A stretch of DNA of 41,725 bases from Opitutus sp. GAS368 (lineage in GTDB: Bacteria > Verrucomicrobiota > Verrucomicrobiia > Opitutales > Opitutaceae). Under the pieces are notes generated by a model. The model was not told where the DNA came from and did not search any database. It was given only the letters and a program-made list of their open reading frames with translations. Each line of letters opens with the position of its first letter. Position 1 is the stretch's first letter. The DNA lies in the NCBI GenBank assembly GCA_945903545.1, contig CAMDOO010000023.1, positions 1 through 41,725 of the forward strand, read 5' to 3'. Below, one piece after another: positions 1-41,725 of this stretch. The position numbers and the translations under genes were made by a program.

Positions 1-480
1 ATCACCGTCTCCACCGTCGGCATCGTCCCGGGCATCGACACGCTGGCCGAGTCGGGTCTCAACGTGCACCTCGCGGTGTCGCTCCATGCCCCCGACGACG
101 ACACGCGCGCCCGGCTGCTGCCGATGGGGAGACGGTTCCCGATCGCTGACATCCTCGCGGCGGCCGACCGCTTCCAAGCCCGGCGAGGCCGGCCGGTCTC
201 GATCCAATACTGCCTGCTCGCCGGGGTGAACGATTCCCCCGCCCACGCCGTGCGCCTGGCGGAGCTGCTCACCTCGCGCCGGATGCACGTCAACCTCCTG
301 CGCTACAATCCCACCGGACTGAGCCTGCGCGGGATCGATTACCGGCCGTCGTCGGACGCCACCTCCGAGGCCTTTGCGGAGGTCCTGCGCAGCCGCGGGC
401 TCGTGGCGCATTTCCGTCGCTCGCGCGGACCGGAGATCGATGCGGCCTGCGGTCAGTTGCGGAGCAAGTCGAACGGTTGA
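1..480 (+). CDS. RlmN/Cfr-family radical SAM methyltransferase, C-terminal part
   Basis: The gene is cut by the window edge; the open frame runs from base 1 to the TGA at 478-480 and gives about 159 residues. The visible part covers the second half of an RlmN-type enzyme: the LAVSLHAPDDDTR segment of the radical SAM barrel, the GVNDS segment, the NLLRYNPTG loop, and a C-terminal IDAACGQL that carries the methyl-accepting cysteine of the RlmN/Cfr mechanism. The N-terminal CxxxCxxC cluster motif lies outside the window. RlmN methylates A2503 of 23S rRNA and some tRNAs. A second, complete rlmN lies at 18973-20115 and is clearly different in sequence, so this is a paralogue whose substrate cannot be assigned from what is visible. 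Confidence 0.85.
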   Translation: MTVSTVGIVPGIDTLAESGLNVHLAVSLHAPDDDTRARLLPMGRRFPIADILAAADRFQARRGRPVSIQYCLLAGVNDSPAHAVRLAELLTSRRMHVNLLRYNPTGLSLRGIDYRPSSDATSEAFAEVLRSRGLVAHFRRSRGPEIDAACGQLRSKSNG

Positions 481-681
481 CTTAGCCGGACACAGGCAGT
501 CGAGAGCCGGAATTCAGATCCCGTTTCCTTCCATCCAAGCGGATCCATCAACCCCCATTTGTTTGGCTTCTGACACCCAACACTCAGCTCGCGACTGCAT
601 GGTTCCGGTTTGGGATCGGATCCTGCTCCTGATCAAGACTGGCCAACCACCGCGGCACGGGTCAGTCTCGGTCCACCGCGT

Positions 682-2859
682 ATGAGCACAACGTCCTCCC
701 CGTCCGCGCCCTCCCTCGATCGCCGCGGTTTCCTCCGGGTCACTGCCCTCGCCGGCGGCGGCCTGCTGATTGGAGCCTACGTGCCATTCGGGGCCACCGA
801 GGCTGCCGCCCAAGCCGCGCCCGGAGCCGGTGGCGACTTCGTCCCCAATGTCTTCATCCGCCTCTCGCCCAACGGGGCCGTGTCGCTGATCGCACCCAAC
901 TCCGAGATGGGCCAGGGTGCCAAGACCGCGCTCCCGATGCTCATCGCCGAGGAGCTCGACGTGGCGTGGGCCAGTGTGACCGTCACCCAGGGCGACTTGA
1001 ATCCGGCTTACGGGCGCCAGTTTGCCGTCGGCAGCCAGTCCACCGTGGCGAACTTCATCCCCCTGCGGCAGGCGGGCGCCACCGCCCGGGCCATGCTGGT
1101 CGAAGCGGCGGCCCAGACTTGGGGCGTGGCCGCCGGCGAGTGCACGACCGCGCAGGGCGAGGTGATCCATGCCGCGTCCAACCGTCGCCTCGGCTACGGT
1201 GCGCTCGCGGCGAAAGCCGCCATCCTGGCCGTGCCTTCGGGGGTGGCTCTCAAGGACCCAAAGGATTTCAAGCTGGTGGGCACGCGGGTGCCCGGTGTGG
1301 ACACCCGGAAGATTGTCACCGGTGAGTCCCTTTTTGGCATCGACCAGAAACTGCCTGGCATGCTCTACGCGGCCTATGTGAAATGCCGCGTCTCCGGCGG
1401 AAAACCGGTCGGCGCCAACCTCGACGAGGTGAAGCAGCTCCCGGGCGTGCGTGATGCGTTCGTTCTCGAGGGCATCACCGGACTCGCGCCCGGCGTGGCT
1501 ATCGTGGCTGCGTCGACCTGGCAGGCCTTCAAGGCCGCCGAACAACTCAGCGTCCAATGGGACCCCGGGGCCGGTGCGAACCAGAGCAGCGCCGACATGG
1601 CGCGGCAGGCCGAGACCCTCGCCCAGGCCGTGCCCGCGCCGCGATGGCCCGCCGGGACCAAGTCCGTCGAGGCCGTCTACCACTACCCTTTCCTCGCCCA
1701 CGCCACGCTGGAGCCGCAGAACTGCACCGCGGTGTTCCGGAACGGCGTGATGGAGATGTGGTGCCCGACGCAAATTCCGTCCGTGGGACAGGGCCTCGTC
1801 ACGCAGGGGCTCGGGATCGCCGCCCGCGACGTCGTGGTGCACGTCACGCGCCTTGGCGGCGGTTTCGGGCGCCGGAGTGTCAACGAGCCCGCGCTCGAGG
1901 TTGCCGCCATCGCCAGGCGTCTCGAGGGCACCCCGGTCAAACTCACCTGGATGCGGGAGCACGACTTCGCGCATGACCAGTACCGCTCCAACGGCTGGCA
2001 CTACTTCCAGGCGGGACTCGACGGCACTGGCAAGGTCGTCGACCTGCAGGATGCCTTCGTGAAGATGCTCGGGGGACCGGGCGACATGAACGCCGGGGGT
2101 TTTCCGTTCACGGCGATCCCGGGCTCCCGGGTCGTATCGAGCAAGCTCAGCGGCAGCATCCCCACGGGCTACTGGCGCGCCCCCGGCGACAACGGCAACA
2201 CCTGGGCGACCCAGTCATTCGTCGACGAGCTGGCGCACGCCGCCGGTCGCGACCCGCTGGACTTCACGCTCGCGCTGCTCGCCACGATACCCGCCCCCGG
2301 CGCGGATCGCGGGGGCCGCGGCGGTTTCGGGGGCGGATTCTCTTCCGGGAAAATGACGGCCGTGCTGAGGCTCGCGACCGAGCAGGCCGGCTGGGGCCGA
2401 AAGTTGCCGCGCGGCCAGGGGCTGGGTTTTGCCATCACCCACACCAACAACGCCCACGTCGCCATCGTTGCCCAGGTGACGGTCAGCCCGCAGGGGGTGT
2501 TGCGCATCAACCGCCTCACGGCGGCGGTGGACGCCGGGATCATCGTCAACCTCAGCTCGGCCGAGGGTCAGGTGCAGGGCGCGATGCTCGATGGCATCAG
2601 CGCGGCATGGTACCAGAAGATCACGATCGAACAGGGAGCGGCCGCCCAGGCGAACTTTGCCCAGTACCCGCAGCTGCGGATGCACGAGGCGCCCCCCGAG
2701 GTGGCGGTGCACTTCATCCGTTCGACCTCCGCGCCCACCGGGCTCGGCGAACCGGGCCTGCCGGCGGCGGCCCCCGCGGTCTGCAACGCCATTTTTGCCG
2801 CCACGGGGAGACGCATCCGCACGCTGCCGATCATCGACACCGATCTGGCGTGGGCTTGA
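682..2859 (+). CDS. Mo-hydroxylase large subunit, IorB-like (xanthine dehydrogenase family), Tat-exported
   Basis: This is a molybdopterin-binding large subunit of the isoquinoline 1-oxidoreductase beta (IorB) type, about 725 residues, the usual length. The frame is open further upstream, but the ATG at 682 puts a twin-arginine signal right at the N-terminus (DRRGFLRV, then a hydrophobic stretch), so I chose it. The GGGFGRR loop lies near residues 392-398. Near residue 690 the GLGEPG motif holds the glutamate that is catalytic in this family. A glycine-rich insert (RGGRGGFGGGF) lies around residues 540-550. Such subunits normally pair with a [2Fe-2S] IorA subunit and often a cytochrome c, but neither is adjacent: the upstream gene is RlmN-like and the downstream gene is DUF1275. 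The substrate is unknown; periplasmic oxidation of an aldehyde or N-heterocycle is an inference from the family. Confidence 0.9.
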   Translation: MSTTSSPSAPSLDRRGFLRVTALAGGGLLIGAYVPFGATEAAAQAAPGAGGDFVPNVFIRLSPNGAVSLIAPNSEMGQGAKTALPMLIAEELDVAWASVTVTQGDLNPAYGRQFAVGSQSTVANFIPLRQAGATARAMLVEAAAQTWGVAAGECTTAQGEVIHAASNRRLGYGALAAKAAILAVPSGVALKDPKDFKLVGTRVPGVDTRKIVTGESLFGIDQKLPGMLYAAYVKCRVSGGKPVGANLDEVKQLPGVRDAFVLEGITGLAPGVAIVAASTWQAFKAAEQLSVQWDPGAGANQSSADMARQAETLAQAVPAPRWPAGTKSVEAVYHYPFLAHATLEPQNCTAVFRNGVMEMWCPTQIPSVGQGLVTQGLGIAARDVVVHVTRLGGGFGRRSVNEPALEVAAIARRLEGTPVKLTWMREHDFAHDQYRSNGWHYFQAGLDGTGKVVDLQDAFVKMLGGPGDMNAGGFPFTAIPGSRVVSSKLSGSIPTGYWRAPGDNGNTWATQSFVDELAHAAGRDPLDFTLALLATIPAPGADRGGRGGFGGGFSSGKMTAVLRLATEQAGWGRKLPRGQGLGFAITHTNNAHVAIVAQVTVSPQGVLRINRLTAAVDAGIIVNLSSAEGQVQGAMLDGISAAWYQKITIEQGAAAQANFAQYPQLRMHEAPPEVAVHFIRSTSAPTGLGEPGLPAAAPAVCNAIFAATGRRIRTLPIIDTDLAWA

Positions 2860-2937
2860 CCGGCAGCGAGATCATTTCGCCCAGCTTGGGGGCCCGTCAG
2901 CGGCAGCCCTAAAGGCCTTCCCGAAACCGGATAGGTA

Positions 2938-3642
2938 GTGACGAACCGGCATGGATCGGGCTATTCGAACCCCTTCATGTTCACCAAGCCCACTCCGCCC
3001 TGGATCACCGTCGGGGCGTTGTGCCTGGCATGCGGCGCCGGCTGCATCAATGCGGTCGGTTTCCTGGGTGCCCAGCACCAGGCACTCTCCCACATGTCCG
3101 GCACGGTGACCAATCTCGGGATCGAACTCGGCCGGGCCGACCCCACCCTGGCGTGGCGGGCCCTCGGGGTGCTCGGCTCCTTTTTCCTCGGCTGCGTGGC
3201 GAGCGGGATGATCATCCGGCAGAGCACCTTGAAACTTGGCCGGCGCTATGGCGTGGCCCTGACGGTGGAAGCAGGGCTGCTGTTCGCGTCCGCTTGGTGT
3301 TTCCGCCACGGGGCGACCGCCACCGGCGATCATCTCGCCGCGATGGCCTGCGGGCTCCAGAACGCCATGGCCACGGGGTACAGCGGCGCCGTGATCCGCA
3401 CGACCCATGTCAGCGGCATTATCACCGACCTCGGAATCGCCGTCGGGCTTTTCGCCCGCCGCCAGCCCGTCGACTGGCGCCGCCTCCAGCTCTATCTGGT
3501 GCTCCTGCTGGGTTTCCTCGCGGGTGGCGTGCTCGGGGCGGTGGCCTTTGTGCGGCTGGGTTACGACACCCTGCTGATTCCCGCGGCCCTCACCGGCGGC
3601 ATCGGTCTCTGCTACGCAGCGTACCGTCACTTTCAGCACTAG
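2938..3642 (+). CDS. DUF1275 (YoaK-like) integral membrane protein
   Basis: A hydrophobic protein of about 234 residues with roughly six membrane segments. It carries the two internally related signatures of DUF1275: LSHMSGTVTNLG in the first half and TTHVSGIITDLG in the second, the latter after a GLQNAMATGYSGAV segment. The family is widespread and its biochemical function is not established; a transport role is assumed. The listed start is GTG at 2938. An ATG at 2977 (starting MFTKPTPPW) is equally plausible, and no strong Shine-Dalgarno sequence decides between them. The gene is convergent with the SulP gene and a hairpin lies between them. Confidence 0.88.
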   Translation: MTNRHGSGYSNPFMFTKPTPPWITVGALCLACGAGCINAVGFLGAQHQALSHMSGTVTNLGIELGRADPTLAWRALGVLGSFFLGCVASGMIIRQSTLKLGRRYGVALTVEAGLLFASAWCFRHGATATGDHLAAMACGLQNAMATGYSGAVIRTTHVSGIITDLGIAVGLFARRQPVDWRRLQLYLVLLLGFLAGGVLGAVAFVRLGYDTLLIPAALTGGIGLCYAAYRHFQH

Positions 3643-3644
3643 TC

Positions 3645-3678
3645 CGAACACTTCACAACCGTAGGTGTGAAATGTTCG
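3645..3678. terminator. Hairpin between convergent genes, possible bidirectional terminator
   Basis: Arms 3645-3657 and 3666-3678 are complementary at 12 of 13 positions with an 8-base loop, three bases after the stop codon of the DUF1275 gene. The mismatch becomes a G-U pair in the minus-strand transcript. There is no U-tract, so factor-independent termination is uncertain; the placement between convergent genes is the main argument. Confidence 0.45.
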
Positions 3679-3758
3679 CCCGGTCGGGCCGACTTGGCCG
3701 GGGCCGGCCGCGTTGCGCGTTACCCGGGATCGCAAGGAGCAGTTCCTTTGCGCCAGAC

Positions 3759-5435
3759 TTACCCGGCACCGCCGAGAATCTCCTTCGCCCGCGCCACGGC
3801 GGAGGGCAGATCCGCGGCGACATTGTCCGGCCCCACGGCGTCGAGAAACCCCGCCTTCTCCATCAGGAAGTAGGGCTGCGTGTGCGGACCGCTGAGGATG
3901 AGGTGTCGCCCGTGACGGCGGAGCTTGGAATGCAGCGACTCAAGCCCGCGCAGCGCGGTGCCGTCGAGGGCGGTCAGCGCGGCCAGGTGCAGGATCACCA
4001 CCCGGGTGTCGGTGTTCGACCGGCGCACCACGCTGTCGAGCTTGTCGGCCGCGCCGAAGAGCAGCGCCCCGAACACGCGGTAAACCATGACCCCTCCCGG
4101 CAGGTCCGGGACGGGCTCGTGTCCCTGCTCCGTCGCCTCATCGTGAGCGAAGACCTGCGTCGTGTCCGCCACGCGCTTGATGAAGAGCACGCCGGCGAGG
4201 ATCAGCCCCGCTTTGACCGCTACCGTCAGGTCAAACACGACGGTCAACCCAAAGGTCAGCAGAAATACCGCCGCATCGCTCCGGGCCTGGCTTCGGAGCA
4301 GGAGGAATTCGTCCCATTCGCCCATCTTGAAGGCGACGAGCAGGAGCACGGCCCCGAGCACCGTCAGCGGCACGAATTGCGCCAGCGGTGCCGCGACCAG
4401 CACGATGAGCAGGATGGTCAGGGCGTGGATCATGCCGGCCAAGGGCGAGCTGGCGCCGCCGCGGACGTTGGTCGCAGTGCGGGCGATGACGCCGGTCACC
4501 GGGATGCCGCCGAAGAAAGGCACCACCATGTTGGCGATGCCCTGCCCCATCAGCTCCTGGTTCGAGTCATGTCGGTCATCGATCATGCCGTCGGACACCA
4601 CCGCCGAAAGCAGCGACTCCATCGCGCCCATCAGCGTGATCGCGAGCGCCGGGGTGAGCAGGCCGAGCAGATGCTCCCAGTTGAGCGTGAGCAGCGCCGG
4701 CGCCGGCAGCCCGCGCGGAAAGGCCCCGGCGCCGAAGCGCGTGCCGATCGTTTCCACCGGCAGCTTCGCGAGCACCACGAGCAGGGTGCCGCCAACGAGG
4801 GCCACGATCGAGCCGGGGACAAAACGCGCGAAGCGTTTCGGCCAGAGCGCGATCACGCCGAGGGAGGCGAGCCCGACCAGCACCGTCGGACCGCTGAGGG
4901 TCGGCAGGGCCCGGGCCAGGGCGGACATTTTTTCCAGAAACTCCGAGGGCACCGTCTCCATCCGGAGCCCGAGGAAGTCGCGCACCTGCGTGGCCATGAT
5001 CGTGATCGCAATGCCGCAGGTGAAGCCGGTCGTGACCGGATGAGGGATGAACTTGATGAGCGATCCCAGGCGCGCGGCTCCCAGCAGGAACAGGAACACA
5101 CCCGACATGAAGGTGCAGATCAGCAGGCTCGGCAGCCCGTACTGGGCCACAATGGCGTAGAGCAGGCCGACAAACGCCCCGGCCGGGCCGCCGATCTGCA
5201 CGCGCGATCCACCCAGCGCCGAGACCAGGAACCCACCGATGATCGCACTTGTGATGCCCGCGGCGGGCGTGACCCCGGAGGCGATGCCAAATCCGATCGC
5301 GAGGGGCAGCGCAACAATGCCGACGAGGAAGCCGGCGGATAAATCCCGAAAAAACCGACCCCGGTTGTAATCGCGCAAGCTCTCCAACAAGCGGGGCCGG
5401 AACGAGAAGGAGGATCGCCCGCCGGTTGCGCTCAT
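3759..5435 (-). CDS. SulP-family anion transporter with STAS domain
   Basis: This 558-residue protein has the SulP architecture. A transmembrane core fills about residues 25-410, beginning with the family segment around DLSAGFLVGIVALPLAIGFGIASG, and a cytoplasmic STAS domain follows at about 435-550 (VMVYRVFGALLFGAADKLD ... LALTALDGTALRGLESLHS). SulP proteins carry sulfate, bicarbonate or other anions, usually with Na+ or H+; the substrate cannot be told from sequence. It lies 45 bases downstream of the adenylate cyclase on the same strand with no terminator seen between them, so the two may be co-transcribed. A link between bicarbonate uptake and a class III cyclase would be attractive but is only an inference. 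Confidence 0.92.
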   Translation of the reverse strand: MSATGGRSSFSFRPRLLESLRDYNRGRFFRDLSAGFLVGIVALPLAIGFGIASGVTPAAGITSAIIGGFLVSALGGSRVQIGGPAGAFVGLLYAIVAQYGLPSLLICTFMSGVFLFLLGAARLGSLIKFIPHPVTTGFTCGIAITIMATQVRDFLGLRMETVPSEFLEKMSALARALPTLSGPTVLVGLASLGVIALWPKRFARFVPGSIVALVGGTLLVVLAKLPVETIGTRFGAGAFPRGLPAPALLTLNWEHLLGLLTPALAITLMGAMESLLSAVVSDGMIDDRHDSNQELMGQGIANMVVPFFGGIPVTGVIARTATNVRGGASSPLAGMIHALTILLIVLVAAPLAQFVPLTVLGAVLLLVAFKMGEWDEFLLLRSQARSDAAVFLLTFGLTVVFDLTVAVKAGLILAGVLFIKRVADTTQVFAHDEATEQGHEPVPDLPGGVMVYRVFGALLFGAADKLDSVVRRSNTDTRVVILHLAALTALDGTALRGLESLHSKLRRHGRHLILSGPHTQPYFLMEKAGFLDAVGPDNVAADLPSAVARAKEILGGAG

Positions 5436-5480
5436 GGCGCGAAGCTGACCTTGGACGTCCGGGCGCGCAAGGGCTTGGAC

Positions 5481-7757
5481 TTACTTTTCCTTCATCTTGA
5501 AGACCCCATCCCAGCCAGGACCGGGCGGTTCCTTCCTCATGTCGGCGCAGCGGCCGAGAAACACGGACGAAGGCGTGACCTCATGGATCGGATAAGTCCC
5601 GGCCCGGCTGAACTCGAGTGGGTAACTTTGCTGGAAAAAATTCACGGCGCCATCCCAGTCCTGTTGCAGGTAGCGTTCGACGCCCTTGGCGAAGAGATCG
5701 AGACACTCGCGGCGGCGATCGGTGAGGTTCTCTCGCAGGCAGACAATCTGGTGCACCGGCACGGGCTGGGTGCGGCCCTTGACGATGATGCGGTCGAGGA
5801 AGCGGAAGACCACGCGGTCGCCGTGCTTCTCGCAGGCCTGCCGGGTGGCGTCGGTCACCATGGTGTAGACACCGAGAGACTTCGCACCCGACTCCATGCG
5901 GGCGGCGAGGTTCACGTTGTCACCCATCATCGTATAGCTGAACCGCGAGCGGCTGCCCATGTTGCCGATGATGGCCGGGCCGGTGTTGAGGCCGAGCCGG
6001 GCGCGCAGGCCGTGCACGACGGGCGGCCACTTGTCGCCCTCGGCCTTCCACTTCTCGCGCAGCTCGACGATCCGCAGCTGCACCCGCTGGGTGGCAATGC
6101 ACGCGCGGTAGGCATGGTCGGCCAGCGGCAGCGGCGCGCCGAACATGGCCACGATCGCGTCGCCGATGTACTTGTCGAGCGTGCCGCCCTCCTCCTGCAC
6201 GATGTCGGTGCAGGCGGTCAGGTACTCGTTCATCAGCTCGACGAGCAGCGCGGGCGACATCTGCTCGGAAAAGCCGGAGAACGACTCAATGTCGGAAAAA
6301 TAGGCCGTGATGATCTCCTCGTGGCCGCCGAGCTTCGGGTCCTGCTCGGACTCGACCATGCGGTTGACGAGCTCCGGCGAGAGGTACGTGCCGAACAGCC
6401 CCTTGATGCGGCCGCGCTGGCGCTGCTCCTCGATGATGTCCCAGGTGAGCGCCGCGAAGCTCGTGGTGAAGGCCGCGCCGAGCGGCGCGACGAGCGGAAG
6501 CACCAGCAGGCTCCCGTCGAAGACGCTGAACGCGAGCATCGTGTACACCCCCATGGAGAGCACCGCCATGATCTTGGCGAAGACCGCCCGGGAGCCGCCG
6601 GCGACGGCCAGCACCGTGACCAAGGCGGTGAGGGCAAACGTGATGACGTGTCCGCTCCACGCGGTCAGCGGACGCAGGGTTTCGCCCGAGATGATGGTCT
6701 TGAGCAGGTTGCCGTGGATCCCGACCCGCGGCACGGGTGACGGGTCGAACGGAGTCTCGGCCACGTCCTGCAGCAAGCGGTCGACCGGGCCGACCAGCAC
6801 GATGGCATCCTTGAAATCGTCCTGGGCGAAGAATTCCTGCGCCGCCTTCTTCTCCTCGGGTTTCTCCGAAACCAGCAACTGGGCATACCCGAGCACGGTA
6901 TTGAACCCGATGCGCGGGTTGTACTCCGAGTCCCAGGCCGAGAACCAATTGACATCCAGCAACTGGCCCTGGCGCAGCGGCAGGCTCGCCACCTCGGTGC
7001 CGTCGGCGCGCACGAAGCGCAGGCGGTCGTTCGCGACCTTCACGCCGTCCGCCGGCAAGCCCCAATAAAGCCGCGCCAGCTCGACTGCCATGTGGTGATA
7101 GACCTTGATCGAAGTCGGGGCGAACAGCGGCACCGTGCGCATCCCGCCGTTCACCGTGTCAATGAAGCCGAGCAGCGGCGGGTCGACCGCCACCACGGTG
7201 CGTCCCAGCTGGCGATAGAAGGAGGTGCGCTCCGGCGGCTCGATATCCGCCTCGGAGCGCTGCTCGGCGGCAAGGTAGGGGAAAGACCGGCTGGTTTCCT
7301 GCCCGTTGAGCCCGCGGAGTTTTTCCGCGGCGAAACTGGCGGCAAAGACCACCGGAGGGGTGGCCGGGCGGAAAAGGAAGGACGACAACTTCAGGTCGCC
7401 TTGCTTCACCTTTTCCCCATCCGCGACCTCGGGGATGCCCTGGGGAGAAAGGAGGAAGTCGAATCCCACGGCCTTCACGTGGGCGATGTCGACCAGGCTC
7501 TTCGCCACCTCGGCGAAAATTTCGCGGCTCCAGGGAAAATTGCCGATGTCCTCGATGCTCCGCGAGTCGACGTCGACGTACACGATCTTGACTGGGGCCG
7601 GACGCTCCCAACGGTAGAGAAAACGCCAGTCCATCGTGCGCTCGTTGAAAAACTCGAGCTTCCCAAAGTGGTCCAGGCCCGACCAAATCAGCAGAATCGA
7701 CGCCAGCAGCAGCCACCGCAGCAGCGCCAGCGTAAGTTTTTTCGAGATCCGGACCAC
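5481..7757 (-). CDS. CHASE2-domain adenylate cyclase (class III)
   Basis: A membrane-bound nucleotide cyclase of about 758 residues. An N-terminal membrane helix (around LTLALLRWLLLASILLIW) is followed by an extracytoplasmic CHASE2 sensor domain with VYVDVDSRSIEDIGNFPW, then a cluster of membrane helices, and a class III catalytic domain at about residues 480-660. The catalytic domain shows both metal aspartates (AYFSDIESFSGF and YIGDAIVAMFG), the lysine of DKYIGD expected for ATP use, and the TMMGDNVNLAARMES segment. The frame is open up to 7835, but the first codons of that longer version would be the transcribed terminator of the upstream FecR gene, so I take the GTG at 7757. FecR and SulP flank it on the same strand. 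The product is predicted to be cAMP; the signal is unknown. Confidence 0.93.
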   Translation of the reverse strand: MVRISKKLTLALLRWLLLASILLIWSGLDHFGKLEFFNERTMDWRFLYRWERPAPVKIVYVDVDSRSIEDIGNFPWSREIFAEVAKSLVDIAHVKAVGFDFLLSPQGIPEVADGEKVKQGDLKLSSFLFRPATPPVVFAASFAAEKLRGLNGQETSRSFPYLAAEQRSEADIEPPERTSFYRQLGRTVVAVDPPLLGFIDTVNGGMRTVPLFAPTSIKVYHHMAVELARLYWGLPADGVKVANDRLRFVRADGTEVASLPLRQGQLLDVNWFSAWDSEYNPRIGFNTVLGYAQLLVSEKPEEKKAAQEFFAQDDFKDAIVLVGPVDRLLQDVAETPFDPSPVPRVGIHGNLLKTIISGETLRPLTAWSGHVITFALTALVTVLAVAGGSRAVFAKIMAVLSMGVYTMLAFSVFDGSLLVLPLVAPLGAAFTTSFAALTWDIIEEQRQRGRIKGLFGTYLSPELVNRMVESEQDPKLGGHEEIITAYFSDIESFSGFSEQMSPALLVELMNEYLTACTDIVQEEGGTLDKYIGDAIVAMFGAPLPLADHAYRACIATQRVQLRIVELREKWKAEGDKWPPVVHGLRARLGLNTGPAIIGNMGSRSRFSYTMMGDNVNLAARMESGAKSLGVYTMVTDATRQACEKHGDRVVFRFLDRIIVKGRTQPVPVHQIVCLRENLTDRRRECLDLFAKGVERYLQQDWDGAVNFFQQSYPLEFSRAGTYPIHEVTPSSVFLGRCADMRKEPPGPGWDGVFKMKEK

Positions 7758-7810
7758 GGCGCGCGACCGTAGGAAGGCACCTGGGCAAACGGAAGTCAGA
7801 AGTCCGGCGC

Positions 7811-7839
7811 AAAAAAACCCGGTGGTCGAAGCCACCGGG
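7811..7839 (-). terminator. Rho-independent terminator of the FecR gene
   Basis: On the minus strand an 8-bp perfect stem (7832-7839 with 7818-7825) and 6-base loop is followed directly by seven T (positions 7817-7811). It begins 20 bases after the FecR stop codon. It overlaps the open extension of the downstream cyclase frame, which argues against the long start for that gene. Confidence 0.9.
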
Positions 7840-7858
7840 CGGGAAAGGGCGGAAGGCC

Positions 7859-8785
7859 TTAGCGACCGTCGCCCGAGGTCGTCCTCTGCTGCGGCTGCGT
7901 GGCCTGCGGACCCGGTTCGGTCTGCTGCGGCTGCTGTTGTTGGTTGTTGTTGTTCTGCGGCGTATCGAGCACGATGGTTGGACCCGCCGTCGAGATCGTG
8001 ACGTTGGCCGTGGCCTCCACGATGGTTTGCACCATCGCCAGCACCTGTTGCGTGACCGCCGCCGTGGACTGCTGGGTCGCGACGCTGGTGCCGGCCGGCA
8101 GCACGATCGTCACCGCGCCCGTCACATTGTCGACATTGACGGTGACGCTGGTTAGGACGACCTCCTGATCGGCGCCGACCGCGACGATCGGGGCCGCGCC
8201 GTTGGCGAGTTCGACCTCGACGCTGCCTTCGACCGTGGTGAGGGAGAAAAACGCCTGGCCGGTCCCATTGGGGCGATAGACAATGCGGAAGGTGGTGCCG
8301 CGGATGCCGGCCGCGCCCACGGGCGTGCCGACCGTGAATTCGGACCCGCCAGCCCGGTTCAGTTTCGCGACCTTGCCGACGAGTTCGCCCTTGGTGAGAT
8401 TGATCTTGGTCTTCGAGATATTGGGCTCATCGGTGATGGTGTCCGGCTTAAGTTCCGGGGCCCCCGGCTCCATCGTGAAGGTGTCGATATCGAGGATGGA
8501 GTCCGACCCGAGGTTCACCACCGCACCGTTCGCAAAAATGAGGACCACGCTCGCATTGACCTCGGTGGTCACGACCATGCCCTGGTGCAGATCGGAGTAA
8601 TTGTTGGTCACGGTCACGGAGTTCACCGACGGATCCGCGGTCTTCTCACGGGCGGTGACCTTGCCCTTGACGCCACGGGCGACAATGCGGCCCGGCTCCT
8701 GGGCCGCGGCTGCACGGGCCTCGGTACCGGTCAGGACAAAGACAAAGCCGAACAAAACCGACCAGAGGAGCGCCTTGGTGTTCAT
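7859..8785 (-). CDS. Exported FecR-domain protein with Gln-rich tail
   Basis: The 308-residue product begins with a signal peptide (MNTKALLWSVLFGFVFVLTG ... ARAAAA). A FecR-like beta-rich domain follows at about residues 35-210, with the typical GVKGKV start, FANGAVVNLGSDS, and VGTPVGAAGIRGTTFRI with TTVEGSVEV. Classical FecR transmits a TonB-receptor signal to an ECF sigma factor. Here no TonB receptor or FecI is adjacent and there is no anti-sigma N-terminal domain, so the protein is probably a periplasmic or surface protein. The last 40 residues are low-complexity Gln/Asn/Pro (NNNNQQQQPQQ). FecR proteins next to CHASE2 cyclases form a common gene pair, which suggests a shared signalling role; that is an inference. 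The upstream O-antigen-ligase gene ends 23 bases before it. Confidence 0.88.
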   Translation of the reverse strand: MNTKALLWSVLFGFVFVLTGTEARAAAAQEPGRIVARGVKGKVTAREKTADPSVNSVTVTNNYSDLHQGMVVTTEVNASVVLIFANGAVVNLGSDSILDIDTFTMEPGAPELKPDTITDEPNISKTKINLTKGELVGKVAKLNRAGGSEFTVGTPVGAAGIRGTTFRIVYRPNGTGQAFFSLTTVEGSVEVELANGAAPIVAVGADQEVVLTSVTVNVDNVTGAVTIVLPAGTSVATQQSTAAVTQQVLAMVQTIVEATANVTISTAGPTIVLDTPQNNNNQQQQPQQTEPGPQATQPQQRTTSGDGR

Positions 8786-8808
8786 GAAATTAAGCGACGG
8801 TGGGCAAT

Positions 8809-10677
8809 TCAGGGAGTGACCGCAAGACGTTGCCGCAGAGCTTCCGCGTCCCGTCGCGAAGGGTCAAGCCGCAAACAGGTTGCAACGGCAGCAACCGCCA
8901 GTTTGTGGAAATTGGGGCGGAGAGAAAAATGGTAGCCTTGGTAAAACCAGCCGGTGGCGTTGTTGGGCGCGAGTCGCAGGGCCTCGTTGAAGGCCGCGCC
9001 GGCATCGCTCCAACGGCCCTGGAGGTCCAGCGCAACTCCCAGCCGGAGCCAGAATTCCGCAACGACGGGAGACAGGGCCAAGGCGCGGCGGGCGGCCTGC
9101 TCGGCCTCCGCGCCCAACGCGGGGTTGCGGCCGGTCTCGATGTGCGTGGTCAGCGTGAGCACGTAAGCCAGGTCCGCCCAAGCCTGCGCATTGACCGGGT
9201 CGATTCCGACGGCCCGCCGCACTCGCGGGAGCGCGAAGGCCAGGAGCGCCCGCTCCTCCCCTGCTCCACCCGGGCCGAGCGCAAAGGAATCGATCCGGCG
9301 CCGCACATCGTAACGCAATGCCTCCGCGCGAAAATGCGGCGCGGCCCGGAGTGCGGTGAATCCCACCACGGCGGCGGCGGCGATCAGGCTGAAAAGGCGC
9401 AGGCTGTTTCCCGCGGGTGCCGCCCCGGGCCAACGGCTCCGAACCGCTAAGGCGCCGACCAGGGCGCAGGCCATACCCAGCGCCGGGATCTTGAAGTGAA
9501 AATCAACGAAGAGCTGCAGCGCAAAGGCGAGCAGGGCAATTCCGAGCGCGGCCGAGGGAAACGGGGCCCCCGCGCTTTCCTTCTCATCGCGTCGCCACCA
9601 ATAGCAGCGGCCCACCAGCACCGCGATGACGCCAAAGAGCAGCCCGAACCCCACCGCCCCGTAATCGCTCAGCGTGTTCAGGTAGTCGTTGTGCGCCCAC
9701 TGCGCGTCGTCCTGGAAGTTCTCCGGGCGGAATTTCTCCAGCAGCACGTTGTAGCTGCCGGCGCCCCCGCCAGTCGCCGGATGCTCACGGAAGATCGACC
9801 ACCCGATCCGCCACATGATCGGGCGCGTGCGCTCGCCGCCGTCGGCCACCAGCTGGTCGATCCGCAGCCGCACCCCGGGCACCGACTGGTAAAGCGCGAG
9901 GCCCGCCGCGATCAGCGCGGCAAGGACTCCAACGGAAACCGCCAGGCGCTGGCCGAGGCTGCGCCGGCCCGCGAGCAGTGGCCAAGCCGCCAGGGCCAGC
10001 GCGAGTGCGAGCCAGGCTCCGCGGCTGATCGTGAGGATCAGGCCAAGGGCAAAAATCGCGGCCAGCGTCCACGCGAACATCCGCCGACCCGGCGCCAGCG
10101 CGCGGTTGAACCCGGCGGCGAGCGCCGGCGGCAAAAGCAGCAGCAGCAACGCCCCAAGGCTATTGGGAATGCCAAAAGGTCCGCTGGAACGGCCAATGAA
10201 TTGCGGCGCCTGGAGACGTCCCAGCATCAGCCACTCCTGGTCGAAAAAACGCTGGTAGACGGCGAGCCCCACGGCGACGACACCCAGCAACGCGAGCAGC
10301 CCAATCAGGGCATTCCGTGCGGGTGCCGCGTGCACCCCGTTGAGGACCGCCCAGAACACGGCCCCGGCCTGCGCCCAGAGCAGCCAGTCATGCCAGCCCA
10401 GCCAGCCAACCGGGGTGAGCCACGCCGCATTCGCCGCAGCATACGCCAAGAAGGGCAGCAGCAGCCAACCGGCGGGATGCGGCGCGGGTCCCTTCTGCAA
10501 TGCGCCGGCGAGCAAGACGGAGACCAGCAGCGCGGCGTTGAGCCAGACGGTGACCACCATGGTCTCGGGCCGGTAACCACCGAGGCAGAGCGTGGTCCAC
10601 GTGAGACTCATCCCGAGCAGACCAACATGTATCCATTCCCAAGCGGACGCACGGGAGGGAGAAGTCGACGGTGCCAT
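8809..10677 (-). CDS. O-antigen ligase / Wzy-like polymerase with C-terminal TPR
   Basis: An integral membrane protein of 622 residues with about twelve hydrophobic segments. The Wzy_C (O-antigen ligase) region includes the large extracytoplasmic loop and the HNDYLNTLSDYGAVGFGL motif near residue 329. The last ~120 residues are soluble and form tetratricopeptide-like repeats (ALALSPVVAEFWLRLGVALDLQ, AFNEALRLAPNNATGWFYQGYHF). Proteins of this type polymerise or ligate lipid-linked glycans at the outer face of the inner membrane; the exact glycan is unknown. No other polysaccharide genes lie next to it apart from manC far to the right. It runs head-to-tail into the FecR gene, so the two may be co-transcribed. 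Confidence 0.87.
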   Translation of the reverse strand: MAPSTSPSRASAWEWIHVGLLGMSLTWTTLCLGGYRPETMVVTVWLNAALLVSVLLAGALQKGPAPHPAGWLLLPFLAYAAANAAWLTPVGWLGWHDWLLWAQAGAVFWAVLNGVHAAPARNALIGLLALLGVVAVGLAVYQRFFDQEWLMLGRLQAPQFIGRSSGPFGIPNSLGALLLLLLPPALAAGFNRALAPGRRMFAWTLAAIFALGLILTISRGAWLALALALAAWPLLAGRRSLGQRLAVSVGVLAALIAAGLALYQSVPGVRLRIDQLVADGGERTRPIMWRIGWSIFREHPATGGGAGSYNVLLEKFRPENFQDDAQWAHNDYLNTLSDYGAVGFGLLFGVIAVLVGRCYWWRRDEKESAGAPFPSAALGIALLAFALQLFVDFHFKIPALGMACALVGALAVRSRWPGAAPAGNSLRLFSLIAAAAVVGFTALRAAPHFRAEALRYDVRRRIDSFALGPGGAGEERALLAFALPRVRRAVGIDPVNAQAWADLAYVLTLTTHIETGRNPALGAEAEQAARRALALSPVVAEFWLRLGVALDLQGRWSDAGAAFNEALRLAPNNATGWFYQGYHFSLRPNFHKLAVAAVATCLRLDPSRRDAEALRQRLAVTP

Positions 10678-10731
10678 GGAATGCGGGAAAGCAGCGCGAG
10701 GCTAGGCACCGCGGCAGATCTGTTCCCAGCC

Positions 10732-10764
10732 AAAAAAAGCGCCAGCCCCCGGAAGGGCTGGCGC
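10732..10764 (-). terminator. Rho-independent terminator of glutamine synthetase gene
   Basis: A perfect 10-bp stem on the minus strand (10755-10764 with 10739-10748), 6-base loop, followed by seven T (10738-10732). It starts 22 bases beyond the glutamine synthetase stop codon and separates this gene from the O-antigen-ligase gene. Confidence 0.92.
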
Positions 10765-10786
10765 GGAGAGTGCAACCGGAGGCTGC

Positions 10787-11818
10787 TCAGGTGAGCGGCA
10801 CCGACTGGATCGTGTTGAGGATCCGGCCGGCGACCAGGTAAGGATCGGCGGCGGAGTTCGGACGACGATCCTCGAGGTAGCCCTTGTAGCCGCTGTTGAC
10901 GAAGCTGTGCGGCACGCGCACGGAGGCACCGCGGTCGGCGATCCCGTAACTGAACTTATCGATCGACTGCGTCTCGTGCAGGCCGGTGAGGCGGAGGTGG
11001 TTCTCCGGACCGTACACGGCGATGTGCTCGTTGCAGTTCTTGCTGAAGGCGGCCATAAGCTTTTCGAAGTAGGCTTTGCCCCCGACCTCGCGCATGTGCT
11101 TGGTCGAGAAGTTGGAGTGCATGCCGGAACCGTTCCAATCCAGCGCCTGCTGGAAGGGCCCGAGGATGGGCTTGCAGCGCCACTCGATGTCGATGCCGTA
11201 GCTTTCGCAGAGGCGGGCGAGGATGTAGCGGGCGACCCACACCTGGTCAGCAGCGCTCTTGGAGCCCTTGCCGAAGATCTGGAACTCCCACTGGCCCTTG
11301 GCGACCTCGGCATTGATGCCCTCGTGGTTGATGCCGGCATCGAGGCAGAGATCCAGGTGCTTCTCGACGATCTCGCGGGCGACGGAGCCGACGTTCTTGT
11401 AGCCGACGCCGGTGTAGAAAGGACCCTGCGGGGCCGGGTATCCGTCCTTCGGGAAACCGAGGGGCGCGCCGTCCTTCCAGAGGAAGTACTCCTGCTCAAA
11501 CCCGAACCAGGTGTCCGCATCATCCGGGATCGAAGCGCGGGAATTGGAGGGATGGGCCTCGCCGGTGTGGAGGTAGGTCTCGCACATCACGAGCACGCCA
11601 TTCTTGCGGGTCGTGTCCGGGAAAACCGCCACCGGCTTCAGCACGACGTCCGAGCTCTTGCCCTCGGCCTGCTGGGTGGAGCTGCCGTCAAATCCCCACG
11701 CCGGAAGCTCGGCGAGCTTGGGGAAGGCGGAGAACTCCTTGATCTGCGTCTTGCTGCGGAGGCTCGCAAGGGGCTGGTAGCCGTCGAGCCAGATGTATTC
11801 CAGTTTGTATTTGGGCAT
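10787..11818 (-). CDS. glnII: Type II glutamine synthetase (GSII)
   Basis: ATP-dependent amidation of glutamate with ammonia. The 343-residue length and motifs fit the short eukaryote-like type II enzyme rather than the ~470-residue type I. Visible are LEYIWLDGYQPLASLRSKT at the N-terminus, WGFDGSSTQQAEG, DTWFGFEQEYF (metal-binding glutamates), INAEVAKGQWEFQI, NGSGMHSNFST and ENHLRLTG. The frame stays open to 11884, but the ATG at 11818 (MPKYKLEYIW) is the family start. There is no adenylylation-site region of type I enzymes. A candidate sigma-54 promoter lies about 90 bases upstream and a strong terminator follows, so the gene is probably monocistronic and nitrogen-regulated. No other nitrogen genes are in view. 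Confidence 0.95.
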   Translation of the reverse strand: MPKYKLEYIWLDGYQPLASLRSKTQIKEFSAFPKLAELPAWGFDGSSTQQAEGKSSDVVLKPVAVFPDTTRKNGVLVMCETYLHTGEAHPSNSRASIPDDADTWFGFEQEYFLWKDGAPLGFPKDGYPAPQGPFYTGVGYKNVGSVAREIVEKHLDLCLDAGINHEGINAEVAKGQWEFQIFGKGSKSAADQVWVARYILARLCESYGIDIEWRCKPILGPFQQALDWNGSGMHSNFSTKHMREVGGKAYFEKLMAAFSKNCNEHIAVYGPENHLRLTGLHETQSIDKFSYGIADRGASVRVPHSFVNSGYKGYLEDRRPNSAADPYLVAGRILNTIQSVPLT

Positions 11819-11910
11819 AGGATGATGGTTTTGGGAGGTGAGTGGAGTTTTGGAGCCAACCGGGTCAGCACAACGCGAACCCAAGCCGGATGAAAACTCC
11901 GTTGGAATTC

Positions 11911-11926
11911 AGCACCTGCCATGCCA
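11911..11926 (-). promoter_or_regulatory. Candidate sigma-54 (-24/-12) promoter of glnII
   Basis: The minus strand reads TGGCATGGCAGGTGCT, matching 10 of the 12 defined positions of TGGCACGNNNNTTGCW with GG and GC at exactly the required spacing. The start point would fall near 11900, giving a leader of about 80 bases before the ATG at 11818. Sigma-54 control of glutamine synthetase is well established in other bacteria. I did not find an obvious enhancer-protein binding pair upstream. Confidence 0.6.
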
Positions 11927-12037
11927 GAGGCAATCAGAAGTTTTATTCATCCTGATTATTCCAGAAAACGGGTTTGTAATGTCCCAAGTAGCCTTCGCGG
12001 GCTTGCTTCCGGGCCCTTGCTCCTCTCTTTCCGGGGT

Positions 12038-12445
12038 ATGCAGGAGGGAAAAGACACCGTCAGGGCGCTCGTCCGCATCGGCTATGATGGGCGGGTCACC
12101 AAGATATTCCGGGGCAGCCGGGCCAAGGAGCGTTTCGACAACGAAGTGCGGGTGCTCAAGCACTTGGAAACGCGGGGCTGCAACTTCGTGCCCAAGCTAA
12201 TTGAGCATGATCCGGCCGAGCTGCGCATGGTGACCACCAACTGCGGCGCCCGGGTGGAGCACCTGAATGAAGCCCGACAGAAGGAACTTTTCGCCGAGTT
12301 GGAGCAATACGGGGTGCGTCATGAGGATCCTTACTTGCGAAACATCACCTACCGGGTCTCGGACGGCCGCTTTTGCATCATCGACTTCGAGTTTGCCACC
12401 CTCCTCGACGACGGCGGCCACGTTTCCCTGAAGCCCGACCCATGA
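12038..12445 (+). CDS. Miniature protein-kinase-like protein
   Basis: The 135-residue product keeps the landmarks of the kinase fold in order but is about half the usual length. It has a beta3-like lysine (GRVTKIFRG, near residue 20), an alphaC-like glutamate (DNEVRVLKHLE), a hinge-like segment, a catalytic loop HEDPYLRN (H-x-D with a following N) and a DFE motif (CIIDFEFATLL) in place of DFG. No glycine-rich loop and no activation-segment C-lobe are seen. I start it at the ATG at 12038; the frame is open to 11921, but that upstream part overlaps the divergent promoter region. Its stop codon overlaps the start of the PP2C gene (ATGA), so the two are translationally coupled. It could phosphorylate a protein or a small molecule, or be a non-catalytic partner. 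Confidence 0.75.
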   Translation: MQEGKDTVRALVRIGYDGRVTKIFRGSRAKERFDNEVRVLKHLETRGCNFVPKLIEHDPAELRMVTTNCGARVEHLNEARQKELFAELEQYGVRHEDPYLRNITYRVSDGRFCIIDFEFATLLDDGGHVSLKPDP

Positions 12446-13311
12446 GTGCCGCCCCCGACGACGCTGCCTTCACTCTCATCTGGTCGGCCCAGACCGACCG
12501 CGGGCGCGTCCGCCAGAACAACGAGGACTCTTTCCTCGCCCTGACCTTCGACGGCCGCGAGGTGCGCTACCTCGGCAAGACCGGGCAGGCCTCCCTCGCC
12601 GGGGCGGACTTTGTGTTCGCGGTGAGCGATGGCATGGGCGGGGCCAAGTCGGGCGAGTTCGCGAGCAAGATCACGGTCGAGCGGATCACCCGGCTGCTCC
12701 CGGCCAGCTTCAAGCTCGCCGCCCACGGACTCGACCGCGGCTTCAAGGACGTGCTGGAGGAACTCTTCGCCAGCATTCACCACGAGATGATCAAGCTCGG
12801 AAGCTCCTACGAGGAGCTCTCCGGCATGGGCGCCACGCTCAGCCTCGCCTGGTTCACGCCGGGCTGGTGCTACTTCGGTCATTTGGGCGACAGCCGCATC
12901 TACCATTTTCCGGCCGCCGGCGGGATCAAGCAGGTCACCCACGACCACACCTATGTCGGGTGGTTGCGCCGCGAGGGAAAACTCAACGAGCGCGAGGCCC
13001 GCACCCATCCGGGCCGCAACGCGCTCAACCAGGCCCTCGGCTCCCAGCACCAGTTCGTCGAGCCGCAGATCGGCGCGGTCGGCTGCTCGGCGGGTGACCG
13101 GTTCCTGATCTGTTCCGACGGGTTGGTCGACGGGCTTTGGGATGCCAACCTCGAGGACCTGATCCGCCTCGTCCCGGCCGGATCCGACGGTCTCCCTGTC
13201 GCGCAACGCCTCGTCCGCGAGGCGGTCGAGCTTTCCGGCCGCGACAACGCCACCGCCGTTGTGGTCGAGGTCGGCGCGCCGGCCGCCGCAGCTCCAAAAT
13301 CTGAAATTTGA
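12442..13311 (+). CDS. PP2C-family Ser/Thr protein phosphatase
   Basis: A cytoplasmic metal-dependent phosphatase of 289 residues. It has the PP2C motifs in order: TDRGRVRQNNEDSF, FAVSDGMGGAKSGEFAS (metal aspartate and glycine), GMGATLSLAWF, FGHLGDSRIYHF, HDHTYVGWLRREGKL, GDRFLICSDGLVDGLWD and GRDNATAVVVEV. There is no membrane segment or sensor domain. It begins within the stop codon of the kinase-like gene (ATGA overlap at 12442), which implies a functional pair. The last codons and the stop lie inside an AATCTGAAATTT-type repeat, so the C-terminal KSEI is repeat-encoded. Confidence 0.95.
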   Translation: MSAAPDDAAFTLIWSAQTDRGRVRQNNEDSFLALTFDGREVRYLGKTGQASLAGADFVFAVSDGMGGAKSGEFASKITVERITRLLPASFKLAAHGLDRGFKDVLEELFASIHHEMIKLGSSYEELSGMGATLSLAWFTPGWCYFGHLGDSRIYHFPAAGGIKQVTHDHTYVGWLRREGKLNEREARTHPGRNALNQALGSQHQFVEPQIGAVGCSAGDRFLICSDGLVDGLWDANLEDLIRLVPAGSDGLPVAQRLVREAVELSGRDNATAVVVEVGAPAAAAPKSEI

Positions 13312-13385
13312 AATCTGAAATTTTAGTTGCTCCACTCCCCGCCGACTGAAGGACCATCCGACCTTTCGGATTTCAGATTTCAAAT
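13298..13385. repeat. Inverted AAATCTGAAATTT-type intergenic repeat
   Basis: An AT-rich block in otherwise GC-rich DNA. Two tandem copies of a motif close to AAATCTGAAATTT (13298-13323) are followed 47 bases later by the inverted copy. Arms 13306-13321 and 13370-13385 are perfect 16-base complements. The left copy supplies the TGA stop of the PP2C gene. It may fold as a terminator-like hairpin between the PP2C and cyclotransferase genes. Confidence 0.8.
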
Positions 13386-13397
13386 ATTCCCCGCCGC

Positions 13398-13769
13398 ATG
13401 ACCCTCCTCTTCGTCTACGGCACGTTGAAACGCGGCGGCGAGAACCACCTCCATCTGACGGGCCAGCGCTTGGTCGGCCCGGCCGCGACGTCACCGGGCT
13501 TCACGCTCTACGGGTTGCAGGGTTTTCCCGGCATGGTGCGCGCCGCGGATGCCATGGACGGCGTGACCGGGGAACTGTGGGAGGTCGACGCGGGCTGCCT
13601 GCGCACCCTGGACATCCTCGAGGGCACCGCGGAAAAACTCTACGAACGCATGCCAATCTCGTTGCTTCCGCCCTATGCGGATCTCCCCGTGCAGACCTAC
13701 CTCTACCTCCGCAGCCTCGAGCGTCGACCGCGCGTGGGTTCGACTTGGGCCGGTAGAGCACTGCCCTAA
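13398..13769 (+). CDS. Gamma-glutamylcyclotransferase (AIG2/GGCT-like) family protein
   Basis: A 123-residue protein of the AIG2-like GGCT fold. The N-terminal FVYGTLKRGGENH is the substrate-binding YGTL loop, and the acid in LDILEGTAEKLYER matches the catalytic glutamate position. Family members release 5-oxoproline from gamma-glutamyl amines or peptides; the substrate here is unknown. It follows the PP2C gene by 86 bases filled with repeat sequence, and its stop overlaps by four bases the end of the converging dnaX extension. Confidence 0.87.
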   Translation: MTLLFVYGTLKRGGENHLHLTGQRLVGPAATSPGFTLYGLQGFPGMVRAADAMDGVTGELWEVDAGCLRTLDILEGTAEKLYERMPISLLPPYADLPVQTYLYLRSLERRPRVGSTWAGRALP

Positions 13770-14109
13770 TCCTTCAGCGTCGAGGCAGGCATCCGCTGGA
13801 CGTTGATGAATTTCACGCGGAAGAGATCGTCGAGTGCCTCCCGGACATCCTGCGGGATGCGAGCGACCATGGCATCGAGAGCAGGCAGCGGTGCATCCGG
13901 TGCCGCGGGACGCTGGGCCGCGGTCTCAGCCGCGGGCAGGTCGTCCGCGCCGACCTTGATAACTTCAAACGTGGCGGCTCCCTCCGGCCAGGGGGCGGCA
14001 TCGTCTTCACCCGGGAATGGCACCGGGGTAGACTCGGACTGGACAGCAGCGACCACCGGCGCGAGCGCGATCGGGAGGACGACGGCCAGTCGCTCCTCCA
14101 ACCGGTCAA
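13766..14109 (-). CDS. dnaX: dnaX -1-frame extension (tau-like C-terminal domain)
   Basis: An open frame of about 114 codons that lies in the -1 frame directly behind the dnaX slippery run and ends with TAG at 13766. It lacks a convincing start of its own; the first possible initiator is a TTG at 14101. Third codon positions are strongly G/C, as in the neighbouring genes, so it looks translated. The sequence is acidic and Ala/Pro-rich in the middle, then ends in a probably folded segment (ALDAMVARIPQDVREALDDLFRVKFINVQRM). If the ribosome or RNA polymerase slips on the A run, DnaX of 383 residues would be extended to about 497, comparable to a tau subunit. An independent small gene starting at the TTG is the alternative. 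Confidence 0.7.
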
Positions 14110-15261
14110 TCAGTCCTTTTTTTTTTCGTCCCCCGCCGCGGCCGGGACCTCGTCAGCGAGGGCTGCGAGCTCCTTAATCAGGCTGTCGATCGCGCGGGCG
14201 CGGCTGGCCTCGACGGCCTTAAGCAGGACGACCTCGAAATTGACCCGCTCGGCGAGCCCGAGCTTCACCCCACCCTCACCTTCGCGCAGAGCATCGAGCA
14301 TGCGCGTGAGTTGCTCGGTGGTGAGTTCGGCGCCGCCGAGGCGGCTGCTCTTGCCCGGACCGGCGATGGAATCCAGCAGCGCGTCGCGCACGAGCGCCTG
14401 CAGGTCGCCCAGCAAGCGGACCAGGTCGCGCCCGCTGGCGTCGCATTCGTCGACGATCGCCACGATCCGGCGGTGGTCGGCCGTGGCGAGCGCACCCGCG
14501 AGCTCGGCGATTTTGTCGCCGGCAACCAGGCCGTAGACATCGAGCACATCCGGCTCGGAAATCTCGGTGCCACAAAAGGAGATCATCTGATCGAGGATCG
14601 ACTGCGCGTCCCGCATCCCGCCGTCGGCGAGCCGGGCGATGCAGGCCAGTGCCTCCGGCGTGACCTTGATCTTCTCTTCCTGGGCGATGGTGGCGAGGCG
14701 GCCGACGATCAGCTCGGAGGGGATCGGGCGCAGGTCGAAGCGCTGGCAGCGCGAGAGGATCGTTGGGAGCACCTTCTGTGCCTCGGTGGTCGCAAAGACG
14801 AACTTCACATGCGGCGGCGGCTCCTCGAGCGTCTTGAGCAGCGCGTTGAACGCCGCGGTCGAGAGCATGTGTACCTCGTCGATGATGTAGACCTTGAACC
14901 GGCCCTGGGCGGGCGTGTAGCGGGCGGTGTCGCGCAGGTCGCGCACCTGGTCGACGCCGTTGTTCGAGGCGCCGTCGATCTCGATCACGTCAAGGTGGGT
15001 GCCCTCGGCGATCGAGAGGCAGGCCGGGTCCTGGGGATCGAAGTCGGCGTTGGGACCGCCGGTGCAATTGAGCGCCTTGGCAAAGATGCGGGCGGTGGAC
15101 GTCTTCCCGGTCCCGCGCGGACCGACGAAGAGATAGGCATGGGCGATGCGGCCGCGGGCGATGGCGTTGCGGAGCGTGCGCACCACATGATCCTGCCCCA
15201 CGACGTCCGCGAAGGTCTGCGGACGCCACTTGCGGGCAATGACTTGATAAGCGGTCGACAC
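14110..15261 (-). CDS. dnaX: DNA polymerase III subunit gamma/tau (unshifted gamma-like form)
   Basis: The clamp-loader ATPase DnaX, 383 residues in the unshifted frame. It starts with [26 protein letters not shown] at a GTG (15261). Walker [21 protein letters not shown], the Walker B/DExx region [54 protein letters not shown] and the domain III helical segment are complete. The zinc-binding region after Walker A is partly degraded (one C and a PACLS remain). The protein stops at TGA 14110-14112, just behind GAA AAA AAA AAG GAC. The ffs RNA gene lies directly upstream on the same strand, a synteny known from other bacteria. See the neighbouring extension and slippery-site entries for the longer form. 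Confidence 0.97.
14116..14126 (-). promoter_or_regulatory. dnaX slippery site (A10-G)
   Basis: The minus strand carries ten A then G, read in frame as GAA AAA AAA AAG, which contains the classical A AAA AAG -1 heptamer in the correct phase. The unshifted stop is two codons later. G-rich sequence lies a few bases upstream. A stem of 6+4 bp with one bulge (14074-14099) begins about 16 bases downstream. Either -1 ribosomal slippage or transcript slippage adding one A would open the extension frame. Confidence 0.75.
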
Positions 15262-15327
15262 CGGGATCAGCCCACGTTCAAAACCGGGAATCGCAATTGT
15301 AAAATCGCACCGTTGCGGCGCGACCTC

Positions 15328-15348
15328 CTTTTTTGCGCAGCAAAAAAG
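15328..15348. terminator. A/T-run hairpin behind ffs
   Basis: A perfect 9-bp inverted repeat (15328-15336 with 15340-15348) with a GCA loop, composed mostly of T6 and A6. It overlaps the U-tract at the 3' end of ffs and sits in the leader of dnaX. It is weak in GC, so it may be a processing or spacer element rather than a terminator. Confidence 0.4.
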
Positions 15349-15446
15349 TGGCCAGGCACTCCACGGCACTGGTAGGACGTCGTTACCGTTGCTGCCTTCC
15401 GGCCCTGGCGGAGTTCACGCGCCTGCCCATGCATGGCGCCTGGCCG
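15345..15446 (-). ncRNA. ffs: Signal recognition particle RNA (small bacterial type)
   Basis: The minus strand holds the universally conserved SRP domain IV, with the GCCAGGGCCGGAAGGCAGCA apical motif (positions ~15387-15408). The ends pair: 15438-15445 with 15350-15357 form a perfect 8-bp terminal helix, followed by six T (15347-15342). About 100 nucleotides, the small 4.5S-like class. It binds Ffh for co-translational membrane targeting. The run of T and a following T6/A6 hairpin (15328-15348) probably end the transcript. dnaX starts about 80 bases downstream. Confidence 0.93.
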
Positions 15447-15496
15447 GGGCGGAACATGCGGCGACCCGGTCGGGGCGCAAACACAAACCGCAGGTG

Positions 15497-16072
15497 TCAG
15501 TTGCCCGCAGGCGCGGGTGACTTGGGCTCGACCGGGTTTGGGCGCGGTTCCTGGGCGGACCGGTCGGGAAAACCGCTGCCGCGGCCACCGTTGGGGTTGA
15601 AACCACCGCGGTCACCCCGGCCACCACTGCCACGGGGAAAATTCGACGCGCCATTCTGCGGACCACCCCCCCGGCCGCCACGACCCTGGCCGTCCAAGGT
15701 CAGGCCCCGGCTTTTCTGGATGACATCGAGCTTGGCGATCTGCTCGGGCGTGAGGTTTTTCTTAATGTCTGCCTCCGCCTTTTCGACTATCGGACGGAGA
15801 ACCGCCGCGGTATCAAGGTTCGCCTGCCGGCGGATCTCGTCGACGTCGGATTGGATCCTGTCGAGGATCGGCTTGATCTTCGTGGTCTGGACCTCGGTGA
15901 GATCGAGCCCCTGGACATAGCGCCGCAGGAGCATCGGGTCCGTCGGCGGACGCGACGGACTGCGGGCTTGGATCACCCGCTGTCCCACACCGAGCGCGAA
16001 AAAGCCACCGAAGACGGTGCCGGCCACAAAGACCCCGACGAAGGCCACGACGACTTTCCAAGTATTACCCAT
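15497..16072 (-). CDS. Spy/CpxP-like periplasmic protein with Gly-rich tail
   Basis: The 191-residue product has an N-terminal membrane anchor or signal (VVVAFVGVFVAGTVFGGFFALGVG). A helical Spy/CpxP-like segment follows at about residues 40-125 (LDLTEVQTTKIKPILDRIQSDVDEIRRQ ... KKNLTPEQIAKLDVIQKSR), with the LTPEQ motif of that family. The last 65 residues are low complexity, rich in Gly, Arg, Asn and Pro with RGG-type repeats. Family members are periplasmic chaperones or metal sensors under envelope-stress control. It is the third gene of a sigma factor / membrane protein / Spy-like operon, which fits an envelope-stress loop. The function of the Gly-rich tail is unknown. Confidence 0.8.
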   Translation of the reverse strand: MGNTWKVVVAFVGVFVAGTVFGGFFALGVGQRVIQARSPSRPPTDPMLLRRYVQGLDLTEVQTTKIKPILDRIQSDVDEIRRQANLDTAAVLRPIVEKAEADIKKNLTPEQIAKLDVIQKSRGLTLDGQGRGGRGGGPQNGASNFPRGSGGRGDRGGFNPNGGRGSGFPDRSAQEPRPNPVEPKSPAPAGN

Positions 16073-16077
16073 GGGAT

Positions 16078-16386
16078 TCAGGACTGTCCGAAGAGCATGG
16101 CGACCGGGTCGTCCAAGGTCTCGATATCCTCGGACGAATTTGTGAGCCCGAAGGACGAATAGTTCACCAGCACGCTGGCAATCACGAGCGCCGCCGCGAC
16201 CCAGAGGGCGCGCGGGGCGAGCAGTTCGAACAGGGAGGCAACGCGGCGCTCCGACTCCTCGAAAGCGAGGGCGGCCACGCGCGTCGCAAAGCCCATGGGG
16301 GCGGACACGTCGAGGGTCTCGGCGGGAGCGCGGCGGGCCAGGGCAGTCAGCCGGGGCCAGATTTGGCGGGAGTCGTGGGAGTTCAT
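16078..16386 (-). CDS. Small single-pass membrane protein, probable anti-sigma partner
   Basis: A 102-residue protein with a soluble N-terminal part (about 65 residues, including FATRVAALAFEESERRVASLFELL), one membrane helix (LWVAAALVIASVLVNYSSF) and a short tail. It starts at the ATG overlapping the stop codon of the ECF sigma gene (ATGA at 16386-16383) and ends five bases before the Spy-like gene. Position, topology and size fit an anti-sigma regulator, but I see no ZAS (HxxxCxxC) zinc motif or other recognisable anti-sigma domain, so the role is inferred from context only. Confidence 0.7.
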   Translation of the reverse strand: MNSHDSRQIWPRLTALARRAPAETLDVSAPMGFATRVAALAFEESERRVASLFELLAPRALWVAAALVIASVLVNYSSFGLTNSSEDIETLDDPVAMLFGQS

Positions 16387-16973
16387 GAGCCTTCCTTGCG
16401 TTTTAGTTCCTGAAAGAGTTTGTGCAGTTTCCGTCGGGCGCGAAAAGCCCGAACTTTCACCAGCGAGCCGTTCCATCCGGTCAGCGCGCTGATCTCGGCG
16501 ATCGTCTTTTGCTCGAGGTCGAGCATCTGCACCACCATCCGGTCGTCGGGCCGGAGCTGTTCGAGCAGCTTGTGGACGAGTTCCTTCGCGGCCAGGGCGT
16601 CGCCGGTGTCGACCGCGTTCTCATTGGTCATGACCGCATCGAGCATGTCCGCCTCGTTCTCGGACAAATCCGCCCACCGATACTCCGGCCGGCGCTTCTG
16701 CGCCCGCAGGTGGTCGATGCAGGTCGTCACCGCAATCCGGGAAACCCAGTGCGAGAACGGGACGGCGCCCTGATATTGTGCCATGCGGGTGAACATTTTC
16801 AGAAAAATCTCCTGACTGAGATCCTCCTCGGCCACCCGCCGGGGTAGGTGCGAACGGACGATCCGAATGACCATCGGGTGAAGATGTTCCACAAGTTCCC
16901 GCGCCGCCGCTTGATCGCGCTTTCGGACGCGTTCGAGACAGCCAGCCAAGTCAAACGACTGGTCGTCAGCCAT
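16383..16973 (-). CDS. ECF-type RNA polymerase sigma factor
   Basis: A 196-residue sigma-70 family protein with region 2 (HPMVIRIVRSHLPRRVAEEDLSQEIFLKMFTRMAQYQG ... FSHWVSRIAVTTCIDHLRAQKRRPE) and region 4 (LRPDDRMVVQMLDLEQKTIAEISALTGWNGSLVKVRAFRARRKLHKLF). There is no region 1 or 3, as expected for ECF factors. It is translationally coupled to a small membrane protein and a Spy-like protein, suggesting an autoregulated envelope-stress regulon. The upstream region is shared with the divergent leuA gene. Confidence 0.95.
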   Translation of the reverse strand: MADDQSFDLAGCLERVRKRDQAAARELVEHLHPMVIRIVRSHLPRRVAEEDLSQEIFLKMFTRMAQYQGAVPFSHWVSRIAVTTCIDHLRAQKRRPEYRWADLSENEADMLDAVMTNENAVDTGDALAAKELVHKLLEQLRPDDRMVVQMLDLEQKTIAEISALTGWNGSLVKVRAFRARRKLHKLFQELKRKEGS

Positions 16974-17056
16974 AGGTTGGAAGTGATGGATGCAAGCTCA
17001 GGCACAACATGCAAGACGCTGTTGAACTCAGGCGGTTACCAATGACAGACGGTCGC

Positions 17057-17084
17057 TTGACACTCCCAACGGCGTTGTTTGAGT
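17057..17084 (+). promoter_or_regulatory. Weak candidate promoter for leuA
   Basis: A perfect TTGACA at 17057-17062 with a 16-base gap to TTGAGT (3 of 6 matches to the -10 box). The -35 box is good and the -10 box poor. If used, the leuA leader would be about 170 bases and would include the hairpin at 17134-17175. Confidence 0.3.
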
Positions 17085-17133
17085 CGGCGCCCCGAGATGC
17101 GAAAACTGATCCAGGCCCTTCGACTTACGAAGC

Positions 17134-17175
17134 CGCACGACCTCTGAGCGCGCCGCCTAGCGGCTTGGTCGTGCG
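17134..17175 (+). other. Structured leader upstream of leuA
   Basis: Arms 17134-17142 and 17167-17175 form a perfect 9-bp stem enclosing a second 5-bp stem (17152-17156 with 17160-17164, CTA loop). It lies about 90 bases before the leuA start in the ~290-base gap to the divergent sigma gene. There is no U-tract, no leucine-codon cluster and no T-box signature, so attenuation is not supported; the role is unknown. Confidence 0.45.
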
Positions 17176-17264
17176 CTGGCCTGAGCTTCCGCCGCCGTCC
17201 CGCACGGCGATTTGGTCCGTCGCCTTGAGTCCCATCATCAGTTAACTCGTTTCATCTCTGCGTC

Positions 17265-18929
17265 ATGCAATCCGCTCCCGTCACCAAGTACCGCGCCTTC
17301 CCGCCGGTCAATTTGCCCGGCCGCCAGTGGCCCAACCGCACCCTCAACCTCGCCCCGATCTGGTGCAGTGTCGACCTCCGCGACGGCAACCAGGCCCTCG
17401 CCCAACCGATGAGCGTGGAGGAGAAGCTCGAGTACTTCGAGATGCTGGTGAAAATCGGCTTCAAGGAGATCGAGGTCGGCTTCCCCAGCGCCTCCCAGAT
17501 CGAGTTCGAATTCTGCCGCCGCCTCATCGAGGAAAAACGCATCCCGGCCGACGTCTCCATCCAGATCCTCTGCCAGTGCCGTGAGGACCTGATCGTGCGC
17601 TCGCTTGAGGCCTTGCAGGGCGCCAATCGGATCATCTTCCATCTCTACAACTCGACCTCCCCCAAGCAGCGGGAGTACGTCTTCAACGCGCCCAAGTCCG
17701 AGATCGTGCGGATTGCCACTCACGCCGTCGGCTTCCTGAAGGAAAAGATGAAGCCGCTCGTCGCCGCCGGCACCAAGGTCCGCCTCGAGTACTCGCCCGA
17801 GAGCTTCACCAGCACGGAGCTGGAGTTCGCCCTTGAGATCTGCGAGGCCGTCACTGACGTCTGGCAGCCGACGGTCGCCGACCCGATCATCCTCAACCTG
17901 CCCGCGACAGTCGAGTACGCCACGCCCAACGTCCACGCCGACCAGATCGAGTGGATGTGCACGCATCTCACGCGTCGCGACTGCACCCTCGTCTCGCTCC
18001 ACACCCACAACGACCGCGGCACCGGCGTCGCCGCCACCGAGCTGGCCATGCTGGCCGGCGCGGACCGTGTCGAGGGCACGCTCTTCGGCAACGGCGAGCG
18101 CACCGGCAACCTCGACATCGTCAATGTCGCCCTGAACCTCTACACGCACGGCATCCACCCGGGCCTGGACTTCTCGGACATCAACCACATCCGCGACGTC
18201 TACGAGCGCTGCACCAAGCTCGAGGTGCCGCCGCGCCTGCCCTACGGGGGCGAACTTGTCTTCACCGCGTTCAGCGGCTCGCATCAGGACGCGATCAAGA
18301 AGTCCCTGCCCCACCAGCGGCCCGACCGGCCGTGGGACGTCATCTACATCCCGATCGACCCGGCCGACATCGGTCGCAGTTACAAGGCTATCATCCGCAT
18401 CAACAGCCAGTCCGGCAAGGGCGGCGTCGCCTACGTCCTCGAGCAGGAGTACGGCTTCATGCTGCCAAAGCTCATGCACAAGGAGATCGGCCGCCTCGTG
18501 AACGACCTCGCCGACTCCCGCGGCACCGAGCTCACGCCGGCCGAGCTGAACGAGACCTTCCAACGCGAATACCTCGAGCGCACCAGCCCGGTGGCGCTCG
18601 GCCACTTCAAGACGTCCGAGACCGACAGCGCGGTGTTATGCCGCGTGTCACTCACCTTGGATGGCAAGCCCCTCGAGCTGACCGGCGAGGGCAACGGCCC
18701 GATCGCCGCCTTCGTGCGCGCTCTCGAGAGCACGCCCCTTCCCCGCTTCGAGGTCCTGAGCTACTCCGAGCACTCCCTCGGCCAGGGCGCCGGCGCCCGC
18801 GCGGTCAGCTACATCCAGATCAAGACCGCCCGCGGCCAGACGTACTTCGGCGCCGGGATCGACACCAACATCGAGCTCGCCTCGATCAAGGCCCTCGTCA
18901 GCGCGCTTAACCGCTCGCTGGCGAAATGA
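17265..18929 (+). CDS. leuA: 2-isopropylmalate synthase
   Basis: The first enzyme of leucine biosynthesis, condensing acetyl-CoA with 2-oxoisovalerate. The 554-residue product fits the LeuA type 2 group: an N-terminal KYRAFPPVNLPGRQWPNRTL segment, the catalytic SVDLRDGNQALAQPM, the metal-binding HTHND near residue 247, and NGERTGNLDIVNVALNLY. A C-terminal regulatory (LeuA dimer) domain covers about residues 420-550, where leucine feedback normally acts. The start is the ATG at 17265. No other leu genes are adjacent; rlmN follows after 43 bases and may be co-transcribed. Confidence 0.96.
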   Translation: MQSAPVTKYRAFPPVNLPGRQWPNRTLNLAPIWCSVDLRDGNQALAQPMSVEEKLEYFEMLVKIGFKEIEVGFPSASQIEFEFCRRLIEEKRIPADVSIQILCQCREDLIVRSLEALQGANRIIFHLYNSTSPKQREYVFNAPKSEIVRIATHAVGFLKEKMKPLVAAGTKVRLEYSPESFTSTELEFALEICEAVTDVWQPTVADPIILNLPATVEYATPNVHADQIEWMCTHLTRRDCTLVSLHTHNDRGTGVAATELAMLAGADRVEGTLFGNGERTGNLDIVNVALNLYTHGIHPGLDFSDINHIRDVYERCTKLEVPPRLPYGGELVFTAFSGSHQDAIKKSLPHQRPDRPWDVIYIPIDPADIGRSYKAIIRINSQSGKGGVAYVLEQEYGFMLPKLMHKEIGRLVNDLADSRGTELTPAELNETFQREYLERTSPVALGHFKTSETDSAVLCRVSLTLDGKPLELTGEGNGPIAAFVRALESTPLPRFEVLSYSEHSLGQGAGARAVSYIQIKTARGQTYFGAGIDTNIELASIKALVSALNRSLAK

Positions 18930-18972
18930 CCCGGACAACCGCCCGGTCCCGCCGACCCGTGCCGACCCTGCG

Positions 18973-20110
<1,138 letters not shown>

Positions 20111-20115
<5 letters not shown>

Positions 20116-20203
20116 GGCGCGTCACTCCGTGACCGCCGGGCTTACCCAAGAGAATTACGAAGCCATGGGCCGCCCCGGCGGCGAGCGGAGTCACCGCCCT
20201 ACC
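20111..20203. repeat. REP-like hairpin element 1 (GGTAGGG family)
   Basis: The outer arms GGTAGGGCG (20111-20119) and CGCCCTACC (20195-20203) are complementary, and the next ~9 bases pair imperfectly. Inside lie smaller hairpins GTCAC-TCC-GTGAC (20121-20133) and CCGCC-CCG-GCGG. The left end contains the rlmN stop codon. Together with elements at 24838, 32225 and 37646 it forms a dispersed family. Confidence 0.75.
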
Positions 20204-20235
20204 ACGGAATCGTCCCCCTCCGTCCCCACGGCCAC

Positions 20236-20266
20236 TTGACGAAACGCCCAATCTTTTCTTCATACC
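20236..20266 (+). promoter_or_regulatory. Weak candidate promoter for the ABC cluster
   Basis: TTGACG at 20236-20241 (5 of 6 to -35) is followed after 19 bases by CATACC, a poor -10 box, in a locally AT-rich patch. About 100 bases of pyrimidine-rich leader would precede the ATP-binding gene. Low confidence; the spacing is long. Confidence 0.25.
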
Positions 20267-20368
20267 GGCTCCCCCGCAGTCGCTTTTCCCTTCCCCGTTC
20301 GTCAGTTCCCCGTTCCCCTCGCGTTCCCTCCCCTGCCGCGCCGCGCGGCTGAATCCGTTCCCTTTCCC

Positions 20369-21091
20369 ATGATTGAAGTCAAAGGTCTCGTAAAAACCTA
20401 TGGCACCAAGCGCGCCGTCGACGGTGTCACGTTCAGCGTGCGCCGCGGCGACATCCTCGGTTTCCTCGGACCGAACGGCGCCGGCAAGTCCACCACCATG
20501 AAGGTCATCACGGGTTACCTTCCCCCCACCGCGGGCTCCGTGACCGTCGACGGCATTGACGTCACCCAGGACCCCGTCGCCACCAAGCGCCGCATCGGCT
20601 ACCTGCCCGAGAGCGCGCCGGCCTACGGCGAGATGACCGTCACCGAGTACCTCAACTTCCTCGCCGACATCCGCGGCTACCGCACGAAGGAAACCCGCCG
20701 GGTCCAGGTCGAGCGCGCCATCGGCCTGACGCATCTCGACGGCGTCCGCCGCCAGACCATCGAGACCCTCTCCAAGGGCTACCGCCAGCGCGTCGGGTTC
20801 GCCCAGGCCCTGCTCCACGATCCCGCCGTGCTCGTGCTCGACGAACCTACCGACGGCCTCGACCCGAACCAGAAGTACGAGGTGCGACTCCTCATCCGCC
20901 AGATGGCGGCCGAGAAGGCCGTCATCCTCTCGACCCACATCCTCGAGGAGGTCGATGCCATCTGCAACCGGGTCATCATCATCTCGCAGGGCAAGCTCGT
21001 CTGCGACGAGACGCCCGAAAAGATGCACGCCCGCAAGGCCGGTGCCCGCCTCGACGAGATCTTCCGCCAGCTCACCCTTACCGACGTCTAA
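20369..21091 (+). CDS. ABC transporter ATP-binding protein (GldA-like)
   Basis: The 240-residue ATPase has Walker A GPNGAGKSTTMK (about residues 35-46), a Q-loop region, a shortened signature SKGYRQRVGFAQAL, Walker B VLVLDEPTDGLDPNQ and the switch histidine in ILSTHILEEV. It starts a four-gene cluster with a permease, a GldG-like protein and a DUF4340 protein, all on one strand with gaps of 6-34 bases. In Bacteroidetes the equivalent GldA/F/G set is needed for gliding, but the same cluster is common in non-gliding phyla, so gliding should not be assumed. The substrate is unknown. Confidence 0.92.
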   Translation: MIEVKGLVKTYGTKRAVDGVTFSVRRGDILGFLGPNGAGKSTTMKVITGYLPPTAGSVTVDGIDVTQDPVATKRRIGYLPESAPAYGEMTVTEYLNFLADIRGYRTKETRRVQVERAIGLTHLDGVRRQTIETLSKGYRQRVGFAQALLHDPAVLVLDEPTDGLDPNQKYEVRLLIRQMAAEKAVILSTHILEEVDAICNRVIIISQGKLVCDETPEKMHARKAGARLDEIFRQLTLTDV

Positions 21092-21103
21092 GCCCCGCCG
21101 CCC

Positions 21104-21829
21104 ATGTCGCAGATCTGCCCCCTCTTCAAACGCGAGTTCCTCGGCTACTTCCGGTCGCCGGTGGCCTACGTCTTCCTCGTCGCCTTCGTCGTCATCTCGG
21201 TCTCGCTGAGCTTCTCGCCCTTCGGCGGGTTCTTCGGCTCAAACGACGCCAGCGTCCGGCTCTACTTCTCGTTTTATCCCTGGCTCTTTCTCTTCCTCGT
21301 TCCCGCCGTGGGCATGCGCCTCTGGTCCGAGGAGCGCCGCACCGGCACGATCGAACTGCTCTTCACGCTGCCCGTCACCCGCCTCGAGGCCGTCCTCGGG
21401 AAATTCTTCGCCGCCTGGGCCTTCCTCACCCTCGCGATCCTCTCCAGCCTCACGCTGGCGTTCACCATCGCATACCTCGGGCAGCCCGACTGGGGCGTGG
21501 TTTTCAGCACCTACCTCGGGGCCATCCTCATGGCCGGCGGCTACCTCGGCGTCTGCTCGCTGATGTCCGCCCTGACCAAGAACCAGGTCATCAGCTTCGT
21601 CCTCGGCCTCATCGCCTGCGGCGCCCTGCTCATGCTCGGCTTCAGCGGCTTCACCGCCACCCTCGAGTCGTTCCTCCCGGTCGCCGCGGCCGACGCCATC
21701 GCCAACTTCAGCTTCTCGACCCACTTCGAGGGCTTCACCCGCGGCATCATCGATGCCCGTGACGTCGTGTTCTTCCTTTCGCTAATGGGCTTCACCCTGT
21801 TTCTCAACGTCGTCGCCCTTGACCGCTGA
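21104..21829 (+). CDS. ABC-2 type permease (GldF-like)
   Basis: A 241-residue membrane protein with six predicted helices. The N-terminal CPLFKREFLGYFRSPVAYVFL and the WSEERRTGTIELLFTLPVTRLEAVLGKF segment are typical of ABC-2 permeases of this group. It starts 12 bases after the ATPase gene and ends six bases before the GldG-like gene, so the subunits are made together. Confidence 0.92.
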   Translation: MSQICPLFKREFLGYFRSPVAYVFLVAFVVISVSLSFSPFGGFFGSNDASVRLYFSFYPWLFLFLVPAVGMRLWSEERRTGTIELLFTLPVTRLEAVLGKFFAAWAFLTLAILSSLTLAFTIAYLGQPDWGVVFSTYLGAILMAGGYLGVCSLMSALTKNQVISFVLGLIACGALLMLGFSGFTATLESFLPVAAADAIANFSFSTHFEGFTRGIIDARDVVFFLSLMGFTLFLNVVALDR

Positions 21830-21835
21830 TCCGCC

Positions 21836-23710
21836 ATGAAATCCAGCCGCGTCACCCTTACCGTCCTCCTCCTTTTCTTCGGGCTCGTCCTCGTCAACTA
21901 CCTCGCGTCGTCGCTGCCCGCGCGCCTCGACGTGACGGCCGACCGGATCTACACGCTCTCCGCCGGCACCAAGTCCCTCCTCGGCAAGATCGAGGAGCCG
22001 GTCACGCTCGACTTCTACTTCACCCGCAGCGCGAACGGCCTGCCCATCGCCGCCAAGAACTACGCCGACCGCGTCGAGGAGATCCTCCGCCAGTACGCCC
22101 GCTCCTCGGGCGGAAAACTCCAGCTCAACCTCATCGACCCGCGCCCCGACACCCCGGAGGAGGAGCGCGCCGGCCTCGCCGGCATCGCCGCCCAGGCCCT
22201 GCCCTCCGGCGACCGCATCTCCCTCGGCCTCGTCGCCACCCAGGCCGGCCAGCAGAAGGTCATCGCCGCCATCGTCCCGCAGCGCGAGGCGTTCCTCGAG
22301 TACGACCTGTCGCAGCTGATCGCCAAGGTCCAGCAGCTCGACCGCAAGAAACTCGGTGTCCTCTCCACCCTGCCGATCATGGAGACCCAGAACCGGGCCC
22401 TGCAGATGCAGGGCCGCGGCGTCGAGGGCCAGGTCATCGCCCAAGAATGGGGCAACACCTTTGATCTTGTCGCCGTCGATGCCGGCGCCAGCACCCTCCC
22501 GGCCGGCCTCGATGCCCTCGCCATCATCCATCCGCAGGCCCTGCGCCCGTCGCTCCAATACGAAATCGACCAGTTCATCCTCGGCGGCCGCCCCGTCTTC
22601 GTCGCCCTCGACCCGTCCTCGCTCTCCAACAAGCGCCAGGCGGCCACCATGCTCGCCATGGGCAGTCTGCCTCCCAACGTTTCCAGCGAGCTCCCCACCC
22701 TGCTGCAGGCCTATGGCGTGGACTTCGATGCGGGGAGTGTCGTTGGTGACGCCAACCGCGCCGCGCCCGTGCCGGACGCGTCCGGCAACATGGTCCGCAC
22801 TCCCGTCTGGCCGATCATGCAGGCGGCCGATTTCAACAGCGCCGTCCAGCCGGCCAGCCAGATCAACCGGGTCTGGTTCATCGAGCCGGGCGCCCTCTCG
22901 GCCCGGGCCGGGGCCAAGACCACCTTCACGCCCGTCGTGCAGACCACCGACGCGGCCGGCCTGCTCACGCCGGAGATGCTCATTTCCAGCAGCAGCGAGC
23001 TCCTGACGCGCGCCATCAAGCCCAGCGGCCGGAAGACGCTCGCCGCCCTCGTCACCGGCAAGTTTCCCTCCGCCTTTCCCAACGGTGCCCCGGCCGAAGA
23101 ACCCGATCCCGCCAATCCCAGGCCCGCCGTCATCGTGCCCAAGGCCGGACTCAAGGAATCGTCCGGCAACTCGACGGTCTTCATCGTGGCCGACACCGAT
23201 TGGATGCTCGACGCCGTCGCGGCCCGGAAGAGCTCGTTCCTCGGCCAGGTCTATGTCCAGCCGCAGGGCGACAACCTCGCCTTCGCCACCAACGTGATGG
23301 AATACCTCGGCGGCTCGTCCGACCTGATCTCCATCCGCAGCAAGGGCAGCGCCGCCCGGCCCTTCGAAGTCGTGCAGGGCATGGAGGTTGAGGCCGACCG
23401 CCAGTACCAGGAGAAGGCCGCCGGACTCGAGCGGCGCATCACCGAGATCCAGACCCGGCTCTCCGAACTCGCCGGCAAGAACGAGGACAACCTTAAGCTC
23501 GTCGCCTCCGCTGAAACCACCAAGGCCATCGAAGAGGCCCGCCGCGAGCAGGCTGTCCTCCGCGGTCAGGTCCGCGAGATCCGCCGCGCCCTCCGCGAGG
23601 GCATCGACGCTCTCGAGAACAAGCTGCTCGTGAGCAATCTTGTCGTCGCCCCCGTGCTGCTCTGCGCCTTCGGCCTGTGGTTCCACAAGCGCCGCCGCCG
23701 CGCCGCCTGA
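21836..23710 (+). CDS. GldG-family ABC-type auxiliary protein
   Basis: The 624-residue protein has an N-terminal membrane helix (VTLTVLLLFFGLVLVNYLASSL). A large extracytoplasmic region begins RLDVTADRIYTLSAGTKSLLGKIEEPVTLDFYFT, the signature of the GldG/ABC_transp_aux family. A coiled-coil follows at about residues 525-595 (QEKAAGLERRITEIQTRLSEL ...) with a C-terminal helix (LVVAPVLLCAFGLWF) and a basic end. Family members associate with the permease; their biochemical role is unsettled. Confidence 0.9.
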   Translation: MKSSRVTLTVLLLFFGLVLVNYLASSLPARLDVTADRIYTLSAGTKSLLGKIEEPVTLDFYFTRSANGLPIAAKNYADRVEEILRQYARSSGGKLQLNLIDPRPDTPEEERAGLAGIAAQALPSGDRISLGLVATQAGQQKVIAAIVPQREAFLEYDLSQLIAKVQQLDRKKLGVLSTLPIMETQNRALQMQGRGVEGQVIAQEWGNTFDLVAVDAGASTLPAGLDALAIIHPQALRPSLQYEIDQFILGGRPVFVALDPSSLSNKRQAATMLAMGSLPPNVSSELPTLLQAYGVDFDAGSVVGDANRAAPVPDASGNMVRTPVWPIMQAADFNSAVQPASQINRVWFIEPGALSARAGAKTTFTPVVQTTDAAGLLTPEMLISSSSELLTRAIKPSGRKTLAALVTGKFPSAFPNGAPAEEPDPANPRPAVIVPKAGLKESSGNSTVFIVADTDWMLDAVAARKSSFLGQVYVQPQGDNLAFATNVMEYLGGSSDLISIRSKGSAARPFEVVQGMEVEADRQYQEKAAGLERRITEIQTRLSELAGKNEDNLKLVASAETTKAIEEARREQAVLRGQVREIRRALREGIDALENKLLVSNLVVAPVLLCAFGLWFHKRRRRAA

Positions 23711-23744
23711 ACCGGTCCGCCCCTTTCCGAACCGTCGCCCCCCG

Positions 23745-24839
23745 ATGAAGCTGAAATCGCTCGCCCTTGTTGTCGCTGTCCTCGCGGTCCTTTCCGCCCT
23801 CACTTGGTTTGTCCAGCGCCCGGCCCCCGTGCCGCCGGCGGATCCCCGCGTGGGCCAATCCCTGCTCGCCGACGCCGTCGTCAAGCAGGCGGCCCGTCTG
23901 GTCGTGACCACCCCGGAAGTCACCGTCACCATGGTCAAGGGCACGGGTGACCAATGGAGCGTCGCCAACTACCACGATTTCCCCGCCGACATCGGCAAGC
24001 TCATCCGACTCGTCGACGTGCTCCAGGAAGCCAAGCTCGAGCGACTCGTCACCACCAGCCCGGGCTACATTGCGCGGCTGGGCTTCGGCGATTCCCGCCT
24101 CGCGCTCCAGGACGCGGCCGGCAAGGAGATCTGGAACTTGTCCATCGGGAAGCTCGCCGAGAAGGGCGGCACCTTCGTCCAGTTCGCCGGCGAGACCAAG
24201 GCCTTCCTCGGCAACTTCACCGTCTACCTCGACTCCGATCCGGAGAGCTGGGCCGACCACCAGCTCATCGAGCTGAAGACCGACTCCATCGCCGCGCTGG
24301 AGCTGAACTTCCCCGAGGAGGGTGGCCGCAACCTGCGCTTCACCCGTGCCAAGGTGGCGGATCCGTTCACCGCCGACGGCTTCAGCCCGAAGCAGGAAAT
24401 CCTCAACAATCTAGTCGCACTGCACACCTCCGTGCGTTTCACCGCGACCGAGTCGACCGACAGCTCCGGTGCCCGCGCCGCCCAACCGCGCTCCCGCACC
24501 GTCAAGCTCACGACCTTCGACGGCAAGAGTGTCACCCTCACCTACGCACAGAAGCTCGCCCCCAAGGTCGAGCAGCGCCCCGACCAGGGCGAATACGTGG
24601 GCGCACCCGAGCCGGTCTACGCCACCATCGTCCACTCCGACGCCACGGCCCCCGTCAACGCCCTGATGAAAAAGCGCGCCTTCCGCGTGCAGGAATCGCT
24701 GTTCACCAATCTCCCCGCCAAGATCGACGACCTGATCGACCGGCCGCCGCCGCCCCCGGCCAGCCTGAGCAACCAGCCTTCCGCGCCCACGGCCCCCGCC
24801 ACCGGCCCCGCGTCGTCCTTCCGGATGCCGGGAAACTAA
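23745..24839 (+). CDS. DUF4340 domain-containing protein
   Basis: A 364-residue protein with an N-terminal membrane helix (LALVVAVLAVLSALTWFV). DUF4340 repeats follow; the recurring pattern of short beta segments such as WSVANYHDFPADIGKLIRLVDVLQEAKLERLVT and RLGFGDSRLALQD is typical. The tail is Pro/Ala-rich. The frame is open upstream, but the ATG at 23745 gives the membrane anchor at the N-terminus. DUF4340 proteins regularly follow GldG-like genes. Its TAA stop runs directly into a GGTAGGG repeat. Confidence 0.88.
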   Translation: MKLKSLALVVAVLAVLSALTWFVQRPAPVPPADPRVGQSLLADAVVKQAARLVVTTPEVTVTMVKGTGDQWSVANYHDFPADIGKLIRLVDVLQEAKLERLVTTSPGYIARLGFGDSRLALQDAAGKEIWNLSIGKLAEKGGTFVQFAGETKAFLGNFTVYLDSDPESWADHQLIELKTDSIAALELNFPEEGGRNLRFTRAKVADPFTADGFSPKQEILNNLVALHTSVRFTATESTDSSGARAAQPRSRTVKLTTFDGKSVTLTYAQKLAPKVEQRPDQGEYVGAPEPVYATIVHSDATAPVNALMKKRAFRVQESLFTNLPAKIDDLIDRPPPPPASLSNQPSAPTAPATGPASSFRMPGN

Positions 24840-24890
24840 GGTAGGGGCGCCTGTCCCCAGGCGCCCTGGGCAGGGCCGGACGTCCCGGCG
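24838..24890. repeat. REP-like hairpin element 2 (GGTAGGG family)
   Basis: It begins AAGGTAGGGG, where the two A are the end of the DUF4340 stop codon. A perfect 9-bp stem with a TCCC loop follows (24845-24853, 24858-24866), then a second stem (24875-24879 with 24885-24889). The TCCC loop is shared with the element at 37646. Confidence 0.75.
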
Positions 24891-24912
24891 GGCCGTCTGC
24901 GATGCCGTCTGT

Positions 24913-24994
24913 GATGTAGGAGCCTGCTTGCAGGCGATGGCTTCGGCCCCCGCCACGCACATCGAGTCTTCGCCTGCGAGCAGGCTCCTACATC
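24913..24994. repeat. REP-like inverted repeat (TGTAGGAGCCTGC type)
   Basis: Arms 24913-24937 and 24970-24994 are complementary at 24 of 25 positions, 32 bases apart. Each arm itself can form a small hairpin (GCCTGC-TT-GCAGGC). The sequence resembles REP units known from Pseudomonas that are moved by RAYT transposases; no such transposase is in the window. Confidence 0.8.
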
Positions 24995-25077
24995 CATAAC
25001 CATTGGGAACCCCATCCGCGTCATGGGCCAAATCCCCGCTTTACGGCCCCGGGGCTTTGCCTTTCCGTCTTCCCTCC

Positions 25078-25956
25078 ATGACGCCTGACCGGCCGATCTC
25101 CGATCTCTTCACGCAACACCGTCCCTTGCGCTCGCTCGAGTTCTTCCCACCGAAGGACGATGCCGGCGTCGAGGCTCTGCGCCAGACCGCCACCGCCCTC
25201 AAGCGCATCGCGCCCGATTTTGTCTCCGTGACCTATGGTGCCGGCGGCAGCACCCGCGAGCGCACCGCCCAGGTCTGCGAGTTCCTGCGCCGCGACTTCG
25301 GTTTCACCGTGATGCCCCACCTCACCTGCGTCGGCCATTCGCGCGCCGAGCTGGGTGAGATGGCCGACCGCATCCACGCCGGCGGCTTCCGCAACATCAT
25401 GACCCTCCGCGGCGACCCGCCCAAGGGTCAGACCGAGTTCGTCCCTTACAAGGACGGCCTCCGTTACGCCAACGACCTCGTCGCCCTGCTCAAGGCTAAG
25501 CACGCCGACTTCTGCCTCGGCGTCGGCGGTTACCCCGAGACTCATCCCGAGGCGCCCTCGCCCGCCGCCGACCTGGAAAACCTTAAGCGTAAGGTCGACG
25601 CCGGCGCCGCGTTCGTGACCACCCAGATGTTTTTCGACAACGACCTTTTCTACCGCTTCGTCGACCGCTGTCGCGCCACTGGGATCAAGATCCCGATCGT
25701 GCCCGGAATCATGCCCGTGCTGACGCTCAAGCAGATCCAGCGCTTCACCGCCATGGTCGGCACCTCGCTGCCGCCGCAGTTGGTCAAGCGCCTCGAGGCC
25801 GCCGGGGACAACCATGAAGCCATGGAAGCCGTCGGACTCGACTGGGCCCTCACCCAGATCCGCGACCTCCTCGCCCGCGGCACCCCCGGCTACCACCTCT
25901 ACATCATGAACCGCGCGAAGGGCGCCCTCGCCCTCGCCGCCGGTTTGGCCGCCTGA
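25078..25956 (+). CDS. metF: Methylenetetrahydrofolate reductase
   Basis: Reduces 5,10-methylene-THF to 5-methyl-THF for methionine synthesis, using FAD. The 292-residue length is that of bacterial MetF. Motifs are SLEFFPPKDDAG (substrate and flavin region), DFVSVTYGAGGSTRERT, MPHLTCVGHSRAEL, GFRNIMTLRGDPPKG, GVGGYPETHPEAPS, FVTTQMFFDNDLFYRFVDRC and VPGIMPVLTLKQIQRF. The start is the ATG at 25078. The upstream gap is filled by two REP-like elements, and I see no SAM-riboswitch core there. Confidence 0.96.
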   Translation: MTPDRPISDLFTQHRPLRSLEFFPPKDDAGVEALRQTATALKRIAPDFVSVTYGAGGSTRERTAQVCEFLRRDFGFTVMPHLTCVGHSRAELGEMADRIHAGGFRNIMTLRGDPPKGQTEFVPYKDGLRYANDLVALLKAKHADFCLGVGGYPETHPEAPSPAADLENLKRKVDAGAAFVTTQMFFDNDLFYRFVDRCRATGIKIPIVPGIMPVLTLKQIQRFTAMVGTSLPPQLVKRLEAAGDNHEAMEAVGLDWALTQIRDLLARGTPGYHLYIMNRAKGALALAAGLAA

Positions 25957-26002
25957 GTGGGGCTGCGCTGCATTCCGTGTCTCGTTTTCCAGACTCTACC
26001 CG

Positions 26003-27517
26003 ATGCTGCAGGAACTTGCCCTGATCAACCGGGCTCGCACCAACGGCGACGCCGTCGCATTCCGCACGACGGCCGGCATCCATACCTATCGCCAGCTGCT
26101 TGATCACTCCGCTGTTCTCGCCGCGGCCCTGCTCGATGACGCAGCCGACCTCTTGGAGGCCCGTGTCGCGCTGCTGGCCCCGGCTGGATTCGACTTTGTC
26201 GCGGCGCAGTGGGCCACCTGGCGGGCCGGCGGTGTCACGGTGCCGTTGTGCCTGAGCGCGACCGAAGCCGAGTGGGAGTACGCCCTGACCGATTCCGGGG
26301 CCGGAGTCGTGATCGCGGATGCCGGGTCGGCCGCCCGGGTCGGACCGCTCTGCGCCCGCCTCGGTCTGCGTCTGCTTAATCTGGGCGGCACCGGGCTCCC
26401 GGCCGGACCGCGCAGTCTGCCCGAAGTGAGCGCGGGACGGGCCGGCATGATCCTCTACACCAGCGGGACAACCAGCAAACCGAAGGGCGTGGTGACAACG
26501 CACGCCAACATCCAGGCCCAGATCGAGAGCCTGGTCCAGGCGTGGGAGTGGTCCGCCTCCGACCGCATCCCGCTGTTCCTGCCGATGCACCACATCCACG
26601 GCATCATCAATGTCACGAGCTGCGCGCTCTGGAGTGGAGCGTTGATCGAGCCGTTTACCCGCTTCGACTCCGCCACGGTCCTGACGCGCTTGCAGGCCGA
26701 TGCCTACACCGTGTTCATGGCCGTGCCCACGATCTATGTGAAGTTGATCCAGGCGATCGAGGCCGCGGCCCCGGCCGAACGCGCGGCGATTGTCGCGGCC
26801 TTCGGACGCCTGCGGCTCATGGTTTCCGGATCGGCCGCGCTGCCGGCCAGTATCCACGAAAAATGGACGGCACTTACCGGCCAGAAGCTGCTCGAGCGCT
26901 ATGGTATGACCGAGATCGGCATGGGCTTGTCGAACCCCTATCACGGCGAACGCCGGCCCGGTGCCGTCGGCCTGCCACTGCCGGGAGTGGACGTCCGGCT
27001 CAAGGGCGAATCCGGTGCGATTGTCACCCGCGAGGACGAACCCGGCGAGATCCAGGTCCGGGGGCCGGCGGTGTTCCGCGCCTATTGGAACCGACCCGAG
27101 GCCACCGCGGAGTCGTTCGACGGCGACTGGTTCCGCACCGGGGACATGGCGGTGCGGGAGCGTGGCTATTACCGCATCATGGGACGCCTCTCGGTCGACA
27201 TCATCAAGAGCGGCGGCTACAAGCTCTCCGCCCTCGAGATCGAGGCCGCCCTGCTCGAGCACCCGGACATCCTGGAGTGCGCCGTGCTCGGACTGCCCGA
27301 CGCGACCTGGGGCGAGGCCGTGACCGCGGTCGTGGTTCCGAAGGGGCAGGCCGTCGTCGAGCTGCCGGCGCTCCGGGAGTGGTGCAAGGCCCGCATCTCC
27401 CCCTACAAGATTCCGCAGCGCCTAAAGGTTGTTCCGCAGCTCCCGCGCAATGCCATGGGCAAGGTGACCAAGCCGGCGGTGCGCGACCTCTTCACTGAAA
27501 CACCACCGGCAGCGTAG
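26003..27517 (+). CDS. Malonyl-CoA synthetase-like acyl-AMP ligase
   Basis: A 504-residue ANL-superfamily ligase. Motifs: MILYTSGTTSKPKGVVTTH (P-loop), FLPMHHIHGIINV, RYGMTEIGMGLSNPYHGERRPGAVGLPLPGV (A5 region), WFRTGDMAV (A7) and IMGRLSVDIIKSGGYKLSALEIE (A8 hinge), with the A10 lysine in NAMGKVTKP. The TSNPY-like and VDIIKSGGYK sections resemble MatB and ACSF3, which make malonyl-CoA from malonate, CoA and ATP. The next gene encodes a MatC-like carrier, which supports malonate as the substrate. Other short dicarboxylic or fatty acids remain possible. Confidence 0.88.
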   Translation: MLQELALINRARTNGDAVAFRTTAGIHTYRQLLDHSAVLAAALLDDAADLLEARVALLAPAGFDFVAAQWATWRAGGVTVPLCLSATEAEWEYALTDSGAGVVIADAGSAARVGPLCARLGLRLLNLGGTGLPAGPRSLPEVSAGRAGMILYTSGTTSKPKGVVTTHANIQAQIESLVQAWEWSASDRIPLFLPMHHIHGIINVTSCALWSGALIEPFTRFDSATVLTRLQADAYTVFMAVPTIYVKLIQAIEAAAPAERAAIVAAFGRLRLMVSGSAALPASIHEKWTALTGQKLLERYGMTEIGMGLSNPYHGERRPGAVGLPLPGVDVRLKGESGAIVTREDEPGEIQVRGPAVFRAYWNRPEATAESFDGDWFRTGDMAVRERGYYRIMGRLSVDIIKSGGYKLSALEIEAALLEHPDILECAVLGLPDATWGEAVTAVVVPKGQAVVELPALREWCKARISPYKIPQRLKVVPQLPRNAMGKVTKPAVRDLFTETPPAA

Positions 27518-27540
27518 GAACCCCGCCTTTCACCCCACTC

Positions 27541-28791
27541 ATGAACCCCGCCACGATTTCGCTGCTCGCCCTCCTGGTTGTGATCGTGGTCAGCCTGACC
27601 TCGCGCATTAACGTCGGCATCCTCGCGATCGCCCTGGCGTTTCCCCTCGGCCTGTATGTCGCGGGCTGGAAGGCCGACGCCGTCCTCGCGCTCTTCCCTT
27701 CCTCGCTCTTCCTCACCCTGGTCGGCGTCACGCTCCTCTTTGGCATCGCGCACGGCAACGGTTCGCTCGAGGGGCTGGCCCGCCGCGGTGTTCGCCTGGC
27801 CGGAGGACGCCCGGCACTGCTGCCCGGCTTGTTTTTCCTGCTCGCCGGGATGATTTCCATGGCCGGCCCGGGCGCGATCGCCGCCAGCGCCCTGGTGGCG
27901 CCGCTCGCGATGAGCGCCGGCCTGGCCGCGGGGGTCCCTCCTTTCCTCATGGCCCTGGCGGTGGGCAATGGCGCGAATGCCGGCAACCTCGCACCGTACA
28001 GCAGTGTGGGCCTCATCGTGCATGCCCAGATGCAGAAGGCCGGCCTCCCGCTCCACGAATGGAGCATTTTCGCCGCCAACTTCACGGCGCATCTCATCGT
28101 CATGATCGCAGCTTACCTGCTCTTCGGCGGGCGGAAACTCGGCTTGGCCCCCCACTCCGGCATTTCCACCATGCTACCCTCGTTTACCGGACGGCAGCGT
28201 TTCACCCTGGCTGTGCTCGCAGTCTGGATCGCCGCGGTCGTGGTCCTGAGGGTCAACCCCGGCCTCTCGGCCTTTGCCGCCGCCGCCGTGCTGGTGCTCG
28301 CCCGCGCGCTCGACGACCAGGCCGCCGTGGCGAGCGTGCCCTGGCCGGTCCTGCTGATGGTGTCGGGTGTGAGTGTGCTGGTCGGCGTCCTGGAGAAGAC
28401 CGGCGGGTTGGACCTCTTCACCGGGCTGCTCGCCCGCATCGCCTCCCCCGCCACGGCCAACGGCGCCATGGCGTTCGTCACGGGCCTGATCTCCACCTAC
28501 AGCTCGACGTCCGGCGTGGTCTACCCCGCTTTCCTGCCCACCGTGCCCGGGCTCGTCGAGAAACTGGGCGGCGGCAATCCCCTGGAGATCGCACTCAGCA
28601 TCAACGTCGGCGCCGCGCTGGTGGACGTGTCGCCGCTGTCCACCATCGGCGCCCTGTGCATCGCCGCCCTCCCGGCCGGCGGTGGCGACGCGAAGAAACT
28701 GTTCCGGCAGATGATGCTCTGGGGCCTGGCCATGACCGTAGTCGGTGCGGTCTTCTGTCAGTTCGCCATCTTCCTCTTCGCGAAGAGCTGA
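27541..28791 (+). CDS. MatC-like dicarboxylate carrier (SLC13-type permease)
   Basis: A 416-residue membrane protein with about eleven or twelve helices. It begins with a MatC N-terminal-type region (SRINVGILAIALAFPLGLYVAGW ... FPSSLFLTLVGVTLLFGIAHGNGSLE). Later it has GPGAIAASALVAPLAMSAGLAAGVPPFLMALAVGNGANAGNLAPYS and an ISTYSSTSGVVYPAFLPTVPGL segment near the second re-entrant region. It lies 23 bases behind the malonyl-CoA synthetase-like gene, reproducing the matB-matC pair of rhizobia. MatA (malonyl-CoA decarboxylase) is not next to it. Confidence 0.85.
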   Translation: MNPATISLLALLVVIVVSLTSRINVGILAIALAFPLGLYVAGWKADAVLALFPSSLFLTLVGVTLLFGIAHGNGSLEGLARRGVRLAGGRPALLPGLFFLLAGMISMAGPGAIAASALVAPLAMSAGLAAGVPPFLMALAVGNGANAGNLAPYSSVGLIVHAQMQKAGLPLHEWSIFAANFTAHLIVMIAAYLLFGGRKLGLAPHSGISTMLPSFTGRQRFTLAVLAVWIAAVVVLRVNPGLSAFAAAAVLVLARALDDQAAVASVPWPVLLMVSGVSVLVGVLEKTGGLDLFTGLLARIASPATANGAMAFVTGLISTYSSTSGVVYPAFLPTVPGLVEKLGGGNPLEIALSINVGAALVDVSPLSTIGALCIAALPAGGGDAKKLFRQMMLWGLAMTVVGAVFCQFAIFLFAKS

Positions 28792-28887
28792 GGTACGTCC
28801 GGGTTTGACCCACATCCGGGCCAGGCGTAATTCCACGTTACCCCAAAGCACCGCCAAGGGCGATGCTCGCTCCCACCCCGACGAATC

Positions 28888-30636
28888 ATGCCAACCCTCG
28901 CCCCTGCCGCTTTGCCACGCTCACGCGGTGGCTTCCTCCTCCGCGCCGCCACGCTGCTCGCCCTCTTCGCCCTGACGGCGTCGCTCCTGCCGGGCCAGAC
29001 GCCCGTCCCGCAATCCCGCCGGATCGCGATCTTCGGTTCGTCCGTCGCCAGCGGCACGGGCGACGACACCGGCCGCGAGGGTTACGCGGGAAAATGGCGC
29101 GAACTGCTCGCGCCCCGCGGTTGGGAGGTGCTCAACCAGTCGCGTGGTGGTGACAGCACCCTGACCGCCGCCCCGCGATTTGCTCCCGTGGGCGAGCCGC
29201 AGCCCAACACCAAGTATCTGCTCCCGGTGAATCCGGCCTATGTCGTCATCGGACTCTCACTCGGCAACGAGGGCATCAAGAACCAGTCCGACACCGCCGG
29301 CCGGGACCGCATCTCCACTCAGTTCGAGACCGGCCTCCTTGGCTTTATCCAGCGCAGCCGGGAAAACCGGATCCTGCCGATCATCGCCAACTGCTACACC
29401 CGCCAGGATTTCACCGACGTGGAGTACGCCTACGTCAAGCGCATGAATCTGCTGATCAATTCGTGGGACGTGCCCAGCATCAACTTCCTCGGTGCGGTCG
29501 ACGACGGCACCGGCAAATGGGCCAAGGGATTCATCCACGACGCCCTCCACCCGAATCTCTCGGGGCACGCGGAGATGGCGTTGACGTTCGTGCCGTCACT
29601 GTTCGAGGCCCTCGAGAAGGGCAAGGCGCGCCCGGCGCGGCCCACCGCCACCGAGTTGGCAGGCATCAATGGCAACACCACCCTGACCTTTGTTCCCTCC
29701 GAGAAGATGCATCCTTTTGCCCTCGGTGTCTCAGTCCGCGCCCAAGCCGATGGCAACATCGCCACCCTCTCCGGTTCGACGTTGACGGCCGAGACCTACT
29801 ACCTCGTGGCCACCGGGGCGGCCGGTGCCCGCGGCGGTTCCCCGGTCACGCTCAGCGCCGCCCAGCTGGCGGCCATCAACACTCTCGAAGCCCGGATGCC
29901 GGACGCCAGCCAGGCGGTGACCAACGCCCGGGCCGCTCTGACCCGGGCCGTACTCACCAACGCGCCCGCCATCAACCAAGAGGCCGCCAATGTGGCGGCC
30001 GCTGATCTGGCGCTGGCGCTCGCGCGGGCCGACGCCTTTGCGGCCGTCCAGTCTGGCGCGCATCGCTTCAGCACGGCCCAGCTGGCCCCGATCGTGACGG
30101 CGGCGGGCCGCGGCGCCTCACTCCAGACCTTTGGCCGCGGCGCCGGCGCCGGCGGCGGTGTGGTTGAGGAAACAGCCATGAACCCGGCCGGCAATTTCAC
30201 GGCTGGCATCAGCGTGCGGAACAACGTCTGGACCTACACCTCGTCCAACGGAACGACCATCGCCTCCGCCGTCCGGGCCGATGGCAACTGGCACAACCTG
30301 GTGCTCAGCCATTACACCGCACGGGGCGAAACCCTGTTCTATGTCGACGGCCAGCTGGCCGGGCGTACCGCCGAGCGTCTGGAGCCGAAATCCTTCCACC
30401 TTGGCGGAGTGACGGGAGCGGCGACGTTCAGCCTGCGCGATGTTCTGCTCTATCGTTCTGCGCTCAACGCGGACGAGGTCAGCGCCCTCCAGGCCGGCAC
30501 CCTGCTCCAGTCGAGCCTCGAGATCTATGCTCCGTTGATCGACACCATCGTTGCCGCGGGCGCCCCCGTGGAAAACCGCGCCCAAAGCCTGAGCGCTTTC
30601 ATCGCCGGGTCGGATGGGGCTCCTGTCATCCGCTAA
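28888..30636 (+). CDS. Secreted SGNH/GDSL hydrolase with C-terminal LamG-like domain
   Basis: A 582-residue exported protein. After a signal peptide (LLRAATLLALFALTASLLPGQT) comes an SGNH esterase domain at about residues 45-250: block I IAIFGSSVASGTG (catalytic Ser in a GSS variant of GDS), block II NQSRGGDST, block III GLSLGNEG, and block V HDALHPNLSGH with the Asp-His pair. A helical, Ala-rich linker follows (about 330-410). A concanavalin-like/LamG domain ends the protein (WTYTSSNGTTIASAVRADGNWHNLVLSHYTARGETLFYVDGQLAG ... LRDVLLYRSALNADEVSAL). It probably removes acyl groups from carbohydrate; the substrate is unknown. It stands alone. Confidence 0.88.
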   Translation: MPTLAPAALPRSRGGFLLRAATLLALFALTASLLPGQTPVPQSRRIAIFGSSVASGTGDDTGREGYAGKWRELLAPRGWEVLNQSRGGDSTLTAAPRFAPVGEPQPNTKYLLPVNPAYVVIGLSLGNEGIKNQSDTAGRDRISTQFETGLLGFIQRSRENRILPIIANCYTRQDFTDVEYAYVKRMNLLINSWDVPSINFLGAVDDGTGKWAKGFIHDALHPNLSGHAEMALTFVPSLFEALEKGKARPARPTATELAGINGNTTLTFVPSEKMHPFALGVSVRAQADGNIATLSGSTLTAETYYLVATGAAGARGGSPVTLSAAQLAAINTLEARMPDASQAVTNARAALTRAVLTNAPAINQEAANVAAADLALALARADAFAAVQSGAHRFSTAQLAPIVTAAGRGASLQTFGRGAGAGGGVVEETAMNPAGNFTAGISVRNNVWTYTSSNGTTIASAVRADGNWHNLVLSHYTARGETLFYVDGQLAGRTAERLEPKSFHLGGVTGAATFSLRDVLLYRSALNADEVSALQAGTLLQSSLEIYAPLIDTIVAAGAPVENRAQSLSAFIAGSDGAPVIR

Positions 30637-30783
30637 CCCCCCCCGTCCGCCGCCCGTCCCCGGCCGTGGGGAAGGCCCATTTTCACATGAGGCGTGAGCG
30701 CATACCCAGCGCAACCGGCCACTTCGGCAAATATTTCCCGCCTGCCGTGAAACCCTGTGCAGACCTTCTGCGCTCCGGCCCCC

Positions 30784-30816
30784 GCCAGAGTTTCATCTAT
30801 TAAATGAAACTCTGGC
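30784..30816. promoter_or_regulatory. Perfect 13-bp palindrome between SGNH and folC genes
   Basis: Arms 30784-30796 and 30804-30816 are exact complements around the 7-base loop CTATTAA, in the 282-base gap between convergent genes. The core TTTCAT..ATGAAA is AT-rich against a GC-rich background. There is no T-run, so it could be a terminator without U-tract or a protein-binding site. The rest of the gap shows nothing I can name. Confidence 0.5.
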
Positions 30817-30918
30817 ACGACGCGCCGCCCAAGGACCCAACGATTGGTTCACAAGATAGTTTGAAATTTCGCCCGCGGATCAGCGACGGGGCGCAGCCTG
30901 GGTCAGGTACGGCCTGGC

Positions 30919-32208
30919 TCAAAAATCCTGCAGGCGGCCTTCGCCCGAACCGCGATCGGGTTCGAGACGCGCGAGTACCTCTCCGATCAAATAAATGGAG
31001 CCGGTCACGACAATCGTGTCACCCGGTTCACTGAGGGTACAGCGGCCGGGCCCGGGGAAGATTCCGGCCACCGCACCGGGTCGCACTTCGCCGGTGAAGA
31101 TTGGCTGCAGCATCTCGGCCAGCGCAGCCTGGCTGCAGGCGCGTTCCTGCTGCGGCACCACGAGGTGGATCTCCCGGGCATGCCGGGCGAGTACCGGCAG
31201 CAGGGCCTGCGCACGGGCCTGGCCGAGAATGCCGGTGACGATTACCGGGGATCGCCCGGTCTGCGCCTTCAGCCGGGCCAGGCTGGCGTCGAGCACCCCC
31301 GCCCCCTCGGCGTTGTGCGAGGCGTCGAGAATCACCCGGCGGTCGCCGACCGAAATCTCCTGCCAGCGACCCGCCCAGTCGACGTGGCGCAACGCCTGCA
31401 AAGCCACGGCGGTGTCCGATCGCAGGTGCACCGGCAGCGTCTCGCTCGCAAGCAGAGCGGTGGCCGCGTTCCAACGCTGGTAGTCACCGGCCAGATTGGT
31501 CTCGGGACAGCGCGCAAGCTGATCGCCGAAACGTTCGCGCACCGAAACCACCGGGGCATCCGACGCCCGCGCCACGTCGCGGATCACCGTTTCCGCCTCG
31601 CGCGGCATGCGTCCGATCACGACGGGCCGGCCAGGCTTGATGATGCCGGCCTTCTCGGCGGCGATCTTCGCGAGGGTGTCGCCAAGGAATTCGCAGTGGT
31701 CGAGTCCGATCGAGGTGATGACCGCCACCTCGGGGGTGACGATGTTGGTCGCATCCAGCCGGCCACCCATCCCGACTTCGATAATGGCGACGTCGCACTT
31801 CCGACGGGCGAACTGCAGGAACGCCATCGCTGTCATGAACTCGAAGAAACTCGGATGGTCCTCGGGGCTGGCCCGGGACACCTTCTCCGCGACCGGGCGC
31901 AACTCGGCCGTGTAGGCAACGATTTCGTCCGTGGTCAGCTGACGACGGTCCACCTGCACGCGTTCACCGAGGCGCACCAAGTGGGGCGAAGTGTAGAGCC
32001 CGGTCGGACGGCCCGAGGCGCGGAGGATCGCCTCCAGCATGGCGCTGACCGAGCCCTTGCCGTTGGTCCCGGCGACATGGATCGCCGGCACGGCCGACTC
32101 GGGATGATCGAGCGCGGCCGCGAATCCGCGCATACGATCAATGCCGAATTTCAGTCCGCGCGCCTTGAGCGAGAAGAGATAGTCCTGGACGGCGGCGTAG
32201 TCGGTCAT
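30919..32208 (-). CDS. folC: Folylpolyglutamate synthase / dihydrofolate synthase
   Basis: Adds glutamate to dihydropteroate and to folates, in the Mur-ligase superfamily. The 429-residue product has IHVAGTNGKGSVSAMLEAIL (P-loop near residue 49), SPHLVRLGERVQV (omega loop), FFEFMTAMAFLQFARRKCDVAIIEVGMGGRLDATN, ITSIGLDHCEFLGDTLAKIAAEKAGI, and ILDASHNAEGAGVLDASL in the C-terminal domain. The frame extends far upstream into accD, but the ATG at 32208 (MTDYAAVQDYLFSL) is the family start. It follows accD after a REP-like element, at the end of the manC-to-folC block; accD-folC adjacency is common in bacteria. Confidence 0.95.
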   Translation of the reverse strand: MTDYAAVQDYLFSLKARGLKFGIDRMRGFAAALDHPESAVPAIHVAGTNGKGSVSAMLEAILRASGRPTGLYTSPHLVRLGERVQVDRRQLTTDEIVAYTAELRPVAEKVSRASPEDHPSFFEFMTAMAFLQFARRKCDVAIIEVGMGGRLDATNIVTPEVAVITSIGLDHCEFLGDTLAKIAAEKAGIIKPGRPVVIGRMPREAETVIRDVARASDAPVVSVRERFGDQLARCPETNLAGDYQRWNAATALLASETLPVHLRSDTAVALQALRHVDWAGRWQEISVGDRRVILDASHNAEGAGVLDASLARLKAQTGRSPVIVTGILGQARAQALLPVLARHAREIHLVVPQQERACSQAALAEMLQPIFTGEVRPGAVAGIFPGPGRCTLSEPGDTIVVTGSIYLIGEVLARLEPDRGSGEGRLQDF

Positions 32209-32224
32209 CGGCGCGGCTGATTGG

Positions 32225-32295
32225 AGGTAGGGCTGAGGCGGTGCCTCAGCCGCAATGGTTTCCGATCCCGGTTGAGGCGCCGCCTCAGCCCTCCC
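32225..32295. repeat. REP-like hairpin element 3 (GGTAGGG family) between accD and folC
   Basis: The left unit GGTAGGG runs into a perfect 9-bp hairpin (32231-32239 with 32243-32251, GGT loop). The right unit (32270-32295) is a near-complement of the left. The stem bases differ completely from the elements at 20111, 24838 and 37646, but the GGTAGGG end is kept. Confidence 0.75.
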
Positions 32296-32309
32296 TTGAT
32301 TCGTCCCGC

Positions 32310-33191
32310 TCAGCTTGAGGGAGCGAGCTGGGGCTGAACGGCCTCCTGCTTCTTGCGGAGATGCAGGGCCGAAAGGATGTCGCGGAGGCGGTCCCGCTGC
32401 TCGAGCCGGCTCACGATCTGGTCGACCAGACCGTGCTTGAGAAGGAACTCGGCGCTCTGGAAACCCGCCGGCAGGGTCTGCTTGGTGGTTTCCTTGATCA
32501 CGCGGGGGCCGGCAAAGCCGATCAGGGCGCCCGGCTCGGCGATGATCACGTCGCCCAGCGTGGCGTAGCTGGCGGAGACGCCGCCCGTGGTCGGGTTGGT
32601 CAGGACCGAGATAAATGGCAAGCCGGCGGCCGCCAGCCGGCCGAGCGCCGCGCTGGTCTTCGCCATCTGCATGAGCGAGAGGATACCTTCCTGCATGCGG
32701 GCGCCCCCCGAGGTGCTGTAAATGATGCAGGGCGCCTTGAGCGCGACCGCGAGTTCGATGGCGCGGGTGATCTTCTCTCCGGTGGCCGAGCCGAGGGTGC
32801 CGCCGCAAAAGCGGAAATCCATCACGGCCAGCGTGACCTCGATGCCATGGATGCGCCCGATGCCACAGATCACGGCCTCGGGCAGGCCGCTGTCCTTTTC
32901 GTAGCGCTTCAACCGCGTCGTGTACGGCTGGGCATCGACAAAGCCGAGCGGGTCGGCCGAGCGCACCTTGGCGTCGGTTTCCTGGAAGCTGTCCGGATCG
33001 ACGAGGAAGGCGATGCGCTCACGGGCGCCGATGGAGAAGTGATAACCGCTCTTGGGCACCACCATCTGGTTGGCCTCGAGTTCCTTCTTGAAGACGGACT
33101 CTCCCGAGGAGGGGCACTTCACCCACAGGCCTTCGGGAATGTTCTTCTTCTTGGTGCGGCGGACCGAATAGGTCGGTTTGTCAAAATGCAT
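32310..33191 (-). CDS. accD: Acetyl-CoA carboxylase carboxyltransferase subunit beta, zinc ribbon degenerate
   Basis: The beta subunit of acetyl-CoA carboxylase (malonyl-CoA formation), 293 residues. The crotonase-fold part is intact: GFVDAQPYTTRLKRYEKDSGLPEAVICGIGRI, GTLGSATGEKITRAIELA, YSTSGGARMQEGILSLMQMAKTSAAL, SVLTNPTTGGVSASYATLGDVIIAEPGALIGFAGPRVI. The N-terminal zinc ribbon normally has four cysteines (WxKCxxC ... VCPxC). Here only the first, Cys26, remains, and the other positions are Ser29, Val45 and Ser48, although the surrounding scaffold (WVKCPSSGE ... MVVPKSGYHF) aligns cleanly. The ribbon probably cannot bind zinc. It lies in the manC-ruvX-truA-comF-accD-folC block. Confidence 0.95.
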   Translation of the reverse strand: MHFDKPTYSVRRTKKKNIPEGLWVKCPSSGESVFKKELEANQMVVPKSGYHFSIGARERIAFLVDPDSFQETDAKVRSADPLGFVDAQPYTTRLKRYEKDSGLPEAVICGIGRIHGIEVTLAVMDFRFCGGTLGSATGEKITRAIELAVALKAPCIIYSTSGGARMQEGILSLMQMAKTSAALGRLAAAGLPFISVLTNPTTGGVSASYATLGDVIIAEPGALIGFAGPRVIKETTKQTLPAGFQSAEFLLKHGLVDQIVSRLEQRDRLRDILSALHLRKKQEAVQPQLAPSS

Positions 33192-33203
33192 GAGAGAGTG
33201 GGA

Positions 33204-33938
33204 TCAGCCGTGGCCGAAGGAAACGATGTCGAGGTTCAGGCAACCGGCCCGGCGGAGTACCCGGGCGCAGCCATTGAGCGTGGAACCGGTCGTGAAGACA
33301 TCATCAACAAGGACGTAATGTTGGGCCGGATTTAGGGGTGCGCCTTGGGCGAGTGCAAAGGCATTTTTGAGATTCTGCCCGCGGTTCTCCCGGTCGAAAG
33401 CGGTTTGCGTTACGGTGTCGACCTCGCGCACGAGTAACTCCTCCACGCGGACGGTACCGCCCGCCGCCACGGCCAGCGCCTCGGCCAGCAAGCGACTCTG
33501 GTTGTAGCCGCGCTCGCGCAACTTGCGCGGATGCAACGGCACCGGCACGAGCACCGCCCCGCTAACATGCTCAAGCACTTCAGGAGAGCGGCGGAAAATC
33601 TCCATCATGTCCTCCAGCACGTGCAGGCCGTGGTGGTACTTCAGCTCGATGACGAGTGCCCGGGCCGCACCCTTGAAAAGCACCGCGGTGCAGCCGCGCC
33701 CGAAGGCCGGATGGAGTCCGAGGCAATGCGGGCACACCCGCTCACCCTCGACCTCCCCGAAGAACGGATGCCCGCAGGTCGTGCAGTGCGGCGAGGTCAC
33801 CGCGTGGATTCCCCGCGCGCAGGGAGCGCAGATTTGGCGAAACGCGCCGCCCGACTCGACCAGTCCGCGGCAGGCCACGCAGGTCGGGGGAAAAAGCACC
33901 GCGGTGGCGCCCTCAGTCAGCTCCGCGCGCAGGTTCAT
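33204..33938 (-). CDS. comF: ComF-family amidophosphoribosyltransferase-like protein
   Basis: A 244-residue ComF protein. The N-terminal double zinc-finger region has CxxC pairs (CVACRG, CAPCARG, CTTCGHPF, CPHCLG). A phosphoribosyltransferase domain follows, with VPVPLHPRKLRERGYNQSRLLAEAL and the PRPP loop YVLVDDVFTTGSTLNGCARVLR. ComF homologues act in DNA uptake and related DNA processes; the exact reaction is unsettled. The ATG at 33938 overlaps the truA stop (TGATG), so translation is coupled. No other competence genes are in view. Confidence 0.93.
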   Translation of the reverse strand: MNLRAELTEGATAVLFPPTCVACRGLVESGGAFRQICAPCARGIHAVTSPHCTTCGHPFFGEVEGERVCPHCLGLHPAFGRGCTAVLFKGAARALVIELKYHHGLHVLEDMMEIFRRSPEVLEHVSGAVLVPVPLHPRKLRERGYNQSRLLAEALAVAAGGTVRVEELLVREVDTVTQTAFDRENRGQNLKNAFALAQGAPLNPAQHYVLVDDVFTTGSTLNGCARVLRRAGCLNLDIVSFGHG

Positions 33939-34684
33939 CAATAGAACACCTTCATCAGGAAAAGCCCCTCCGGCGGGGCCGTCTTGACGGCGGCCGTGCG
34001 AATTTTCGAGGCCAGGATTTGCTTCACGTCGCCCGGGGAAAGTTTCCCCTCTCCGACTGCGACCAACGCCCCCACCAGGCTGCGCATCATCTTGTACAGA
34101 AATCCCTCGGCCTCGCCCGTGATCAGCAGATCGCGGCCGCGCTTGGTCACGTCCAGCCGGCGCAGGTCGCGCACGGTGTCCTCCCGCTCCGGCCCGCTCA
34201 ACGCGGTCAGCGCCCGGAAATCGTGTCGGCCCTGCAGCACCTTCGCCGCGGCCTGCATCGCGGCGAGGTCAAGCGGCCGGAAGACCGGCCAGCAATAGGG
34301 CCTCGTGAACGGATCCGGGTCGCCGAGATGAACGTGATAGACGTAGCGCTTGCGGGTCGCATCAAAGCGCGCGTGGAAATGCGGCGCGACCACCCTGGCC
34401 TCGGACACCTGGATCTGCGGCGGCAAGCCGGTGCGGAAAGCGGCGAGCAGTTTCTCCGGGCCATGGCGCCAGGTGCCGTCAAAATGAAAGACCTGCCCCT
34501 TTGCATGCACACCGGCGTCGGTGCGCCCGCTGCCGTGGATGCGCACCGGCTGCCCGAAGATCTGTTCCAGCCGGGCCTCGATCACATCCTGGATCGCCCG
34601 GCCCCTGACTTGACTCTGCCACCCGGCGAAGTCCGTGCCGTCATAGGCACAGGTGCACTTCCAGCGCTGGACGGGGCTTACCAT
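33938..34684 (-). CDS. truA: tRNA pseudouridine(38-40) synthase TruA
   Basis: Makes pseudouridine at positions 38-40 of the tRNA anticodon arm. The 248-residue protein has CTCAYDGTDFAGWQSQ, the catalytic aspartate motif GSGRTDAGVHAKGQVFHFD, ARFDATRKRYVYHVHLG and GEAEGFLYKMMRSLVGALVAVGEGKL. I start it at the ATG at 34684, which has a perfect AAGGAG eight bases upstream. A longer form from the ATG at 34717 would translate an intergenic repeat (MDANEREGEPF). It is coupled to comF by a TGATG overlap. Confidence 0.95.
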   Translation of the reverse strand: MVSPVQRWKCTCAYDGTDFAGWQSQVRGRAIQDVIEARLEQIFGQPVRIHGSGRTDAGVHAKGQVFHFDGTWRHGPEKLLAAFRTGLPPQIQVSEARVVAPHFHARFDATRKRYVYHVHLGDPDPFTRPYCWPVFRPLDLAAMQAAAKVLQGRHDFRALTALSGPEREDTVRDLRRLDVTKRGRDLLITGEAEGFLYKMMRSLVGALVAVGEGKLSPGDVKQILASKIRTAAVKTAPPEGLFLMKVFY

Positions 34685-34690
34685 GAATGG

Positions 34691-34729
34691 TTCTCCTTCG
34701 CGTTCATTGGCGTCCATGCGCGGTTAAAC
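34691..34729 (-). repeat. TTTAACCGCG-ATGGACGC-AATGAACGCGAA repeat, copy 1
   Basis: Between ruvX and truA the minus strand carries a copy of a repeat found twice more at 36307 and 36407. About 26 of 33 positions match the 36407 copy. It contains the ruvX stop codon and ends in the truA ribosome-binding site. Confidence 0.7.
34693..34698 (-). promoter_or_regulatory. Shine-Dalgarno sequence deciding the truA start
   Basis: AAGGAG on the minus strand, eight bases before the ATG at 34684. Strong Shine-Dalgarno sequences are rare in this window, and this one lies at the edge of an intergenic repeat. Confidence 0.7.
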
Positions 34730-35155
34730 ATCCTCTGCCTCCGGCTGGGGAAACTGCAGGTTGAGGAAGTCCTGCAGGATCAGGGTGGCCGCCCGCGAAT
34801 CGATGATTCCGCTGGCGCGGACCTCCCGGCGCTTTTGCTTCGGAATCGAAGATTCCGCTTCATAGCTGGTGAGGCGCTCGTCTATAAGATGCACCGGCAG
34901 GCCGAGATCGATCCGGAGCTGCGCGGCCAGCGCCTCGGCCTCCTTGGCCTTGGGACCGTGACTATCATCCATGTTCAACGGCAGGCCGATCACGAGATCC
35001 GTGATGCGCCGCTGGCGAACCACTTCGGTCAGCGCGGCGCGACGTTTGGTGGGATCGGCCTCAGTCAGCGCCGGGAGCGGCGTGGCCACGCCCAGCTCGT
35101 CGCCGTAGCTGAGCCCGATCCGCTTCGTGCCGTAGTCGATGCCGAGACAGCGCAT
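34724..35155 (-). CDS. ruvX: RuvX/YqgF-family Holliday-junction resolvase-like nuclease
   Basis: A 143-residue RNase H-fold protein with MRCLGIDYGTKRIGLSYGDELG (first catalytic Asp), LVIGLPLNMDDSHGPKAKEAEAL, VHLIDERLTSYEAE (catalytic Glu) and IIDSRAATLILQDFL (last Asp). Homologues process 16S rRNA ends (YqgF) or resolve junctions (RuvX). It lies 14 bases behind manC and before truA on the same strand. The ATG at 35155 is the family start. Confidence 0.93.
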   Translation of the reverse strand: MRCLGIDYGTKRIGLSYGDELGVATPLPALTEADPTKRRAALTEVVRQRRITDLVIGLPLNMDDSHGPKAKEAEALAAQLRIDLGLPVHLIDERLTSYEAESSIPKQKRREVRASGIIDSRAATLILQDFLNLQFPQPEAEDV

Positions 35156-35169
35156 GGGTCGGCGGCCGG

Positions 35170-36258
35170 TCAGAGCAACTTGCTTCCAGCGGGATCCGCG
35201 GCGAGGCGCTTGAGCAGCGCCTTGAGATCCTGCGCCCGGTCGCGCGGGCAGACCAGCGTCGCATCCGGCGTGTGCACCACGATGAGGTTGTCGGCCCCGA
35301 GGATCGTCACGAGATGGCCGCCTTCGGAATGCACGATGTTGCCGCTGCCCTGCTCGACGAGCACGTTGCCGCGCTGGACATTGCCCGCTGAATCGCAGGA
35401 GCGGTGGCGGGCCACGGCGGGCCAGGCGCCGACGTCGTCCCAATCGAACGAGGCCCGCAGCATCACGACGTTCTTCGCGTGCTCGAGCAGCGCGTAGTCG
35501 ACAGAAATCTTGTCGAGCTTGGGGTAAACCTGCTTGAGCACGACCGCGAGCGATCGGCCGGAACCGAGCTCACGGCGGAGGGTGTCAAGCCCGCGGGCCA
35601 GCGCCGGGGCATGGTCGGCGAACGCCTGCAGTACAACCGGCACACTCCAGACAAACATCCCGGCATTCCAGAAATAGTCGCCGCTCGCGAGGTAGGCCTT
35701 CGCGGTCTTCAGGTCCGGCTTCTCGACGAAGCGCTCCACCGGCTGGATTTTTCCGGCCCCGGCCTTGGCCCGCTTCTTGACCGTCTTGATGTAGCCGTAG
35801 CCCGTCACGGGCTCGGTTGGAATGATCCCGATGGTCACCATCACCGGGTTGGCTTCGGCGGCGGCAAAGGCCGCCTTCAGGTCCCGACGGAAGGCCGCCT
35901 CGTCGTGGATCACATGATCCGCCGCGAGGATGGCGAAGACGCCCTTGGCATCGACGCGCTCCACCAGGGCTGCCGCCAGCCCGACCGCCGGCCCGGAATC
36001 GCGCCCGATGGGCTCGGCGATGATGTTTTTCGCCGGCAGACCCGGACAGACCTTGCGCACCGCCGCCGCCTGGGCGGCGTTGGTGATCACGAGGATGTTT
36101 TTGGCCGGCACGACCCGCCCCACCCGGGAAAGCGTCTGGGCGAGCATGGGCTTGTCCCCCACGATCGGGAGCAGCTGCTTGGGACGGGCATGGCGGCTGA
36201 GCGGCCAGAACCGCTCCCCTTTGCCACCGGCGAGAATCACCACGAAATGTTGGGACAT
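35170..36258 (-). CDS. manC: Mannose-1-phosphate guanylyltransferase
   Basis: Makes GDP-mannose from GTP and mannose-1-phosphate. The 362-residue single-domain enzyme has FVVILAGGKGERFWPLSRHARPKQLLPI (nucleotide-binding signature), AKNIIAEPIGRDSGPAVGLAA, FAILAADHVIHDEAAF, PTEPVTGYGYIKT, VERFVEKPDLKTAKAYL and YFWNAGMFVW. A beta-helix-like C-terminal end follows, without the phosphomannose isomerase domain of longer forms. It heads the ruvX-truA-comF-accD-folC block and could feed glycan synthesis such as that of the O-antigen-ligase protein, though they are not linked. Confidence 0.92.
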   Translation of the reverse strand: MSQHFVVILAGGKGERFWPLSRHARPKQLLPIVGDKPMLAQTLSRVGRVVPAKNILVITNAAQAAAVRKVCPGLPAKNIIAEPIGRDSGPAVGLAAALVERVDAKGVFAILAADHVIHDEAAFRRDLKAAFAAAEANPVMVTIGIIPTEPVTGYGYIKTVKKRAKAGAGKIQPVERFVEKPDLKTAKAYLASGDYFWNAGMFVWSVPVVLQAFADHAPALARGLDTLRRELGSGRSLAVVLKQVYPKLDKISVDYALLEHAKNVVMLRASFDWDDVGAWPAVARHRSCDSAGNVQRGNVLVEQGSGNIVHSEGGHLVTILGADNLIVVHTPDATLVCPRDRAQDLKALLKRLAADPAGSKLL

Positions 36259-36306
36259 CCCCCGGATTCAGAAGGCGCCACCGGCCGGCGCAATTTCAGA
36301 ATGAGG

Positions 36307-36332
36307 TAAACCGCGAATGGACGCGAATAACG
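36307..36332 (+). repeat. TAAACCGCGAATGGACGCGAAT repeat, copy 2
   Basis: In the ~200-base gap between the divergent manC and moeB genes. It is the direct form of the repeat and is followed 75 bases later by an inverted copy at 36407. No promoter stands out in this gap. Confidence 0.7.
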
Positions 36333-36406
36333 GTCCGGTTGCCTTGCGCCTTGGCGAAAGGCCCCAATCCGTTTTCACTCCGCCCCGGAAACAACTTCCC
36401 GGATAG

Positions 36407-36439
36407 ATTCGCGTTCGTTTGCGTCCAGTCGCGGTAAAC
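36407..36439 (-). repeat. TTTACCGCGACTGGACGC repeat, copy 3
   Basis: The inverted copy of the repeat at 36307, reading on the minus strand, just before the moeB start (17 bases). With copy 2 it could form a long stem of more than 20 imperfect pairs in the manC-moeB gap. Confidence 0.7.
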
Positions 36440-36455
36440 TCTCCTTTCCTGCCTC

Positions 36456-37646
36456 ATGACCGATCCCCTGCCCGCCCTCTCGCCCGCCGAACTGGCGCGT
36501 TACAGCCGGCACCTCATGCTCGACCAGATCGGCGTCGACGGCCAACGCCGCCTCGCGGCCGGGCGCGTGCTCGTGATCGGAGCCGGCGGACTCGGCAGCC
36601 CGGCGGCCCTCTACTTGGCCGCGGCCGGCGTCGGCACGCTCGGCATCGCCGACTTCGACCGGGTCGAGGATCACAATCTGCAGCGCCAGCTGCTGCACGA
36701 CAGCGATGCCGTCGGACAACCCAAGGTCGCGTCGGCCCTCCGGCGCCTCCATTCGGTCAATCCCCATGTCCGCGCCGTGGGACACGAGGGCGCCGTCACG
36801 GCGGAAAACGCCGGCGCGCTCTTCGCCCAATACGATGTGATCGTCGACGGCAGCGACACCTTTGCCACGCGCTACCTGGTGAACGACGCGGCGGTGCTGG
36901 CGAAGAAACCGCTGGTGCACGGCAGCATCTTTCGCTTCGAGGGCCAGGTGGCGGTGTTCGATCCCGCCCGTGGCGGCCCGTGCTACCGCTGTGTCTTTCC
37001 CGAACCCCCGCCCGCCGGATCCGTGCCCAACTGCGGCGAGGCCGGCGTGCTCGGCGCTCTCTGCGGCGTGATCGGGAGCCTGCAGGCCCTCGAGGCGATC
37101 AAGCTCATCGCGGGTTTCGGCGAACCGCTCATCGGCCGGCTCCTGACCTACGATGCGCTGGCGCAGGAATTCCGCACCCTGCGCGTGGCCCGGGATCCGG
37201 ACTGCGCCGTCTGTGGCCGCCAGCCCACCATCAAGCATCTCGACCCGGCACGGTACGCGGACATCTGCCGCCCCGCCGCGTCCCAACCCGAATCTGCCGC
37301 CGCCTCCCCCGCCATCCCCGCCGACGCCTTTCCTCTCGAGGTCGAGGTGGATGTGGCCCATCGCCTGGTGCAGGCCGGTTCCGCCGACATCCTCGATGTC
37401 CGCGAACCCTACGAAACCGCCATCTGCCAGATCGCCGGCTCGGAGTTGATCCCGATGCGCGAGATCCCGCAGCGGCTCGACGACCTCCCGCGCGACCGTC
37501 ACCTGCTCGTGCTCTGCCACCTCGGCAGCCGCAGCTGGCACGTCACCGAGTTCCTGCGTGCCCGCGGCTTCACCGCGGTCAGCAATATCGCCGGCGGGAT
37601 CGACGCCTGGTCGGCGCGGATCGATCCGACCGTTCCACGGTATTGA
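36456..37646 (+). CDS. moeB: MoeB/ThiF-type adenylyltransferase with C-terminal rhodanese domain
   Basis: A 396-residue E1-like enzyme that adenylates the C-terminus of a ubiquitin-like sulfur carrier (MoaD or ThiS). It has YSRHLMLDQIGVDGQRRL, VIGAGGLGSPAALYLAAAGVGTLGIADFDRVEDHNLQRQLLH (nucleotide binding), DGSDTFATRYLVND, and zinc pairs CYRC and CAVC. A rhodanese domain follows from about residue 290, with DILDVREPYE and the active-site loop LCHLGSRSW carrying the persulfide cysteine. Such fusions supply sulfur for molybdopterin, thiamine or 2-thiouridine. A molybdenum enzyme is encoded at 682. The stop TGA runs into a GGTAGGG repeat. Confidence 0.92.
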   Translation: MTDPLPALSPAELARYSRHLMLDQIGVDGQRRLAAGRVLVIGAGGLGSPAALYLAAAGVGTLGIADFDRVEDHNLQRQLLHDSDAVGQPKVASALRRLHSVNPHVRAVGHEGAVTAENAGALFAQYDVIVDGSDTFATRYLVNDAAVLAKKPLVHGSIFRFEGQVAVFDPARGGPCYRCVFPEPPPAGSVPNCGEAGVLGALCGVIGSLQALEAIKLIAGFGEPLIGRLLTYDALAQEFRTLRVARDPDCAVCGRQPTIKHLDPARYADICRPAASQPESAAASPAIPADAFPLEVEVDVAHRLVQAGSADILDVREPYETAICQIAGSELIPMREIPQRLDDLPRDRHLLVLCHLGSRSWHVTEFLRARGFTAVSNIAGGIDAWSARIDPTVPRY

Positions 37647-37716
37647 AGGTAGGGCCCGCCGTCCCCGGCGGGCCGGGTTCGAAGTCGCGGGCCGCCGGGA
37701 CGGCGGCCCCTACCTT
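37646..37716. repeat. REP-like hairpin element 4 (GGTAGGG family)
   Basis: AAGGTAGGG starts on the last base of the moeB stop, and the far end is CCCCTACCTT, its complement. The left hairpin is a 9-bp stem with a TCCC loop (37653-37661, 37666-37674). The right hairpin is a similar stem (37690-37709). This is the most complete element in the window. Confidence 0.82.
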
Positions 37717-37721
37717 CCCAC

Positions 37722-38639
37722 TCACCACAACTTCAGCTCCGGATGCGCCTGCACATAAGCCTGCGCGTGGCGGGCAAACTCATCCTTGAGCTTCCGCGTC
37801 AGCGTCCCGGCGCCGGTGCGGAAGCCGACGTCGTCGATCGACCCAACCGGCACGAGGTCCTTGGTCGTGGAGAGCAGGAAACACTCGGACATCGTCGGCA
37901 GTTCCTCCGGCCGCAGTGCCACCTCGCGGACAGGCACGCCGGCGGCCGGCGCCACCGACTCCAGCAGGCAGGAACGCGTGATGCCCGCGAGGATGCCGGC
38001 TCCGACCGGCGGGGTCAGGACCTCGCCATCGCGGACAAAGGCGAGGTTCGAGACCGCCGCCTCGGTGATTTCGCCCGCGAGGTTGAGGATCAGGACCTCG
38101 TCGGCCCCGCGCAGCCGGGCCTCGCGCAGGCAGAGGATGTTATTGAGGTAGTTGCCGGTCTTCCAACCGGGGCTGAGCGCCTCGACCGGGTTGCGCCGGA
38201 GCGTGCGCGCAATCGAGAGCCTCAGGCCATTCTCCAGGTGCGCGGCCGGCAGCAGCGGGCACGGCTGGATGAGGATCACGAAGCCGGGGGACTCGGCCAG
38301 GGCAACATCGAGTCCGATTGAGCCCTCGCCCCGCGTAATTTGCAGTCGGATGTAAAGATCGCCCGCCGCCGGCACGGCCTGTCGGTACGCAGCCACGGTA
38401 CGCCGGACTTCCGCCAGGATCTTTGCCTCCGAAAAAGGCACGCTCATGAACAGCGCCTCGGCCGAGGCGAGCAGGCGGCGCCAGTGTCCGTCCCAGGCAA
38501 AGATCACGCCCTCATAGGTGCGCCAGACCTCATAGACCGCGTCGCCATACAGGAAGCCGCGGTTGACCGGGCTCACGGAGGCCTCGAGGGCGGAATGGAG
38601 GCGTCCGTTGGTATTCGCTTGGATGAAATGGGCGGCCAT
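37722..38639 (-). CDS. Class IV PLP-dependent aminotransferase
   Basis: A 305-residue fold-type IV enzyme. It has SPVNRGFLYGDAVYEVWRTYEG, the PLP lysine in SPGWKTGNYLNNILCLREA, the EITEAAVSNLAFVRDGEVLTPPVGAGILAGITR segment and a C-terminal CFLLSTTKDLVPVGSIDDV. The family includes branched-chain and D-amino acid aminotransferases and aminodeoxychorismate lyase (PabC). Sequence alone does not separate them; the ALRPEELPTMSECFLLSTTKDLVPV ending favours an aminotransferase. It is convergent with moeB across a REP-like element. Confidence 0.88.
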   Translation of the reverse strand: MAAHFIQANTNGRLHSALEASVSPVNRGFLYGDAVYEVWRTYEGVIFAWDGHWRRLLASAEALFMSVPFSEAKILAEVRRTVAAYRQAVPAAGDLYIRLQITRGEGSIGLDVALAESPGFVILIQPCPLLPAAHLENGLRLSIARTLRRNPVEALSPGWKTGNYLNNILCLREARLRGADEVLILNLAGEITEAAVSNLAFVRDGEVLTPPVGAGILAGITRSCLLESVAPAAGVPVREVALRPEELPTMSECFLLSTTKDLVPVGSIDDVGFRTGAGTLTRKLKDEFARHAQAYVQAHPELKLW

Positions 38640-38709
38640 GCGGCCACTGTGCGGGGCGGGAGCCGGCGGGGCAAATCCGTTTCTGCTTCACGGGTGGTTT
38701 CCGCCCGCG

Positions 38710-38736
38710 AAAAAGCCCCGGTGGCAAGCCGGGGCT
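38710..38736 (-). terminator. Rho-independent terminator of the small HTH gene
   Basis: A perfect 8-bp stem on the minus strand (38729-38736 with 38714-38721), 7-base loop, followed by a run of T (38714-38710). It begins 25 bases beyond the stop of the HTH gene and separates it from the aminotransferase gene. Confidence 0.85.
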
Positions 38737-38761
38737 GGAAATGGGGGCGACGGCCGGACAC

Positions 38762-39133
38762 TTACTCGCGCGTCTTCACCAACCCGAGGGCCTTCTTGAT
38801 ATTTTGCACGCTAGGCAGGGAAATGCCGACGGCGGAGGCGATTTCGCCCCCGGTCTTCTTGGCGGCCACCATCGCCTTCACCTTGGCGCGGGTGGCGTCG
38901 GTGATCACGGCACGGGAGCGGCGCGTTTTGCCGCCCTTGGCCTTGGCCGCGGAGCCCCGGCGGCCGCCCGCGGCGACCTGCTTCAGCGCTTTGATGAAGT
39001 CGTTCACGTTATCGAAGCCATACTCCGCCGGCAGGCCGGCGAGCTTGCGCTGCGCCTCCGCCATCAGGGTCGCTTCGAGTTTCGCGAGGCGGGCCTTGTC
39101 GGCCGCCAGTTTCTTGAGTTTGTCATTTAACAT
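38762..39133 (-). CDS. Small basic coiled-coil/HTH DNA-binding protein
   Basis: A 123-residue protein I do not recognise by name. Residues 1-50 form a charged coiled-coil (LNDKLKKLAADKARLAKLEATLMAEAQRKL). A short acidic/aromatic segment follows (YGFDNVNDFIKALKQV), then a basic linker (GGRRGSAAKAKGGKTRRSR). The C-terminal helix-turn-helix resembles resolvase or MerR-like HTHs (ITDATRAKVKAMVAAKKTGGEIASAVGISLPSVQNIKKALGL). This order resembles H-NS-like architecture: oligomerisation, then linker, then DNA binding. The frame is open to 39220, but the ATG at 39133 is the better start. It is monocistronic with a terminator. Confidence 0.75.
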   Translation of the reverse strand: MLNDKLKKLAADKARLAKLEATLMAEAQRKLAGLPAEYGFDNVNDFIKALKQVAAGGRRGSAAKAKGGKTRRSRAVITDATRAKVKAMVAAKKTGGEIASAVGISLPSVQNIKKALGLVKTRE

Positions 39134-39374
39134 ACAGGACCGGTTTGCCCGCTCGATATAACCACGGCAAGAACTGTTTCTATAGATCAATCTTCGTTCC
39201 CGTATTGGAGCAGGAAACAATATTCAATCACATCACCATGGTCTTATAGAAAACCGGCATCGGCACCTGCCCGACCCCGGGCATGTTCGGTCCGCCCGAC
39301 TTGGGCACCGGCCGAAGGTCGGCGCCCCCGCAAGGCGCTTGCCTCGGCCCCTCCCCATCCCTTCTGCTCCGCCC

Positions 39375-40199
39375 ATGGCCCGCATTCTCCTGGAGGACGA
39401 TTTCACCGACGTGCTGCGCAAGGCGCAGCGCGGTCTCAAGCTTTCCGACAAGGAACTGGCGGCGCGCGCCGGCATCACCCCGGAAAACCTCGCCGCCGTG
39501 CTCGCCGGCCGGCCGCTCGACGCCGTGCTGCGCCGCATCGCCCGGCACCTCAACCTCGCCCCCGACGCCCTCGAGGAGCTCGCCCACAAGCGCTGGTACC
39601 CGGTGCAGCCGGACTTCCCCCGCGGGTTCCTGATGTTCAACCAGCCCTACAAGGACATCGCCGTGAACAGCTACCTGGTCTGGGACCCCAAGACCAAGCA
39701 GGCCGCCGCCTTCGATACCGGCACCGATAGCTCCGCCATGCTGACCGAGATCGAGACCGCCGGCCTTAAGCTCCAGCACATTTTTCTCACCCACACGCAT
39801 CCGGACCACGTGGGCGGGCTCGACCGCCTCGCCTCCGCCACCGGCGCCGAGGTCTGGGCGAGCGAGCTCGAACCCGTCGCCCGCCCGGGCGCCAAGACCT
39901 TTAAGGAGAACGCGCATATCCATGTGGGCGCCCTGGCGATCAAGACCCTGTTCACTACGGGCCATTCGCCCGGCCAGACCACCTATTTCCTGAAAGGCCT
40001 GAGCTGGCCCCTGGCGTTCGTCGGCGACTCCCTCTTCTCCTGCTCCATGGGCAGCAGCTCCACGGGTTTTCACGAGCAGCTCGGCAACAACCGCACCAAG
40101 ATCTTCAGCCTGCCGAAGGACACCGTGCTCGCCTGCGGCCACGGGCCGCTGACCACGCTCGCGCAGGAGAAGCTGCACAACCCGTTTTTCGCCCGCTGA
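39375..40199 (+). CDS. Metallo-beta-lactamase-fold hydrolase fused to N-terminal HTH
   Basis: A 274-residue protein. Residues ~5-75 form a helical Xre-like HTH (DVLRKAQRGLKLSDKELAARAGITPENLAAVLAGRPLDAVLRRIARHLNLAPDALEELA). Residues ~85-274 form a glyoxalase II-like domain with THTHPDHVGG (HxHxDH), TTGHSPGQTTYFL, FVGDSLFSCSMG (bridging Asp) and ACGHGPLTTL (last His). The fold hydrolyses thioesters or related bonds with two metals. A DNA-binding domain on a cytoplasmic hydrolase is unusual and could make it a self-sensing regulator, or the HTH may mediate protein contacts. I start it at the ATG at 39375. Confidence 0.85.
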   Translation: MARILLEDDFTDVLRKAQRGLKLSDKELAARAGITPENLAAVLAGRPLDAVLRRIARHLNLAPDALEELAHKRWYPVQPDFPRGFLMFNQPYKDIAVNSYLVWDPKTKQAAAFDTGTDSSAMLTEIETAGLKLQHIFLTHTHPDHVGGLDRLASATGAEVWASELEPVARPGAKTFKENAHIHVGALAIKTLFTTGHSPGQTTYFLKGLSWPLAFVGDSLFSCSMGSSSTGFHEQLGNNRTKIFSLPKDTVLACGHGPLTTLAQEKLHNPFFAR

Positions 40200-40396
40200 G
40201 CTGGGCCCCACCGCCGGAAAATGGATGGGGAAACAGGTCCTTGGCGGGTTTCTGTAGCTGGCCTCGTTGAGGCCGGCGGATCGGATCCGGGGTCGACGAC
40301 CCCGGCCACGGTTTATTCCAACCATTCGCCCTGCCCCGGAAAATTTCAGTACTTGCGCCACCCCGCCAAGCTGCCCAAGTTCGCCCCCCTGATTTG

Positions 40397-40471
40397 GGCG
40401 CGGTAGCCAAGTGGTAAGGCCGAGGTCTGCAAAACCTCTATGCGCCGGTTCAATTCCGGCCCGCGCCTCCA
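40397..40471 (+). tRNA. tRNA-Cys (GCA), CCA encoded
   Basis: A complete cloverleaf of 75 bases. Acceptor GGCGCGG (40397-40403) pairs with CCGCGCC (40461-40467). The anticodon stem is GAGGT/ACCTC with loop CTGCAAA and anticodon GCA at 40429-40431. The T arm is GCCGG-TTCAATT-CCGGC (40444-40460). Discriminator T is followed by a genomic CCA (40469-40471). Confidence 0.97.
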
Positions 40472-40523
40472 ACTTTCGCAGTGCGAAAGTTGCCCTCCAT
40501 AGCCCAACGGGCGACGGAGGGCA
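40470..40523 (+). other. Two stacked hairpins after tRNA-Cys
   Basis: A perfect 10-bp stem (40470-40479 with 40483-40492) starts on the last two bases of the tRNA. A second 8-bp stem (40491-40498 with 40516-40523) follows directly and encloses a 4-bp stem. There is no T-run. They may stop transcription or guide 3' processing. The rest of the ~300-base gap to the cytochrome gene shows only a weak candidate promoter. Confidence 0.55.
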
Positions 40524-40668
40524 TTCCGCTTCGCCGCCGGGACCAGCGCCGATAACCATCCTCTGATAGAGGGGTCCATGTAGGCTCCGTCCCCTCCCCT
40601 GCCACCGCTGTCACGCGCCTTCGCCGCTCGCACCGATTAACATCCATCTCTCGCCGCCTCGCTGGAAA

Positions 40669-40697
40669 TTGCACAGGGCCTGACACGTCTGTAATTT
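40669..40697 (+). promoter_or_regulatory. Weak candidate promoter for the lipoprotein cytochrome
   Basis: TTGCAC (40669-40674) and TAATTT (40692-40697) with 17 bases between. Each box matches only three of six consensus positions; the spacing and the AT-rich -10 area are the only support. Confidence 0.25.
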
Positions 40698-40774
40698 TCA
40701 CCTAAGTCTCCGCGTTTTCTGCATCGCCGGCTGGCGTTCTGCGTCAGGCGAAGCAAGGTAGCGGGCTCCGTCAA

Positions 40775-41533
40775 ATGGACCTTTCTTTCACCCCGGCCCG
40801 TTTCCAGGCCCGTTCGCTTGGTTCCGTCTCCGGTCTCGTCGCCCTGCTCGGCTTGGCGATGCTGACCGGCTGCTCCTCCACCGCCTCGAGCTCCTACACG
40901 GATACCCTGCTGCCGGACCCGGCGCCTGTCGTCGCGGCCGTTCCCGCCGGCCCGGTTACTTGGGGTGGCCCGCGCGAGTATGAGGTGGAGGAACTCACCC
41001 CCATCATCAACCGCGCACTCAAGGCCGGCGGGCGCGACTTCACCCGCGGCCGGAAAGCCTTCGAGGACCTGAACTGCGCGCTCTGCCATCACTTCGGCGA
41101 GGGTGCCGGCGGGATCGGGCCCGACATCTCCGGCGTCGGCGGCCGGATGGGCACCGCCGGCATTTTGAGCGAGATCCTCGAGCCGAGCAAAGACATCAGC
41201 GACCTGTTCGGCACCAAGACCGTCACGACCCTCAGCGGCGAGACCTTCACCGGCCGGATGATCGCCAACAACGGCGAGAATGTCCTTCTGGTCCCCTACC
41301 CCACCATCGATCCGGCGACGATGGCCATGACCTGGGAGGGCGTCCCGCCCATCCGGATCAAGATCGCCGACGTGGAAAAGGTCGAGGACTCGGGTCTCTC
41401 CCCCATGCCCGCCGGCCTGATCAACAGCCTGAGGGAGGGCCAGGTCGCCGACCTGCTGGCGTTCCTGATCTCCGGGGGCGATCCCGCGAACCGGATGTTC
41501 CAGCCGGGTCCGGCCGCCGCGCCCGGGCCATAG
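40775..41533 (+). CDS. Lipoprotein c-type cytochrome with PVC-type heme-binding domain
   Basis: A 252-residue protein with a lipoprotein signal (GLVALLGLAMLTGC, lipobox LTGC) followed by a Ser/Pro-rich linker. A single-heme domain has GRKAFEDLNCALCHHFGEGAGGIGPDISGVGGRMG, with heme site CALCH. Next come ILSEILEPSKDISDLFGTKTVTTLSGETFTGRM and LSPMPAGLINSLREGQVADLLAFL, where the Met of PMPAGL is the likely distal ligand. This order matches the domain (TIGR02603-type) that is strongly expanded in Planctomycetes and Verrucomicrobia, usually fused to larger sugar-oxidising proteins; here it is free-standing. It probably carries electrons in the periplasm; the partner is unknown. Confidence 0.9.
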   Translation: MDLSFTPARFQARSLGSVSGLVALLGLAMLTGCSSTASSSYTDTLLPDPAPVVAAVPAGPVTWGGPREYEVEELTPIINRALKAGGRDFTRGRKAFEDLNCALCHHFGEGAGGIGPDISGVGGRMGTAGILSEILEPSKDISDLFGTKTVTTLSGETFTGRMIANNGENVLLVPYPTIDPATMAMTWEGVPPIRIKIADVEKVEDSGLSPMPAGLINSLREGQVADLLAFLISGGDPANRMFQPGPAAAPGP

Positions 41534-41543
41534 TTCACGCCGT

Positions 41544-41565
41544 CGGCGCGGGCCGCCGCTTTTTT
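41544..41565 (+). terminator. Probable terminator of the cytochrome gene
   Basis: A 5-bp GC stem (41544-41548 with 41554-41558) and 5-base loop, followed by C and six T, eleven bases behind the stop codon. Short stem, but a good T-run. Confidence 0.6.
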
Positions 41566-41599
41566 CATTGGTCATTGGGCCTCGGTTGCTAGTCATTGG
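41565..41599. repeat. TCATTGG short repeats
   Basis: TCATTGG occurs in tandem at 41565 and 41572 and again at 41593, between the cytochrome terminator and parA. Its role is unknown; it may be a fourth intergenic repeat family or a remnant. Confidence 0.5.
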
Positions 41600-41608
41600 C
41601 CGACGCCC

Positions 41609-41725
41609 ATGCCCACCACTGTCTTCACCATCGCCAACCAGAAGGGTGGCGTCGGCAAAACCACCACCGCTGTCAACCTCGCGGCCGGCCTCGCGGCGAA
41701 GAAGATCCACACCCTGCTGATCGAC
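41609..41725 (+). CDS. parA: ParA/Soj-family partition ATPase, N-terminal part
   Basis: The gene is cut by the window edge after 39 codons. [29 protein letters not shown] holds the deviant Walker A (KGGVGKTT) of ParA/MinD ATPases, and LLID begins the next strand. Chromosomal ParA with ParB segregates origins; whether parB follows cannot be seen. Confidence 0.93.

Follow-up and report, generated by a model that had tools for sequence, protein, structure and literature searches.

Recoding in described dnaX genes and probable recoding at the locus under study

The tau form of DnaX joins the polymerases of the replisome together. The closest described systems are 17 dnaX genes from 12 genera that need recoding for tau, nine of them with a run of ten adenines (A10), and for these transcriptional realignment has been proposed (Antonov 2013, PMC3711429). 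All 17 follow one layout, in which two open reading frames (ORFs) are arranged such that the 0 frame gives gamma and a -1 change at the poly-A run gives tau; the same study takes it to point to transcriptional realignment when homologues differ in the direction of their shift. Some bacteria are described as having the roles of gamma and tau exchanged, and a single base change could bring about such an exchange (Atkins 2016, PMC5009743). In Thermus thermophilus, slippage has been shown on a run of at least nine adenines with near stops in both other frames, yielding two products (PMC1088944, PMC5009743), and a separate lysine tRNA reads AAG (PMC5009743). Having one lysine tRNA per codon may explain the polymerase slippage in this organism (Atkins 2016, PMC5009743). 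E. coli dnaX carries A AAA AAG in phase, shifts in the -1 direction and makes two products (PMC5009743, PMC3711429), while in Shigella mxiE the longer product needs transcriptional slippage (PMC1088944).

The window, i.e. the whole stretch of 41,725 nucleotides analysed here, carries on its minus strand a split dnaX gene with the following features:

14110..15261, minus strand: dnaX 0-frame ORF, the gamma form of 383 amino acids, from a GTG start at 15261 to TGA at 14112-14110 (Pfam, NCBIfam)
14117..14126, minus strand: A10, the putative slippage run, the sole A10 found in its own genome; a run of at least nine is kept in most scored loci of the order
14106..14112, minus strand: nested stops TGATTGA, in which TGA 14112-14110 ends the 0 frame and TGA 14108-14106 ends the +1 frame
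13766..14116, minus strand: tau extension of 116 codons with a TAG stop, read in the -1 frame, the only one in which the tail is found
13787..13885, minus strand: conserved C-terminal tail of DnaX, PALDAMVARIPQDVREALDDLFRVKFINVQRMP, matched by the tail profile with E 1.5e-20 in the -1 frame

This gene is a further case of the two-ORF layout of the Antonov 2013 set (PMC3711429), in which the 0 frame encodes gamma and a -1 change at poly-A leads to tau. Unlike in that set, the same run also occurs with +1 and with 0 arrangements in the order of the window, which is the pattern of differing shift direction named in PMC3711429. The main text of that paper names three Chlorobi, and its survey set held four Verrucomicrobia genomes, so that relatives of the window may already be included; 'opitutus' and 'coraliomargarita' are absent from the main text. 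In the main texts of the open-access literature, we found no publication that deals with slippage at dnaX in members of this order. What seems to be new is the retention of the run while the polarity drifts, the +1 arrangement included.

The gene resembles Thermus dnaX in its run of at least nine adenines, in the near stops in both other frames, in its two predicted products and in a separate lysine tRNA for AAG (PMC1088944, PMC5009743). It differs in that the Thermus DNA encodes tau unshifted, whereas the window encodes gamma unshifted, and in that slippage has been shown for Thermus, whereas here slippage, and with it the product ratio, is putative. With E. coli dnaX it shares the in-phase A AAA AAG, the -1 direction and, as predicted, the two products (PMC5009743, PMC3711429); in contrast to E. 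coli, the shifted product is tau and not gamma, the run is longer, no conserved stem was found and tRNA-Lys(CUU) is present. Shigella mxiE likewise needs transcriptional slippage for its longer product (PMC1088944), but it is an unrelated gene with a U run. A sequence-only reading of the window had recognised the reversed polarity relative to E. coli and Thermus, which is correct but has precedent (Antonov 2013; Atkins 2016).

Gene structure, tau extension and tail

Reading dnaX unshifted gives GAA AAA AAA AAG GAC TGA and a protein of 383 amino acids, with the heptamer A AAA AAG in 0-frame phase. The run is exactly ten adenines long (14126-14117, minus strand), and the 0-frame TGA lies four bases beyond it. 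DnaX AAA+ N-terminal domains are present in the N part, as judged by Pfam (DNA_pol3_delta2, 2.1e-43; DNAX_ATPase_lid; DNA_pol3_gamma3) and by the TIGR02397 score (420.9 bits, cut-off 250; NCBIfam dnaX_nterm, 4.4e-126). The -1 product would comprise 498 amino acids. When the number of adenines was varied by script, the frames were fused with A11 (498 amino acids) and with A8 (497 amino acids), while A9, A10, A12 and A13 all led to a stop at 383-385 amino acids. The split gene and the phase of the heptamer as read from the sequence alone were thus reproduced. Of the two run lengths named in that reading as fusing the frames, A11 does so and A9 gives 384 amino acids; the correct pair is A8 or A11.

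Within its own genome of 3.08 Mb, the A10 is unique, and runs of at least nine adenines occur at three places. Since the sole A10 of the genome lies at the same spot throughout the family, it is not a matter of chance.

The -1 frame is open for 116 codons, close to the first estimate of about 114. Its G+C content by codon position is 0.79/0.47/0.75, compared with 0.71/0.45/0.88 in the N part. Nothing in Pfam or NCBIfam matched the extension at E up to 1. When a profile of the tail was made from family rows, the window's among them, it matched the window in one frame only. With an iterated profile, 146 of 172 loci of the order have a tail match at E < 1e-3, each in a single frame, and in 143 of these the tail frame is also the longest open frame; in L140, L245 and L257 another frame is open longer. 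Two products, the longer of them read in the shifted frame, are likely at this locus, given a tail in one frame only. Against the C-termini of other orders, the tail gives a weak match (hhalign probability 25%, E 7.8e-4).

Substitutions in the extension, counted by codon position, amount to 30/17/55 between the window and L004, 34/24/51 for L005 of the same genus, 35/35/59 for L006 and 39/51/69 for L017. These figures indicate that the extension is constrained as a protein among close relatives and that the linker is only weakly so farther out. The linker and C-terminal tail of tau probably bind the polymerase, a function that we infer for the tail.

The TAG stop of the extension shares four bases (13766-13769) with the end of a convergent ORF of 123 codons (13398-13769, plus strand), which we take to resemble a gamma-glutamylcyclotransferase-type protein. 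A plasmid search gave no match.

Retention of the run and changes of the tau frame among relatives

A protein search for dnaX matched 94 of 95 genomes, that of the window included, and 88 of these have a clear dnaX; the six weak matches (G013, G032, G037, G061, G076, G093) are probably paralogues. Of 62 scored loci in the family of the window, 61 encode the long form in the -1 frame after an A9 or A10 run, the exception being L133, in which an A11 run joins the frames; L155, L221 and L254 carry A11 as well. A -1 shift is required in each of the nine family genomes that consist of a single contig, and the four Opitutaceae/Opitutae records L033-L036 have A9 or A10 followed by a long -1 frame. 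One genome (G034, 7% contamination) has two dnaX loci on different contigs, L139 and L140, both 65% identical to the dnaX of the window and each with an A10 run and a -1-frame tail.

For the order, a table of 172 loci from 170 genomes was compiled, which covers 126 of the 181 order genomes with a search match, and for each locus we mapped the N part along with the run and open frames. Polarity was counted in 167 loci, leaving aside L014, L251 and L267 at contig ends and L168 and L169 with no assigned extension. The frame was called from a tail match at E < 1e-3 in 146 of these and from the open frame or a weak tail match in the other 21, of which 20 were scored by their longest open frame and L273 was placed in frame 0 on the basis of its translation. 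On this basis, tau lies in the -1 frame in 104 loci, in the 0 frame in 38 and in the +1 frame in 25.

A run of at least nine adenines is kept in 159 of the 167 loci. Whether the run is conserved or lost once the frames are fused had been proposed as a check in the first reading: it is kept in 128 of 129 loci that require a shift and in 31 of 38 that do not (Fisher p 1.3e-4). Since the rows are related, neither the counts nor the p-values across these loci are independent.

A quick tree of 181 rows, including 10 outgroup rows, required at least 18 changes of polarity, and a careful tree of 92 rows (89 run-bearing, three outgroup) at least 14; both trees carry a warning of the tree tool on long branches. 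The careful tree kept 92 of the 181 rows, after removal of long branches, most rows of the window's family, hand-chosen near-copies, rows with a run below nine and seven of the 10 outgroups. With rows of A11 or more and L237 also set aside, at least 10 changes were obtained on 84 rows. Besides the family of the window, two polarities occur among the run-bearing rows of f8, f19, f20, f22 and f24. Some switches go along with one adenine gained or lost, as in f8 (A10 with +1, A11 with -1) and f24 (A10 with -1, A11 with 0), and in f20 the length is unchanged (A9 with both 0 and +1).

From these data, we consider it probable that most of the order keeps the A-run while the tau frame drifts through all three states, such that the encoded frame is nearly neutral, transcript heterogeneity buffers indels and each switch may alter the tau:gamma ratio. 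If this is true, heterogeneous transcripts absorb single-base indels that elsewhere would destroy the gene. The order offers a natural series at a single site, with the same gene and run in three frames and a few losses, in which the importance of the tau:gamma ratio, the reason for keeping gamma and the tolerance of frameshifting indels can be tested. Automatic annotation may label such dnaX genes as truncated.

The small genomes of f6, f7, f25 and f27 are without a run of at least eight. In L167 and L273 (f7) and L170 (f25), from genomes of about 0.9 Mb, there is no long run and a tail-like segment is in frame, which in f7 comes after a very short linker; judging from this arrangement, the small f7 and f25 genomes may make one DnaX form.

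In other orders of the same class, dnaX was matched in 94 of 96 genomes and the split layout was not seen in them. One of the 94 is cut to 191 amino acids by a contig end and the rest are open for at least 444; four of these are shorter than 500 amino acids, three near contig ends (G246, G251, G326) and one not (G330). In 25 less similar outgroup loci in which the run was inspected, the 0 frame is long throughout (492-651 amino acids), and one of them, L043, has nine adenines in a row.

Mechanism of the frame change

The explanation that we regard as highly probable is that the dnaX of the window is a Thermus-like gene in a reversed frame arrangement, with RNA polymerase slippage on the A10 giving rise to both gamma and tau. 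RNA polymerase would slip on the run and produce mRNAs with differing numbers of adenines. Transcripts with A10, A9 or A12 would terminate no more than two codons past the run, yielding gamma of 383-385 amino acids, while A11 or A8 transcripts would join the frames and yield tau of 498 or 497 amino acids. Slippage of this kind would place mRNA in all three frames, and the frame encoded in the genome may then matter little, so that the tau frame could be switched often while the run and the stops in the other frames are kept. Because tau ties the polymerases together, a replication protein would here probably depend on slips of RNA polymerase, and it is fair to infer that slippage is essential for making tau.

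If the polymerase slips, the run should be long, both other frames should be closed by stops and the frame encoded should not matter; all three are seen. Both non-tau frames end within 10 codons past the run in 145 of 158 genes, and another frame is open for more than 10 codons in the other 13; at control points, where the comparison also leaves out L172, the same double closure occurs in 10.2% (extension) and 7.6% (N part). In the family, an isoleucine codon stands among the first four codons after the run in 38 of 61 run-bearing -1 genes. This codon is ATT, which creates a +1-frame stop, in 32 of the 38, compared with 280 of 1446 isoleucine codons in the N parts. The +1-frame stop favours transcriptional slippage, since ribosomal -1 slippage would not need it.

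The alternative that survives best, although we consider it unlikely, is E. coli-like ribosomal -1 slippage on A AAA AAG, in which the mRNA is always A10 and the ribosome makes tau. It agrees with the heptamer in phase in the window and with the A AAA AAN phase of the run end in 91 of 103 run-bearing -1 genes, and a Chlorobium candidate with E. coli-like stimulators has been mentioned (Atkins 2016, PMC5009743). Signals flanking the run also exceed control points. Upstream, Shine-Dalgarno (SD)-like 4-mers occur in 26 of 102 genes against 16% in controls, and in a narrower box of chosen spacing in 16 of 102 against 8%; above control as they are, they occur in a minority of the 102 genes, and a conserved upstream SD-like element was not found. 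Downstream, the 60 bases after the run tend towards a more stable fold than other windows of the genes (median percentile 0.28; 0.05 or lower in 17% of genes; KS p 1.2e-5). The bulged 10-bp stem pointed out in the first reading can be drawn in the window with about 10 pairs, but it is not conserved: an alignment of 12 sequences, i.e. the window and 11 hand-chosen relatives, gave a consensus of -1.95 kcal/mol with 5 pairs, one of them with changes on both sides.

Several further observations weigh against a ribosomal origin. The adenines beyond the heptamer need not have been retained, yet at least nine are present in 128 of the 129 shift-requiring loci, and the +1-frame stop is favoured. The needed frame differs between relatives, and -1 slippage cannot serve the 25 loci whose polarity is +1. 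A tRNA pattern search detected tRNA-Lys(CUU) in the window's own genome, and its AAA codons suggest a second lysine tRNA there; in 31 of 38 genomes the lysine pattern was matched, each with the CTT anticodon form and only three with the TTT form. The E. coli-type ribosomal mechanism considered in the first reading is hence the weaker option, although ribosomes could contribute to shifting at the run.

Far less probable is that the extension is a separate small protein, made by reinitiation after the gamma stop from its own TTG. The first listed start in the extension is indeed an in-frame TTG at 14101, but 47 of the 103 run-bearing -1 genes are without ATG, GTG or TTG in the first 30 codons, which speaks against the independent start named earlier as the refuting case. 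A start preceded by an SD-like motif occurs in only 7 of the 103, and 38 relatives encode N part and extension in one continuous frame, 31 of them with a tail match at E < 1e-3. A sequencing or assembly error or a decaying gene is hardly credible, even though homopolymers are error-prone and the genome of the window is in 122 contigs, because the break is identical across the scored family loci with the one exception and in all nine single-contig genomes, and both the N part and the tail are conserved.

Some other runs deserve mention besides polymerase slippage at the A10 of the window. L203 (G216) stands alone in the set in requiring a -1 shift at a short run, which there is A6 before a C; it may represent a ribosomal A AAA AAC site or an effect of the assembly. 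Runs of A10 also lie within the long 0-frame dnaX of L061, L063 and L067, from Ignavibacteriae, Deltaproteobacteria and Desulfobacterales records, and it is possible that they are independent slippage sites. One of the two other A9 runs of the window's own genome (L274, about 1242-1250, G000 contig 59) lies within an ORF of 297 codons, where it encodes PKKKR, and is either incidental or another slippage site.
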